Source of the DNA: Burkholderiaceae bacterium
Lineage (GTDB): Bacteria; Pseudomonadota; Gammaproteobacteria; Burkholderiales; Burkholderiaceae_A
DNA: 64,000 bases
Reading direction: 5' to 3'
Assembly: GCA_018402635.1 (NCBI GenBank)
Contig: JAGYIP010000004.1
Location: forward strand, 62,001-126,000
Part shown: piece after piece, positions 1-64,000 of the stretch
How positions within the stretch are numbered: position 1 is the first letter of the stretch
Layout of the letters: every line of letters starts with the position of its first letter
The notes under the pieces: model-generated
Seen by the model: the letters and a program-made list of their open reading frames with translations, nothing else
The model's database searches: none
Told to the model about the DNA's origin: nothing
Position numbers and translations under genes: made by a program

Positions 1-593
1 ATGGCTTTGAAACCCTAGAAAAACTTGGCTTTCACGACTGGGGCTTTGACTATGTTCTGCTTGACTTCCTAGGCGATGTGGTCTGCGGTGGCTTTGGGCT
101 GCCCATTGCGCGTGACATGTGTCAGAAGGTCATTGTGGTGGCCAGCAACGACCTGCAATCCCTCTACGTGGCCAACAATGTCTGTTCGGCCGTTGAGTAC
201 TTCCGCAAGCTTGGCGGCAATGTGGGTGTGGCCGGCATGGTCATTAACAAAGACGATGGCACCGGTGAGGCCGCAGCCTTTGCCGAGCGCGCAGGCATAC
301 CTGTGCTGTCGGCCATTCCAGCCAACGAAGACATTCGTCGCAAGAGTGCGGCCTACGAAATTATTGGCAAGCCCGATGGTCAGTGGGCCCCTATGTTTGA
401 AACCCTGGCAATGAATGTTGCGCAGGCCCCACCGGTACGGCCCAAGCCTTTGTCGCAGGACGATCTGCTTGGTCTTTTCTCGGGAGATGTTGTGGGCCGC
501 AACGTGGTGCTTGAGCCTGCCACCGTGGTGGACATGGTGGGCCGCGAGACCGTGGTGAAACCTTCTTTGGAAGTGGTCTACGACCAAGCCTAA
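1..593 (+). CDS. bchX: Chlorophyllide a reductase iron protein BchX (5' end outside window)
   Basis: The reading frame is open from base 3, so the ORF-track start at 78 is internal. BchX is the nitrogenase-Fe-protein-like ATPase that feeds electrons to BchY/BchZ, which reduce the C7-C8 bond of ring B on the way to bacteriochlorophyll a. The visible part contains [17 protein letters not shown], which carries one of the two cysteines that hold the bridging [4Fe-4S] cluster. The P-loop and the other cysteine lie upstream of the window. BchL at 33251 has the same DVVCGGF motif but is the ring D paralogue; the neighbouring bchY and bchZ identify this copy as bchX. The stop lies 4 bases before bchY. 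Confidence 0.96.
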   Translation, partial: GFETLEKLGFHDWGFDYVLLDFLGDVVCGGFGLPIARDMCQKVIVVASNDLQSLYVANNVCSAVEYFRKLGGNVGVAGMVINKDDGTGEAAAFAERAGIPVLSAIPANEDIRRKSAAYEIIGKPDGQWAPMFETLAMNVAQAPPVRPKPLSQDDLLGLFSGDVVGRNVVLEPATVVDMVGRETVVKPSLEVVYDQA

Positions 594-597
594 GGCC

Positions 598-2352
598 ATG
601 AACGCCCGCCCACCTATCCCCATCATTCCCGTTGAGTCGCTCGACTCGCGCGGTGCGCGGCTTTCCGCCAAGCCCTCGGACGTCACGGACTCGCACGGCG
701 AGCGCGTGATTCCTTCGCGCGAGCGGGCGAGTTCGTTGGCCGAGGGCGCTTTGGGCGAAGCGAAAGCAGGGGGCGGTTTGGGCGAAGCGAAAGCAGAGGG
801 CGCTTCAGCCGAAGCAGGCGCCGTGGGCGCTTCAGGCGAAGCGCGGGCCGAAGGCGCTTCAAGGGAAGCGCGGGCCGAAGGCGTTTCCTGCAACAACAAG
901 CAAGAGCTTCACGCCGCCGCGAAAGCCGCTGGCAAGGCCGACACCCTTAACCAGTACGCCAAAGATTATCCCAAGGGCCCCCACGACCAGCCCCAAAGCA
1001 TGTGCCCGGCCTTTGGCTCTCTGCGTGTCGGTCTGCGCATGCGCCGCACGGCCACCATCTTGTCGGGCAGTGCCTGCTGCGTCTATGGCCTTACCTTCAC
1101 ATCGCATTTCTATGGCGCTCGACGAACCGTGGGTTATGTGCCCTTTAATTCCGAGTCGCTTGTCACGGGCAAACTCTTTGAGGATATTCGCGAGGCGGTC
1201 TACGCCCAGGCCGATCCCGAGCATCTTGATGCGCTCATTATTATTAATCTGTGTGTGCCCACCGCAAGCGGTGTGCCGCTGCAGCTCTTGCCCAAAGAAA
1301 TCAACGGCGTTCGCATTATTGGCATTGACGTGCCCGGCTTTGGTGTGCCCACCCATGCCGAGGCAAAAGATGTCTTAGCAGGCGCCATGCTTCAGTACGC
1401 CATGGGCGAGGCCCAGGCAGGGCCGGTTGCCGCGCCCGCCACTGGGAAAAGCGCACTGCCCACCATTACCTTGTTGGGCGAAATGTTTCCCGCCGACCCC
1501 ATGCTAATTGGTCAGATGCTTGCCCCCATGCAACTGGCTGTGGGGCCGGTGGTTCCTACCCGCGACTGGCGCGAACTTTATGCAGCCCTTGACTGCGCTG
1601 CCGTTGCTGCCATTCATCCTTTTTATGCCGCAAGCATGCGCGTCTTCGAAAGCGCAGGCCGCCCCATTTTAGGTTCGGCACCTGTGGGCGTTGAAGGCAC
1701 TGCCAGCTGGCTTGAGGCCATTGGTGCAGCAACCAATACCTCGGCTGAGAAAATTGCCGCGGCAAAGCAGGCCGTGCTGCCCATGATTCAGCAGACCTTG
1801 GCCAAGAGCCCCATTAAGGGACGCATTACCGTAAGCGGCTACGAGGGCTCTGAGCTTTTGGTTGCACGCATGCTTATTGAAAGCGGTGCCGATGTTCGTT
1901 ACGTGGGCACAGCCTGCCCACGCACGGCCATGAGTGCTGCCGACCGTGACTGGCTTGAGGCCAAGGGCGTGCACGTGCAGTACCGTGCATCGCTTGAGCA
2001 AGACCTTGCCGCAGTCGACGAGTTCAAACCCAATCTTGCCATCGGCACCACACCCGTGGTTCAGAAAGCAAAAGAGCAAAGCATTCCCTCGCTTTACTTC
2101 ACCAACCTTATTTCAGCCCGGCCCCTTATGGGCGCCGCAGGGGCAGGCTCGCTTGCCCAGGTGGTGAATGCGGCGCTTGCCAATCAAGAGCGCTTTAACG
2201 TCATGAAAGACTTCTTTGGTGATGTGGGCATGAAAGACAATGCGGGCATCTGGCGCGACACACCACAGGCTCGGCCTGAGTTCAAGGCCATCGTGCGTCG
2301 CCAGCAAGAAAAAAGGGCGGCCCGCCGCGAGAAGGAGGCCATAGGAACATGA
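598..2352 (+). CDS. bchY: Chlorophyllide a reductase subunit BchY with repeat-bearing N-terminal extension
   Basis: NifD-like subunit of chlorophyllide a oxidoreductase, partner of BchZ and reduced by BchX. The conserved body begins near residue 130 ([20 protein letters not shown]) and runs to the C-terminus. At 584 aa the protein is clearly longer than the roughly 500 aa usual for the family. The excess is in the first ~110 residues, which hold an Arg/Ser-rich stretch followed by five 9-residue repeats of the type EGASGEARA. The start at 598 is 4 bases after bchX, and the stop overlaps the bchZ ATG, so translation is probably coupled. The extension stays in frame and the catalytic part looks intact, so I infer a functional enzyme with a tolerated insertion. 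Confidence 0.95.
700..723. repeat. 24-bp palindromic-family arm inside bchY
   Basis: This 24-base stretch matches each arm of the inverted repeat in bchB (28891-28914 and 29003-29026) at 20 of 24 positions, in the orientation of the second bchB arm. The shared core reads GCGTGAttC..CGCGCGAG. It sits in the N-terminal extension of BchY just before the 9-residue repeats. No other copy was seen in the window by eye. Confidence 0.55.
742..876 (+). repeat. Five tandem 27-bp repeats (9 aa) in bchY
   Basis: Five consecutive 27-base units encode [36 protein letters not shown] and EGASREARA. The units have diverged slightly at DNA level but keep period and frame. The composition (Ala, Glu, Gly, Lys/Arg) predicts a polar, flexible or helical segment outside the catalytic fold. 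Confidence 0.85.
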
Positions 2353-3824
2353 TGGTTCTCGATCACGATCGCGCAGGCGGCTATTGGGGTGCCGTTTATG
2401 TGTTTACAGCCATCAAAGGCCTTCAGGTGGTTATTGATGGCCCGGTAGGCTGCGAAAACCTGCCCGTGACATCGGTTCTGCATTACACCGATGCACTGCC
2501 TCCGCATGAACTGCCCATTGTGGTCACAGGCCTTGCCGAAGAGCAGCTTGGTCGTGAAGGAACCGAAGGCGCAATGAAGCGGGCACATGCCGTGCTCGAC
2601 CCCGACCTTCCAGCGGTGGTGGTAACCGGATCGATCGCCGAAATGATTGGTGGCGGTGTGACGCCTGAGGGCATGAACATTGCCCGGTTTCTGCCACGCA
2701 CCATCGATGAAGACCAATGGCAGGCGGCCAACCGCGCGCTCATGTGGCTCTGGACCGAGTACGGCATGAAGAAGGTTCCTGCCGTAAAGGCGCGAGCCGA
2801 GGGCGTAAAGCCCAAGGTGAATATTATTGGACCGGCCTACGGCATGTTTAACCTGCCAAGCGATCTGGCCGAAATGATTCGTCTTATTGAAGGCATCGGG
2901 GCCGAGGTGGGGATGGTCTTTCCCTTGGGAAGCCATTTAATGGATGTGCCTCGACTTGCTGAAGCTGAGGCCAATATCTGCATGTACCGCGAGTATGGCC
3001 GCATGCTCTGCGAAGCCCTTGAGCGGCCGTACCTGCAGGCCCCCATTGGGCTGCACAGCACCACAGCCTTTCTGCGGCAGCTTGGTGAACTGCTTGGTCT
3101 TGACCCCGAGCCCTTCATTGAAAAAGAAAAGCATTCCACCATTAAGCCCATCTGGGACCTCTGGCGTTCGGTCACGCAAGACTTCTTTGGCACGGCAAGC
3201 TTTGCCGTGGTGGCCAACGAAACCTACACCCGTGGCATTCGCCATTACCTGCAAGATGAGCTTGGCCTGCCCTGCCAGTTTGCGGTGGCCCGTCGCGCAG
3301 GTGAAAAAACAGCAAACGATCAGGTGCGCGAGTTCTGTGCCAAGAAGGCGCCTTTAATTATGTTTGGCAGCTACAACGAGCGCATGTACCTTGCCGAACG
3401 GGCAAGCCGTGCAAGCTTCATTCCGGCCTCGTTTCCGGGCGCCATTATTCGCCGCCACACCGGAACGCCCTTCATGGGCTATGCCGGTGCGGTCTATCTT
3501 CTTCAAGAGGTCTGTAACGGCCTTTTTGATGCGCTCTTTCACATTCTGCCTTTGGGCACAGAGATGGATAAGGGCCTTGCAACGCCATTGGGCGCGCGAA
3601 GCATGCCCGAGTCGCAGATGGCCCGCAGCCTTCCATGGACGGCCGATGCCCAGCAACGCCTTGAAGAAAGGGTGGCTGCACATCCGGTGCTTATTCAAAT
3701 TTCAGTGGCCAAGCGGCTGCGGGATCGCGCTGAACGGCAGGCCCGCGAGGCGGGCGACAACCTGGTTACGGTCGAGCAGCTTGAGGCTGCACAAGACTTT
3801 CTGAACACGGGGGTGGTGGCATGA
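2349..3824 (+). CDS. bchZ: Chlorophyllide a reductase subunit BchZ
   Basis: NifK-like subunit that pairs with BchY to form the catalytic tetramer of chlorophyllide a reductase. The N-terminus ([19 protein letters not shown]) and the segment [20 protein letters not shown], with a cluster-ligand cysteine, are typical. The length (491 aa) fits the family. The ATG at 2349 overlaps the bchY stop and is followed at once by a second ATG. A 126-base gap with two hairpins separates it from pufB, so bchXYZ and puf are probably partly cotranscribed, as in other purple bacteria where bch transcripts read into puf (known for Rhodobacter, inferred here). Confidence 0.96.
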
Positions 3825-3866
3825 ACCTATGCAATGCATCGGTCGGTCAACTGCTCCCTCCCGAAT

Positions 3867-3915
3867 GTCGTGGCACGGTGCCGCGACTGCCCCTTCCACG
3901 CGGGCCCGGCGTGGA
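3867..3915 (+). promoter_or_regulatory. Two hairpins between bchZ and pufB
   Basis: An 8-bp stem with one G-U pair (GTCGTGGC/GCCGCGAC, loop of 5) lies at 3867-3887. A second stem of 7 bp (TCCACGC/GCGTGGA, loop of 7) lies at 3895-3915, about 35 bases before the pufB start. Neither is followed by a T-run, so they look like mRNA-stabilising or processing structures rather than terminators. No pufQ-like reading frame is present in this gap. Confidence 0.45.
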
Positions 3916-3950
3916 TTTGGCCGAAAGGTCAACTCTAAGGAGAACCTCCC

Positions 3951-4097
3951 ATGAGCAATAACTCAAGTATCTCCGGTCTCACCGACGAAGAAGCCCAAGA
4001 GTTTCACACGTATTACATGCAGGGCTTAGTGGGTTTTGCAGCAATTGCTGTCATTGCCCACATCCTCGTCTGGGCCTGGCGTCCCTGGTTCTACTAA
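3951..4097 (+). CDS. pufB: LH1 antenna beta polypeptide PufB
   Basis: This 48-aa frame is too short for the ORF track. The sequence begins [18 protein letters not shown], has one membrane span ([16 protein letters not shown]) with the bacteriochlorophyll-ligating His, and ends RPWFY. These are standard LH1 beta features. A strong Shine-Dalgarno (AAGGAG) lies just upstream. It opens the puf operon. The usual next gene, pufA, is displaced by an unrelated 75-codon frame. Confidence 0.97.
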
Positions 4098-4126
4098 ATC
4101 TTTGAGTTCCGGAAGGAGGAACCGTT

Positions 4127-4354
4127 ATGGCAGATATGGCTCACTCAACAAGCGTCCGTCAGACGATGCGCAGCGACTCGGTGGCTTTCATTGGCATCTT
4201 TGCTGTTCTCTATGTTGTTTTTCTGGCGGTGGCCCTGGTTGCACAGCTACTCATGCTGCGCTGGCGTTCCTGGCTCCCGGGAGCAGAGCAAGGTAGGACT
4301 TTGTTTGGTGGCGTAAGGGCAGCTGTCTACACCCTGATGTCCCATTTAACTTAA
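4127..4354 (+). CDS. Unrecognised 75-aa single-span membrane protein between pufB and pufA
   Basis: I do not recognise this gene. It has a strong Shine-Dalgarno (GGAAGGAGGA) before the ATG and sits with short gaps (29 and 16 bases) between pufB and pufA, so it should be translated with the antenna genes. The product has a short polar N-terminus (MADMAHSTSVRQTMRSDS), one span (VAFIGIFAVLYVVFLAVALV, residues ~19-42) and a C-terminal tail containing RWRSWLPG and ending in a hydrophobic stretch. No His lies in the span, so it is unlikely to bind bacteriochlorophyll as an antenna. Size and topology recall the non-pigment core proteins PufX, protein W or the LH1 gamma chain; a ..LP.. turn after the span is also seen in PufX. 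This is inference without alignment. It could instead be an assembly factor. Confidence 0.85.
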   Translation: MADMAHSTSVRQTMRSDSVAFIGIFAVLYVVFLAVALVAQLLMLRWRSWLPGAEQGRTLFGGVRAAVYTLMSHLT

Positions 4355-4370
4355 TCGAGGAGGTCACGAT

Positions 4371-4553
4371 ATGTGGCGAGTATGGAAACTCTACGATCCG
4401 CTGCGTGCCATGGTGGTACAAGGCGTTTTTCTGTTCGGACTAGCAGCAATGATTCACCTCATTCTGCTAAGCACTGTTCGGTTCAACTGGATGGACGGTA
4501 TGAGTCAGGTCGAGTACAAGGCTTCGATTCAGAACTCGTCGATGCCGAAGTAG
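4371..4553 (+). CDS. pufA: LH1 antenna alpha polypeptide PufA
   Basis: A 60-aa alpha polypeptide: MWRVWKLYDPLRAMV, then a span with the bacteriochlorophyll-ligating His in AAMIHLILLST, then the RFNW motif typical of 870-nm LH1. A Shine-Dalgarno (GAGGAGG) precedes the ATG. Together with PufB it forms the LH1 ring around the reaction centre in the cytoplasmic membrane. The C-terminal tail after FNWMDG is somewhat long; such tails are trimmed in some species (known for other bacteria, not visible here). Confidence 0.97.
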   Translation: MWRVWKLYDPLRAMVVQGVFLFGLAAMIHLILLSTVRFNWMDGMSQVEYKASIQNSSMPK

Positions 4554-4572
4554 TTGAAGTCGACATGACGAC

Positions 4573-4622
4573 GCAGGCAGTCATCGGACACACGGCCTTA
4601 GGCCTGTCCTTTGGTTGCCTGC
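4573..4622 (+). promoter_or_regulatory. pufA-pufL intercistronic stem-loop
   Basis: Nested complementary segments form one long hairpin: outer stem GCAGGCA/TGCCTGC, middle stem GGACA/TGTCC and inner stem GGCC/GGCC around a TTA loop. A short T-run follows. In Rhodobacter an intercistronic hairpin at this exact place protects the pufBA mRNA segment from 3' decay and sets the antenna-to-reaction-centre ratio. Position and shape argue for the same role here. Confidence 0.7.
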
Positions 4623-4647
4623 CCATTTTTCTTGGAGGGCGCTGAAA

Positions 4648-5472
4648 ATGGCCATGCTGAGTTTTGAACGAAAATACCGGGTTCGCGGTGGAACCCTGCT
4701 CGGGGGCGACTTATTCGATTTCTGGATCGGCCCCTTCTATGTTGGGTTCTTCGGAGTCACAACAATTTTCTTTGCCTTCTTAGGCACGGCCTTAATTCTC
4801 TGGGGCGCCTCGCAGGGGCCAACCTGGAACCTTTGGCAAATTAGTATTGCGCCGCCAGACCTGAAATACGGCCTGGGTCTTGCGCCATTGAGTGAGGGTG
4901 GGCTCTGGCAGGTTATTACGGTGTGTGCCATTGGCGCCTTTGGCTCATGGGCATTGCGTGAGGTTGAAATCTGTCGAAAGCTGGGCATTGGCTATCACGT
5001 GCCCGTGGCCTTTAGCGTTGCCATCTTTGCCTATGTGACCTTGGTGGTCATTCGCCCTCTGTTGCTCGGTGCCTGGGGTCACGGTTTCCCTTATGGCATC
5101 TTGAGCCACCTCGACTGGGTCTCTAACGTGGGCTATCAGTTCCTGCACTTTCATTACAACCCGGCCCACATGATCGCGGTGACCTTGTTCTTCACAACCA
5201 CGCTCGCCTTGGCGCTGCACGGTGCGCTCATTCTGTCTTCTACGAACCCCCCTAAGGGCGAACTGGTGAAGGCACCCGAGCATGAAGACACCTTTTTCCG
5301 CGACTCTATCGGGTACTCCATTGGCACCTTGGGTATTCACCGTCTTGGTCTTTTCTTGGCCCTGGCCGCGGGGTTTTTCAGTGCCGTCTGCATTGTTATT
5401 AGTGGACCCTTCTGGACGCGTGGCTGGCCTGAGTGGTGGGGCTGGTGGTTACGCCTTCCCATTTGGTCCTAA
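4648..5472 (+). CDS. pufL: Photosynthetic reaction centre L subunit PufL
   Basis: L chain of the type II reaction centre; it binds bacteriochlorophylls, bacteriopheophytin, QB and the non-haem iron. [21 protein letters not shown] is the family N-terminus, so the ATG at 4648 (after GGAGGG) is used rather than the track start at 4615. Five spans are visible, with the signature [20 protein letters not shown] carrying the special-pair His and, later, the His of LALHGALIL. The length of 274 aa is normal. It is followed after 38 bases by pufM. Confidence 0.98.
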
Positions 5473-5510
5473 CGTATAAGCCATACGCATAAAGAATAAG
5501 GAGAACATCG

Positions 5511-6497
5511 ATGGCTGAATATCAAAACCTCTTTACCCAGGTGCAGGTCATTGGTCCGCTTGAGCAGGGCATTCCGCTCGATCGTCCCCGCGACACTGCC
5601 GAGCGGGTGGGCAAGCCCAGTCATTTCCACATCCTTGGCCGTCTCGGTAATGCCCAAATTGGTCCAATCTACCTTGGCTTTTTGGGCATTGCCTCGGCCT
5701 TTGCCTTCCTTGTTGGGTTCACGGCCATTGGCTGGAATTACCTGGTGCAGGTGAACTACAGCCCCATTGAGTTTGTTCGCCAGCTCTTCTGGCTGTCGGT
5801 TGACCCACCACCGCCTGCCTATGGGCTGCGAATACCGCCCTTAAATGAGGGCGGATGGTGGCTGTTCTCGGGCTTCTTTATTACCCTGTCTATTCTGCTT
5901 TGGTGGGTACGTATGTATCGCCGTGCGGTGCAGCTGAAAATGGGCACGCACGTGGCTTTTGCTTTTGCCGCTGCCATCTGGCTTTACCTGGTTCTGGGTT
6001 TCTTCCGCCCTGTGCTTATGGGCAGCTGGGGCGAGGCTGTGCCCTTTGGCATCTTCTCGCACCTTGACTGGACGTCTGCCTTCTCGTTGCGCTATGGCAA
6101 CCTGTTCTACAACCCTTTCCACATGCTCTCTATTGTCTTTCTGTATGGATCGGTCTTGCTTTTTGCCATGCATGGCGCCACTATTCTCGCGGTAAGTCGC
6201 TTTGGTGGTGAACGCGAAATTGAGCAGATTGTCGATCGCGGAACGGCCTCCGAGCGCGCTGCACTTTTCTGGCGCTGGACCATGGGCTTTAACGCCACAA
6301 TGGAGTCCATACACCGTTGGGCCTGGTGGTTTGCCGTACTCACCTGCATAACCGGGGGTATTGGTATTCTGCTGACAGGCACCGTGGTGGACAACTGGTA
6401 CCTGTGGGCGGTAAAGCATGGCGTTGCTCCTGCCTACCCTGCTGTTTGGGGCCCGGTCATTGATCCAGCGTTGGTCGACCCACAGCTAGCGAATTAA
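5511..6497 (+). CDS. pufM: Photosynthetic reaction centre M subunit PufM
   Basis: M chain of the reaction centre, partner of PufL; it binds QA and shares the special pair and non-haem iron. Diagnostic stretches are [20 protein letters not shown] (special-pair His region) and [20 protein letters not shown]. Five membrane spans; 328 aa, normal length. A Shine-Dalgarno (AAGGAG) precedes the ATG. The C-terminus ([17 protein letters not shown]) is of the type found in species that carry a PufC cytochrome, and pufC follows after 19 bases. Confidence 0.98.
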
Positions 6498-6516
6498 TTG
6501 ATGATAGGAGCGTTTG

Positions 6517-7767
6517 ATGACTAAATATCCTCGACAGGAGTCTCACGCAGTGCCCATGGAAGAGGGTACGCGGTTGAGGCCAACCCCCGTGGCGAATTCT
6601 AAGAAGCAAGGGGCACTGGGGTGGCGTGGGCTTGTTATCGGCATGGCCATGGGCCTGGGGTTAATGGGGTGTGAGCGCCTACCTGTCGACGTTAATCAGG
6701 GTGGCTACCGCGGCACGGGCATGGAGCAGGTCGTCAACCCACGCATTGAGGCTGTGAAGCTGGCGGCCAATCAGGCCCCCCCCGCGCTTGAGCCGGTAGA
6801 AGAAGGTGGACCCAAGGCAAGTCAGGTTTATCAGAATGTGCAGGTCTTGGGCGATCTCTCGGTGGCGCAGTTCAACCGGCTGATGGTTGCCATGACCGCC
6901 TGGGTTTCTCCGGAACAGGGCTGCGCTTACTGCCATAACGTTCAAAACTTTGCCGATGACGGCCTCTACACCAAATTGGTGGCAAGACGCATGACGCAAA
7001 TGACCCAGACCATCAACGACCGTTGGCAGGCGCACGTGGGCCAGACTGGCGTAACCTGTTTCACCTGTCACCGAGGTCAAAACCTCCCTGAAAAGCGGTG
7101 GTTCACCGAGCCAGAAATGCAGATCGCTGGACGGCTTCTGGGTAACGATTCAGGCCAGAACCGCGCGGGTGTCGAGGCTGTGGCGAATTCCGATTTACCC
7201 TACGACCCGTACACGCCTTTCTTACTAGAGAGCAATCCCATTCGGGTCAATGGCACCACCGCGCTGCCCACTGGGAATCGCATGTCCACCAAGCAGACGG
7301 AATGGACCTACGCGCTCATGATGCACATGAGCGACGGTCTAGGGGTTAACTGCACGTACTGCCACAACACCCGGGCCATTGCCGAGTGGGAGCAAAGCCC
7401 TCCTGCCCGCGTCACCGCCTGGTATGGCATTCGAATGGTGCGTGAAATTAACAATGAGTTCATTACCGGGCTCACTCCTATTCACCCACCGAATCGACTC
7501 GGCGTCATGGGCGATATTGCCAAGGTGAACTGTGCCACCTGTCACCAGGGCGTGAACAAACCGCTTTACGGCGCCCAAATGCTCAAGGCACACCCCGAGC
7601 TCTCGGGCCCCAACGCACTTAAAGACGCTATGGAAATTCGGGGTCCTGGCAAGCCAATAGCTCCTCAGAGTCAAGGCCCTGAACCCACGCCCTCGCCAAC
7701 CTCTTTTCTGAAGGGTTCTGCGAGCACAGGGCAGCTTGAGGGCCATGCTGTTGCCCGAGCGAATTAA
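6517..7767 (+). CDS. pufC: Reaction-centre tetrahaem cytochrome PufC (lipoprotein)
   Basis: Four c-haem motifs are visible (CAYCH, CFTCH, CTYCH, CATCH) in two pairs, the arrangement of the reaction-centre cytochrome subunit that re-reduces the oxidised special pair from the periplasm. A signal segment ending GLMGCERL gives a lipobox, so the mature protein should be lipid-anchored. The track start at 6514 is a TTG; the ATG at 6517 follows GATAGGAG and is preferred. It ends the puf operon, followed by a terminator. A second, TM-anchored paralogue is encoded at 10916-12055. Confidence 0.97.
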   Translation: MTKYPRQESHAVPMEEGTRLRPTPVANSKKQGALGWRGLVIGMAMGLGLMGCERLPVDVNQGGYRGTGMEQVVNPRIEAVKLAANQAPPALEPVEEGGPKASQVYQNVQVLGDLSVAQFNRLMVAMTAWVSPEQGCAYCHNVQNFADDGLYTKLVARRMTQMTQTINDRWQAHVGQTGVTCFTCHRGQNLPEKRWFTEPEMQIAGRLLGNDSGQNRAGVEAVANSDLPYDPYTPFLLESNPIRVNGTTALPTGNRMSTKQTEWTYALMMHMSDGLGVNCTYCHNTRAIAEWEQSPPARVTAWYGIRMVREINNEFITGLTPIHPPNRLGVMGDIAKVNCATCHQGVNKPLYGAQMLKAHPELSGPNALKDAMEIRGPGKPIAPQSQGPEPTPSPTSFLKGSASTGQLEGHAVARAN

Positions 7768-7847
7768 GGCGTTACAGCTTGCTATAGCAATTGGAATTCA
7801 TCTTGCACCGACTGGAAGTGAAGTCCTCCGGTGCTCTTTGCCTCTAG

Positions 7848-7870
7848 GCCCCTCCTAGGGGCATTTTTTT
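7848..7870 (+). terminator. Rho-independent terminator of the puf operon
   Basis: Perfect stem GCCCCT/AGGGGC with a 3-base loop followed by ATTTTTTT, about 80 bases after the pufC stop. Confidence 0.85.
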
Positions 7871-7871
7871 G

Positions 7872-7907
7872 ACAAAAGAAAAGCTCCCTAGGGAGCTTTT
7901 CTTTTGT
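7872..7907. terminator. 36-bp perfect palindrome, bidirectional terminator
   Basis: Two 18-base arms without spacer, centred on CTCCCTAGGGAG and flanked by A-rich then T-rich ends, so both strands read stem plus T-run. It lies between the convergent puf operon (plus) and HiPIP gene (minus; stop at 7929) and should stop transcription from both sides. Confidence 0.8.
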
Positions 7908-7928
7908 AATACCGAATGCAGCTTTAAT

Positions 7929-8255
7929 TTAGCTCTTAACCTGCTTGAAGTTTTTACACCATCCCGCTCTGGGTGTGTGCTGGTCACCAAAGAACGAGCA
8001 TGCTGCGTACGCGTCATTGTCTTTGCCATCCCAAAGCTGACACTTACTGCATTCCTGGCCCGTCTTGAACTTTCTGAAGTTTCGATGCGCCTTAGGGTCA
8101 ATTCCCTTTGCGTCAACAACAAAGCCCATTGATTTGGCGTAGCTGTCGTTGGGGTCAAGGCGGTTGCTCTGGGCCCGCACCCCCTGCAATGATGAAAAGG
8201 CTGCAGCGCCTGCAACAGCTTTAAGTATGAATACACGTCTTGAAACAGTTGTCAT
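7929..8255 (-). CDS. hip: High-potential iron-sulfur protein (HiPIP)
   Basis: Periplasmic [4Fe-4S] electron carrier that donates electrons to the reaction-centre cytochrome in many purple bacteria. The ATG at 8255 follows GGAGAACGATA and opens a Tat signal (SRRVFILKAVAGAAAFSSLQ, cleaved near VRA). Four cysteines of the HiPIP pattern follow: ECSKCQLW, AACSFFG, GWCKNF. The 108-aa precursor is of normal size. The track start at 8348 adds an unlikely extension. It is the last gene of a minus-strand group with a DUF1566 protein, a cytochrome c and a phosphoesterase, next to both pufC genes, which supports a role in light-driven electron transfer. Confidence 0.95.
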   Translation of the reverse strand: MTTVSRRVFILKAVAGAAAFSSLQGVRAQSNRLDPNDSYAKSMGFVVDAKGIDPKAHRNFRKFKTGQECSKCQLWDGKDNDAYAACSFFGDQHTPRAGWCKNFKQVKS

Positions 8256-8319
8256 TATCGTTCTCCGTGTTTGGGTCTTAAAAATTAAAGGTAATGAAAT
8301 GAATGGAGCCTTGAAAAAC

Positions 8320-8790
8320 TCAGTTGCCATACCGCACAAGCCTAACAAAAAGCTTTGAGTCGGAAGGGACTGCCCTTAACCCCTCGTGCCCAAAACTCAT
8401 TGCGTACCAAAGCGGCTCGTAGCCCCCAGAGGCCCTTGCACTGCTTGTCCAAAAGAAACTCGCAGGTGTACCAGGGAAGTTCTCTCGGCTAATTCGAACA
8501 CCCTCTGGGTTGAGACTGCTCGATGCTATGCGCGCAAGTTCTGTAAGGCTGGGAAGACGCCAGTCTTGATGAAAAGGTTCTGTTTGATTGATCTGCTGAA
8601 CAGCCTCGCGCGCCTGATCAAGGCTAAGGGCCAGGGCCCTTCCTTTACAACTCGTCAACGCCTCGTCCCACTGTTGACCAAGCGAACAACGCTTCCAGGT
8701 AATTTGGGCCGCGCGGTCTGTCAGGGTTCCGTCTGCGTTGTCAACAAACCGATTCTCGTTCATCTTGACAGCAATCAAACCGGCTTCCAA
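8320..8790 (-). CDS. DUF1566 (Lcl-like) domain protein, start codon unclear
   Basis: Residues from ~NRFVDNADGTLTDRAAQITW to LFVRLVRYGN match the DUF1566 pattern, including DWRLPSLTELARI and FFWTSS. The function of this domain is not defined; it usually occurs in secreted or cell-surface proteins. The frame is open upstream to the stop of the cytochrome gene at 8941 and reads VEFVVFLACLTLAFRVYGNA, which resembles a signal peptide, yet no ATG, GTG or TTG starts it. The TTG at 8790 and the ATG at 8763 are the only usable starts, and either would give a protein without a signal. The start may have been lost, or a rare start codon is used. It lies 64 bases upstream of the HiPIP gene in the same direction. 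Confidence 0.7.
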   Translation of the reverse strand: MEAGLIAVKMNENRFVDNADGTLTDRAAQITWKRCSLGQQWDEALTSCKGRALALSLDQAREAVQQINQTEPFHQDWRLPSLTELARIASSSLNPEGVRISRENFPGTPASFFWTSSARASGGYEPLWYAMSFGHEGLRAVPSDSKLFVRLVRYGN

Positions 8791-8940
8791 TGGCTTGTGC
8801 TGAGCACCTGCCTGGGCGCCGGCCAGGCTTAAAAAACAGCTAGACCGAGCGCCGCTTGCTTTAATTGCAATGACAGGTGAGGCGTTGCCATAAACCCTGA
8901 AAGCAAGTGTCAGACAGGCTAAAAAAACTACAAATTCAAC

Positions 8941-9456
8941 TTACTCCCGAGTGTCTTTGCCAATCATGGAGGGCTTAGAAGGAAAACCCTTACCGTACTC
9001 AACACGAACGGGCGATGTCTGCCGTGATGCAAGGCCAGGCTCAATGGGCTTGCCCCGGTGCAGCTGAAAGGCATAGGCCTCCATTGCCAACATCTCCGGG
9101 CCCGTCACATCAAGGGCCTTGCCCGCCTGTGGATTCTCGATGCACCAGTTGATCATTTCCCTGAAGGTTGCGACGCGGTTGAACGCCGGAATGAACTTGG
9201 GAAACGTCTGTGGGTTAGCAGCAGCACCGTCGGGATGGCAGTTACCGCAGCCCAGCCCGTTGGTGCTCATTGAGGGTTTGCTTCCGTGCCAAAGGTCGTA
9301 GCCTTCTTTGGACACGGCCCACAAGGCCTTCTGTTGCTTATCGAGTTCGGCCTGCGTAAAAGGCTCGCGGGCCTGAACACTGCCTAACGAAAAAGCTGCT
9401 GTAAGGCCCACTGCACCGAGGGCTGTTAGCGCCCTGCTTGTAAAGGTTGTTTTCAT
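8941..9456 (-). CDS. Exported monohaem cytochrome c, SoxA-like
   Basis: The ATG at 9456 follows AAGGAG and a signal peptide ending VQA|REPF. The track start at 9513 lies inside the upstream gene. One haem motif is present (CGNCH), followed about 45 residues later by NWCIENPQAGKAL and then MLAMEAYAFQLHRGKP. That order (CxxCH, a lone Cys, then a Leu/Glu-rich helix) resembles the C-terminal haem domain of SoxA, where the lone Cys is a haem ligand. This is a by-eye resemblance. The gene follows a Tat-exported metallophosphoesterase by 29 bases, a pairing that recalls SoxA and SoxB, although the phosphoesterase here is not SoxB. Substrate unknown. Confidence 0.82.
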   Translation of the reverse strand: MKTTFTSRALTALGAVGLTAAFSLGSVQAREPFTQAELDKQQKALWAVSKEGYDLWHGSKPSMSTNGLGCGNCHPDGAAANPQTFPKFIPAFNRVATFREMINWCIENPQAGKALDVTGPEMLAMEAYAFQLHRGKPIEPGLASRQTSPVRVEYGKGFPSKPSMIGKDTRE

Positions 9457-9485
9457 CAAAGTCTCCTTAATTGACGAACACTGAA

Positions 9486-10541
9486 TTAGGCTTTGAAGCC
9501 GTTCTTCATCCATGGGGTAAGTGAATCTGCAAACGGCTGGTGTTGGACATTAATGCCGGCCGGGGTAATGTCTGCGTAGTAGCTACCCATTCCGTCGGCT
9601 TCATTGCCAGGGTCTGCCCGGTACTGTCGGCTCTGGGGGAAGGCAAGCTCGACATCCGGATAGGGCCAGGGCCATGACGTGCTCATTGCACCAACCGAAG
9701 ACATGTTGCCAATCTTGTTGTAAATGGTCTGGTGGACATGGCCATGGAAGGAGAACGTGTTCTCGAACCTGGCAAGCATGGCACGAATTTCCGCGCCATC
9801 GGACGTTCCGAAGCCCCAACGTGGGTAGTAGTCCCACAGAGGTGCGTGACTAAAGAGAACGATAGGCGTGTCGGTGGATTGCTTAGCGAGGTCTTTCTTG
9901 AGCCAAGCAAGCTGCTCAGCATGAATGCCCCACAGGCCTCCCCATGGTCCCTCAAGCATGGACATATGGGTCTGGCGCTCGACACCCGTCATTTTCTGGG
10001 CAGTCCAGAAGTCGTCAACAAGAATGTTATTCAGGCCGACAAAGTGCACGCCCTTGTGATCAAACGACCAGTACTCTTTACGTCCCTTGCGCTGACCAGA
10101 TTCAGGGTTGTTCGCACCGTAAAGGCCGTTCCAGCCTGTACCCATGTCAACGTACCAGTCGTGCTCACCTGGGATGATGACCATCTTGGACTTGATGTTT
10201 GAGAGGATCTTCTTGCCTTTTTCAAGCTGGTCCATCGTGCCGTCTTGGGCAATGTCGCCGCCGTAGAGCACGAAGTCAGGCTTAACAGGCAGGTTGTTCA
10301 CCTGCTCAATGGCATCCATCAACTGGGTGTCAAACTTGTGGTCTTTGAAGCTGTAGAGATGTGAATCGCTGATGACTGCAAATCGGAAAGGGGTGACCTT
10401 CTTTCCGGGCTGTGCATGCACTAGGTCAACAAGACCAAGGTTAACGCCGGCCGCGGTGGCCACCATGGTTGAAAGACCCGCTTTACCTGAAAACTGTAAA
10501 AACTCACGCTTACTGCTGTTTTCAATGTTGCTGTCTGCCAT
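9486..10541 (-). CDS. Tat-exported calcineurin-like metallophosphoesterase
   Basis: The N-terminus has a Tat-like signal (SSKREFLQFSGKAGLSTMVA, cleaved after VHA). Metal-binding motifs of the family follow: AVISDSHLY (D-x-H), YGGDIAQDG (GGD), IPGEHDW (GxHD), LFSHAPLW (H) and FHGHVHQT (GHxH). Product of 351 aa, periplasmic, with a dinuclear metal centre expected. It is much shorter than SoxB and lacks a 5'-nucleotidase C-terminal domain, so its substrate cannot be named. A good Shine-Dalgarno (AAAGGAG) precedes the ATG. It heads the group phosphoesterase-cytochrome c-DUF1566-HiPIP. Confidence 0.9.
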   Translation of the reverse strand: MADSNIENSSKREFLQFSGKAGLSTMVATAAGVNLGLVDLVHAQPGKKVTPFRFAVISDSHLYSFKDHKFDTQLMDAIEQVNNLPVKPDFVLYGGDIAQDGTMDQLEKGKKILSNIKSKMVIIPGEHDWYVDMGTGWNGLYGANNPESGQRKGRKEYWSFDHKGVHFVGLNNILVDDFWTAQKMTGVERQTHMSMLEGPWGGLWGIHAEQLAWLKKDLAKQSTDTPIVLFSHAPLWDYYPRWGFGTSDGAEIRAMLARFENTFSFHGHVHQTIYNKIGNMSSVGAMSTSWPWPYPDVELAFPQSRQYRADPGNEADGMGSYYADITPAGINVQHQPFADSLTPWMKNGFKA

Positions 10542-10915
10542 TTGAAACTCCTTTAATTAAAGACAACTCCCTCGATTGAAATAGTAGAACCATGTACTAA
10601 TTTCGTCTAGGACAAAAACATTAAGATTTGCTTAACAACCAATATATAAGCCAATCCGCATACATACACATTGTTTTTGTCCCAGACAGAAACATGGGCA
10701 AAATTTAAGTTTCACCTAACTTCTTCGAAACCGGGTTTTCCCGTACGCATTAGAGCTATTTTGAAAGGAGTTTCTTACGGGTACTGTAAAGCCGCTCTTA
10801 TGAATGGGCGGACGCCCCTCTGGCTGGGCAAACGAGGGGCCGCAACCGCGGTAACCTACGTTCGTTTCCTGCTGCGAATAACCCTTAGCACCTATTGAGA
10901 TTCGAGGCTTTTGGG
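10542..10915. promoter_or_regulatory. 374-bp AT-rich intergenic region with two TTTTGTC-N3-GACAAAA-like palindromes
   Basis: No credible gene is seen; the 75-codon plus-strand frame at 10671 has no family resemblance. For the minus-strand phosphoesterase gene a -10-like TACTAT (10581-10586) lies 17 bases from the edge of a palindrome TTTcGTC-TAG-GACAAAA (10602-10618). A second palindrome TTTTGTC-CCA-GACAgAA lies at 10675-10691. A related half site occurs at the aerR promoter (25321-25337). The binding factor is unknown. Confidence 0.4.
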
Positions 10916-12055
10916 CTATTTGCCTTTGTTTTCGATCTTAAACGGGTTGACTTCCGCCACCTCGTCATAGGTTCTGGGGCCGCCTGCGTACGGTAGCCGT
11001 GGCTCAACAGCAAGAGAAGGGTAGTCGTTAAGCATGCTTATGCCATTGAGTGGCTTACCGACCCCCTTGTGGCAGGTTGCGCAGGCCACCTTCGGATAGT
11101 CGCCTGAGGCGTTCATTCGATATAGGGGTAGCAGGCTGCCCACAGAATGCAGATAGGTGCTGTTGATATCTCTGACCATCCGAATGCCATACCAGGCGGT
11201 AACACGCTGAGGGGAACTCTGCTCCCAGTTGGCCGCAGCCCGGGTGTTATGGCAGAAGGTGCAATTCACTCCTAAGGACTGACTCATGTAGATCATGAGC
11301 CCATAGGTGTGTTCGCTTTGCTTAACAGAGCGACGGTTCTCGCCAGCCAGCGCCCTTTCGCCCTGAACCCGAATGCTAGGGGAGTCTTTATCTTTTAGAA
11401 AAATGGTGAGCGGGTCGTAGGGCAGGGAAGTATTGCCAACGGTCTCGACGCCTGGATGGTTCTGCCCGAACCGATGCCCAAGCATGGCAAGCTGATCTTT
11501 CTCGTTACCAATAAATTCAAACCAATCGCCTGAGGGCACAGGCTGCCCGCGATGGCAGGTGTAGCAGGTTACGCCGGTGTTGCCCACGTGCTTTTTCCAA
11601 CTGTCGTTGATGTTGCGAGTCATCTGCAACATGTGCCTTGCGACAACCTTGGGGTATTTTTCATCGGAGGCAAGGTACTTAGGATTGTGGCAGTAGGCGC
11701 AGCCCTCTTCAGGCGAGACCCAGACAGTAAGGGCCTGCATAAGCCTTGAGAACTCTTGGGTGTTGAGGTCGGTGAGGACCTGGATATTGAGGTACTGATC
11801 TTTTGCAAGCTTTGGGGGGTTGGCTGGGTCGATCTCAGGGGGGGGCTCGGGCTCTGGAATGGCGTGAAGCGGTGCCTGCGCTCGCTGGGTCTTAGGGTCG
11901 TGGTTGAGCACCATGCCTACGCCTCGGTAGCCCAGTTGCTCGGGCTTTGTAGCCTCAACTTTTGAGCCACTAGCGGCCGTTAAAAGCGTAAGAAGAGCGA
12001 TGCCGACAATGCTCGCCAGCGCGGCGATTACGGGGATTAGAAACAGACGCTTCAT
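10916..12055 (-). CDS. Second PufC-like tetrahaem cytochrome, membrane-anchored
   Basis: Four haem motifs (CAYCH, CYTCH, CTFCH-type CTFCHN, CATCH) lie in the same order and context as in PufC, with shared stretches such as LMQALTVWVSPEEGCAYCHN and WYGIRMVRDIN. It is a full-length PufC paralogue of 379 aa. Unlike PufC at 6517 it has no lipobox; the N-terminus (MKRLFLIPVIAALASIVGIALLT) looks like an uncleaved anchor. Shine-Dalgarno GGAGGGC. Its promoter carries a perfect PpsR-type box, so it should be expressed with the photosystem. It could replace PufC in the reaction centre under some condition, or act as a separate carrier. Which one docks to the core cannot be told from sequence. Confidence 0.93.
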   Translation of the reverse strand: MKRLFLIPVIAALASIVGIALLTLLTAASGSKVEATKPEQLGYRGVGMVLNHDPKTQRAQAPLHAIPEPEPPPEIDPANPPKLAKDQYLNIQVLTDLNTQEFSRLMQALTVWVSPEEGCAYCHNPKYLASDEKYPKVVARHMLQMTRNINDSWKKHVGNTGVTCYTCHRGQPVPSGDWFEFIGNEKDQLAMLGHRFGQNHPGVETVGNTSLPYDPLTIFLKDKDSPSIRVQGERALAGENRRSVKQSEHTYGLMIYMSQSLGVNCTFCHNTRAAANWEQSSPQRVTAWYGIRMVRDINSTYLHSVGSLLPLYRMNASGDYPKVACATCHKGVGKPLNGISMLNDYPSLAVEPRLPYAGGPRTYDEVAEVNPFKIENKGK

Positions 12056-12273
12056 CCTGCCCTCCTGTCTACCTAGAGTCTTGGGCCTGGGGCGCCTTTA
12101 ATGCCTACCGGGGCCTTGGTTGGTGACGAGAGACCCCAGTTTGTCCCTGTTCGTTTGTGCAACAGACCTTACTGTAATAATAAATTGACACGCGGAAATG
12201 TCAATGAATCTATACATAAGAGATCTTGATGAAAGCAGGGCTCGAGCGGAGAGGTAAGTTGGATGATGGACGG
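12056..12273 (-). promoter_or_regulatory. Promoter of the second pufC with PpsR-type box
   Basis: On the minus strand a -35 TTGACA (12199-12204) and a -10 TATTAT (12177-12182) are spaced by 16 bases. A perfect TGT-N12-ACA element (12173-12190; it reads the same on both strands) covers the -10. PpsR/CrtJ, encoded in this window, binds TGT-N12-ACA in other purple bacteria, so repression under oxygen is expected. A 5' leader of about 110 bases follows before the gene. Confidence 0.65.
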
Positions 12274-12777
12274 CTAGACAAAAGGAGCGTTCAGCACAAC
12301 CGTGGCAAGGTTTAACACCGCAGCAAAGCTCACCCAGGCAAGGTAGGGCCAAAGTAGTAGGGCAGCGCGTTTGTTGTAGCGGCTGGTGTGACGAATAAGC
12401 AAAACAATGGAGAGCCAAAGCACAACCACCTCGGCAAGTGCCCAGTCGGGCCGTTGCAGGTAAAAATAAAGCAGGCTCCAGCCCATGTTGGCCAGGCCAT
12501 TCAGCGCCCAAAGCAAAAGCAATTGCGCGCGACGGGCACTAAGGCTAGGCTCGTCTTCGGCCGCAGTGCGCCAGGCCAGCACGCCCGACCAGGCCATAAG
12601 AATAAAAAGAATGGTCCAGGCTGGGCCGAATAAAAGATCGGGCGGCTTGAACCAGGGCTGCTCTAGGTTGTAGTACCAGTCACCAAGTACGGTAAGGCCG
12701 CCACCAATGGCCGCCACCCCAAAGGCAAGGCCCAGGGCCACCAACCAATCGGTGGCCGTGCCTCGCGGAGCCATCAT
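12274..12777 (-). CDS. tspO: TspO/CrtK tryptophan-rich sensory protein
   Basis: Five-span TspO/MBR family protein (167 aa) with the typical WYYNLEQPWFKPPDLLFGPAW start of the conserved region and ALNGLANMGWSLLYF. In Rhodobacter TspO is an outer-membrane tetrapyrrole-responsive regulator that lowers photosynthesis gene expression under oxygen and lies in the crt cluster as crtK. Here it follows bchP with a 4-base ATGA overlap, so it is translated with the late bacteriochlorophyll genes. Localisation in this organism is not visible from sequence. Confidence 0.93.
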   Translation of the reverse strand: MMAPRGTATDWLVALGLAFGVAAIGGGLTVLGDWYYNLEQPWFKPPDLLFGPAWTILFILMAWSGVLAWRTAAEDEPSLSARRAQLLLLWALNGLANMGWSLLYFYLQRPDWALAEVVVLWLSIVLLIRHTSRYNKRAALLLWPYLAWVSFAAVLNLATVVLNAPFV

Positions 12778-13991
12778 GCTCGGGCAAAGCCGAGCAGGTG
12801 GGCCAGATCTTTAATGAAAATACGAAGATGTGCCATGGGCTTGCGTCGGACGAGTCGTTTGTTCATGTAGGATTCAAAGGTGATTTGTTGCACGTCTTTG
12901 TCTTTGCAAATTTTAACGAACTGTTCGCGACGTTTGTCATTGCCGTACCAGAATTTTTGCAATAACCCCAAAACCCAGAAGACCCGACCATGCTCTTTCA
13001 TGAATCGCTTGCGTGCGCTGGCAAGCGCCCTAGGTGAGTCGGTGGCAAGTTTTTCCAAGCAGGCCTCGGCCGCTAGGCGCCCGCCAAGCATGGCGTAATA
13101 AATGCCCTCCCCCGATGCTGGGGCAACAACCCCCGAGGCATCGCCGGCCAGCACCACGTTGCGGCCGTTATCCCAGCGTGGCAGGGGCTTTAAAGGAATG
13201 GGCGCGCCTTCGTGGCGAATGGTCTCTAGGTTGCTAAGGCCTGCCTGCTCGCGCAGACGGGCCGTAGCGGCCTTTAAAGAAAAGCCCTTGTCCATGCTGC
13301 CCGTGCCCACACTTAGATGCGCCCCATGGGGAAAGACCCAGCCGTAGAAGTCGGGTGAAATGGTGCCGTTGTAAATGACATCGCAGCGGTCCGCGTCGTA
13401 GTCGGGATGGCTGCTTTGGCGTGTTTCGGGCTCGGGCGATTTTAAAATCTCGTGATAAGCAAACACGAAGACGCCCTTGTCGGCACCGGCAATGGCCTGG
13501 GCCGCGACCTTTGACTTCGCGCCATCGGCACCAATAAGCAGCGCACAGGTGACCGTCATGTGCCGCTCGGCCGTGTCGTTGGCATGGTCGCGCACCATAA
13601 GCTTCACCTTAAGGCCATCGTCGGTCTCGTGAAGACTCTCAAACCGACCAATGAGTCGCCTGGCACCATTGGACTGGGCGCGGTTGCGAAGCCATTCGTC
13701 AAAGGGGCCGCGATCCACCATTCCAACAAAGCCGTTCTCAATGGGAATGTCCACCTTCTTGTCGCTTGGCGAGACCATGCGCGCGCAACGAATCTTTGCA
13801 ACAAGCATCTCTTGTGGAATCTCGAAGTCTTGTATGGCCCGAGGGGGGATGGCGCCCCCGCAGGGCTTGATGCGTCCGGCCTTGTCAACAAGCAGAACGC
13901 GCCGGCCCGCGAGGGCAAGGTCGTTTGCAGCTGTGGCGCCAGCAGGGCCTCCACCAATGACAACCACTTCGTAATCGAGCATCGTCTGCAT
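12774..13991 (-). CDS. bchP: Geranylgeranyl reductase BchP
   Basis: FAD-dependent reductase that saturates the geranylgeranyl tail of bacteriochlorophyllide to phytyl. The dinucleotide-binding motif VVVIGGGPAGATAAND is at the N-terminus, with KPCGGAIPPRAI and VVLAGDASGVVAPASGEGI further on, all typical of the ChlP/BchP family. I chose the ATG at 13991, which follows AGGAG; the track start at 14012 has no support. It lies in the conserved order bchG-(PucC family)-bchP, here followed by tspO. Confidence 0.96.
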   Translation of the reverse strand: MQTMLDYEVVVIGGGPAGATAANDLALAGRRVLLVDKAGRIKPCGGAIPPRAIQDFEIPQEMLVAKIRCARMVSPSDKKVDIPIENGFVGMVDRGPFDEWLRNRAQSNGARRLIGRFESLHETDDGLKVKLMVRDHANDTAERHMTVTCALLIGADGAKSKVAAQAIAGADKGVFVFAYHEILKSPEPETRQSSHPDYDADRCDVIYNGTISPDFYGWVFPHGAHLSVGTGSMDKGFSLKAATARLREQAGLSNLETIRHEGAPIPLKPLPRWDNGRNVVLAGDASGVVAPASGEGIYYAMLGGRLAAEACLEKLATDSPRALASARKRFMKEHGRVFWVLGLLQKFWYGNDKRREQFVKICKDKDVQQITFESYMNKRLVRRKPMAHLRIFIKDLAHLLGFARA

Positions 13992-14001
13992 GGTGCTACT
14001 C

Positions 14002-15435
14002 CTAATTCGCAAGCCCGCTGGGGGCAGGGTGTGAAGGGGACAGGGCTGTACGAGCCCCTTGAGGGTTGAGGGCTGATGGCGCCTGCGGGGCCTGCAAAGC
14101 TGAGGCCTGGGTCATGGTGTTGCCTGGGCTGGAGGGCGACTCTCGTATCTGACTTGCAAGCCTTGCCGCAACAATAAAGAGCAGGGCCTCAAGGCCAAAG
14201 ACGGTTGCGTAGGCCAAGGCGGTGTCGTTAATAAGGGCACGGCTTATGTCTGAAAGGCCTGTACCTAAGAGCCCGCCCGCTCCAAAGGCAAGGGCCTGGG
14301 CCGCACCCCAAAGGCCCATGCGTGTCCCTTCGCGCCGTGCGCGGCCCTCGTTGGCAAGCCGCATCATGGAGGCAATGGCCGCGATGGAGAAGGCGCCGTT
14401 GGCCACACCGAGCAGCATCACATTCCAATTAAGCGGCCAGCCCGGGCCATAAACGCCCGCTGCCACAAGGCCCGCCAGTGCGAAGCCCGAGGCAATGCAG
14501 CCAGAGATGGTCCAGAACTTTAATGAGCCAAGCCTTCGCCCAAAAAGTCGGCCACTGCCTGCCGCCGCAACCACCAGCATTCCAATAAGAATGCCCGAGT
14601 GCTGCAGTCCGGAGAGCTTGGTGGACTCGCCGGGCGTGTAGCCAAAGACACTTCCTGCGAATGGCTCAAGAATGAGGTCTTGGGCACTAAAGGCAAGCAT
14701 GGAGACAAAGACGAAGACAGTGAAGTGGCGTGCCTCGGGCTCGTCCCAGACCTGACGCAAGGCGGTTCGGAAGTTAAGCTCGGGCTCGGGCTTGTGCGCG
14801 GCGGCGTGAGGCTCGGCCTGCCGCTCAAGCCCTGCGAGCAGCAGTGCGGTTGCAACAATGGCAAGGCCCGTAACGGTTGCGGCAACGGCAAGCAGCCGGT
14901 CCTCGGAGTAGGGGTCGAGGAAGTGGCCCGCCAGGCCAGCCGTAATGGCAAAGCCAGCAATCATGAGCAGCCAGACCAGGGTGGCAGCCCCCGCGCGTCG
15001 GGTGTCATCAACCCGCTTGGCAAGCAGAACCAGCACCGATGTGCCGCAGGCGCTTACCCCCAGGCCAATGAGGAAAAAGGCAACGAAGGAAAGGGCGATG
15101 CCAAGACTTAAGGCCGTGGACATGAGCACCACCGCGTAGGCACCTAAAAGCCCGCCCAGGGCAAGTATGACCATGCCACCCAAGATGAAGGGGCTGCAAC
15201 GGCCGGCAATGTCGGAGCCAAAGCCCATGCGGGGGCGCAGAATTTGAACCAGGTAATGCATGGCGACAAGCACACCGGGTAGCAGGGCGGGCAGGGCAAG
15301 TTCCACCACCATTATTCGGTTCAAGGTGCTGGTGGCCAGCACCACCACGCCACCTAGACAGGCCTGAATAAGGCCAAGCCTTGCAATGGCAAACCAGCTA
15401 AATCCTTGTGGGCCTTGCCGATGTCCCTGGCTCAT
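14002..15435 (-). CDS. bch2: PucC-family MFS protein between bchG and bchP (Bch2/ORF428 type)
   Basis: A 12-span PucC/LhaA-family protein of the major facilitator fold, with STLNRIMVVELALPALLPG and LRPRMGFGSDIAGRC near the N-terminus and DLILEPFAGSVFGYTPGEST in the middle. Members occur between bchG and bchP in purple bacteria and are thought to deliver or hold bacteriochlorophyll during antenna assembly. I use the ATG at 15435 (AAGGTG upstream) because the track start at 15540 overlaps bchG deeply and adds non-family sequence. The Pro/Ser-rich tail (~40 residues) is not conserved. A second family member, lhaA, lies at 34938. Confidence 0.9.
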   Translation of the reverse strand: MSQGHRQGPQGFSWFAIARLGLIQACLGGVVVLATSTLNRIMVVELALPALLPGVLVAMHYLVQILRPRMGFGSDIAGRCSPFILGGMVILALGGLLGAYAVVLMSTALSLGIALSFVAFFLIGLGVSACGTSVLVLLAKRVDDTRRAGAATLVWLLMIAGFAITAGLAGHFLDPYSEDRLLAVAATVTGLAIVATALLLAGLERQAEPHAAAHKPEPELNFRTALRQVWDEPEARHFTVFVFVSMLAFSAQDLILEPFAGSVFGYTPGESTKLSGLQHSGILIGMLVVAAAGSGRLFGRRLGSLKFWTISGCIASGFALAGLVAAGVYGPGWPLNWNVMLLGVANGAFSIAAIASMMRLANEGRARREGTRMGLWGAAQALAFGAGGLLGTGLSDISRALINDTALAYATVFGLEALLFIVAARLASQIRESPSSPGNTMTQASALQAPQAPSALNPQGARTALSPSHPAPSGLAN

Positions 15436-15496
15436 GGACGCACCTTGGGGTTTGACTGCAGATAAGCCGTTGTAATTTCTGCGCCCATGACTCGAC

Positions 15497-16435
15497 TTAG
15501 CCTCCCAGCCCCGCAGTCGCTTGTAACGATCGCAGCCCAAAGGCCGAGACCATCATGCCAAGCACAAACAAAGGCACCCCAAAGCCGCTGTAGTAAAGCG
15601 CGCGGTCAACGGGCTTTTTCAGAAACCAGGCCATAAGCGCAAACTGGGCAAGCAGCAGAACGAAAACGCCAAGGGCGTGCAGGGGCAGCTGCCAAAGGCC
15701 AAGAAGTGAAATAACAGCGATTTGTGGAAGCGCCATGACAAGACAGGCTGTGAAGGCTGCGCGCTGCGGGCCAAGCTGCACGGGCAGAGACCTTACGCCC
15801 ATAACCGAGTCGCCCTTAATGGACTTAAAGTCGTTGAGGGTCATGATGCCGTGGGCGCCAAGGCTGTAGAGCAGGGCAAGCACCACCGAGCGGGTCTCGG
15901 GGAAGGCGCCGCCCGCCATGACAGCTGCACCTGTTATCCATGCCAGGCCTTCGTAGGAAAGGCCGCAGGCGGCATTTCCTAGCCAGCCGTTTTGCTTGAG
16001 CCGAATAGGCGGCATACTGTAGGCCCAGGCCAATAGAAGCCCCAAGGCGGCGGCACCAAAGCCCCATGGCCCAAGGGCTGTGGCCACCAGCAACGAAACA
16101 ACTGTCCAGCCAAGGGCAATGTAGAGCCCCCACCTTCCGGGGATTCGACCCGAGGGAATGGGCCGGTTGGGCTCGTTGATGGCGTCAACATGCCGATCGA
16201 ACCAGTCGTTTACGGCCTGGCTGGTGGCACAGACCATTGGCCCTGCAAGGGCAATACCAATTACCGCAAGAAGCCAGTGGTCGGAGACGCTGGCCCCTGA
16301 GGCCACCACGCCGCAGGCAAAGGCCCACATGGGTGGAAACCAGGTAATGGGCTTAAAGAGCTCGAGAACGGCAGAAAAAGAGGGCTGGCCGAGGTCTGCC
16401 GAGCTGGTCGGATGAATAATTCCCATAAACTGCAT
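15497..16435 (-). CDS. bchG: Bacteriochlorophyll synthase BchG
   Basis: UbiA-family prenyltransferase that esterifies bacteriochlorophyllide a with geranylgeranyl or phytyl diphosphate. The prenyl-diphosphate motif is seen as NDWFDRHVDAINEPNRPIPS, with the second Asp-rich motif at HGIMTLNDFKSIKGD. About nine spans. No Shine-Dalgarno is evident before either candidate ATG (16435 or 16426); the track start at 16504 overlaps the divergent crtI start and is unlikely. It is the promoter-proximal gene of the minus-strand bchG-bch2-bchP-tspO group. Confidence 0.95.
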   Translation of the reverse strand: MQFMGIIHPTSSADLGQPSFSAVLELFKPITWFPPMWAFACGVVASGASVSDHWLLAVIGIALAGPMVCATSQAVNDWFDRHVDAINEPNRPIPSGRIPGRWGLYIALGWTVVSLLVATALGPWGFGAAALGLLLAWAYSMPPIRLKQNGWLGNAACGLSYEGLAWITGAAVMAGGAFPETRSVVLALLYSLGAHGIMTLNDFKSIKGDSVMGVRSLPVQLGPQRAAFTACLVMALPQIAVISLLGLWQLPLHALGVFVLLLAQFALMAWFLKKPVDRALYYSGFGVPLFVLGMMVSAFGLRSLQATAGLGG

Positions 16436-16498
16436 TTTGTACTTGACAAATGGAACCGTCAATTGCAATTTACAGTTTCTGACTAAAGGAAAACGCTT
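16436..16498. promoter_or_regulatory. Divergent bchG/crtI promoter with near-consensus PpsR box
   Basis: A TTGACA (16443-16448) faces crtI. An element CGT-CAATTGCAATTT-ACA (16457-16474) matches TGT-N12-ACA with one mismatch and is largely palindromic. The -10 elements are weak. An AAAGGA Shine-Dalgarno for crtI lies at 16484-16490. Control of both directions by the PpsR encoded here is inferred. Confidence 0.5.
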
Positions 16499-19102
16499 AT
16501 GCACGCCGTAGTGATTGGATCGGGCTTTGGAGGCCTGGCGGCTGCCCTTCGTCTTTGTTGCAAGGGCTACCGTGTAACCGTACTCGAGCGGCTTGAGGGC
16601 CCCGGGGGCAGGGCCTTTGTTTATAAACAGGACGGCTTCACCTATGACGCGGGGCCCACCATTATTACGGCCCCCTTTCTTTTTGAAGAGCTCTGGGCCT
16701 TGTGTGGAAGGCGGTTTTCAGACGATGTCGACCTTCGGCCCATGTGGCCGTTCTACCGTATTCGGTTTGATGACGGCAGCCACTTTGACTACTTTGGCGA
16801 GACCGAAGCCATGCGCCGGGAAATTACCAGGCTTGTCGGGGCCTCGGAAGTGGCAGGCTACGACGCCTTCATGCGCGAGGCCATGGTCTGCCTGAAGCTC
16901 GGCTACGAAGAACTCGGTACAACGTCCTTTGTAAGCCTTGTGGACCTTATTGCAGCCATGCCCTCAATGGTGCGTATGCAGGCCTGGAACACCATCTACA
17001 GCATGGCTCAGCGTCATTTTAAGAACGACAAACTGCGCCAGGTTTTTAGCTTTCATCCGCTTCTTATTGGTGGCAATCCGTTTGCGGTTACCCAGGTCTA
17101 CAGCCTCATCCCAGCCCTTGAGCGGGAGTACGGGGTGCATTCGGCCATGGGCGGTACGGGCGCCATTGTGCAGGCCCTTGCCCGCCTGCTTGAAGACCAG
17201 GGCGCAGCCATTCGCTACCAGGCCGAGGTGAGTCGTATTCTTTTAGAAGGCCGGCGTGCCGTGGGCGTGGAATTGGCCGATGGCGAGCAGATTCGCGCCG
17301 ACATTGTGGTCTCGAATGCCGATGCGGCCAACACCTATCGCAAGCTTTTACCCAATGCTGCGCGTCGTGTCTGGACAGACGCCAAGGTAGAGCGGGCCGC
17401 CTATTCCATGGGTCTTTTTGTCTGGTACTTCGGCACCCGGCGTCGTTACGAAGACATTCCGCATCACATGATTCTTCTAGGGCCCCGCTACAAGGGGCTG
17501 CTGCAAGATATCTTCAAGCATAAGTTGCTTAGCAAAGACTTCAGCCTGTATCTGCATCGGCCAACGGCCACCGACCCCGCGCTCGCCCCCGAGGGCTGCG
17601 ACACGTTTTATGTTCTGTCGCCCGTGCCGCATCTTGATGCCGATGTCGACTGGGTGCAGACCGCCGAGCCCTACAGGCAGGCCATTGCCGCCTACCTTGA
17701 GCAGTCGGTGTTGCCAGGGCTTTCGGCCGAGGTCTGCAGCTCGAAGATCATGACCCCACTCGATTTTGAGTCTAGGCTCTGGGCCTATAAGGGCGCGGCC
17801 TTTGGAATGGAGCCAAGGCTGACGCAAAGCGCATGGTTTCGGCCGCACAACCAGAATGAAGACATTGAGGCTCTGTACATGGTGGGGGCAGGCACGCATC
17901 CAGGCGCAGGCGTGCCCGGCGTTCTTAGCTCGGCCAAGGCCTTTGATAGCCTTATTAAGCCCGTGGGTCGGCCCAGCAACGGCAGGCGTCATTCTGCGCC
18001 CTGGGTCTTGCCCACTCCCACGCCCACTCCCACTGCGGCGTCACAGCCCCAGGCCCAGACGCACCACGCACGGGTGTCGGAAGAAGAATTGATGCGTGGT
18101 GGGTCGAAGTCTTTCTTTGCGGCCTCAAGGCTTTTGCCCAAAACAGTTCGCAATGCCGCAGTCGATCTCTATGCCTACTGCCGCGTGGCCGACGATCGGG
18201 TGGATGAATCCATGGCAAGCACGCAGGTTATGCAAGAACTGCATAGTCGGCTAAACACCATTTACACAGCCCAGTCGCCAGCAGACCTACCGATGGTGGA
18301 CAAGGCGTTCTGGCGTGTGGTGAGTTGCTACAAAATTCCCAAGGCTGTTCCTCTGGCGCTGCTTGAGGGCTTTGAATGGGACGCCCAGGGCCGCGTCTAC
18401 GAGACCCTTGAGGATGTCTTTGACTACAGCGCGCGGGTGGCAGGCACCGTGGGCGCCATGATGGCCCTTGTTATGGGCGTGCGTGAGGCGCGCCCAATGG
18501 CCCGAGCCTGCGAGCTGGGTGTGGCCATGCAGCTCACCAACATTGCACGCGATGTTGGTGAAGACGCCCGCATGGGACGGCTCTACCTTCCGCGCCAGTG
18601 GATGCGTGAAGAGGGCATGGATCCGCAGGCCTGGCTGGCTGCGCCTTGCTTTACCCCGGCGCTGGCCCGCGTGGTCGAAAGGCTTTTGCAAGAGGCCGAT
18701 GGCTTGTATAAGCGCGCTGAAGAGGGTGTGGGCTTTTTGCCCCGGGCATGCAGGCCGGCCATTATGGCGGCCCGCCATATTTATTGCGACATAGGCCGCG
18801 AAATTGGCAAGGCAGGTTTTAACTCCATCGATCAGCGTGCCGTTGTCAGTTCGTCAAGAAAAATTCAACACCTCTTACACTGCCTTCCTGCGGCCCTTAT
18901 GGCGCCACGTATGCCGCGCGGCCATAAGCCTCTTGCTGCAATTGCCTTTCTTGTGGAGGCCTCGGGCATTTCGATGCGCAGCCGACCTCCGCGCACGGTG
19001 GCCGAGAAGGCAGGCTGGATGGTGGATTTATTTCTTACCCTTGCCGAGCGTGAACGCCAGGAGCGACACGAAGGCGGTCAACCACTCACTGGAGGACGAT
19101 GA
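16499..19102 (+). CDS. crtI-crtB: Fused phytoene desaturase-phytoene synthase (CrtI-CrtB)
   Basis: One uninterrupted 867-codon frame. Residues 1 to ~490 are CrtI: VVIGSGFGGLAAALRL (FAD motif), TYDAGPTIITAP and the C-terminal FAD motif YMVGAGTHPGAGVPGVLSSA. A Pro/Thr linker (PTPTPTPTAASQPQAQ) follows. Residues ~525-865 are CrtB with both Asp-rich motifs (YCRVADDRVDE and NIARDVGEDARMGRLYLP). CrtB condenses two geranylgeranyl diphosphates to phytoene and CrtI desaturates it, so the fusion joins consecutive steps. In purple bacteria these are normally separate, often overlapping genes. The repetitive linker DNA (CCCACTCCCACG...) suggests an earlier stop/start junction was bridged. Shine-Dalgarno AAAGGA before the ATG. 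Confidence 0.95.
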   Translation: MHAVVIGSGFGGLAAALRLCCKGYRVTVLERLEGPGGRAFVYKQDGFTYDAGPTIITAPFLFEELWALCGRRFSDDVDLRPMWPFYRIRFDDGSHFDYFGETEAMRREITRLVGASEVAGYDAFMREAMVCLKLGYEELGTTSFVSLVDLIAAMPSMVRMQAWNTIYSMAQRHFKNDKLRQVFSFHPLLIGGNPFAVTQVYSLIPALEREYGVHSAMGGTGAIVQALARLLEDQGAAIRYQAEVSRILLEGRRAVGVELADGEQIRADIVVSNADAANTYRKLLPNAARRVWTDAKVERAAYSMGLFVWYFGTRRRYEDIPHHMILLGPRYKGLLQDIFKHKLLSKDFSLYLHRPTATDPALAPEGCDTFYVLSPVPHLDADVDWVQTAEPYRQAIAAYLEQSVLPGLSAEVCSSKIMTPLDFESRLWAYKGAAFGMEPRLTQSAWFRPHNQNEDIEALYMVGAGTHPGAGVPGVLSSAKAFDSLIKPVGRPSNGRRHSAPWVLPTPTPTPTAASQPQAQTHHARVSEEELMRGGSKSFFAASRLLPKTVRNAAVDLYAYCRVADDRVDESMASTQVMQELHSRLNTIYTAQSPADLPMVDKAFWRVVSCYKIPKAVPLALLEGFEWDAQGRVYETLEDVFDYSARVAGTVGAMMALVMGVREARPMARACELGVAMQLTNIARDVGEDARMGRLYLPRQWMREEGMDPQAWLAAPCFTPALARVVERLLQEADGLYKRAEEGVGFLPRACRPAIMAARHIYCDIGREIGKAGFNSIDQRAVVSSSRKIQHLLHCLPAALMAPRMPRGHKPLAAIAFLVEASGISMRSRPPRTVAEKAGWMVDLFLTLAERERQERHEGGQPLTGGR

Positions 19103-19488
19103 TGAAAACACTTCTTATTTTTCCCCCCGCAGCAATGGGTTCTGGGCTTTCAAACTTGCTCTATAAGCCACGGCCTGAGTTAAGGCGCATCATCATGTCC
19201 TTGGGCTTTTTTGTTGGCCTGGCTATTGCGGGCAGTGCCCTTGCAGGCCCGAAGGCAGCCCACTGCAACGCCATTGAAGAGGACGATCAGCGGGCGCTTT
19301 GCAAGGCCTTAGCTACAAAAAGTGGCTTCTTTTGTTCGGCCATTGAAGATGAAAACCTCAAGGCAAACTGCTGGTCGCAGGCAAGTCGCGGAGCCTCGCA
19401 CTGCAAGATGGCGGTCTACGACACCGACTACCCGGTGATTGACCAGGTTCTAATGACCCAGTGCAAGGAACTCTCGCGCAAGTATTAA
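19099..19488 (+). CDS. Small exported Cys-containing protein downstream of crtI-crtB
   Basis: Not recognised. The ATGATG at 19099 overlaps the crtI-crtB stop and follows GGAGGA, so translation is coupled to the carotenoid gene. The first ~30 residues look non-conserved; a signal peptide (MSLGFFVGLAIAGSALA|GP) starts at an internal ATG at 19195, which may be the true start. The mature part (~80 aa) contains four spaced motifs with Cys (AHCNAIEE, ALCKALA, FFCSAIED, ANCWSQ, then SHCK, TQCK), six cysteines in all, which suggests three disulfides in the periplasm. No haem motif. Location implies a link to the carotenoid or photosystem genes, but no function can be given. Confidence 0.72.
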   Translation: MMKTLLIFPPAAMGSGLSNLLYKPRPELRRIIMSLGFFVGLAIAGSALAGPKAAHCNAIEEDDQRALCKALATKSGFFCSAIEDENLKANCWSQASRGASHCKMAVYDTDYPVIDQVLMTQCKELSRKY

Positions 19489-19490
19489 CC

Positions 19491-20490
19491 TTAGGTTCGT
19501 CGGGGCATACGCCAGGGAAGCATCAGCCGAACAAGTTTTGATCGAACCCGTGGCAAGAAAAGTGTCTCGTGCATGGCATTTACCTCTTGCCCTAAAAGCG
19601 TCTGACGCACCACAGAGCGCATGTAAAACGGTGTGTCCTCAAGGGTCTGCAGAAGGCTTGCTGCCGGGGCCTTTGGGTCCGACCGTATTGAACGGCCAAC
19701 ACCCCAGATGCCTTTTGTTAAGGACTGGCGTGGATCAAGCTCGAAGGGCTCGACCTCGCCATTTGTTTTGAACCTTGCAGTAATAAGCCGGGAGCTCTGG
19801 TCGTTGGAATAGTGCACGGTGCGGTCGTGCAACTGGTTGAACTCGGCGGCTCGCGCCGATGGCGTGGCCTGTCGATCGCGGACATCGTAAATAACGGCTG
19901 TGCTTCCATCACGTAAAAGCGCTCGCGACCAGTCCCATTCATGAAAGGGAACCTCGATGGGCTCATCGCCCTCGTTGGAGTCCAGATAGGCATGGCCCGA
20001 CCATTTCAGACCCGGCAGGGGAAGTCCACCTCGATACGGGCCGAGGGCGCAAGCGGCCCCCAACGGTGCCTGCCTTGGGCATCGATGACCTGCTGGTAAT
20101 GAAAGAACTGATTGGCCCGAATTCGCATCTGGCCCTTGACCTTCATAGGAACGGGTACAGACCATTCGTTAATGTCAATAACCAGCTCATCACCCGTCCA
20201 GCGCAGCTGGCTTGGGCCCACGGTGAACTCGGTGCTTGAGCGGTGCAGAAAACGCCTGCCGCGCTCGGTCATGGTCCAGCGTTTTTTTCCTTTGGAATAA
20301 AGCGCCAGGTTAATGCAGACATGGTTCTCGGGGTCACTGGTCTGAGGCTGCGCCCTTGCCCAGTGGTAGTAGCTTGAAAAGACACTGCCCACAAAGGCAA
20401 TCATGGTGATGCCATGTTCGCCGTCGTCGCTTAGTCCATCGACATACCACCAGAGATAACCACCCGCTGGGACCTTCTGGTCGAATCGAG
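19491..20490 (-). pseudogene. crtC: Carotenoid 1,2-hydratase CrtC, split by a frameshift
   Basis: CrtC adds water to the psi end of neurosporene-type carotenoids. Two overlapping track ORFs hold one protein. The first runs from ~PRFDQKVPAGGYLWWYVDGL to SARIEVDFP, then leaves the family sequence and stops. The second resumes with LPGLKWSGHAYLDSNEGDEP and continues to the end. One base added to the CCCC run (plus-strand GGGG, 20018-20021) would join them exactly. The start is also unclear: the frame overlaps the crtD end and has no ATG/GTG/TTG near the first conserved residue; the nearest in-frame ATG is at 20632. This is either a real mutation, a sequencing error in a homopolymer, or frameshift-dependent expression. 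Gene order crtC-crtD-crtA is otherwise intact. Confidence 0.85.
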
Positions 20491-22032
20491 GTGTGCCATC
20501 AGGGCTGCGGCCGCCAGTCGGCCCGAGAGGCTGGCCATGGGAACCCCCGCTCCCGGGTGCACGCTGCCCCCCGCTAGAAAGAGCCCCGGCACTGGTGTTC
20601 GGTTCGTGGGCCTCTGAAAGGAGGACATCCATCCGTGGGGGGCCATTCCATAAAGAGCCCCCGCGGAGGCAGGAAACATCTGGTGAAAGTCTTGCGGTCG
20701 GCCAACCTGCACAGCCTGGGGCTCCACCGTAAGACCCACCTGTTGCAGCTGGGCCAAGACGCGTTTCTGACATACGCTGATTTCCTCTTCGAGAAGGGTC
20801 TGACGGTCTGCGCGTGCGGGCGCGTTGATAAGCATAAAGAGTCGCTCTGCCTCGGGCTTGGCCGCATGCACAGGCCTGTCTTCATGGTCTTGTGCCTGTG
20901 GCTGTTCGGCCGCGCTGGAGCTGGCCGGCCCAAAAGGCCCGCGGTCGTGGGCGCAGATGTAGACCGTGGGTCGGGCTGGCAGCCTGCCTTGGGAAAAGAC
21001 AGACTGAAACTCGTCTTCGTAGGGTGTCTTCTGAAAGACAACATTGTGGAAGTCCAAGGCCATGCCTTGGGTGCGGGCCACCATGGAAAAGGTAAGGGCC
21101 GACAAGGACCTTGGGTAGAGCCCTTCGGTGTTTGGCACGGCCGCCTTTGCTGGACTTCCCAGTAGACCCTGATGCAGGGCGGCCGCCTCGCCGTTGAAAA
21201 TTACGGCATCGGCCAAGAGCCTTTGGCCGTTGCTAAGCTCTACGCCCTTCGCACGTCCTTGCTCGATAAGAATTTCGTTTACCTGTGCATTGCATTGAAT
21301 GTCTACACCAAGCTTTTGCGCAGCCCGCGCAAGCCCCAGGGCCAGGGCCTTGATGCCGCCGCGTGCGGCCCAGACCCCACGCTGCTCGACATAGGCAATA
21401 AGCATAAGCGTGGCCGGTGCCTGCCATGGCGAGCCCCCGCAGTAAGTGGCATAGCGGGCAAAGAGTTGTCGAAGCCGCGGGTCGTGAAAGTATCGGCCCA
21501 GACTTTTCCAAAGGCTTGCAAAAGGCCCAAGTCCTGCCAAGAGGCTTAGGCCACGAAGGCCAATGTCTTGGCTCATAGAGCTCATGGTGGGGCGCTCGGC
21601 GCGAATGTAGGCAGCCTCAAGGGCATGGTAGACACGCCGGGCCTCTTGGCTAAAGGCTCGAAAACGAACGGCCTCTGCGAGGCCTGAGAATTCTGCAATG
21701 GCATCGGCCGATGCGGCCTCCTCGGCAAAGAGGTCGAGCCGCTCCTCGGCTGACCAGGCATGGCGGGCGATGACGGGCAGGGCCTTGAGTTCAACAAAAT
21801 CTTCAAGCCTTAGGCCTGCACCGCCAAGCAGGTCTTCAAAGACCCAGCGCATCGTGATGACGGTGGGTCCTGAGTCCATGGCCTGACCGGCAACAACTTT
21901 CTGATGGTTTTTACCCCCAACCTGCGCATCCTTTTCAAGCAGGCTGACGCGTACCCCTTGGCTGGCAAGGTCGATGGCAGCGGCAAGGCCGGCCATGCCT
22001 GCGCCCACAATCACAACCCGGCGTTCAGCCAT
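20431..22032 (-). CDS. crtD: Methoxyneurosporene/hydroxyneurosporene desaturase CrtD
   Basis: CrtI-family FAD-dependent desaturase that introduces the C3,4 double bond after hydration and methylation. The ATG at 22032 gives MAERRVVIVGAGMAGLAAAI, the FAD-binding motif; it overlaps the crtA stop, so the two are coupled, and the track start at 22275 adds 81 non-family residues. The C-terminus has LFLAGGSVHPGAGVPMASLSG and ends GGMSMD. An Ala/Gln/Glu-rich insertion (SSSAAEQPQAQDHEDRP) near residue 380 is unusual for the family. The last ~60 bases overlap the crtC frame. Confidence 0.94.
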   Translation of the reverse strand: MAERRVVIVGAGMAGLAAAIDLASQGVRVSLLEKDAQVGGKNHQKVVAGQAMDSGPTVITMRWVFEDLLGGAGLRLEDFVELKALPVIARHAWSAEERLDLFAEEAASADAIAEFSGLAEAVRFRAFSQEARRVYHALEAAYIRAERPTMSSMSQDIGLRGLSLLAGLGPFASLWKSLGRYFHDPRLRQLFARYATYCGGSPWQAPATLMLIAYVEQRGVWAARGGIKALALGLARAAQKLGVDIQCNAQVNEILIEQGRAKGVELSNGQRLLADAVIFNGEAAALHQGLLGSPAKAAVPNTEGLYPRSLSALTFSMVARTQGMALDFHNVVFQKTPYEDEFQSVFSQGRLPARPTVYICAHDRGPFGPASSSAAEQPQAQDHEDRPVHAAKPEAERLFMLINAPARADRQTLLEEEISVCQKRVLAQLQQVGLTVEPQAVQVGRPQDFHQMFPASAGALYGMAPHGWMSSFQRPTNRTPVPGLFLAGGSVHPGAGVPMASLSGRLAAAALMAHLDSTRRSQRVVISGGMSMD

Positions 22033-22822
22033 TGTTGGATGCCTGCTGAAGGTGGGCCTGACCCAGGCCGGGCTGCTTGAGAAAGCGCTGACCCTGCCAC
22101 TGGCCTTCGAGCCGCAAAGGATGGAATCGAACGAACATGGACTCGGAGAAAAACTTCTGGCCGTAGGCCGCCTCAATGGCGCGCTGATGGGCGCCACTGT
22201 GGGCATAGGCGTCCATGGCAGCCTGGTCCTTCCAAAGGCTGAATGTGGCCTGGCGCAAAAGCGGCGCCTCGCCAAGACCTACGGCAAGAAGGCAGCCCTG
22301 AGCCTTGGCGAGGTCGTCTTCGGCATCGGGGGATTGGGCCCAGAACCTGCGGGCCTTCAAGGGTCGAATGCTTGCTCGGGTAAGGGACGCAACCGAGCAT
22401 TCAAGGCCTGGCCTTGAAGCAAGCCTTGGGGCTTCATTTAATGCCTGCGCAAGCTCAACGGTATCAACTGGCTTTGCCTGAGCGGGTGGCTCGAGATGAA
22501 AGCCCGACCACTGGCCGCGGCAGGAGACTGGACTGAGCAGAGCAGCGAAGAACTCGTCGGAGCGATCCCTATAAGCCTTGACCTGCGGCGCGTTTTCTAA
22601 AAAGTTGTTGGCTGCCTCGGGGCTGCTAAATGCGGTGAAGAGGCCTTGATGGTCAAGACCGGGCTTGAGCCCAAAGCCGCCGTGCTCGCCGCTTCCCAAG
22701 ACTTTTTGAAAGACCAGGCCAGGCCAGGCGGCAGGCCCAAAGGCAGACTTCACCAGCCGAGAGACTGCCCAGCCCACGGCAGAGGGCCGAAGGCGCGACA
22801 GGACAACCACCACCGTGTGCAC
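22025..22822 (-). CDS. crtA: Spheroidene monooxygenase CrtA
   Basis: Oxygen-dependent monooxygenase that converts spheroidene to the keto-carotenoid spheroidenone, the end product under aerobic conditions. Typical stretches are GFGLKPGLDHQGLFTAFSS, LTRASIRPLKARRFWAQSP and ATFSLWKDQAAMDAYAHSG. It begins at GTG 22822, 5 bases after the ppsR stop, and ends inside the start of crtD. At 265 aa it is slightly longer than many homologues. With acsF it marks the cluster as belonging to an organism that makes pigment in air. Confidence 0.93.
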   Translation of the reverse strand: MHTVVVVLSRLRPSAVGWAVSRLVKSAFGPAAWPGLVFQKVLGSGEHGGFGLKPGLDHQGLFTAFSSPEAANNFLENAPQVKAYRDRSDEFFAALLSPVSCRGQWSGFHLEPPAQAKPVDTVELAQALNEAPRLASRPGLECSVASLTRASIRPLKARRFWAQSPDAEDDLAKAQGCLLAVGLGEAPLLRQATFSLWKDQAAMDAYAHSGAHQRAIEAAYGQKFFSESMFVRFHPLRLEGQWQGQRFLKQPGLGQAHLQQASNNG

Positions 22823-22827
22823 GGGGC

Positions 22828-24228
22828 TTAATCCTCGTCGGAGTCGGGCCCCTCGATGCCGTAGCGACGCAGCTTGACGTAGAGGCTCTGTCGAGAAAGA
22901 CCAAGCATGTCAGCAGCCGAGGCTCGGTTGTTTTTGGTGATTTTTAATGCGGCTTCGATGCAGAGTTTTTCAATGAGGTCGACCGTTTCGCCAACAATTT
23001 CGCGCAGCGGCATACGGCCCACAAGGCTGGTGAGGTCTTGGTTCGAGCGCGGCCGTGAGGCCTGGTCGAGCCTGCCCTCAAGCCGTCGGCCCACGTCGCG
23101 AATGACAAAGGCAAGAAAGGGCTGGTCGTCGCTTTCAACAGAGACCCCTGAAATTTCAACGGGCACCACAAGCCCGGCATGGCCGATGAGCTGGGTTGAG
23201 AAAAGCCTTACGGGCCCACCCTGTGAGAGGCTGTTGGTCATGACAAGAAGGTCGGTGTTGGCGCGTCCTAGCCAATGATTCAAAGGCTCGCCAATGACCT
23301 GGCCTGCATGCACCATTTGAATCATTTCAACAAAGGCGGGGTTGGCACTTCGAATAATGCCTTTGGTGTCGGTTAAGACCAGTCCATCGCTAAACTGACG
23401 CACGGCCTCAAGCAGTGCCGTGTCTTCGCCGGGATGCGGCTTTTCGGAATCGATGCGCACCATGAAGACCGTGTCGGACTCTTGCCGCAGGTAGCTCACT
23501 AGAACCCTGGCTGGGCCCTCGTGCTTAACAAACCGCAGAGTGACCTCGGCGGGCCTGCCTGAACTTGCAACCTGTTGAAGGGTGCTGTGCAAGGCCGAGG
23601 TTGCGCGGTCGGATAAGAAGGCCTCGATGGCCTCGCCAATAATGGACTGGCGGTCTTTTTGAAGGTACTGTCCGCCGGCACGGTTGGCTTCGATGATTTG
23701 ATGAGAACGTGCGCTGATAAGCAACACCGGGTCGTGGACGAGATCGAAGAGCATTCGAAACTGCCCCTCAACGCCGCGAAGTCGCAGGTAGTCGCGCTCC
23801 ATAAGCTGTTGGGCTTCCACCAGCCTTGCCTGCAGCGAGGCAACAGGCCGAAGGTCGCGACCAATGGCCACCATCTGCCCCTCTTTGCCGATGCGAACAA
23901 GGGAAAAGAGTATGGGTATTTCTTCGTCTTGCTCGCTGAGCTGATTAATGTGCCGCCAGCGGGCATCAGGCTTTCCAGCCTGTGCTTCGCGCAGCATTTC
24001 TTCAATTTTGGGGCGGCTCTCCGATGTAACTACGTTCGCCCAGGCCTTGCCAACCCAGCCCTGCGCGCGACTGGGCTGCCAGTCGTTGCTGCCTGTAATG
24101 GCCTGGCGAATCACGCCCTGGGAGTCGATAACTAAGGTAATGTCGGCAGCGGCTGTAACGAGTGCAGCACTCTCGTCAGCATCAAGGCCAGCAAGTCCCT
24201 TGCCTTTAGATTGTTCGTTGTAGCCCAA
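22828..24228 (-). CDS. ppsR: Photosynthesis gene repressor PpsR/CrtJ
   Basis: Transcription factor with an N-terminal PAS-like region (AALVTAAADITLVIDSQGVI), two further PAS domains (LFDLVHDPVLLISARSHQI; AVRQFSDGLVLTDTKGII) and a C-terminal FIS-type helix-turn-helix (NNRASAADMLGLSRQSLYVK). It represses bch, crt and puf/puc genes by binding TGT-N12-ACA. The only cysteine is in EKLCIEAALKI, next to the helix-turn-helix, matching C424 of the Rhodobacter sphaeroides protein; the partner C251 has no counterpart. The start is a TTG at 24228, the only candidate after the aerR stop 16 bases upstream. It lies between aerR and crtA. Confidence 0.95.
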   Translation of the reverse strand: MGYNEQSKGKGLAGLDADESAALVTAAADITLVIDSQGVIRQAITGSNDWQPSRAQGWVGKAWANVVTSESRPKIEEMLREAQAGKPDARWRHINQLSEQDEEIPILFSLVRIGKEGQMVAIGRDLRPVASLQARLVEAQQLMERDYLRLRGVEGQFRMLFDLVHDPVLLISARSHQIIEANRAGGQYLQKDRQSIIGEAIEAFLSDRATSALHSTLQQVASSGRPAEVTLRFVKHEGPARVLVSYLRQESDTVFMVRIDSEKPHPGEDTALLEAVRQFSDGLVLTDTKGIIRSANPAFVEMIQMVHAGQVIGEPLNHWLGRANTDLLVMTNSLSQGGPVRLFSTQLIGHAGLVVPVEISGVSVESDDQPFLAFVIRDVGRRLEGRLDQASRPRSNQDLTSLVGRMPLREIVGETVDLIEKLCIEAALKITKNNRASAADMLGLSRQSLYVKLRRYGIEGPDSDED

Positions 24229-24243
24229 GGCTCGTTGTCTTTG

Positions 24244-25278
24244 CTAGGAGTTGGTGGTTATTTTGGAGGGGCCGCTTTGGTTTAAACGGCTGCGAAGCAT
24301 TGAGACGGCTTTTTCAACGGCCAGATCGGCGTCACCCACAAGAAGGTCGGCCTTGGCCTGATCGGCGAGCTCTGGGAAAGCCACGAGGGCTGGCCCACCA
24401 AGCATGACGAGGGGAGTTTGTTTTAGTTTGATGTCGCGCAGCCTTTGTATGAAGCGCGCCACCCGGCTGATGTCCTTCTCGCTGGCAACCGACAGGCCTA
24501 CGACATCGGGTGAAAGCCGATGAATCTCGCCAAGCAGGTCGATCTCTGATTTCGATTCAAGCATGAAGCAGTCCCAGCCGCCTCGCGCAAAAAAACTGTT
24601 CACCATTTGCAGCCCGAGCCGGTGCTGGGAGCCGGGCAGGGTGGCCAGCGCAATGCTTGGAATGGGTTGGTCGGGCTCCAAGACGCAGGCCGCAGTTTGC
24701 GGGGCGGTTTTCTGAACTTCGAGCCGCAGGTCGTTAAGAATTTGTTGAAGCCGCCACAGCCCAATGGTGACCCCCGCAAAATCGCAGCGATCGGTCATCC
24801 ATCCTTCGCCCATGCACCGCGCTGCGGGCTGAATGAGGCCAAGCATAACGGCCTCCGGTGAAAGGTCTTCTTCGCGCCGCAGGTCGTGAATAAGCTGCCA
24901 ACAGCCGCCTGCATTGTTGTCCATGGCCATCTCGGCCAAGGTCTTGGCCGCTGCCTGCAGGTCAGGAAAGCGTGCGTCTGCCTCGGGGGGCTGGGTACCA
25001 AGGCTGCAGCCTTGTCTGGGCTTTACTCGGGCTAACGGGGCCTGGGTAGGGGTTTCCGATAAGACCAGCTGTGGAATAACCTGCTGGGTTAGTACCTCAA
25101 GCACAGCGCTGGCTTGCAGCTCTTCAGTGGCGGTCTCCTGATCACGGAGATACGACCGATGCAAATACTGCTCGTTCATGGCGACTCTCCCTGCAGCGCT
25201 TGCGCGGTAAGCGGCCTGGCCCGATGCGGGTGGTTCGCTTCCTTGCTTATCGATAGCTGCCTTAGTTTGCAAATTCAT
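24244..25278 (-). CDS. aerR: B12-binding antirepressor AerR/PpaA
   Basis: A cobalamin-binding protein that antagonises PpsR. The C-terminal half is a B12-binding Rossmann-type domain with GSQHRLGLQMVNSFF (the lower axial His in an xxHxxG setting), GLSVASEKDISRV and VMLGGPALVAF. Before it is the helical cap (EAVMLGLIQPAARCMGEGWMTDRCDFAG). There is no BLUF domain, so it is of the AerR/PpaA type and not AppA. The first ~80 residues are variable. Start uncertain: ATG 25278 (AAGAGG just upstream) or ATG 25293. It shares a divergent promoter with bchF and is followed by ppsR. Confidence 0.93.
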   Translation of the reverse strand: MNLQTKAAIDKQGSEPPASGQAAYRASAAGRVAMNEQYLHRSYLRDQETATEELQASAVLEVLTQQVIPQLVLSETPTQAPLARVKPRQGCSLGTQPPEADARFPDLQAAAKTLAEMAMDNNAGGCWQLIHDLRREEDLSPEAVMLGLIQPAARCMGEGWMTDRCDFAGVTIGLWRLQQILNDLRLEVQKTAPQTAACVLEPDQPIPSIALATLPGSQHRLGLQMVNSFFARGGWDCFMLESKSEIDLLGEIHRLSPDVVGLSVASEKDISRVARFIQRLRDIKLKQTPLVMLGGPALVAFPELADQAKADLLVGDADLAVEKAVSMLRSRLNQSGPSKITTNS

Positions 25279-25320
25279 GATCCTCTTGCCCATCGCCTTT
25301 GTCGAGAAGTTTTATCGAGG

Positions 25321-25411
25321 TTTTGTCTAGGACTATCCGTGACATCGTCAGGAATGTCAATTAAATTTGATGTCTCGTTTGGTTGACATTCTCTAGACCC
25401 GGGCCTAGAGT
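25321..25411. promoter_or_regulatory. Divergent aerR/bchF promoters with mirrored PpsR boxes
   Basis: Toward bchF: -35 TTGACA (25383-25388), 17-base spacer, -10 TAGAGT (25406-25411). A perfect TGT-N12-ACA (25371-25388) ends in that -35. Toward aerR: -35 TTGACA (25355-25360, minus strand), 17-base spacer, -10 GATAGT (25332-25337). A TGT-N12-ATG element (25355-25372, one half site imperfect) starts in that -35 and abuts the first box. PpsR bound here should block both promoters. Confidence 0.75.
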
Positions 25412-25449
25412 AAGAAAACGAAAAAATCATATGGGAGTGACGCTGCGTA

Positions 25450-34158
<8,709 letters not shown>

Positions 34159-34159
<1 letters not shown>

Positions 34160-34941
34160 TGGATTATTTGGAACGCCGCCGCCGCATTGGTCATTACTTT
34201 GACCGCACAGCCGTTCAGGCATGGGCGCGGCTGACCTCGGATGCGCCTGTTAGCGGTGTGCGGGCAACGGTGCGTGCGGGCCGCGCAAAGATGCGAGGCA
34301 TGCTTGTGGGCTGGCTAGGGCTTGATGACCGGTTTGCAGACTGCAGCGTTCTGGATGCCGGCTGTGGAACAGGCCTTTTGGCTGTCGATCTCGCAAGGCT
34401 TGGGGCCCGCGTTACGGCGGTTGACCTCTCGCCAAACCTGGTGTCGCTTGCCCATGAGCGGCTTCCCCAAGACATTGCCTTTGGCCGTATCGATTTTCGT
34501 TCCGGCGACATGCTTGATGCCTCACTTGGTGAGTTTGATTACCTGGTGGCCATGGACTCGCTTATTCACTATGCGCCGGAGCAGGTGGTCTCGGCCTTGG
34601 CGCAATGGGCCCCGCGCATTCACTGGGCCATGAGTTTTACCTTTGCACCCAGCAGCCCCTTGCTCAAAGCCATGTTCTATCTGGGAAGGCTCTTTCCGAA
34701 GTCCGACCGATCGCCCGCCATTGTGCCCACGGCCTTTGATCAGCTTAAAAGCCTTATTGAAGCCGAGCCAGCCCTTGCGGGCTGGACCATCACCCGACGC
34801 CAGCGGGTGTCAAAGGGCTTCTACACCTCCGAGGCCATCATGCTCTGTTCGCCGAGCATGGCAGCCCGTATAAACGCGGCTGATGCCATGCCAGGCGGGC
34901 CTCTTCAGCAGCCCGCTCCTCGCCTTGGGAGCCTGTCTTGA
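34159..34941 (+). CDS. bchM: Mg-protoporphyrin IX O-methyltransferase BchM
   Basis: SAM-dependent methyltransferase that makes the substrate of the AcsF cyclase. The SAM-binding motif is VLDAGCGTGLLAVDLARLGA; the N-terminus DYLERRRRIGHYFDRTAVQAW is typical. The track start (TTG 34156) gives one extra residue; the ATG at 34159 shares its first base with the bchL stop and is preferred. The C-terminal ~20 residues (PGGPLQQPAPRLG) are variable. The stop overlaps the TTG start of lhaA. Confidence 0.96.
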
Positions 34942-36389
34942 AGAGCGGGCTTGGGCCTTTCGGGCTCCTCACCCTTCTGAATCCGCGGCGTTGGTCGCAG
35001 ATCGATTCGCGGTTTCTGCCCTTTGCAGACCTTGCAACGGCCGACCTTCCGCTTTCGCGACTCTTTCGGCTCTCACTTTTTCAGGTCTCGGTGGGCATGG
35101 CCACGGCCTTGCTGGTGGGCACCCTTAACCGCGTGCTCATTGTTGAGCTTGGCGTTGCCGCATGGCTTGTGGCCATGATGGTCGCACTGCCTTTGCTCAT
35201 TGCACCGTTTCGCGCCCTTGTTGGTTTTCGATCTGACACGCACAAGTCGGTGCTTGGCTTGCGGCGGGTACCGTATATATGGATGGGAACCATGCTGCAG
35301 TTCGGCGGCCTGGCCATCATGCCGTTCTCGCTTATTCTGCTCTCGGGTGACACCCACTGGCATCCGGCCATTGGGCCTGTCAGCGCAGGCCTTGCCTTCC
35401 TTATGGTTGGGGCAGGTATTCAAACCGTGCAGACCACCGGCCTTGCACTTGCAACCGACCTCGCCTCGCCCGAGAACCGTCCTCGGGTGGTGGCCCTGAT
35501 GTACACCATGCTCTTGGTGGGCCTGCTGGTCTCAAGCCTGGCCTTTAGCTACTTGCTTGCCGACTTCTCTAAGTTCCGGCTCATTCAGGTGGTCCAGGGC
35601 TGCGCCTTTGTGGCCTTCTTTCTTAATATTGTTGCCCTATGGAAGCAAGAGGTGCGAAACCCGGCGCTGACCGCGCCTAAGCTGCAACGCCCAAGCTTCC
35701 GGGCCACCTGGAACGTGTTTTTGCAGCAACCGGGCAACAAACGTTTTCTTGTTGCGCTATTTATGGGTACCGCCGCCTTTAGCATGCAGGACATTATTCT
35801 TGAGCCCTATGGCGGCGAGATTCTTGGGCTTTCGGTGTCTGCCACAAGCCTGCTGACTGCCATCATGGCGGTCGGTGCACTCCTTGCCTTCGGCCTTTCG
35901 GCTCGGTGGCTGCAAAAGGGCATAAACCCTCACCGGCTTGCTGCGGCAGGCGCCTTGGTGGGGGCCCTGGCCTTTTCGCTGGTTATTTTTGCCGAGCCCC
36001 TGGGCTCGGCCACCGTCTTTCGCGCGGGCACCTTCTTAATTGGATTTGGTGGCGGACTCTTCTCGGTGGCTACGCTTACTGCTGCTATGGGTCTTGATAG
36101 CCAGGGTTTTACAGGCCTTGCGCTTGGGGCGTGGGGTGCTGTGCAGGCCACCGCCGCAGGCCTTGCTGTCTTTGCAGGCGGCGCCCTTCGCGATGTCTTT
36201 AGTGCCATGGCCGTGCACGGCCAGCTGGGCGAGGTTTTGAACTTTGCGGGTGTGGGCTACAGCCTGGTCTATCACCTCGAGATCATTCTTTTGTTTGCAA
36301 CCCTGGTGGCCATTGGTCCTCTTGTTCGACTCGCAAGAATCAAGGCCCCTTCATCGCAGAAATTTGGTCTGGCCGAATTCCCCGGCTAG
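34938..36389 (+). CDS. lhaA: LH1 assembly protein LhaA (PucC family)
   Basis: PucC/LhaA-type member of the major facilitator fold with 12 spans, needed for LH1 assembly in Rhodobacter. Family stretches: GTLNRVLIVELGVAAWLVA, FRALVGFRSDTHKSVLGLRRVPYIW and DIILEPYGGEILGLSVSATS. Position between bchM and puhA is the conserved one. It starts with TTG overlapping the bchM stop (TTGA). 483 aa, normal size. The other family member in this window, at 14002, lies in the bchG-bchP group. Confidence 0.95.
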   Translation: MKSGLGPFGLLTLLNPRRWSQIDSRFLPFADLATADLPLSRLFRLSLFQVSVGMATALLVGTLNRVLIVELGVAAWLVAMMVALPLLIAPFRALVGFRSDTHKSVLGLRRVPYIWMGTMLQFGGLAIMPFSLILLSGDTHWHPAIGPVSAGLAFLMVGAGIQTVQTTGLALATDLASPENRPRVVALMYTMLLVGLLVSSLAFSYLLADFSKFRLIQVVQGCAFVAFFLNIVALWKQEVRNPALTAPKLQRPSFRATWNVFLQQPGNKRFLVALFMGTAAFSMQDIILEPYGGEILGLSVSATSLLTAIMAVGALLAFGLSARWLQKGINPHRLAAAGALVGALAFSLVIFAEPLGSATVFRAGTFLIGFGGGLFSVATLTAAMGLDSQGFTGLALGAWGAVQATAAGLAVFAGGALRDVFSAMAVHGQLGEVLNFAGVGYSLVYHLEIILLFATLVAIGPLVRLARIKAPSSQKFGLAEFPG

Positions 36390-36411
36390 GCTTTTTTAAA
36401 GGAGAACGAAA

Positions 36412-37131
36412 ATGGGAACAGGCGCAATTACCGGCTACGTTGACGTGGCTCAGCTGGTCTTGTATTTATTCTGGATTTTCTTCGCAGGGCTGGTGATTTA
36501 CCTCACGCTTGAGGGTAAGCGAGAGGGCTTTCCAATTGAAAGCGACCGGCGGGATGGCTCGGTTAGACGTGAGACAGGCCTGCTGCCTATGCCTGATGTC
36601 AAGGTCTACAAGACCAAGTTTCATGGAGACTTCGCCGCGCCTCACGAGCGTGATTTTGAAGATCCAATGCCTCCGGGTGCGGCCATTGGTCCGTTTCCAG
36701 GCATGCCCTTGGAGCCAACCGGTGACCCAATGAAGGCAGGTGGTATTGGTATTGGGCCAGGGGCTTACACCCGTCGAGCTGATGTCACCGACAAGACCTG
36801 GGAAGGCGAGGACAAGATTGTTCCTCTGCGAGTTGCCCATGGCTTTGAGATGGCCAAGCAAGACCTCGACCCCAGGGGCCTTACTGTCTTTGGTGCCGAC
36901 AAGCAGGCCTGTGGCACGGTGACCGAAGTCTGGGTGGACCGATCAGAGCATCTAATCCGCTACCTGGAAATTAAGACCCATGGCGGCCGCCAGGTGCTTT
37001 TACCCATGAACTTCTCTCGTGTGCGACGTGACCGTATTGGCGGCAATCGCGTGACGGTGGAGTCCATTCTGGGCGGACAGTTCGAGGGTGTTCCAGCCAT
37101 CTGCCAGTTCCGAAAAGATCACCTTGCTTGA
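36412..37131 (+). CDS. puhA: Photosynthetic reaction centre H subunit PuhA
   Basis: H subunit that caps the L/M dimer on the cytoplasmic side. One N-terminal span (VAQLVLYLFWIFFAGLVIYLTL) is followed by EGKREGFPIESDRRDG, and the cytoplasmic PRC-barrel follows (RGLTVFGADKQACGTVTEVWVDRSE). 239 aa, slightly short but full. AAGGAG lies before the ATG. It opens the conserved puh segment: puhB, puhC, acsF and puhE follow. Confidence 0.97.
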   Translation: MGTGAITGYVDVAQLVLYLFWIFFAGLVIYLTLEGKREGFPIESDRRDGSVRRETGLLPMPDVKVYKTKFHGDFAAPHERDFEDPMPPGAAIGPFPGMPLEPTGDPMKAGGIGIGPGAYTRRADVTDKTWEGEDKIVPLRVAHGFEMAKQDLDPRGLTVFGADKQACGTVTEVWVDRSEHLIRYLEIKTHGGRQVLLPMNFSRVRRDRIGGNRVTVESILGGQFEGVPAICQFRKDHLA

Positions 37132-37144
37132 GGAAGAAAAGGTG

Positions 37145-37207
37145 ATGGCCTATTACGGCGCGGGCACCTTGTTTGCGGAAGCCCAACGGAGGGAGCCCCT
37201 GTTTTGA
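37145..37207 (+). CDS. 20-codon ORF between puhA and puhB
   Basis: Too short for the ORF track. It reads MAYYGAGTLFAEAQRREPLF and has a proper Shine-Dalgarno (AGGAAG, 8 bases before the ATG). Its TGA overlaps the TTG start of puhB (TTGA), as at the bchM-lhaA junction. It may be a short functional peptide or a leader whose translation sets PuhB initiation at a weak TTG. I do not recognise the sequence, and coding status is inferred only from signals and coupling. Confidence 0.5.
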   Translation: MAYYGAGTLFAEAQRREPLF

Positions 37208-37941
37208 AGGCGCATCACAACGGCCACGAGCACGAGTTTGAGCCCGAGTACGGGCTGCCCGAAAAATTGCCACAGGATGAACGCATTCTGTGGCAAGGCA
37301 GCCCCGAGACCGGGCTTGTCTTTCGGCATGTCTTTCATGGCTGGGGGCTTGCCATTTATTTCGTGCTCATACTTTTAGCGCGTGCGGTACAACAGTATTC
37401 CGAATCAGGTAGCGCGGCTCAGGCAGTCGTCGCAGCCTTATGGCTTGTGCCAGTCTTTGCCCTGGGCCTGCTGCTTTTCTGGGCAATGGCCTACCTTGTG
37501 GCAAAGACCACGGTCTACACGCTCACCAGTCGCCGCGTGGCCATGCGTATTGGCATTGTTCTTAACCTCACGCTTAACCTGCCCTTGGCACGTATGCAGG
37601 CGGCACAGGTTCGGCCTTTGTCCCAAAGGCCTGGCGAGGAAGAAGGCCCGGGCGAAATTGCTCTGATCTTGCATTCGGAAGACAAGGTGGCTTACCCCCA
37701 CCTCTGGCCGCATGCACGCCCCTGGCATTTCGCTCAACCCCAGCCCATGCTTCGCGCCCTGCCTGCTGTAAAGGGTCTTGGCCAGCTCTTAACCCAGGCC
37801 TGGCAGGCCAACCAGTCGCCCAGTCTTACTGAAGAGCAGGTCAATGCCTCAGCCAGTGCAAATGCCTCGACCGGCGGTCGTCAGCCCTTAACAGGCAGAC
37901 GCGAAGAGCGGGCCGGTGCCAACGACATGGAGCCCGCCTAA
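37204..37941 (+). CDS. puhB: Photosynthetic complex assembly protein PuhB
   Basis: PH-domain membrane protein required for reaction-centre assembly. LPQDERILWQGSPETGLVFRHVFH is the family N-terminus; three spans follow, then VYTLTSRRVAMRIGIVLNLTLNLPLARM. The Ala/Ser/Glu-rich C-terminal ~50 residues are variable. It begins at TTG 37204, overlapping the stop of the 20-codon ORF, with CGGAGGGA about 10 bases upstream. Its stop shares a base with the puhC ATG. Confidence 0.94.
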   Translation: MKAHHNGHEHEFEPEYGLPEKLPQDERILWQGSPETGLVFRHVFHGWGLAIYFVLILLARAVQQYSESGSAAQAVVAALWLVPVFALGLLLFWAMAYLVAKTTVYTLTSRRVAMRIGIVLNLTLNLPLARMQAAQVRPLSQRPGEEEGPGEIALILHSEDKVAYPHLWPHARPWHFAQPQPMLRALPAVKGLGQLLTQAWQANQSPSLTEEQVNASASANASTGGRQPLTGRREERAGANDMEPA

Positions 37942-38456
37942 TGGCGCATGAGATTTCAGATCGGCTGGTCTCGCGGCCTAAGGTCGAGGGGCTTCCCCTT
38001 ATTGGGCTTGCCATTCTTATTCTCGCAAGCCTTCTTCTTGCCGGCTACGCCCAGTGGCAAAAGGCCCAACAGCCCGAAACGCAAGTGGTGGGGCAGCTCG
38101 AGCGGCGTGCCCTGCTGTTTTCCGATGGCACCGATGGCAGCGTCTGGGTCACCGATGCCCAGTCTGGGCAGAGACTTGCCTCCATTGAGGGGGAGGCTGG
38201 CTTTGCCCGTGGTGTCTTACGAAGCCTTGCCCAGGCGCGCATGCGTGCGGGTGGCTCGCCAGCCGAGCCGTTCTGGCTGTCAGTCAACACTCAGGGTGGA
38301 CTGACGCTTGCCGACCCTATCTCAGGCCGCCAAATTGAACTCACAAGTTTTGGGCCCTCAAACCTAGCAGTCTTTGCAAGCTACCTTGAGCGACGCGAGC
38401 CCGTTGCCAAGTCCAGTGCCCATGAGGCAATCGGCCAAGAGCCAACACCAAGGTAA
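37941..38456 (+). CDS. puhC: Photosynthetic complex assembly protein PuhC
   Basis: Single-span protein ([21 protein letters not shown]) with a periplasmic domain containing [20 protein letters not shown] and [20 protein letters not shown], the PuhC pattern. In Rhodobacter it supports reaction-centre/LH1 organisation. 171 aa. TAATG overlap with puhB and followed after 16 bases by acsF. Confidence 0.92.
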
Positions 38457-38472
38457 GAAGGAGGACCTCACC

Positions 38473-39621
38473 ATGAACCCGCCCGATGAACAGACACGCG
38501 AGGCTGCACGCGCTGCACTTGCTGACAGCCAGCCCGCAGGCTATGCCGAGCTGCATGAGGCCTTTAAAGGCCAGGCCCCTAACTCGGCCACCGAGATTGC
38601 CCTTGAGGACGGACTGCTTACGCCGCGGTTCTACACAACCGACTTCGACGCCCTTGACCAGGTTGATATCAGCCCAATTCGTAAAGAGTGGGATGCCCTC
38701 ATGGCGGAGTTTGAGGCCGACAGCAATACCGATCATTTTCAACGGCCCGAAGAGATGAAGGGCAAGGACTATTCCTCAAGTCTGCCCGAGGGGCTTTATA
38801 AAGAGTTCAGTGAATTTCTTATTAGCTCATGCACCTCCGAGTTTTCCGGCTGTGTTCTTTATGCGGAAATTAAAAAGCGGGTAAAGAACCCCGATATGCG
38901 CGCCTTGTTTGGTTATATGGCACGCGATGAGTCGCGCCATGCGGGCTTCATAAACCAGTGGCTGAAAGACTTTGGCATTGGCGTTGACCTTGGTTTTCTT
39001 ACCAAGGCAAAGAAGGTCACCTACTTCAAGCCCAAGTACATTTACTACGCCACGTACTTGTCAGAGAAAATTGGCTACGCCCGCTACATTGCCATTTACA
39101 GACAGGTTGAGAAACACCCCGAGCTGCGCTTTCATCCTATTTTTCTCTGGTTCGAGAAATGGTGCAACGATGAGTTTCGTCATGGCGAGGCCTTTGCGCT
39201 CATCATGCGCGCGAACCCCAGCTTATTAACGGGCGTAAATGTCTACTGGATTCGCTTCTTTCAGCTCGCAGTCTTTGCCACCATGTTCGTGCGCGACCAT
39301 GCTCGGCCCGAGATGCACAAGGCACTGGGGCTCAACCCCACAGACTACGACCTGCGTGTCTTTGAGATTACCTCTGAAATCTGCAAGCAGGTCTTCCCGG
39401 TAACCCTGCAGTACAACCATCCTGTTTTTCTTCGTTCCATGAAGAGGCTTTGCGAGATTCAAGACGCCGTAAACCAGGCCAAGGCCCAGGGTGGGCCTCT
39501 TAGTTGGGTGCGTCGCGGTCTGCTTGGGGCCGAGGCCGCGGTAAGGCTTACGCGTCTTTACTTCCTGCCAGTGAATCGCCGGCCCTTGCCCGATGACATG
39601 CGTCTTGCACCGAGCTGGTAG
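38473..39621 (+). CDS. acsF: Aerobic Mg-protoporphyrin IX monomethyl ester cyclase AcsF
   Basis: Di-iron, oxygen-dependent cyclase that forms ring E of bacteriochlorophyll. The two E-x-x-H iron motifs are seen as [10 protein letters not shown] and [11 protein letters not shown], with [20 protein letters not shown] at the N-terminus. The ATG at 38473 follows AAGGAGG; the track start at 38374 lies in puhC. 382 aa. The anaerobic BchE enzyme is not seen in this window. Its position between puhC and puhE is common in proteobacterial photosynthesis clusters. Confidence 0.97.
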
Positions 39622-40392
39622 ATGAGCGCCGAGCCATCAAGCCTGCATCTATGGATGCCTTTGGTCTTCTCCATAGCGGTCTGGTGGCTCTCAACAGGAC
39701 TTATCCTTCGCCTGGTCGATGGCAACGGCCCAGGCCGGCAGACCCGTGCGCTTTTGGCTGCAAGCCTTGCCCTTGCATTGGGTCTTGCCGGGGTCGTGCT
39801 AACCCGCGACATGACAACCCCTCTGGGCGCCTACCTGGCATTTACGTCGGCTTTGTTGGTCTGGTCATGGCAGGAGATCACCTTCTTGGCCGGCATTGTC
39901 ACCGGCCCCAATCGCCAGCCCTGCCCCCAGGTCAAGGGCTGGATGCGGGCCTGGCATGCCTTTCGAACCATTGCCCATCATGAAGCCGCTCTGGTGCTCC
40001 TTGGAGCGGCCGTAATTGTGCCAACCTGGGATGCCGCAAACCCCGTTGCCTACCAGATCTTTCTGGTGCTCTGGGCCATGCGCTTATCGGCCAAGCTCAA
40101 CCTTTTTCTGGGTGTGAAGAACTTTTACGAGAGTTTTCTTCCTCCCTCTTTGCACTACCTTCTTACCTATTTCTCGCGACGGTCGTTCAACCCGTTTTTT
40201 CCTGTAAGCCTCTGCCTCTCAACTCTGGTGGCCGTATTGCTCTGGGAGAAGGTCTTGCTTGGGGAGTCGGCCTATGAGGTTGCCGCATCAAGCCTGGTTG
40301 CAAGCTTGCTGGCTCTTGCCATTCTGGAGCATCTTTTTCTTGTGCTACCTATTCACCCCGAGAGGCTTTGGCGGTGGGCTTGGGCCCGTTAA
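39622..40392 (+). CDS. puhE: Photosynthetic complex assembly protein PuhE (DUF3623)
   Basis: Membrane protein of ~7 spans. LWMPLVFSIAVWWLSTGLILRL, WQEITFLAGIVTGPNRQPCP and LNLFLGVKNFYESFLP are the DUF3623/PuhE signature. In Rhodobacter capsulatus PuhE modulates bacteriochlorophyll production. The ATG directly abuts the acsF stop. It ends the puh operon and is followed by a terminator; no further photosynthesis gene is seen after it. Confidence 0.93.
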   Translation: MSAEPSSLHLWMPLVFSIAVWWLSTGLILRLVDGNGPGRQTRALLAASLALALGLAGVVLTRDMTTPLGAYLAFTSALLVWSWQEITFLAGIVTGPNRQPCPQVKGWMRAWHAFRTIAHHEAALVLLGAAVIVPTWDAANPVAYQIFLVLWAMRLSAKLNLFLGVKNFYESFLPPSLHYLLTYFSRRSFNPFFPVSLCLSTLVAVLLWEKVLLGESAYEVAASSLVASLLALAILEHLFLVLPIHPERLWRWAWAR

Positions 40393-40428
40393 GCTGCCCT
40401 TTGGTCTTACTGCGAAAGACGCGAAAGA

Positions 40429-40456
40429 CTGATCTTTGGATCAGGTTTTCTCTCTT
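40429..40456 (+). terminator. Terminator after puhE
   Basis: Stem CTGATC/GATCAG with a 4-base loop, then GGTTTTCTCTCTTTT; 37 bases after the puhE stop. It closes the photosynthesis cluster. Confidence 0.6.
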
Positions 40457-40492
40457 TTAAGTACTTTTAACCCAGGTTTATAGCCTAAGAGA

Positions 40493-40520
40493 TTGTTTTA
40501 TCAGCATTCTGGGCTATAGT
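40493..40520 (+). promoter_or_regulatory. Sigma-70-type promoter of pal
   Basis: -35 TTGTTT and -10 TATAGT with a 16-base spacer, about 30 bases before the pal Shine-Dalgarno GGGAGA. Confidence 0.6.
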
Positions 40521-40556
40521 AAGGGTTGCTTGTTTTTAACCTACGGGAGATTTTTA

Positions 40557-41084
40557 ATGAAATTATTTGTCGCTGCCATCTCTCTGGCCGTTCTTGCCGG
40601 TTGTGCCACGAAGCCTGAGCAAAAGGCGAGTTCTTCTGGCGCACCATCTGCAACATCTGCACCATCCTCGGCACCGTCTGCCAGTAGCGCCTCTGTTGCG
40701 ACCCCCAAATCCGCCGATGCAGATGCACGAGAGCTTGCTCGCAAGCGCATTAGCAGCGTTGAACCCGCGGTCTATTTCGACTTCGACAAATTCGATATCA
40801 AACCAGAGTTTCACAACACCGTGTCTGCCTATGGCAATTACCTGGCGGTCATGAAAGAGTCCAAAATTCTGGTTGAGGGCAATGCCGATGAGCGTGGAAC
40901 GGTTGAGTACAACCTGGCACTCGGACAAAAACGGGCCGAGGCCGTAAGTATTGCGCTTCAGGCCATTGGTGCTAACGCCAACAACATCGAGGCCATTAGC
41001 AATGGCGAGGAAAAGCCCCGCAACAAAGGAAAGTCTGAAGCGGCCTACGCTGAGAACCGCCGCGCCGATTTAATCGTGCGTTAA
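40557..41084 (+). CDS. pal: Peptidoglycan-associated lipoprotein, OmpA-like (Pal)
   Basis: Signal with lipobox (VLAGCATKPE), a Ser/Ala-rich linker (~45 residues), then an OmpA C-terminal domain: VYFDFDKFDIKPEF, LVEGNADERGTVEYNLALGQKRA and the ending AYAENRRADLIVR. It anchors the outer membrane to peptidoglycan. The ATG at 40557 gives the signal peptide; the track start at 40530 is too early. The tol genes are not adjacent, and the linker is longer than in most Pal proteins, so a Pal-like lipoprotein outside the Tol-Pal operon is possible. Confidence 0.85.
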   Translation: MKLFVAAISLAVLAGCATKPEQKASSSGAPSATSAPSSAPSASSASVATPKSADADARELARKRISSVEPAVYFDFDKFDIKPEFHNTVSAYGNYLAVMKESKILVEGNADERGTVEYNLALGQKRAEAVSIALQAIGANANNIEAISNGEEKPRNKGKSEAAYAENRRADLIVR

Positions 41085-41101
41085 TTTTGGCTGTAAACAT
41101 A

Positions 41102-41132
41102 AAGCCCACCTTGGTTACGGTGGGCTTTTTTT
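41102..41132 (+). terminator. Rho-independent terminator after pal
   Basis: Nine-base stem AAGCCCACC/GGTGGGCTT with an 8-base loop, followed by a T-run; 17 bases after the pal stop. Confidence 0.9.
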
Positions 41133-41224
41133 CGACCGGTGTCGGGTCAACAGGCACAACGAAAAGTCTTGGCTAAGTAAAGCCGTGTTTTGTTTCCTGC
41201 ATTTTTCAAGGTAGAGCGTCAGTC

Positions 41225-42298
41225 GTGAATCATTCGCAACTCGTTCTCGATCAGGTAAGGGCCATGGGCCTGATACTGCGCGATGCGCGGCTTGCCCGCG
41301 ACATCAATCCACGTGATCTTGAGACAGATCTGCGCACGACCCATCGACACCTTCTGGCCATTGAAGAGGGTCAGATGCGGCTTTTTTACTCGGAGTCTTT
41401 CTTCTGCGATTTGTTTATGCGGTATGCCGTGCAGCTAGGCTTTTCCGCCGAGCAGGCTAAGGCGATGCGGCTTGCCCTTAGTGGTGAGGGGCCCCTTGTA
41501 GAGTCTGCCTCTATGCAAGCAGAGCCCGAGTCCGACCGCGAGTCACAGCCAGAGCCAGAGCCACAGCCAGAGCCAAAGCCCGAGTCCAAGCCCAAGCCTC
41601 AGGCCCCAGCAGAAGTTGAACCTGGCCCCGAAGAGGAAGAGGCATTCAAGCTCGAGGCTCAATCGCAGTCCAGCCACGAGCCCGAGCCTTCCCCTTCTGT
41701 CGATGGCCCGCCGATATCGGCCCCCGAACCAGCTCTACCGGAACCACCCTCAGACCCCAAGCCGTTGCCTGCTCGCTCCTCGGACGCGTCGCAATCCCTG
41801 GGCTCACTCTGGTTCTGGGGCGCTATTGCCATTGGCCTTGTTCTGGCGGTTGTTATTCTCACTCTTGAGGCTAGCCCCGAGGCGTCAATGCCGCCGACTG
41901 CTGAAACACCGAAACAAGCAGTCAAGCCAAAGGACAAGGAAACGCCATCCGTGCGGCCAGAGTCAAACCCCGCCTCAGCAGGCCCAGCGGATGCAGCGGG
42001 TGCAGTAAATACTGTCTCTTCACCCGCAACCACCGAGGCGCAGCAAGAGCCTGTCGCAGCCGCACCCACGGAACTGCCAAAGGAACAACGCATCTCTGAG
42101 TCCATTCTTATAAGTGCACCTGATGCACCAACGAGCTTTACGAATGCCTCTGCCATGGCCATTCGGTTCAATGTGAAGGGCTGGATCTGGGTCCGTGATT
42201 TTGACGACACGGTTCGAGAGTTTGTGGTTCAGCGCGGACAGACGGTGCGTTTCAGCGACCTTCCTATCTTTGTCGTCGTTCCCTCCCCGATCAATTAA
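41225..42298 (+). CDS. RodZ-like membrane protein with N-terminal helix-turn-helix
   Basis: The N-terminal ~75 residues resemble the RodZ-type helix-turn-helix (LGLILRDAR..-like GLILRDARLARDINPRDLETD). A long Pro/Glu repeat region (QPEPEPQPEPKPESKPKP) follows, then one span (LWFWGAIAIGLVLAVVILTL) and a periplasmic C-terminal domain with IRFNVKGWIWVRDFDD and a QRGQTVRFSDLP element as in DUF4115. RodZ links MreB to the cell-wall machinery. The start is a GTG at 41225. The divergence from typical RodZ is large, so the name is withheld. Confidence 0.7.
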   Translation: MNHSQLVLDQVRAMGLILRDARLARDINPRDLETDLRTTHRHLLAIEEGQMRLFYSESFFCDLFMRYAVQLGFSAEQAKAMRLALSGEGPLVESASMQAEPESDRESQPEPEPQPEPKPESKPKPQAPAEVEPGPEEEEAFKLEAQSQSSHEPEPSPSVDGPPISAPEPALPEPPSDPKPLPARSSDASQSLGSLWFWGAIAIGLVLAVVILTLEASPEASMPPTAETPKQAVKPKDKETPSVRPESNPASAGPADAAGAVNTVSSPATTEAQQEPVAAAPTELPKEQRISESILISAPDAPTSFTNASAMAIRFNVKGWIWVRDFDDTVREFVVQRGQTVRFSDLPIFVVVPSPIN

Positions 42299-42401
42299 CC
42301 GTGACGGTTAACAACAAGCCCGTTACATTGCGCCGAAACGACGACGAAAAGAATCATGCGCGCTACTCGCGCTCGATGCTAAGAGGGCTGGTTAACAACC
42401 C

Positions 42402-43298
42402 TTGACCACAGGCCTTGCCTTTGTTGCGCTGGCAGCAATCTGGGGCGCCTCGTTCTTGTTTATGCGTATTGCAGCACCCGAGTTTGGCGCCATTCTCTCT
42501 GCGGAGCTTCGGGTTGCCATTGCATGGGCCTGCCTTTGGATTGTCTCCATTTTCACGCTTGGCCCGAGCCAGTGTTTTCAACACCCACGATTTGAGCCAC
42601 GCCTATTGGTGCTTGGCCTAGTCAACAGTGCAATTCCTTTCGCCCTTTATGGGGCTGCCTCGTTTTATTTGTCTGCGGGCTACCTCGCCATTCTGAATGC
42701 CTTGGTCCCCCTCTGGGGCGGTCTCATTGCAAGCGTCTGGCTTGGGCAGCCCCTTCGTTGGTCGTTGGTAATGGCTGTTTTCATTGCCGCCACAGGCATC
42801 ACCATGCTGGTCAACCTAGGCCCCATCGAGGCCAATATGCAGACGGTGCTTGGGGGGCTGGCCTGCGCAGGTGCAACCTTCTGCTACGCCCTGGCTGCGC
42901 AGTGGACACGGCGATGGTTTGCCGATGTCTCACCTTTGCGTGTCGCGCGCTCCACACTTGGCTACGCCACCCTGGCCCTGCTGCCGTTTTCGATTCCTGA
43001 CATCGTTGTGGCTACGCCCTCGATGGCAGGCTGGTTTTCTATTTTTATGCTCGGCATTTTTGGCTCGGGCTTTGCCTACCTTTTGTATTTCTGGCTTCTG
43101 CGTGAGCTTGGTCCCGTGCGGGCCAGCAGTGTCACTTTTCTTATTCCGGGCTTTGGACTCATCTGGGGAGCAATCTTTCTCGATGAGGTTATTACCCTAA
43201 GCGTTCTAGCGGGGCTGGGCCTGGTTGTTTGCTCAAGCCTTTTGGTTCAGCGCTCGGCGGCCCCTGCATTGTCAGAGGCGAATGCCTCAAGCCGTTGA
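42402..43298 (+). CDS. EamA/DMT-family transporter
   Basis: Ten-span drug/metabolite transporter with two EamA repeats; IWGASFLFMRIAAPEFG opens the first, and LLRELGPVRASSVTFLIPGFGLIWG lies in the second. Substrate unknown. The TTG start at 42402 has no convincing Shine-Dalgarno, and no in-frame ATG is nearby, so the start is uncertain. The 3' end overlaps the convergent LOG-family gene by 52 bases. Confidence 0.88.
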   Translation: MTTGLAFVALAAIWGASFLFMRIAAPEFGAILSAELRVAIAWACLWIVSIFTLGPSQCFQHPRFEPRLLVLGLVNSAIPFALYGAASFYLSAGYLAILNALVPLWGGLIASVWLGQPLRWSLVMAVFIAATGITMLVNLGPIEANMQTVLGGLACAGATFCYALAAQWTRRWFADVSPLRVARSTLGYATLALLPFSIPDIVVATPSMAGWFSIFMLGIFGSGFAYLLYFWLLRELGPVRASSVTFLIPGFGLIWGAIFLDEVITLSVLAGLGLVVCSSLLVQRSAAPALSEANASSR

Positions 43299-43891
43299 AG
43301 CGCTTCATGAATGGACGTTGTAACCACCAGACGACTTTTCTGAGACGGTGTTAAGAAGCCCTCATGGGCTGCTTTGTTAATAAAGTTAAGCAAGGGGTCG
43401 TAGTAGCCCTTCAGGTTGGCGAGCACCACCGGCTTTGTGTGGGCATGGGTCTGAAGTCCCGTCCAGACCTCAAACAACTCCTCCAGCGTGCCTATGCCTC
43501 CGGGCAGAACTAAGAAGGCATCTGACAACTCCATCATCCGAACCTTGCGTTCGATCATGGTCTGAACAATTTCCAGACGATCAAGACCCGGCAGCACAGG
43601 TTCAATCTTTATTAGGTAGTCGGGAATAATCCCTGTGACATGGGCGCCTTCGTCAAGAGCGGCCTTTGCCACCGCGCCCATTAACCCCCAACGACCTGCT
43701 CCATAAACAAGCCGCCACTGACGATGGGCAATAGCCTGCCCGGTCTCATTGCCCATGGCTGACCAGTCGGGGTCATGCCCCAGGCGTGACCCACAAAAGA
43801 CACAGACCGCAAAAAGGCTTGTACGTGGGTCAGAGGGACTGTCGATGGCGGTATCGACCACGGGCGTTGTCGGCTCCTTTTTGGAAAGCAT
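43247..43891 (-). CDS. LOG-family protein (TIGR00730), nucleotide phosphoribohydrolase
   Basis: Rossmann-like LOG family enzyme that hydrolyses nucleoside 5'-monophosphates (AMP, or cytokinin riboside monophosphate). Motifs: VCVFCGSRLG, LVYGAGRWGLMGAVAKAA, and PGGIGTLEELFEVWT with the catalytic Arg/Glu region. I chose the ATG at 43891 because the track start at 43930 adds non-family residues. Divergent from mscS and convergent with the EamA gene. Confidence 0.9.
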   Translation of the reverse strand: MLSKKEPTTPVVDTAIDSPSDPRTSLFAVCVFCGSRLGHDPDWSAMGNETGQAIAHRQWRLVYGAGRWGLMGAVAKAALDEGAHVTGIIPDYLIKIEPVLPGLDRLEIVQTMIERKVRMMELSDAFLVLPGGIGTLEELFEVWTGLQTHAHTKPVVLANLKGYYDPLLNFINKAAHEGFLTPSQKSRLVVTTSIHEALQRLEAFASDNAGAAER

Positions 43892-43938
43892 AAGGGATTG
43901 TATGTTGCTCGAGAGCCTGAGCCGATACACTTAGGCCC

Positions 43939-44853
43939 ATGCTTAACACTTTCGTGCAATCGATCTGGTCCGATCTTGGACTGGGTCAGGCGGCAGGCTG
44001 GGCCAAGCCTGTTTTGTCTGGAGTAACCGTCCTTCTCATCGTTCTGCTTGCTTTTTTAAGCGCGGCGTTGGCGCGTAGGTTTATTGCGGCCTCGCATCAA
44101 CGGCTTAGTGCCCGCGCAGATGGCCCCGAAGAGCGCAAACGCATCGAGACGCTCGAGCGCGTCTTTCGCTACATTGCCTCGGTTGTGGTGACGGTCGTTG
44201 CCTTTATGCTCGTGCTCTCCGAGCTGGGTATTTCAATTGCCCCTATTTTGGCTACAGCCGGTGTGGCAGGCCTTGCCATTGGCTTTGGTGCCCAGAGCCT
44301 TGTTAAGGACTACTTCACAGGCTTTGTAATGCTCATAGAAAACCAGATTCGTGTGGGTGACGTGGTGGAGGTGGCGGGCAAGGTGGGCGCCGTTGAGGAA
44401 CTCACCCTGCGTTATGTGCGGCTGCGCGACTACGAGGGCGCTGTGCACTATGTGCCCAACGGGGCCATTCTTACTGTCACCAATCGCAGCCGTCTTTTTG
44501 CCTTTGCCGTCCTGGATATCGGTGTGGCTTACAAGGAAGACATCGAGCGGGTGAGCCAGGTGATGAAAGAGACCGCCACTGCGCTTCGCGCCGAGCCCGA
44601 CTGGGCCGACAAAATTCTAGATGACCTTGATATTGCTGGCGTTGATCAGTGGGCAGATTCGGCCGTTGTTATTAAGTGCCGATTAAAAACAGTGGCGCAG
44701 GAGCAGTGGGCTGTGCGACGGGCATTTTTAGGCCGACTTAAGAATGCCTTCGATCGCGCTGGCATTGAAATTCCCTTTCCCCATCGCACGGTCTACACCT
44801 TGCCCGCTCAAGAAAACGCAGGCGCAGAGAAGTCGGCGCTGCATAGCGATTAG
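43939..44853 (+). CDS. MscS-family mechanosensitive channel
   Basis: Three N-terminal spans, with the pore-lining segment ILATAGVAGLAIGFGAQSLVKDYFTG followed by the beta domain FVMLIENQIRVGDVVEVAGKVG and VHYVPNGAILTVTNRS, all standard for MscS. It opens under membrane tension to release solutes on osmotic downshift. 304 aa. Alone on its strand, with the LOG gene divergent. Confidence 0.93.
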   Translation: MLNTFVQSIWSDLGLGQAAGWAKPVLSGVTVLLIVLLAFLSAALARRFIAASHQRLSARADGPEERKRIETLERVFRYIASVVVTVVAFMLVLSELGISIAPILATAGVAGLAIGFGAQSLVKDYFTGFVMLIENQIRVGDVVEVAGKVGAVEELTLRYVRLRDYEGAVHYVPNGAILTVTNRSRLFAFAVLDIGVAYKEDIERVSQVMKETATALRAEPDWADKILDDLDIAGVDQWADSAVVIKCRLKTVAQEQWAVRRAFLGRLKNAFDRAGIEIPFPHRTVYTLPAQENAGAEKSALHSD

Positions 44854-44918
44854 TCGAGGGTTCGTGAAAATCGCAGTCCGTACAACTTCCTATAAAAATA
44901 TTTGTGAAAATATAAACC

Positions 44919-46520
44919 ATGATCATTCATTGGCTTGACGCCTTTATTCCAGTGGCCTACCTGGTGGCGATCGTTCTTGTGGCCTGGGCAAGTGCCCGGC
45001 GAGTTGAGACCCCCGAGGACCTCTTTCTTGCGGGCAGAGGCCTTGGCTTTGGTGTCGTTGGCCTTTCTTTGTTTGCATCCAATATTTCGTCCACCACACT
45101 CATTGGGCTGTCGGGAGCAGCCTACTCCTCGGGTATTGCAGTGGCCAATTACGAATGGATGGCAGCAGTTGTGATGGTCTTTGCGGCCGTCTTTCTCATC
45201 CCCGTCTACCTGCGAAATCGTTGTCGCACCGTCCCGGAGTTTCTTGGGCTGCGATACAGTCAGGGCATCCGCAAATACGTCTCTGCATGGATGATTGGGC
45301 TTAGCGTGCTGGTTGACACGGCGGGCAGTCTTTTTGCAGGCGCCTTGATATTGCAGGTCTTGGTGCCAGGGCTACCGCTGTGGCCCGTGGTAATTGGTAT
45401 GGGGCTTTTTGCGGGTCTCTACACCATGGTGGGCGGCCTGCGTGCCGTCATGATTACCGATGCTCTGCAGGCCGTAATACTTATTGCGGGAAGCAGTGTT
45501 ATTGCTTTTATGGTCTTTAAGCAGTTCGACTTCTCCTGGACTGCCGCAACGGCCAGTCTTCCTGAAGGCCACCTTTCTTTGGTGCGCCCGGCTGACGATC
45601 CGTCCATGCCCTGGACTGGCCTTCTGGTGGGCGTCCCCATACTGGGCCTTTATTACTGGAGCATGAACCACTACATTAGCCAGCGTTTTTTTGCGGCAAA
45701 GTCTGAAGACCATGCCCGCTGGGGAGCCATTTTGGCAGCGGCGCTAAAGTTATTGCCCTTGTTTATTATGGTGCTTCCGGGTGCGATGGCCTTAAGCCTT
45801 TATCCTTCGTTAACCTCGGGTGATCAGGTCTTTCCAACCTTGGTCAAAGACCTCCTGCCGGTGGGGCTTCGCGGCCTTGTGCTTGCCGCTCTTCTTGCGG
45901 CCATTATGTCGACCATCGACAGCACCATTAATGCAGCCTCTGCGCTGGTGCACTACGACTTTCTGAATGCAGGGCCAAGTCGAGATCGGGAATCTGCACC
46001 CGCCCAGGCAGGTAGCAGCTCCTCGACTGGGCAGACCGACCTGCCGCGGGCTCGACTGCTTACCATTGTGTTTATGGTGGTCGCCATTGCCTGGGCCCCG
46101 GTGATTCAGGGCTTTCCTGGTCTCTTTGTCTACCTTCAGCAGATGTTTGCAGTGGCCGTGCCCCCGTTTGTGGTGGTCTACTGCCTGGGCATGGGCTGGA
46201 AAAGAACCACCGCGCGGGCAGCCTGGTGGTGCCTGCTAACAGGCCACGGCCTGGGTATTGGCTTTGTGATTGCCACCCAGTACGGACTATGGAGTCTTCA
46301 CTTTCTTGAGACCGCCGGGCTTACCACAGCCATCTGCCTTCTTGTTCAGCTCGTAACCAGTGGCAGTCGGGATACAAAACAAGGTACTGGCCTGCAGGCC
46401 ATTCTTTGGTCACGAACCATGCTGCCCATGTCGAAACCCTATGGCTTCTTAAAAGACTACCGCAGTCAATTGGTTCTACTGCTTGCCTTAACAGGGCTTA
46501 TGGTCGCGGCCTTTTTCTAA
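44919..46520 (+). CDS. Sodium:solute symporter family (SSS) transporter
   Basis: 533-aa protein with ~14 spans. SLFASNISSTTLIGLSGAAY, YTMVGGLRAVMITDALQAV and LAAIMSTIDSTINAASALV are the SSS signatures and give sodium-binding and gating regions. Closest in type to the SGLT-like sugar or proline carriers; the substrate cannot be given. A Ser/Gly-rich insertion (PAQAGSSSSTGQTD) breaks a cytoplasmic loop. The end overlaps the convergent AI-2E family gene by ~20 bases. Confidence 0.9.
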   Translation: MIIHWLDAFIPVAYLVAIVLVAWASARRVETPEDLFLAGRGLGFGVVGLSLFASNISSTTLIGLSGAAYSSGIAVANYEWMAAVVMVFAAVFLIPVYLRNRCRTVPEFLGLRYSQGIRKYVSAWMIGLSVLVDTAGSLFAGALILQVLVPGLPLWPVVIGMGLFAGLYTMVGGLRAVMITDALQAVILIAGSSVIAFMVFKQFDFSWTAATASLPEGHLSLVRPADDPSMPWTGLLVGVPILGLYYWSMNHYISQRFFAAKSEDHARWGAILAAALKLLPLFIMVLPGAMALSLYPSLTSGDQVFPTLVKDLLPVGLRGLVLAALLAAIMSTIDSTINAASALVHYDFLNAGPSRDRESAPAQAGSSSSTGQTDLPRARLLTIVFMVVAIAWAPVIQGFPGLFVYLQQMFAVAVPPFVVVYCLGMGWKRTTARAAWWCLLTGHGLGIGFVIATQYGLWSLHFLETAGLTTAICLLVQLVTSGSRDTKQGTGLQAILWSRTMLPMSKPYGFLKDYRSQLVLLLALTGLMVAAFF

Positions 46521-47514
46521 CCCTCCGAAGAGAAGGTCCAGTTGTGTCGTCGTCGTCATGCAGCTTCTCAATAAGCCGGCGTCCAAGAACCACCGTGCAG
46601 GCCGCCAAGGGAAGGGCAAGCAAGACACCCACAAGGCCAAGCAGGCCACCAAACACCATTAAGGCAAGAATCACGGCCAATGGATGCAGTCCGATTTGTT
46701 CCCCAACAAGCTTGGGCGTTAGGACAAAGCTTTCAAGGAACTGCCCTAGGCTGTAGACAATGCCAATGGCAATAAGTCCATGAACAAGACCAAGCTCGAG
46801 AATCCCAGAGACCAAGGCAAGCACCAGGGAGAAGGCAAAGCCAAGGTAGGGCACAAAGACCAGTAGCCCCGATAAGAGCCCAATCGAAAACCAGCTTGAG
46901 AGGCCAGCAATTAATAAGCCTAGGCAATAGAAGCTCGCCATGGCCACAATGAGCATGCCCTGGCCGCGGAGGTAGTTCTGAAGTGTTGCGTGAATCTCGA
47001 GGGTTGTCTCGCGAAGGTAGCTCCGCTTGGAGCTCGGAATTAGGGCAAGGGCGTTGCCCCAGATGCTTGACCAGTCTTTAATAAGGAAGAAAAGCAGCAC
47101 AGGCACCAGGACAATCCAGCCCAAGAGTGCTGCAACCATGCCAAGCCCCGACTGCAGGGTGGCAAAGACCGTTTGAGAAACTGCCGAGGACTGGCCTTGA
47201 AGCAGCTGAATAATTTTGGCCCTTAAGGCCTGGCTGTCATCCACAGGAAGTCCGGCTTCAACCAGGTAGGGGTAGACAAGCCCGTAGAGCCGAACGGCGG
47301 CATCGGGAAAGCGCTCCCTTAGGCTGTTGAGCTCATTTTCAATAATAGGAACAGCAACAAGAACCAGGCCAATACCAACCAGTATGCCAATGGCAATGGC
47401 AAGTAGACTTGAAAGACTGCGCGGCAGGCCCTTTTGTGTGAGACGCGAGGCCGCGGGCTCAAGAAGGTAGGCAAGCAAAAAAGCGGCAATGAAGGGGGCG
47501 AGAATTTCGGTCAT
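46498..47514 (-). CDS. AI-2E/PerM-family membrane protein
   Basis: Family features: LAPFIAAFLLAYLLEPAASRL at the N-terminus, FLIKDWSSIWGNALALIPSSKR, LLVFVPYLGFAFSLVLAL and FVLTPKLVGEQIGLHPLAVI. The members are exporters or permeases of uncertain substrate. The predicted start leaves out most of the first span present in relatives, and there is little room upstream because azlD ends 42 bases away, so the N-terminus may be truncated. The Arg/Asp-rich C-terminus is variable. Confidence 0.85.
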   Translation of the reverse strand: MTEILAPFIAAFLLAYLLEPAASRLTQKGLPRSLSSLLAIAIGILVGIGLVLVAVPIIENELNSLRERFPDAAVRLYGLVYPYLVEAGLPVDDSQALRAKIIQLLQGQSSAVSQTVFATLQSGLGMVAALLGWIVLVPVLLFFLIKDWSSIWGNALALIPSSKRSYLRETTLEIHATLQNYLRGQGMLIVAMASFYCLGLLIAGLSSWFSIGLLSGLLVFVPYLGFAFSLVLALVSGILELGLVHGLIAIGIVYSLGQFLESFVLTPKLVGEQIGLHPLAVILALMVFGGLLGLVGVLLALPLAACTVVLGRRLIEKLHDDDDTTGPSLRRVRKRPRP

Positions 47515-47555
47515 CGATCGGAACGGGTGGGCCTTAGAGTGAAGGATCTTTAGGC

Positions 47556-47894
47556 CTAGGTTACTTGACTCAGGCTATAGCCTAGGGCAACTAAGACAGA
47601 GCCTACCAGCAGTCCTGGAACCAGGCCACCCCAGGGCCGTGGCAGCCGCATCATGACAAACACCGCAACCAAAAGAGCGACAAGCCGAACCGCCAAGGGA
47701 ACCTCTTCCAAAAGGCCAACGGGCAGAATAATGATGCGGACCACAAGGGCAGCCACCATCGCGTAGGTGACACACGTCACCCATTTGAAGAATTCGGTCT
47801 CCACATTAATTCGGCCGGACAGCAAGACACCCAGCCCCCGCCAAAGGTAGGTCGCAAAAATGGTTCCAAGCAGCACGCTTAGTTCGTAGCTCAT
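47556..47894 (-). CDS. azlD: AzlD-family branched-chain amino acid exporter subunit
   Basis: Small four-span protein (112 aa), the partner of AzlC. The ATG at 47894 gives MSYELSVLLGTIFATYLWRG; the track start at 48023 lies inside azlC. It follows azlC by 10 bases. AzlCD pairs export branched-chain amino acids or their analogues in characterised cases; the substrate here is inferred by family. Confidence 0.85.
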   Translation of the reverse strand: MSYELSVLLGTIFATYLWRGLGVLLSGRINVETEFFKWVTCVTYAMVAALVVRIIILPVGLLEEVPLAVRLVALLVAVFVMMRLPRPWGGLVPGLLVGSVLVALGYSLSQVT

Positions 47895-47904
47895 GGTTTT
47901 CTGT

Positions 47905-48633
47905 CTAGCCTGAAGGTCGTCGATGGATAAGCAGGTAGGCCAGGCTGCCACCAACAAGCCCAGAAATAAGCAGACTGTAGTCGGGCAGGATGCTGTGGCT
48001 AAGGGGCCCCAGCAGGCTTCCAAGCAAAATGGCCAGTCGATAGGCGGTTGGTCGAACCTCGGTAAAGCTCAACATAAAAAACAAGGGGTTTAGGAACACA
48101 AGGGCCATGGTGAGCGGCATGGGAACTTGGTCGGCAATCAGGTAGCCAATAACTGAGCCCGGCGCGCAGACACCCCAGCAGACAAGCCCAATGCCCCAGA
48201 AGTAGGCCTGACGATACTGCGGCTCCATTCTGGGCAGGTCGCGCATGGCCACGGCCCAGCTGGTCATGGCCAGAAGGTGCACCATGGCATACAGACTTTT
48301 TGAGCCTCGTTGCTTGCCATCGAACTGGGGAAGCACCGTGAGAGTCATGGGCAGAAACCGCGAGGCGGTAAGACCCACGGCCAGGGTGGTGAGCAGCGTG
48401 GTTGCACCAAGGGCAAACATCTCGGCCATGACCATCTGGCCGGGCAGGGCATAGACGAAAAAGGCTGACCCTGCGGCGGTCCATATTGACAGATCAAGGC
48501 TGTGGCAGAGCGCGCCAAAGCCAATGTAGCCTGCAAACAAGACGCCAGCGGGCGCACCAATGGCAAGCCGCATGCCGCGACGAAAGGCCTCTTGCTTGGA
48601 CTGAAAGTGCAGCTCGTACGCAGGCTTTGACAT
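47905..48633 (-). CDS. azlC: AzlC-family branched-chain amino acid exporter subunit
   Basis: Large subunit of an AzlCD-type exporter: FRRGMRLAIGAPAGVLFAGYIGFGAL, FFVYALPGQMVMAEMFALG (usually GQ..MAELW) and FLPMTLTVLPQFDGKQRGS. 242 aa from the ATG at 48633; the track start at 48675 has no support. Divergent from the DedA-family gene with only 11 bases between starts, so the promoters must overlap. Confidence 0.87.
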   Translation of the reverse strand: MSKPAYELHFQSKQEAFRRGMRLAIGAPAGVLFAGYIGFGALCHSLDLSIWTAAGSAFFVYALPGQMVMAEMFALGATTLLTTLAVGLTASRFLPMTLTVLPQFDGKQRGSKSLYAMVHLLAMTSWAVAMRDLPRMEPQYRQAYFWGIGLVCWGVCAPGSVIGYLIADQVPMPLTMALVFLNPLFFMLSFTEVRPTAYRLAILLGSLLGPLSHSILPDYSLLISGLVGGSLAYLLIHRRPSG

Positions 48634-48644
48634 CGTGCGATTGT

Positions 48645-49238
48645 ATGATGCACGGCGTGGGCAGACTCTTTTCAAAACTCTATCAACGCGTCATGGGCTG
48701 GTCGCGTCATCCCCGGGCAACGGGCTACCTTGCGGCGCTTAGTTTTTCAGAGTCGTCCTTTTTCCCCATTCCACCCGATGTCATGCTCGCGCCCATGTGC
48801 CTTGCCCGGCCACAACGCGCCTACTGGCTGGCCCTTGTTACAACCGTCAGTTCGGTGCTTGGCGGCCTCTTGGGGTATTTCATTGGCCTTTGGGCAATGG
48901 AAATGGTCCTTCCCTGGCTTTTGGAGTCGCAGTACGCTCAGGCCTATGGCCTTGCCCAGCAGTGGTTTGCCGACTATGGTGTTTGGGCTGTACTGCTTGC
49001 CGGGTTTTCGCCCATTCCTTACAAGGTCTTCACCATTGCGGCAGGCGCTGCCTCTATGGCGCTTTTCCCATTTATTCTTGCCTCAATCCTGGGTCGCGGC
49101 GGCCGGTTCTTTTTGGTGGCCGCCTTAATGAAGTGGGGCGGTGCCCCTATGGAGCAGTGGCTTGCCCGCTGGGCCGACCGACTGGGATGGGTTCTGGTTG
49201 GCCTGGTGGTTATTGGCCTTCTGACCCTAACCCGGTGA
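48645..49238 (+). CDS. DedA/YqaA-type SNARE-associated membrane protein
   Basis: VTT/DedA-fold protein of the YqaA subgroup: SFSESSFFPIPPDVMLAPMCLARP, GGLLGYFIGLWAMEMVLPWLLE and LAGFSPIPYKVFTIAAGAASM. Such proteins act in lipid or small-molecule transport across the inner membrane. The ATG at 48645 is used; the track start at 48486 would overlap azlC. The last codons and stop fall inside a 14-base repeat (49233-49246) that marks the edge of the accessory island, so the C-terminus may have been altered by the insertion. Confidence 0.88.
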   Translation: MMHGVGRLFSKLYQRVMGWSRHPRATGYLAALSFSESSFFPIPPDVMLAPMCLARPQRAYWLALVTTVSSVLGGLLGYFIGLWAMEMVLPWLLESQYAQAYGLAQQWFADYGVWAVLLAGFSPIPYKVFTIAAGAASMALFPFILASILGRGGRFFLVAALMKWGGAPMEQWLARWADRLGWVLVGLVVIGLLTLTR

Positions 49239-49246
49239 CAGTTTAC
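49233..49246 (+). repeat. Copy 1 of 14-bp direct repeat CGGTGACAGTTTAC
   Basis: Exact match to 51378-51391 in the same direction and similar to the arm of the RAYT palindrome (GGTGCCAGTTTACTTAATT at 52114). The two copies bracket the toxin remnant and hipBA. It overlaps the DedA-family stop codon. Confidence 0.75.
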
Positions 49247-49266
49247 CGAATACACTCCCCCAAAAA

Positions 49267-49452
49267 ATTGGGAGAATTACCCAGCTTAAGCCCAAACCAA
49301 AACCACGTCCTAGCCTAATCACTTTAACCAAGGACGACGATGAGGGCGGGGTTTTCGTGGGTGTGGCCTACGGAACGAGTCAAAGGACGGATCGGCTCTA
49401 CGGAGGCGAACTCCGCATCATCAAGAGTGAACATCCCGCCACTCGCAAATAG
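49267..49452 (+). pseudogene. Remnant of a PemK/MazF-like growth-inhibitor toxin
   Basis: No start codon of its own and only 61 codons. The stretch KPRPSLITL, GGVFVGVAYGTSQRTDRLYGGEL and IIKSEHP resembles the N-terminal part of PemK-like toxins, where KPRP and VAYGTSQ-type motifs open the fold. The C-terminal half is missing. Identified by eye only. Confidence 0.45.
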
Positions 49453-49632
49453 CAACGTGCGCGGATCTTTTGCACCCTTCGGACGATGCGTTTTGCCAGT
49501 CGGTGGGCGCTAGGAGTGGCGGGGATTACCCCGCAAGCGCGCCGCCAAATACATGCAAATGCAGCGCTCGCAGTGACTGAAAAATATATATAGATATTTG
49601 CTTAACACTATGCTTTGTATTATTCTATATAC
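49453..49632 (+). promoter_or_regulatory. AT-rich hipBA promoter region
   Basis: The 70 bases before hipB are much more AT-rich than the surroundings and contain a near palindrome (AAATATATATAGATATTT, 49582-49599) followed by TTGCTT and ATTATTCTATAT. HipB-type antitoxins autoregulate through operators of this kind. The exact operator and -10 are not certain. Confidence 0.4.
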
Positions 49633-50001
49633 ATGCCTAAAACAGCCCTTGCCCTTTTGCAACTGCCGCCAGCCACTACTGCCGCCATTGAGAAGCTGGG
49701 TGCAGATCTCGCTGTGGCGCGCTTGCGACGTAAGGAGTCGTTGAAAACCTGGGCCCAGCGCATGGGTGTTTCGGTGCCTACGCTGCAGCGGCTTGAGGCG
49801 GGTGATCCGGCGGTGGGTATTGGTATTGTGGCTACGGCGCTGTGGCTTATTCAGCGTGATGGTGAGCTTGGAAAGCTGGCTGCGCCCGAGCACGACCAAG
49901 GGGCGATTGAGTTGGATATCCGCGAGGCCGTTGAGCTGGGGCGCGCTCGCGCCAGGGCCTCTGCAGAAGCGCGCACAAGTGCAAGACGGCCGAAGGCTTA
50001 G
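49633..50001 (+). CDS. hipB: HipB-like antitoxin (helix-turn-helix)
   Basis: Residues ~25-75 form a Cro/CI helix-turn-helix (DLAVARLRRKESLKTWAQRMGVSVPTLQRLEAGD), followed by a basic Ala/Arg-rich tail. The ATG at 49633 (MPKTALALLQL) is preferred over the TTG at 49615. It is 15 bases upstream of hipA, so it is the cognate antitoxin and operon repressor. 122 aa, longer than E. coli HipB. Confidence 0.85.
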   Translation: MPKTALALLQLPPATTAAIEKLGADLAVARLRRKESLKTWAQRMGVSVPTLQRLEAGDPAVGIGIVATALWLIQRDGELGKLAAPEHDQGAIELDIREAVELGRARARASAEARTSARRPKA

Positions 50002-50016
50002 TGGGGCCAATTCACA

Positions 50017-51333
50017 ATGCGGCTCGATGATTTGACCCTGTGGTACCTCGAAAACCCGGCTGCGCCGCGCTATGTGGGTGCCTTGAAGCTGGTTTCAGCC
50101 GGCAAAGGGGTTTCGTTGCATTACGGCCAGGATTGGTTGGCCAGTGGTTTTGCATTGAGTGAAGATCTTCCGCTCCTGGACAACGAATTTTTACCGCCGA
50201 GCCGTTTGTCATCGGACGTGCAGCGTGCGGTCGGCGCAGTTGACGATGCACGGCCTGACCGTTGGGGTGAAAAGGTGATTCGCTTTGTGGACAAGCCCAA
50301 GCGTCTTTCCTTGATGGAGTACCTTTATTACGCGGGGGATGACCGGTTTGGTGCGCTCGGTGTTTCGACCTCGGCCAGCCATTACCGTCCGCGTGCAGCA
50401 GGCCCGCTACCCAGGTTGGACGATGTGCAGCAACTGAGTGAAGTGGTGGCCAAGATTGAGGCTTCGGAGCCTTTGACAGCGCTGGAGGCCAAGATCATCG
50501 CCGGAGGTGGAAGCCCGCTGGGCGGTGCCAAGCCCAAGGCGCTCATCAATATCGACGGTGAGCAGTGGGTGATCAAGTTCTTCAACAATGAACCGGTTGA
50601 CGCTCCCCTCGTTGAACACGCGGCGATGACGCTGGCCGAGCGCGCAGGCATCACGGTTGCCAAAACGCAGGCCATCTCCCTTGTGGGGTCCCATGCAGTG
50701 CTCATCCGGCGTTTTGATCGTGAGCAGGCACGGCGGATTCACAGCATTTCAGCGGGTACGGCCATTCGGGCCGCCACGGTTTCGGGCGGGGAGCCGCAGA
50801 TGGGCTACCCCGAGCTGGCCCGGATTCTTCGTCGGGTGGGTGTCGCGCATGCCAACATGAACCAGCAGGATGCCCGCGAGCTGTTTCGGCGCATGGTCTT
50901 CAATATCCTGATCGACAACACCGATGACCATGAGAAGAACCATTCCCTGTTGGTCGTCAATCCAGTTGAAAATGGCCGCCTAAAATTGGCGCCCGCTTAC
51001 GATGTATTACCCACCAACTCGGGGCAGGGTTACCAGGAGTTCATCTGCGGTGCGCAGGGGCGGAATTCGACGCTTGAAAACGCCATGTCGCAGTGCGATG
51101 CATTTGGCCTGCAGCCCCCCGAGGCTGCAGCCGAGGTGACCAGAGTCATCGAGGTTGTGACGTCTTGGAAGGCGCATTTTGCATCCGTTGGCGTGACGCA
51201 GCGGGACATCGATAGCTTGGCGCAGCAGATCGACGGCGACTATCTTCTGTCCCAACGCACGGGGTTTGAGCCCGCCCAGTTTCAGGACTTGCCGAGAAAA
51301 AAAACGCGAACCAGTCCTTTCCGTAATTATTGA
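50017..51333 (+). CDS. hipA: HipA-family serine/threonine kinase toxin
   Basis: HipA fold kinase. The N-terminal domain (GFALSEDLPLLDNEFLPPS) is followed by the kinase: GGGSPLGGAKPKALI (ATP loop), WVIKF (Lys), VLIRRFDRE, FNILIDNTDDHEKNHSLL (catalytic Asp and Asn) and LAPAYDVLPT (metal-binding Asp). E. coli HipA phosphorylates glutamyl-tRNA synthetase and causes persistence; the target here is unknown. 438 aa, intact. The cassette lies between two copies of a 14-base repeat, which suggests acquisition. Confidence 0.93.
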   Translation: MRLDDLTLWYLENPAAPRYVGALKLVSAGKGVSLHYGQDWLASGFALSEDLPLLDNEFLPPSRLSSDVQRAVGAVDDARPDRWGEKVIRFVDKPKRLSLMEYLYYAGDDRFGALGVSTSASHYRPRAAGPLPRLDDVQQLSEVVAKIEASEPLTALEAKIIAGGGSPLGGAKPKALINIDGEQWVIKFFNNEPVDAPLVEHAAMTLAERAGITVAKTQAISLVGSHAVLIRRFDREQARRIHSISAGTAIRAATVSGGEPQMGYPELARILRRVGVAHANMNQQDARELFRRMVFNILIDNTDDHEKNHSLLVVNPVENGRLKLAPAYDVLPTNSGQGYQEFICGAQGRNSTLENAMSQCDAFGLQPPEAAAEVTRVIEVVTSWKAHFASVGVTQRDIDSLAQQIDGDYLLSQRTGFEPAQFQDLPRKKTRTSPFRNY

Positions 51334-51377
51334 AGTGATCGTGACGCCCGATAATTTTGCAGAATTTTCAGCCAACT

Positions 51378-51391
51378 CGGTGACAGTTTAC
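51378..51391 (+). repeat. Copy 2 of 14-bp direct repeat CGGTGACAGTTTAC
   Basis: Identical to 49233-49246. A shorter related copy (CGGTGACAC) follows at 51412, about 40 bases before the RAYT start. These look like REP-type ends recognised by the adjacent RAYT. Confidence 0.75.
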
Positions 51392-51452
51392 TTTTTTCAA
51401 CCCCGCCATTTCGGTGACACTTCACTAAATTTTTCTTGCGCATCATTCGGGG

Positions 51453-52130
51453 ATGGCACGCCTTCCTCGAATTGTTTTCCCTGGTCATCCTCATCACATC
51501 ACACAACGGGGTAACCGCAAGGAGCGCGTCTTTTTCCAAGACAGCGACTACGCCCTCTATATTGACTTGCTTAGTAAGGCGGCTCGTAAGGCGGAGACAG
51601 AGATCTGGTGCTACTGCCTTATGCCCAATCATGTACACCTCATTGCCGTGCCGTCAGATAAAGACGGACTTCGGAAAACCTTCGCGGATGCACATCGTCG
51701 TTACACAACCTGCATCAATGAACGTTTGGGAACAACAGGGCATTTGTGGCAGGGACGTTTTGGCTCTGTCGTCATGGACCAGCGACACCTTTACCATGCG
51801 GTGCGCTATGTGTCTCTGAATCCTGTGCGCGCTCGGCTCGTGCAACAGGCGCGGGACTGGCGTTGGTCAAGTGTTAAGGCTCACCTGTCGGGCAAGGATG
51901 ATTCACTGGTGAAGGTCGGTCCCATTTTGAATCGCTACGGTGATTTTGCGGCATTTTTAGGTGACTCATCGCATGACGAAGACGAATTTAAGAGGCTCAG
52001 GCAATCAGAAACGACCGGCCGCCCTTTGGGTGATGAAGCCTGGCTTCAGACTCTTGAATCTTTGACGGGCAAGACCGTGAGGGCACAAAAGCCCGGACCG
52101 AAGCGAAAATCCCGGTGCCAGTTTACTTAA
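51453..52130 (+). CDS. REP-associated tyrosine transposase (RAYT, Y1 family)
   Basis: IS200/IS605-like Y1 transposase of the REP-associated group. MARLPRIVFPGHPHHITQRGNRKERVFF, the HUH motif in CLMPNHVHLIAVP and the catalytic Tyr region YHAVRYVSLNPVRARLV are all present. The last codons (..CQFT, then TAA) lie in the left arm of a 25-bp palindrome, so the gene is fused to its REP-like end. 225 aa, intact. RAYTs move or maintain REP sequences as single-stranded DNA. Confidence 0.93.
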   Translation: MARLPRIVFPGHPHHITQRGNRKERVFFQDSDYALYIDLLSKAARKAETEIWCYCLMPNHVHLIAVPSDKDGLRKTFADAHRRYTTCINERLGTTGHLWQGRFGSVVMDQRHLYHAVRYVSLNPVRARLVQQARDWRWSSVKAHLSGKDDSLVKVGPILNRYGDFAAFLGDSSHDEDEFKRLRQSETTGRPLGDEAWLQTLESLTGKTVRAQKPGPKRKSRCQFT

Positions 52131-52160
52131 TTACGAATTAAGTAAACTGGCACCGGGATT
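52108..52160. repeat. Perfect 25-bp inverted repeat at the RAYT 3' end
   Basis: Arms at 52108-52132 and 52136-52160 match over 25 of 25 bases with a 3-base loop (ACG). The left arm contains the RAYT stop codon; the core is GGTGCCAGTTTACTT. It can fold as a hairpin in DNA or RNA, may be the RAYT substrate, and may also act as a terminator-like structure. Confidence 0.9.
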
Positions 52161-52217
52161 CCGAGCACCGGAATTGCGCGGTATTGAGTGAACTGAAAAT
52201 CATCTAGTCGGCCTCCC

Positions 52218-52237
52218 ACCGCGGTGAAGCGGTGGGG
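52218..52237 (+). repeat. Hairpin in the left end of the IS110-family element
   Basis: Stem CCACCGC/GCGGTGG with a 6-base loop, 44 bases upstream of the transposase ATG. Confidence 0.6.
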
Positions 52238-52280
52238 TTAAAGTGAGTTTGCGAACTTACATAACCACAGGAGGCCGAAG

Positions 52281-53294
52281 ATGAAATATAGCGGAATTGA
52301 CCTGCACTCAAACAACAGCGTGGTGACCGTGACGGATGAGGAGGATCGGGTAATGGCAGAGAAGCGCTTGCCCAACGACCTGGCGAAGATTCTTGAGTTG
52401 CTTGAACCCTGGCGAGAAGAGATCGCTGGGGTAGTGGTCGAATCGACCTTTAACTGGTATTGGCTGGTCGACGGTCTCCAAGCGGCGGGCTTTAAGGTGC
52501 ATCTGGCCAACACCACGGCGATCAAGAAGTACGAAGGGCTCAAGCACAGCGGCGACGAAGCAGACGCACGTTACCTTGCCCACCTGCTGAGGTTGGGGAT
52601 ATTGCCAACGGGAACCATCCTGCCGCCGGAGCAACGCGCCGTGCGCGATCTGGCCCGCAAGCGCATGCAGCTGGTGCGCAGTCGTACCACCCACATCCTT
52701 TCTGTCGAAAATATCACCGCCCGCCAGCATGGCGTCCGAATCAAGTGCAACCAAGTCAAACGGCTGACGGCAGAGACTATCGACCAAATGGCACTGCCCG
52801 AGGATGTGGCATTTGCGATCAAAACCAATGTAGCGGTCATCGCCACGCTTTCCGCGCAGATCGACCTTCTTGAAAAGCGTCTTCAGGAAAGAATCGCACA
52901 GCGACCGGAGTACGAACTGCTCACCAGCGTACCCGGGATCGGTCGGGTGCTGGCGACCACGATCCTGTTGGAAGCAGGGCCGATTGATCGTTTCGCGGCT
53001 CCAGGCAACTTTGCTTCCTATGCGCGCTGCGTCGACAGCGTGCGCACCAGCAACGGCAAGAAGAAGGGGGAAGGGAACACCAAAAACGGCAACAAGTATC
53101 TGGCCTGGGCCTTTGTCGAGGCGGCCAACTTCGCGCTGCGCTACTGCGCCGAGGCGAAACGGTTCTACGAGCGCAAGAAAGCGAGGACGAATAACGTGGT
53201 GGCAATCAAGGCGCTGGCGCACAAGCTGGCGCGGGCCTGCTTCCACATTCTGAAGGAGCGCAAACCGTTTGACGTGACGCGCTGCTTTGCATGA
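52281..53294 (+). CDS. IS110-family transposase (DEDD + Transposase_20)
   Basis: 337-aa transposase. The RuvC-like N-terminal domain has GIDLHSNNSVVTV (first Asp), VVVESTFNWYWLVDGLQ (Glu) and KHSGDEADARYLAHLLR (Asp pair). The C-terminal Transposase_20 domain has LLTSVPGIGRVLATTILLEAGP and the catalytic Ser in the NFASYARCVDS region. Shine-Dalgarno (AGGAGG) just before the ATG. Members recombine circular intermediates and are guided by a bridge RNA from their non-coding end (established for IS110 family). Looks intact and recent. Confidence 0.95.
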   Translation: MKYSGIDLHSNNSVVTVTDEEDRVMAEKRLPNDLAKILELLEPWREEIAGVVVESTFNWYWLVDGLQAAGFKVHLANTTAIKKYEGLKHSGDEADARYLAHLLRLGILPTGTILPPEQRAVRDLARKRMQLVRSRTTHILSVENITARQHGVRIKCNQVKRLTAETIDQMALPEDVAFAIKTNVAVIATLSAQIDLLEKRLQERIAQRPEYELLTSVPGIGRVLATTILLEAGPIDRFAAPGNFASYARCVDSVRTSNGKKKGEGNTKNGNKYLAWAFVEAANFALRYCAEAKRFYERKKARTNNVVAIKALAHKLARACFHILKERKPFDVTRCFA

Positions 53295-53691
53295 GTAATG
53301 ACGGCGGCCGGCAAGCCCGGACATGGGGACTGGAACGACAGCCATATGAACTGAATGGGATGCCGTGCCGCCGTCACCGATTTGCAGTCAAAGCGGATCG
53401 CCCGCAACGCGAACCACCGAGGGATTGGCGCCGGAACTTCGGCAGCCACGGGTCTGTGATGAACCCATTGGACGCGTTGCGGCACCAACGTTCTTCTGGG
53501 GCGGCGAAGCCGCCAGGGCGAAAGGCAGATTCATCGCCGCTTGCTTGATCCTGATGGGTGTCTGGCGCGATTCGTCGCAGCCATGATTTGAAGAAACGGG
53601 CGTGATCGGCAACTGCAAACGGAGAAGAAGTTTCAAAACCGGCGGCTGGCGCCGCCATGGATTCGTTTGCTCACTTGACACCAGCCGACTA
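53295..53691 (+). ncRNA. Candidate bridge-RNA region of the IS110-family element
   Basis: About 400 non-coding bases after the transposase contain strong inverted repeats: TGACGGCGGC (53299-53308) with GCCGCCGTCA (53367-53376), GGCGGC-GAA-GCCGCC near 53504, and GGCGGC-TGGC-GCCGCC at 53641-53656. IS1111-group elements encode the bridge RNA in this right end. The RNA ends and loops are not determined. Small ORFs here have no family match. Confidence 0.4.
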
Positions 53692-53725
53692 ATGGGTGTC
53701 ACCGGGATTCAGCGGGACGGAGTTT

Positions 53726-54185
53726 TTACTTTTTACGATAGTTGTCGTGACAGCCTTTGCAGCTCTGGGCTGTGTTGCCAAAGGCCTTCTTAATGGCATC
53801 AAGATTGCCCGTCTTGCCAGCGTCGTTTAGAGCCACCACGGCAGTCTGAAATTTCTCAATGCCCGCCTTGACCTTGTCGCCTTCCGCCCAGATTTCGGGC
53901 TTGGCCTTGCCGCCCTCGGTGCCCGGTCCAAAGGCCTTCCATGGAAGCGCCGCAAGGCTTGCGACGACAGCAATATCACCGGCCACATCTTGGGCATTAA
54001 ACGCCTTATCACCCTTGACCACCGCGCCCACATTCGAGAAATGAGCGCCCATGAGAGCAAAGGCGGACTGTCGGTACTTAATTGCGTCCTCAGGTTTTTT
54101 GAATTCAAGGGCCTGAGCGGCCGAGAGGCTGAGAACAGCAAGGCCAAGCCCCAAGACCGAGGCGTGAAGCGCTGCGAATGATCAT
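53726..54185 (-). CDS. Cytochrome c' with frameshift in the signal peptide
   Basis: Four-helix cytochrome c': KPEDAIKYRQSAFALMGAHFSNVG at the N-terminus and the haem motif CKGCHDNYRKK at the very C-terminus, as in the family (mature ~125 aa). It binds NO or CO in the periplasm. The ATG at 54185 follows AGGAG, overlaps the EamA stop and reads MIIRSASRLGLG, but is one base out of frame with the rest. Removing one base from a 4-base run (54149-54152) would give a perfect signal peptide ending SLSAAQA. The only in-frame start (TTG 54154) leaves a shortened signal. Either a sequencing error or a mutation. Confidence 0.85.
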
Positions 54186-55090
54186 TGTTTTTCTCCTGTT
54201 GAAGATGAAGCATTTAGCGTAGCGCGTTTCTTTGAAGGTCGCATAACTAACCACACACCAAGGGCTGTGGAGAGAGTTCCAAGAAGGGTGAGTGCGGTTA
54301 TGGGCTCGTTAAAAAGCACAAAGGCCATAAGGGCGGTGGTGGGCGGCGTGAGGTAGAGAAGGCTCGTGACCTGGACCGCGGCACCCTCCCGAATAAGCAC
54401 AAAAAGCAAAAAGATGGCGCCTAAGGAAATGGCTAAGACAGACCAGGCAAGTGCACCAATGAGTTCGACGGTCCAGGCAATTTCCCGGGTCTCAACACCA
54501 AAGACCCAGGGCAGACAAATGAGGGCCGCAGCCAGGTACTGAATGGCGGTGCCCGTGCGCAGGTCGAACTGCGGGCAGAATTTTTTCTGATAGAGCGTTC
54601 CGGCGGTAATGCTTGCGAGCGCAAATACGGAAAGACCAAGACTAAGGGCGGTGAGCCCGGTCAGGCTAAGTTTGGCCCAGACCACAAGCCCAACACCAAG
54701 CAGCCCAAGGGCAAGTCCTAGCCACTGGTAAGGGCGTAATCGTTCATTTATGAGGCTTGCCAGACAGGCTGTGAGAATTGGCTGAAGGCCGACGATGAGT
54801 GCGGCGAGCCCGGCGGTCATGCCTTCGCGCACGGCGGCCCAGACCCCACCCAGGTAACCCGCCTGCAACAATGCGCCGGCCAGGGCAATGCGCAGAGCCA
54901 GGTGCGGCTCTGGCCAGGGCGCCTGCATGATAAGAATTAAGGGCAGCAAAATGGCCAGTGCCAGAAGAAACCGAAGCAACAAAAAGGTCATGGGCTCGGC
55001 ATAGGGCATGCCGTAGCGCGCCACGATAAAACCTGTGCTCCAGAGCAGAACAAAAAAAACCGGAAAGCCGGCTCGAAGCCTTGGCGACAT
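54182..55090 (-). CDS. EamA/DMT-family transporter
   Basis: Ten-span drug/metabolite transporter: FFVLLWSTGFIVARYGMPYAEP opens the first EamA repeat, and GSLYQKKFCP-like AGTLYQKKFCPQFDLRTGTAIQ and LLYLTPPTTALMAFVLFNEP lie in the second. The ATG at 55090 is used in place of the track start at 55144, which would overlap rhlE. The stop overlaps the cytochrome c' start (ATGA). Substrate unknown. Divergent from rhlE. Confidence 0.9.
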   Translation of the reverse strand: MSPRLRAGFPVFFVLLWSTGFIVARYGMPYAEPMTFLLLRFLLALAILLPLILIMQAPWPEPHLALRIALAGALLQAGYLGGVWAAVREGMTAGLAALIVGLQPILTACLASLINERLRPYQWLGLALGLLGVGLVVWAKLSLTGLTALSLGLSVFALASITAGTLYQKKFCPQFDLRTGTAIQYLAAALICLPWVFGVETREIAWTVELIGALAWSVLAISLGAIFLLFVLIREGAAVQVTSLLYLTPPTTALMAFVLFNEPITALTLLGTLSTALGVWLVMRPSKKRATLNASSSTGEKQ

Positions 55091-55109
55091 AATGATGGAT
55101 AATGCCTGA

Positions 55110-56624
55110 ATGCATTTTTCAGAGCTTGGCCTCGACCCAGCCATTCTAAAGGCCGTTACCGAAGCGGGCTACGAGTCTCCCACTCCCATTCAGGCGCAGG
55201 CCATTCCTCACATCATGGCAGGGCTTGATGTCATGGGTGCTGCCCAGACGGGTACGGGCAAGACAGCCGCCTTCACGCTGCCTATTCTTCACAGGCTCAT
55301 GGCCCATGCCAACACCAGTGCCTCGCCTGCTCGCCATCCGGTGCGAGGCCTTGTGCTTGCGCCAACTCGCGAGCTTGCCGACCAGATCTACCAAAACCTG
55401 CAGCAGTACGCCACCTACACCGCGCTGCGCTCAGCCGTGGTCTTTGGTGGTATGGATATGAACCCGCAGACCCAGGCCCTTAGGGCGGGTGTGGAGCTCT
55501 TGGTGGCCACGCCGGGCCGGCTGCTTGACCACGTTCAACAAAAAACCTTAAACCTCTCTCAGGTCAGTATTCTGGTTCTCGATGAGGCCGACCGTATGCT
55601 TGACATGGGGTTTCTGCCCGACCTTCAACGCATCGTGAACTTACTGCCTGCAAGCCGGCAGAGTCTTTTGTTCTCGGCCACCTTCTCGCCTGAAATTCGT
55701 AAGCTGGCAAAAACCTTTTTAGACGAGAAGCCCATTACGGTCGAGGTGGCACGGCGCAATGCAACGGCCGAAAACCTTACCCAGAGGCTCTACCGCGTCG
55801 ATAGCCCGGAGCTCAAGCGTCAGGCGGTTATTCACCTGGTACGGGAAGAAAAACTCGCACAGGTTATTGTCTTTACCAACACCAAAATTGGCGCAAGCCG
55901 ACTTGCCCGCGAGCTAATTCGCGAAGGCATTGCAGCAGATGCCATTCACGGAGACAAGTCGCAAGGCGAGCGGCTTGCAACCCTGGAACGATTTAAAAAC
56001 AACGAGGTTGTTGTCCTGGTTGCCACCGACGTGGCTGCCCGCGGCCTTGACATTGCCGAGCTTCCCGCGGTTATTAACTTTGACGTGCCGCAATCGCCCG
56101 AAGACTATGTTCACCGCATTGGCCGCACAGGCCGAGCGGGCGCCTCAGGGCTTGCCTTGTCGCTTATGGTTGCAAGTGAAGAGCGGCGGGTGGCCGACGT
56201 GGAGGCGCTTCTTGGCATAAGCCTGGGCCGCGAGCGGCTGGCGCTTATGGCACCGGTGCATTCGTCGCCATCGCGTTCAACAAGCGATCGCCCGCCACGG
56301 TCGGCGGTGCCGCGTTCGGCCTCGCCGTCTTCGCGCCCGCTGGCCCCAGTTAAAAGGCCTGCCTTGCCCGCCGATCCTATTTTTTACGCGCCTTACGATG
56401 ACTCACACGCTAAAAAGGCTTCGGCTGCAGGCGGCGCATCGGTGCCGGCCGATGCCTTGCAGTCCAATGCCTCGACTGCGACCGATGGTGGAGGGCAGGC
56501 TGCAGCCCCATCCCCCGTGGCTGCGGCAAGACCTTCTTCTGGGCTTTTTGGCATTCGTCGCGCGGCCAACCCGAAGTCTGTGCTGCTTGGTGCCAAGCCA
56601 AGCATCAAATCTGCCGACTCCTAA
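55110..56624 (+). CDS. rhlE: DEAD-box RNA helicase RhlE
   Basis: Q motif FSELGLDPAILKAVTEAGYESPTPIQ, Walker A AAQTGTGKTAAF, DEAD, SAT (LFSATFSPEI) and HRIGRTGRAG are all present. The ~110-residue C-terminal tail is Pro/Ser/Arg/Ala-rich, as in RhlE proteins, and lacks an RNA-binding domain such as that of DbpA. It acts in ribosome assembly and RNA decay. 504 aa. The start (MHFSELGLD) at 55110 is 19 bases from the divergent EamA start. Confidence 0.95.
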   Translation: MHFSELGLDPAILKAVTEAGYESPTPIQAQAIPHIMAGLDVMGAAQTGTGKTAAFTLPILHRLMAHANTSASPARHPVRGLVLAPTRELADQIYQNLQQYATYTALRSAVVFGGMDMNPQTQALRAGVELLVATPGRLLDHVQQKTLNLSQVSILVLDEADRMLDMGFLPDLQRIVNLLPASRQSLLFSATFSPEIRKLAKTFLDEKPITVEVARRNATAENLTQRLYRVDSPELKRQAVIHLVREEKLAQVIVFTNTKIGASRLARELIREGIAADAIHGDKSQGERLATLERFKNNEVVVLVATDVAARGLDIAELPAVINFDVPQSPEDYVHRIGRTGRAGASGLALSLMVASEERRVADVEALLGISLGRERLALMAPVHSSPSRSTSDRPPRSAVPRSASPSSRPLAPVKRPALPADPIFYAPYDDSHAKKASAAGGASVPADALQSNASTATDGGGQAAAPSPVAAARPSSGLFGIRRAANPKSVLLGAKPSIKSADS

Positions 56625-56725
56625 GCCCCAAGCCCCAAGACTCAGGGCCCAAGCCCCTAGCCCCAGCTCCTGGCCCCAGCCCAGCCCCCAGTTCAGCCCC
56701 TAGCCCCAGCCCAGCCCCATGGCCT
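56625..56725. repeat. Low-complexity CCCCAG/CCCCAA-rich tract
   Basis: Imperfect tandem copies of short C-rich units (CAGCCCCTAGCCCCAGCCC recurs) lie between rhlE and gluQ. The gluQ stop codon (TAG on the minus strand, 56700-56702) lies inside the tract, so the repeat has been drawn into the gene's 3' end. Confidence 0.7.
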
Positions 56726-57566
56726 TCGCAGCAGGGCTTACCGCATCAAGCCAGTCAGAGGGCATGGTTTTCTCCAGATGCTCGGTGGCTTGCTTAAGCT
56801 GAAGCCTTACACTTTTTTCATCGGTTAGCAGGGCCTTGGCCTTGGTCTGCTTTGAGAGCTTTTGGCCTTGGCCATTTACGACCAAAGGCACATGCTGGTA
56901 GCTTGGCCGGGGCAGTTCAAGGGCATGCTGCAGCCAGCCATGCCTGGTCTGCATCGGCAAAAGATCTTCACCGCGCACAATCCGGCTTATCCCCTGCCAT
57001 TGATCATCCACAACAACCGCCAGATGGTAGGCCCAGAGCCCATCCGCACGTTGAAGAATAAAGTCGTCCTCTCCCCGGCCCGCCGTAACCTCGGGGCTTT
57101 TGAAGCGCCATGCTCGGCCTTGATCAAGTTGCTTGTTGCGGCATAACCCCGGGTAGGGTCGTTCACCATCTAAGAGTGCTGAGCCAGGCAGCGCCCTTGC
57201 ATCGGCGAAGACCTGCTGCAAGACAGAGCGACTGCACTGGCATCGAAAGGCCATGCCTTTTTCAATGAGCGCCTGCAGGGCCTGGGCATAAGCCCCTGCA
57301 GCGCCTGCGCGGTCACTCTGGTAGAGAATGCCGTCTGCCCGCCCGCCTTTTTCGCAGGGCCAGGCATCCCAGATCAGCCCATGAGCCAGGCACTGCTGCT
57401 TAATTCGCTCGGCCGCGCCGGGCGCCTCGCGCGGAGGGTCGAGATCTTCCATGCGAACAAACCATGCAATGGACTGCGCGCGGGCATCCAGGTAACTTGC
57501 CAGCGCGGTGGCAAGCGAGCCCCGATGCAGGGGCCCCGTGGGTGAAGGGGCAAAACGACCCGCCAA
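56700..57566 (-). CDS. gluQ: Glutamyl-Q tRNA(Asp) synthetase
   Basis: Truncated glutamyl-tRNA synthetase paralogue that attaches glutamate to queuosine in tRNA(Asp). HIGH-region GRFAPSPTGPLHRGSLATALAS, YHLAVVVDDQWQGISRIVRGEDLL, and the KMSKS variant KLSKQTKAK. There is no anticodon-binding domain, and 288 aa fits GluQ. The start is a TTG at 57566 just after hemL. The C-terminus runs into a C-rich repeat tract. Confidence 0.93.
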   Translation of the reverse strand: MAGRFAPSPTGPLHRGSLATALASYLDARAQSIAWFVRMEDLDPPREAPGAAERIKQQCLAHGLIWDAWPCEKGGRADGILYQSDRAGAAGAYAQALQALIEKGMAFRCQCSRSVLQQVFADARALPGSALLDGERPYPGLCRNKQLDQGRAWRFKSPEVTAGRGEDDFILQRADGLWAYHLAVVVDDQWQGISRIVRGEDLLPMQTRHGWLQHALELPRPSYQHVPLVVNGQGQKLSKQTKAKALLTDEKSVRLQLKQATEHLEKTMPSDWLDAVSPAAKAMGLGWG

Positions 57567-57571
57567 GGCCT

Positions 57572-58885
57572 CTAGGCATTCGCCACGGAGGCAATTTCTT
57601 TAAAGGCCTCGCGTGCATTCTGAAGAATGATGTCGATGGGCTCGCCCTGATGCTCAATAGAAAGAAAGCCTGCCTCGTAGGCCGAGGGTGCCAGATAGAC
57701 CCCGCGCTCAAGCATGGCGTGAAAAAACCGGTTAAAGGCCTCACGGTTGCTATTTGTGACGTCAGTAAGAGACTTCGGGCATGTGTGGGAGAAATAAATG
57801 CCAAACATCCCTCCGACGCTGTCAGCACAGAAGCGTTCAATGCCTGCCTCGCGTGCCGCCTGTGTCAGGCCTGCCATGCAGTCGGCGGTTATTTTCGTAA
57901 GGGTCTCAAAAAAGCCGGGCTGCGAGACGATTGTCAGTGTTGCAACGCCCGCGGCCACCGCCACTGGGTTCCCAGAGAGCGTGCCTGCCTGGTAGACCGG
58001 GCCCAGGGGGGCCACCTGACGCATGATGTCTGCGCGCCCGCCGAAGGCGCCCATGGGCATGCCCCCGCCAATGACCTTGCCCAGGGTTGTGAGGTCGGGT
58101 GTAATGCCCATAAGGCCTTGAACGCCTTGGGCGCCCACGCGAAAGCCCGTCATAACCTCATCAAAAATAAGAACAGCGCCATGCGCCGTGCACTGCTCGC
58201 GCAAGGTTTCAAGAAAGCCGGGTGATGGCCTCACCAGGTTCATATTGCCCGCTATGGGCTCAACAATGACGCCAGCAATCTTTGAGCCGTGTTCCGCAAA
58301 GCAGGCCTTGACTGCCTCAATGTCGTTGTAGTCAAGAACCAGGGTCTCGGCGGCAAAGCTCTCAGGCACGCCGGCCGATGTGGGGTTGCCAAAGGTTAAG
58401 AGCCCCGAACCGGCCTTCACCAAAAGGCTATCGACATGCCCGTGGTAACAGCCTTCAAATTTAAGAATCTTCGATCGCCCTGTGAACCCCCTGGCTAGGC
58501 GAATGGCCGACATGGTGGCCTCGGTGCCGCTTGAGGTGAGCCGAAGCATTTCAATGGAGGGAAGGTGCTTGCTAACCCATTCGGCCAGCGCGCCCTCACC
58601 GGCGGTTGGTGCGCCAAAGGAAAGGCCGCCCTCGGCCGCCTTCTTCACCGCATCAATGACCTCTTTACGCGCATGACCAACAATGGCCGGGCCCCATGAG
58701 CAGATGGTGTCAACGTAGCGATTCTCATCGGCATCCCAGAGGTAGGCGCCCTTGGCCTTGGTGAAGAACCTGGGGGTGCCGCCCACGGAACGAAAGGCAC
58801 GCACCGGAGAGTTCACGCCTCCGGGGATAAATTTTTGAGCATGATCAAAAAGTTGTTGACTGCGGTCGATGATCTGGCGAGGCAT
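57572..58885 (-). CDS. hemL: Glutamate-1-semialdehyde 2,1-aminomutase HemL
   Basis: PLP enzyme that makes 5-aminolevulinate from glutamate-1-semialdehyde (C5 pathway), the precursor of both haem and bacteriochlorophyll. [23 protein letters not shown] is the family N-terminus; [11 protein letters not shown] and the PLP-lysine region [18 protein letters not shown] are present. 437 aa. Use of the C5 route fits a betaproteobacterium rather than an alphaproteobacterial phototroph, which would use HemA ALA synthase. Confidence 0.97.
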
Positions 58886-59017
58886 GGCAGAAAGATTCCT
58901 CCAAAAGTTTAGAATGCGTGCTGACCACCATTTTAGGGGCCATGCTGCTACGAAGGACGTACTTTAGCTGGCAGACCGCTGTGAAATGGCCCTTTTGTTC
59001 ATTTGCCTGGGCGAAGC

Positions 59018-59182
59018 ATGAAGACTTACATGTGTTTAATTTGTGGCTGGATCTACGACGAGGCCGCTGGCCTTCCCGAGGAAGGCATCGCGCCCGGAAC
59101 GGCCTGGGAGGATGTCCCCATTACCTGGACCTGCCCCGAGTGTGGTGCCCAGAAGTCCGATTTTGAAATGATTGAGGTCTAG
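59018..59182 (+). CDS. rubA: Rubredoxin
   Basis: A 54-aa protein missed by the ORF track. The two iron-binding pairs are [11 protein letters not shown] and [17 protein letters not shown], with the typical [17 protein letters not shown] between them. It is a one-electron carrier. Divergent from hemL and convergent with phrB (4-base overlap of 3' ends); this hemL-rubredoxin neighbourhood is common in Burkholderiales. The Shine-Dalgarno is weak. Confidence 0.96.
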
Positions 59183-60780
59183 TCAGCGGCCTGTTTAAGC
59201 GCAGCAAATCGGGCCAGCGTTGCCTTGCGCGCCTGGTCGTGATCCACCAAAGGCGCGGGGTAATCGCGGCCCAGTTCAATGCCTGCGGCCTTAAGCACAA
59301 GGCCGCCTGCAAGCCAGGGGGCATGGCGTTGTTTTTCTGAAAGGCCTGCAAGCTCAGGCAGGTAGCGAGCAATGAACTGGCCCTTGGGGTCGAACTTCTC
59401 GCTCTGGCTTGTCGGGTTAAAAATTCGGAAATAGGGCTGGGCATCGCAGCCTGTGGAGGCCGCCCATTGCCAGCCGCCGTTGTTTGCGGCCAGGTCGTAG
59501 TCATTAAGCTTGAGCGCGAAATAACGCTCGCCGCGCAGCCAATGAATGCCAAGGTCCTTGGTTAAGAAACTGGCCACAATCATCCGCAGCCGGTTGTGCA
59601 TGTAGCCGGTCTGGTTAAGCTGCCGCATGCCTGCATCCACAATGGGGTAGCCCGTCTGTCCCTCGCACCAGGCGACAAAGTCTTGGTCGGCCTTAGGCCC
59701 TTCATTCCAGGCCAGCCGGTCATAGGCGGGTTTAAAGCTCGCATTCACCACGTGCGGAAAGTTCGCAAGAATCTGCATGTAGAACTCGCGCCAGATTAAT
59801 TCCGACAGCCAGGTGCTTGGCCCCGCACTGCCCGAGCCATCCGATGCTGGCGAGAGCTCAGCCCCAAGTTCAATAGCCTTACGCACGCATTCGCGCAGGC
59901 TGATCGTGCCAAAACGCAGATGGGTCGAAAGGTAAGAGGGCCCCTTTACGGCCGGGAAGTTGCGCGCCTCCTGGTACAGGTGGGCGCGGGTTTCAAAATC
60001 TTGCAAAAGTGCCTGGGCGCCTTTTGTGGCGGGCTCTAGCGAAACGGCCTTCAGGCTTTGCTCTGAAAAGCCCATGCTACTCAGAGAGGGCAGCCCAAGG
60101 CCCCAGTCGGCCGGCCTGTCGCTCTGCGGCTGCGCCAAGGCCTGGGCCTGAAGGCCTGCAGCCGCCAGGCTTTCTGCGGATAAGAGCCGTACGGGTAGGC
60201 CTTGCGTTGCCCGTTCTGCGGCCATTGAAGGCTCAAAGGCGCGCAGCCATGCTTTTTTGTAAGGCGTAAAGACAGAGAAAGGGCGACCGGCACCCGTGAG
60301 AAGCTCGGTGCCCTGAAAAACAGTCTGGTCTTTCACCTGAATAAAGTCTGCGCCAAGCGCCTTGAGGCTTTGGGCCACCTGAAGGTCGCGGGCAATGGCT
60401 GCGGGCTCAAAGTCGTGGGCAGAAATCACTCGGCAGGCCCCGAGGGCCTGGGCAAGTTGTGGGATGCGTTTGTTGGCAGGCCCATAGCCACAGACAAGCC
60501 GGCCTCCCATGGCTTTAAGCTCGTCGTCGATGGCCTGAAGGCTTGCATGAATAAAACCAAGCCGACGATCAATTGGCTGCGCCAGGCCATGCTCGGCCCG
60601 AAGCGGCTCCAAGATGGTCGTGTCGAAGACAAAGACCAGCACCACAGGGTTGGGCTGCGCAAGCGCCGCGTGAAGGGCGGCATGGTCGGTTAGGCGCAGG
60701 TCTCTTCGCAGCCAGACCAACTGGGGGGCGGAGCCTGGCAAGACCCCTTTGGCCTGCATTGACATGGTCTGACCTGGCAT
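59179..60780 (-). CDS. phrB: Deoxyribodipyrimidine photolyase
   Basis: Cryptochrome/photolyase family, class I CPD type. The N-terminal antenna domain is [20 protein letters not shown]. The C-terminal FAD domain has [40 protein letters not shown] and [24 protein letters not shown]. It repairs pyrimidine dimers with blue light. 533 aa is slightly long; the excess is in Ala/Gln-rich loops. It fits a light-exposed habitat. Confidence 0.95.
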
Positions 60781-60815
60781 GCGGTATTACCTTTCCTTCG
60801 AAATAGAGGGTTAGA

Positions 60816-61469
60816 ATGTCAGGAATGGCCCAACGCTGGATTGATGAACTTCACTCGCCTTCGCCCTCGCCGTCAGAAAGTGACCCTGATATGACAGAGT
60901 CACCCCCTGAGTTCCCAAGTGTGGCAGGGCAGCTTCTTGTGGCCATGCCGTCACTTATCGACCCCCATTTTGGCGGCTCTGTTATTTATGTGGCAGAGCA
61001 TACCGCTAGCGGCGCCATGGGTATTGTGGTGAACCGCCCGGCTGACATGAACCTGGGCAGCCTCTTTTCGCGAATCGACCTTAGCCTCTCGGGCTCAGCC
61101 TTATCCGATAGGCCCGTCTTTGTTGGTGGGCCCGTGCAGACCGATCGTGGGTTTGTGCTTCATGAACCCCTGGGCAAGTGGTCCTCGACCCTGCCCATTG
61201 GCACAGGCCTTGGTCTTACATCGTCACGCGACATTCTCGAGGCAGCAGCCAACGGGCGCGGCCCCGAGCGCTTCTTGGTCTCGCTTGGTTATTCGGGCTG
61301 GGCCGCAGGCCAGCTCGATGCCGAACTGGCGGCCAATGCATGGCTGACTGTGCCCATGTCCCAGACCGCTCTGCTTTTTGACACCCCTGCCGAAGACCGG
61401 CTTGGTGCGGCCTTTCGTATGTTGGGCGTCGACCCCCTTAACCTCTCTGGAGCCGTTGGGCACGCCTGA
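60816..61469 (+). CDS. YqgE/AlgH-family protein
   Basis: UPF0301 (YqgE/AlgH) protein: GQLLVAMPSLIDPHFGGSVIYVAEH, GAMGIVVNRP and VFVGGPVQTDRGFVLH are the family signature. Function not established. The first ~30 residues (Ser/Pro-rich) may not be translated; a later ATG (MTESPPEFPSVAG, 60891) is an alternative start. It precedes ruvX with overlap, as in many proteobacteria. Confidence 0.93.
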   Translation: MSGMAQRWIDELHSPSPSPSESDPDMTESPPEFPSVAGQLLVAMPSLIDPHFGGSVIYVAEHTASGAMGIVVNRPADMNLGSLFSRIDLSLSGSALSDRPVFVGGPVQTDRGFVLHEPLGKWSSTLPIGTGLGLTSSRDILEAAANGRGPERFLVSLGYSGWAAGQLDAELAANAWLTVPMSQTALLFDTPAEDRLGAAFRMLGVDPLNLSGAVGHA

Positions 61470-61887
61470 GCCTGCCCGCAAGCCATCCGACCACGCTGTC
61501 TGGCTTGCCTTCGATTTCGGAGAACGACGCATTGGCCTGGCCATTGGTAACCGGCTTACCGGAGGCGCCCGCCCCCTTCTCGTCGTTGCCGCAAGCCCTG
61601 TGACTGCTCGCTTTGAAAAAATTGCCGGCGTTATTTCCGAGTGGCAGCCCGAGCAGCTCTTGGTGGGCCTACCTGTAATGCCCGATGGCCAGGCTCATCC
61701 GTTTGCCCCGCGTTGCGAGCGTTTTGCACGGCAGCTCGAGGGGCGCTTTGGGCTGCCCGTCACCCTGGCCGATGAGCGTTACACTTCTGCCCTAGCGCCG
61801 GGCGCTAAGGGCGATGTTGGCAAAGACGCCGAGGCGGCCGCAATTCTTCTGCAGAGTTACTTCTATGGCCCGATCGATTCAGCTTAA
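61456..61887 (+). CDS. ruvX: Putative pre-16S rRNA nuclease RuvX/YqgF
   Basis: RNase H-like fold: [50 protein letters not shown] and the final Asp in [14 protein letters not shown]. YqgF matures the 16S rRNA 5' end. The track start at 61378 lies in yqgE; the TTG at 61456 (GGAG close upstream) overlaps the yqgE end and gives a normal-sized protein, but the start is not certain. Its 3' end overlaps pyrB by 23 bases. Confidence 0.9.
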
Positions 61888-62845
61888 TTCCAAAGGACAG
61901 CTCACCCACCTTCTTTCAATTGAAGGTGTTCCACGGGCAATTCTGGTGGCCATTCTTGATCGGGCGAAAGACTTTCTTCGCGCCGATGGGCTCGGCGGCT
62001 TTGAGGTGGTCAATGCCCCGGTGCTCTCGGGCAAGACCATTTTCAATATTTTTTTCGAAAACTCCACGCGCACACGCACCACCTTTGAAATTGCTGCCCG
62101 CAGGCTCTCGGCAGACATTGTGAACCTTAATGTCAATGCATCAAGCACGGCCAAGGGCGAGTCTTTGCTTGACACCATTGACAACCTGGCAGCCATGCAG
62201 GCCGACATGTTTGTGGTGCGCCACGGCCAAAGCGGCGCGCCTTATTTAATCGCCCGACACATCAACCAGGTGGCGCCTCAGATCCACATCATGAATGCTG
62301 GCGACGGTCGGCATGCCCATCCCACCCAGGCGCTTCTCGACATGTTCACCATTCGGCATTACAAGGGCGACTTTCATCAGCTGCGTGTGGCCATCGTGGG
62401 CGACGTGTTGCATTCGCGTGTGGCGCGCTCGGCCATTCATGCGCTTACAACGCTTGGGGCGCCCGAGATTCGAGTCATTGCGCCCAAGACCCTGCTGCCT
62501 GCTGGCCTAGCGGAGATGGGCGTGCATGCCTTTACAAGGCTTGAGGAGGGGCTTGAAGGGGTGGATGTGGTGATGGCGCTTCGCCTGCAGAACGAGCGCA
62601 TGCGCGGCGCCTTGCTACCCAGTCCGCAGGAATATTTCAAACACTACGGCCTTACCGAGGCCAAGCTTCGTCATGCAAGCCCTCAGGCCATTGTGATGCA
62701 CCCTGGCCCTATGAATCGTGGCATTGAAATTGACTCGGCCGTGGCCGATGGCGCGCAGTCGGTGATTCTCTCGCAGGTTACCTTTGGTATTGCCGTGCGT
62801 ATGGCGGTGATGGACACCTTAAACAAGGCAGGGGAACTGCTATGA
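61865..62845 (+). CDS. pyrB: Aspartate carbamoyltransferase catalytic subunit PyrB
   Basis: Catalyses carbamoyl phosphate + aspartate to carbamoyl aspartate in pyrimidine synthesis. Carbamoyl-phosphate motif [20 protein letters not shown], then [20 protein letters not shown] and [13 protein letters not shown]. The ATG at 61865 ([17 protein letters not shown]) is preferred over 61814. 326 aa. ATGA overlap with the following dihydroorotase-like gene, which in related systems is needed for PyrB assembly. Confidence 0.96.
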
Positions 62846-64000
62846 CAAAAGCGCAGCCCGTTGCACGACTTCTTTTAAAAGGCGGCCATGTCATTGATGC
62901 CACCTCGGGCCTTGATGGCCTTGCCGACCTCTATCTTGCCAATGGAAGCATCGTGGCCATTCGCCCTGCAGGCCAGGGCTTTGAGGGTTTTCAGGCCGAT
63001 GAGGTGCTTGAGCTTGATGGCCTTAAGGTGGTTCCTGGTCTTGTTGATTTAAGCGCACGACTTCGTGAGCCTGGCTTTGAGTACAAGGCCACGTTGGAGT
63101 CCGAGATGATGGCAGCAGCGGCCGGGGGTGTCACCCGGCTTGCCTGCCCGCCCGACACCGACCCCCCTCTTGATGAGCCGGGACTTGTTGAAATGTTGAA
63201 GCACCGCGCCCGTAACCTTGGCCTGGTTCATGTGCATCCTTTGGGTGCGCTTACCGTGGGCCTTAAAGGCGAGCAGCTTACCGAGATGGCAGAGCTCACC
63301 GAGGCGGGCTGCATTGGTTTTTCTCAGTCAGTCTGCCCCTTGGTGGACACCCAGGTGCTGTATCGAGCCATGCAATACGCAAGCAGTTTTAACCTTGCGG
63401 TCTGGATGTATGCCCGCGACCCCTGGCTTGGCGCCTCGGGAGTGGCGCACAGCGGGGCCATGGCCGGCCGTCTTGGTCTGGCGGGTGTTCCAGTGGCCAA
63501 TGAAACGCTGCGGCTCTACACCCTGTTTGAGCTCTGCCGCATCACCGGTGTGCGGCTTCATATCTGCCGGCTTTCCTCGGCGGCCGGAGTTGAGCTGCTG
63601 CGCCAGGCCAAGGCCGAGGGTCTGCCGGTTTCGGCAGACGTGGCCGTTCATCACCTGCATCTCACCGACGTTGACATTGGCGACTACGACGCCAATTTGC
63701 GCGTTGATCCGCCCTTTCGGGGTCAGCGCGATCGGCAGGCGCTGCGCGATGCACTGGCCGATGGCACCATCGACGCTATCTGTTCCGACCACTCTCCAGT
63801 GGATGACGATGCCAAGCAACTGCCCTTTGGCGAGGCCGAGCCTGGCGTAACAGGTCTTGAGTTATTGCTTCCCCTGACCCTGCAGTGGGCTGCCGAACAA
63901 AAGCTTTCAATGGGCGATGCCCTTACCCGTGTCACCGCTAAACCCGCTGCCATTCTGGGCCGTAATGCCGGGCGCATTCAAGAAGGGGGGCAGGCTGACC
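62842..64000 (+). CDS. pyrC: Dihydroorotase-like protein PyrC' (3' end outside window), probably non-catalytic
   Basis: Absent from the ORF track because it has no stop before the window edge. It starts [19 protein letters not shown] and has the class I dihydroorotase frame ([48 protein letters not shown]). The zinc-binding D-x-H-x-H-x-R is replaced by DLSARLRE, so both zinc histidines are missing. Pseudomonas has such an inactive PyrC' encoded with PyrB, which it holds in an active complex. I infer the same role; an active PyrC should exist elsewhere. Confidence 0.9.

Follow-up and report, generated by a model that had tools for sequence, protein, structure and literature searches.

A very probable LH1 beta paralogue without the ligand histidine, encoded between pufB and pufA in phototrophic Burkholderiales

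The puf operon and the gene between pufB and pufA

The window analyzed here is a stretch of 64,000 nucleotides from a 1.96 Mb assembly of a Burkholderiaceae bacterium. It carries part of a photosynthesis cluster, in which a bchZ-like gene, pufB, a small ORF, pufA, pufL, pufM and pufC follow each other on the + strand (Table 1). The small ORF, called ORF2 in this paper, starts with the ATG at 4127 and ends with the TAA at 4352-4354, and it is separated by 29 nt from the stop of pufB and by 16 nt from the start of pufA. The initial annotation had described a 75-codon gene with a strong Shine-Dalgarno sequence at this place, and the description was borne out at exactly these coordinates: the motif AAGGAGG lies 7 nt 5′ of the ATG, and the predicted anti-SD energy is -11.7 kcal/mol, with -9.1 for pufB and -13.0 kcal/mol for pufA. 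The encoded protein has one hydrophobic span, at approximately residues 19-43.

Table 1. Features of the puf region, in positions of the window
Feature	Position	Strand	Evidence
46-codon ORF, overlapped by the pre-pufB hairpin	3821-3961		
Pre-pufB hairpin GTCGTGGCA-cgg-TGCCGCGAC, near-perfect	3867-3887	+	
pufB, canonical LH1 beta, short form, end WRPWFY, has His37	3951..4097	+	Pfam LHC 1e-14
Shine-Dalgarno AAGGAGG of ORF2	4113..4119	+	sequence and duplex energy
ORF2, putative pseudo-beta gene, 75 codons, very probably a His-less LH1 beta paralogue	4127..4354	+	sequence, profiles, dN/dS
Gln40 codon of ORF2, aligned with the BChl-ligand His37 of PufB	4244..4246	+	hhalign alignment
Conserved C-terminal part of ORF2 (W46-R-x-W ... 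PGAE ... AVYxxMS) with predicted tail helix 59-74	4262..4351	+	invariant columns; AlphaFold2
pufA, LH1 alpha	4371..4553	+	Pfam LHC 1.2e-10
pufA-pufL intergenic region with strong RNA hairpin	4554..4644	+	z -2.6 in window; median z -2.57 (70 loci)
pufL	4645..5472	+	Pfam Photo_RC 7e-97
pufM	5511..6497	+	Pfam Photo_RC 1.9e-105
pufC, tetraheme cytochrome	6517..7767	+	Pfam CytoC_RC 4.2e-139
High-potential iron-sulfur protein gene, convergent with pufC	7929-8348	-	HIPIP 2.5e-13
Second tetraheme reaction-centre cytochrome gene	10916-12055	-	CytoC_RC 2.2e-121

ORF2 is a real gene under purifying selection, and 20 relatives have a homologue in the corresponding place. In the comparison with its nearest non-identical relative dN is 0.034 and dS is 0.424, with 5, 0 and 19 differences at the first, second and third codon positions, and 307 pairs gave a median dN/dS of 0.24. 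A chance or non-coding ORF is ruled out by this conservation and by the low dN/dS, so that the Ka/Ks check proposed in the initial annotation has come out for a coding sequence. The scan of the sequence collection with ORF2 gave 254 related stretches, and the best 80 of these 254 were used; they are titled as Burkholderiales, Betaproteobacteria or unclassified bacteria, except for a few from metagenomes whose titles are evidently misassigned (e.g. Klebsiella). The ORF2 protein of one genome of the same genus (G002) is sequence-identical to that of isolate LSUCC0115.

ORF2 lies 5′ of the hairpin between pufA and pufL, which is likely the end of a stable 5′ mRNA segment. The amount of the ORF2 product would be near that of alpha and beta, because over 80 loci the SD energies of ORF2 do not differ from those of pufB (Wilcoxon p 0.14) or of pufA (p 0.86). 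The earlier expectation that the protein would be made in step with the antenna subunits agrees with this placement inside the pufB-pufA segment.

Other features of the region were also recorded. The hairpin upstream of pufB is found in Rubrivivax gelatinosus too (L071, near 5738), and a simple motif for it matches 13 of the 80 loci. A conserved "ORF1" peptide 5′ of pufB is not general, its motif being present in 20 of 138 loci. The product of the high-potential iron-sulfur protein gene is a possible electron donor to PufC. The second tetraheme cytochrome has 49% identity to the PufC of the window; its gene follows the puf operon and is read from the other strand.

Kinship with LH1 beta and distribution of the gene

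The profile searches point to LH1 beta as the closest known family. The profile of 17 ORF2 members matched LH1 beta chains of the PDB at 6e-15, and the profile of 45 members matched 8z81_B, an LH1 beta, at E 2.2e-17; LH1 beta chains were the sole PDB family which matched at E 0.001. By hhalign the ORF2 family was aligned to tailed betas at 1.8e-23 and to short betas at 5e-11, and a further alignment to beta (1.3e-12) places Gln40 of ORF2 on His37 of PufB. The controls with alpha chains and with reversed sequences all remained below 7% probability. Duplication of alpha was also considered as the origin and was rejected (hhalign probability 0.6%). In Pfam and NCBIfam no family was above cut-off for the ORF2 family. 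ORF2 is thus very probably a diverged paralogue of LH1 beta, as judged from these comparisons, and this takes the place of the unknown ancestry given to it in the initial annotation.

The ligand position is also informative. Among the 78 members checked, the residue aligned with the ligand His is Q in 64, S in 4, T in 4, E in 3, and M, F and C in one each, where the lone M (L059) reflects a one-residue insertion and the aligned residue is Q; His was found in 0 of 78. The absence of a His ligand from the single span, as described in the initial annotation, is confirmed by this. The ORF2 family has also lost the E-x-E-F-H motif found at the N-terminus of beta, and the invariant columns are W46, R47, W49, PGAE and V67. 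The AlphaFold2 model (mean pLDDT 72) has a helix at 5-41 and a tail helix at 59-74, which would fit a single span followed by a helical tail; Foldseek with this low-confidence, single-helix model returned zero matches.

The distribution of the gene was surveyed in 136 puf loci of Burkholderiales, which are counted as loci, several genomes being listed under two locus ids. A His-less ORF2 gene is present in 127 of them, at the same position wherever it was located, i.e. between pufB and pufA and not upstream of pufB, which answers the question about homologues in relatives raised in the initial annotation. In 117 of these 127 loci PufB was scored as short and tailless, and in the other 10 it was unscored by the script. 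Six loci have a long PufB (tail of 27-28 residues) and no ORF2, and in the last three (family f22) PufB is short, ORF2 is absent and a related gene lies immediately 5′ of pufB. A long PufB together with ORF2 was seen in 0 of the 136 loci. ORF2 therefore goes with a PufB that is without a C-terminal tail, as a correlation. On the PufL tree, which is poorly resolved, the presence of ORF2 takes 5 changes, and an independent-pairs test of the exclusion between tail and ORF2 was not significant and cannot reach significance on so few evolutionary events.

In 399 Burkholderiales genomes the ORF2 profile matched in 47 and PufL in 48, in almost the same set, some of the profile matches being tailed PufBs and not ORF2. 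The order pufB-ORF2-pufA was not seen outside Burkholderiales in the class and phylum samples, where the profile matches are genuine betas or genes located 5′ of pufB and where tailed betas without ORF2 are common. Direct adjacency of pufB and pufA, given as normal in the initial annotation, fits the other Proteobacteria sampled, but in phototrophic Burkholderiales the three-gene order is the rule. Two single cases were noted in addition. In one genome of the same genus (G001, L151) a pufM-like match lies near the contig end and pufL and ORF2 were not found, which is probably due to an assembly break. A plasmid of Methylobacterium aquaticum has an unannotated 38% match to ORF2 (NZ_AP014705.1, 531421-531585), possibly an unannotated tailed PufB.

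Possible roles of ORF2

ORF2 is probably an unrecognised non-antenna part of the core or an assembly helper. The reading which we put forward, and which we regard as evenly poised, is that ORF2 is a pseudo-beta without pigment, which would be part of the RC-LH1 core or attached to it and would supply in trans the tail that PufB lacks. The protein would have the topology of beta, with the N-terminus in and the C-terminus in the periplasm, and would be translated approximately as strongly as alpha and beta from the stable pufB-pufA mRNA segment. As a beta-like element without antenna function it would then join or contact the RC-LH1 core, and its WRxW-PGAE-AVYxxMS part would act as the periplasmic stand-in for the long-beta tail found elsewhere. 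An unpigmented, beta-like position might in turn loosen or interrupt the pigment ring and so allow quinone exchange; such ring opening is a guess, on the doubtful side, and the least secure step of the scheme. For residence of ORF2 in the core as a structural part the chances appear equal in both directions; a solved chain of the ORF2 family was not found in the PDB copy searched. It is also conceivable, somewhat short of an even chance, that the tailed LH1 beta of an ancestor gave rise by a split to two proteins, a short PufB which binds the pigment and a partner which has the tail but no His, the latter being an accessory core subunit that arose from beta independently of PufX, W and gamma. 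Against the pseudo-beta reading stand the few evolutionary events behind the tail/ORF2 exclusion, the common tailed betas without ORF2 outside Burkholderiales, and a set of related genes in the pufQ position which hint at a role in biogenesis.

These related genes carry the main rival explanation, in which ORF2 is a PufQ-type biogenesis factor that is made with the antenna and aids pigment supply or LH1 assembly outside the finished core; we consider it unlikely, though it is the strongest of the alternatives. In several alpha- and gammaproteobacteria and in family f22 of Burkholderiales, small proteins with a beta-like span are encoded just upstream of pufB, the place which pufQ has in Rhodobacter (alignment A4). 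Such genes were noted in loci L164, L166, L176-L180, L183, L185, L186 and L188 and in the f22 loci L125-L127. They have mostly Arg at the position of the ligand His, the His being kept in one, and a tail of the form S-V-F-x-E-A-x-A-A-A, and hhalign relates them to ORF2 at 1.9e-14 and 8e-15. Those Burkholderiales with ORF2 that were tested lack a separate gene of this kind, and PufQ of Rba. sphaeroides is known to bind ferrochelatase and to steer porphyrin flux (PMC5725709), both of which would suit a biogenesis role.

Several results speak against this rival. ORF2 scores 15.8 bits with Pfam PufQ (PF05398), where the curated cut-off is 22.1, so that membership of this family was rejected; only 1 of 17 ORF2 members gave a PufQ match, a weak one, and hhalign with one canonical PufQ was not significant. 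ORF2 is placed within the pufB-pufA segment, and its SDs equal those of the antenna genes in strength. In the tree (FastTree, 74 columns, a short alignment) the pufQ-position family forms its own clade apart from ORF2 and beta, with support 0.97, and therefore a derivation of ORF2 from beta appears more likely than the relocation of a pufQ-position gene, although this is weakly resolved. The pufQ-position proteins scanned are themselves below the cut-offs of Pfam (including PufQ) and NCBIfam. They may be a divergent PufQ family, in which case PufQ itself would be beta-derived.

The structural reading has a sub-version, less probable still than the biogenesis factor, in which ORF2 is a multi-copy, gamma-like element between the LH1 betas that seals or stabilises the ring and is not an opener. 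It would be in line with translation signals equal to those of alpha and beta, and with the occurrence of ORF2 where PufB is without a tail, since species with long betas have the tail on every beta. Rhodopila globiformis has multi-copy gamma-like peptides, 11 per ring, but these are of 22 residues and of opposite topology, and ORF2 should be N-in like beta (PMC9640540 for the peptides). No gamma match was obtained in the PDB profile search.

A third antenna polypeptide, with BChl bound through the Gln at the old His position, is improbable. Gln is able to ligate chlorophyll in plant LHCII, and the WRxW motif of beta is retained in ORF2; against this, other members have S, T, E, F or C at the ligand position and the N-terminal beta motif is gone too. 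With the standard ligand such an antenna is rejected on the count of His given above. The argument of the initial annotation, no His and hence no third antenna, is strong but not airtight, because 64 of the 78 members have Gln there. A functionless, decaying duplicate of PufB, as the loss of the ligand His and of the N-terminal motif might suggest, is scarcely credible beside a dN/dS of about 0.24, the invariant W46, R47, W49 and PGAE, and a position conserved across families.

Meaning and comparison with known systems

The pseudo-beta reading, if correct, has a direct consequence: no RC-LH1 structure with ORF2 was found, so that models of the betaproteobacterial core built by analogy would miss a part if ORF2 is a core subunit. 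A gene noted in 1994 in one purple bacterium is near-universal in the phototrophic Burkholderiales examined, which range from Rubrivivax to uncultivated lineages of lakes and coasts, and it very probably derives from an antenna protein whose pigment ligand was lost. ORF2 and the uncurated pufQ-position genes would make one beta-derived superfamily, and with it the question of how the non-pigmented accessory proteins of LH1 arose becomes testable.

The likeness to PufX, protein W and the gamma chain that was proposed at first is retained for the role only. These are small, single-span proteins of the LH1 core without a pigment ligand, and an analogous function in the core is plausible; but sequence kinship was not detected, as none of the PDB chains named PufX, protein W, U, Y or gamma matches the ORF2 profile up to E 10. 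PufQ is likewise small, single-span and encoded in the puf operon, but differs in both profile tests described above. The pufQ-position proteins are homologous to ORF2, with the His mostly replaced in both and with a similar tail, but they are encoded upstream of pufB, have Arg and not Gln in place of the His, and form their own clade.

A close likeness exists to PufB, especially the tailed forms 8z81_B, 7xxf_B and 9m8m_B, to which ORF2 appears homologous over the span and the tail, with WRxW shared and the gene adjoining pufA; the difference is that ORF2 lacks the ligand His and E-x-E-F-H, and that a true PufB is present beside it.

An earlier record of the gene also exists. Two ORFs of unknown function are mentioned for the puf operon of Rvi. 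gelatinosus, with ORF2 upstream of pufA, in the accessible part of a 2025 paper citing Nagashima 1994 (PMC12817894); in the same part, 10-14.5% identity to PufA2 and no His are given for ORF2, in a comparison with alpha chains only. The accessible portions of the literature searched contained no paper which assigns a function to ORF2 or links it to beta. The Rvi. gelatinosus members of the present family (DSM 1709 and IM 151; L068 and L071) have 58-59% identity, and from their position directly upstream of pufA we infer that they are the ORF2 of 1994, also without a central His. The gene is thus not new, having been on record since 1994 in one species; as far as the accessible portions of the published record go, the kinship with beta and the family are new here, and in contrast to the published ORF2 of unknown function, compared with alpha, the protein is here read as a very probable beta paralogue and as one member of a wide family.
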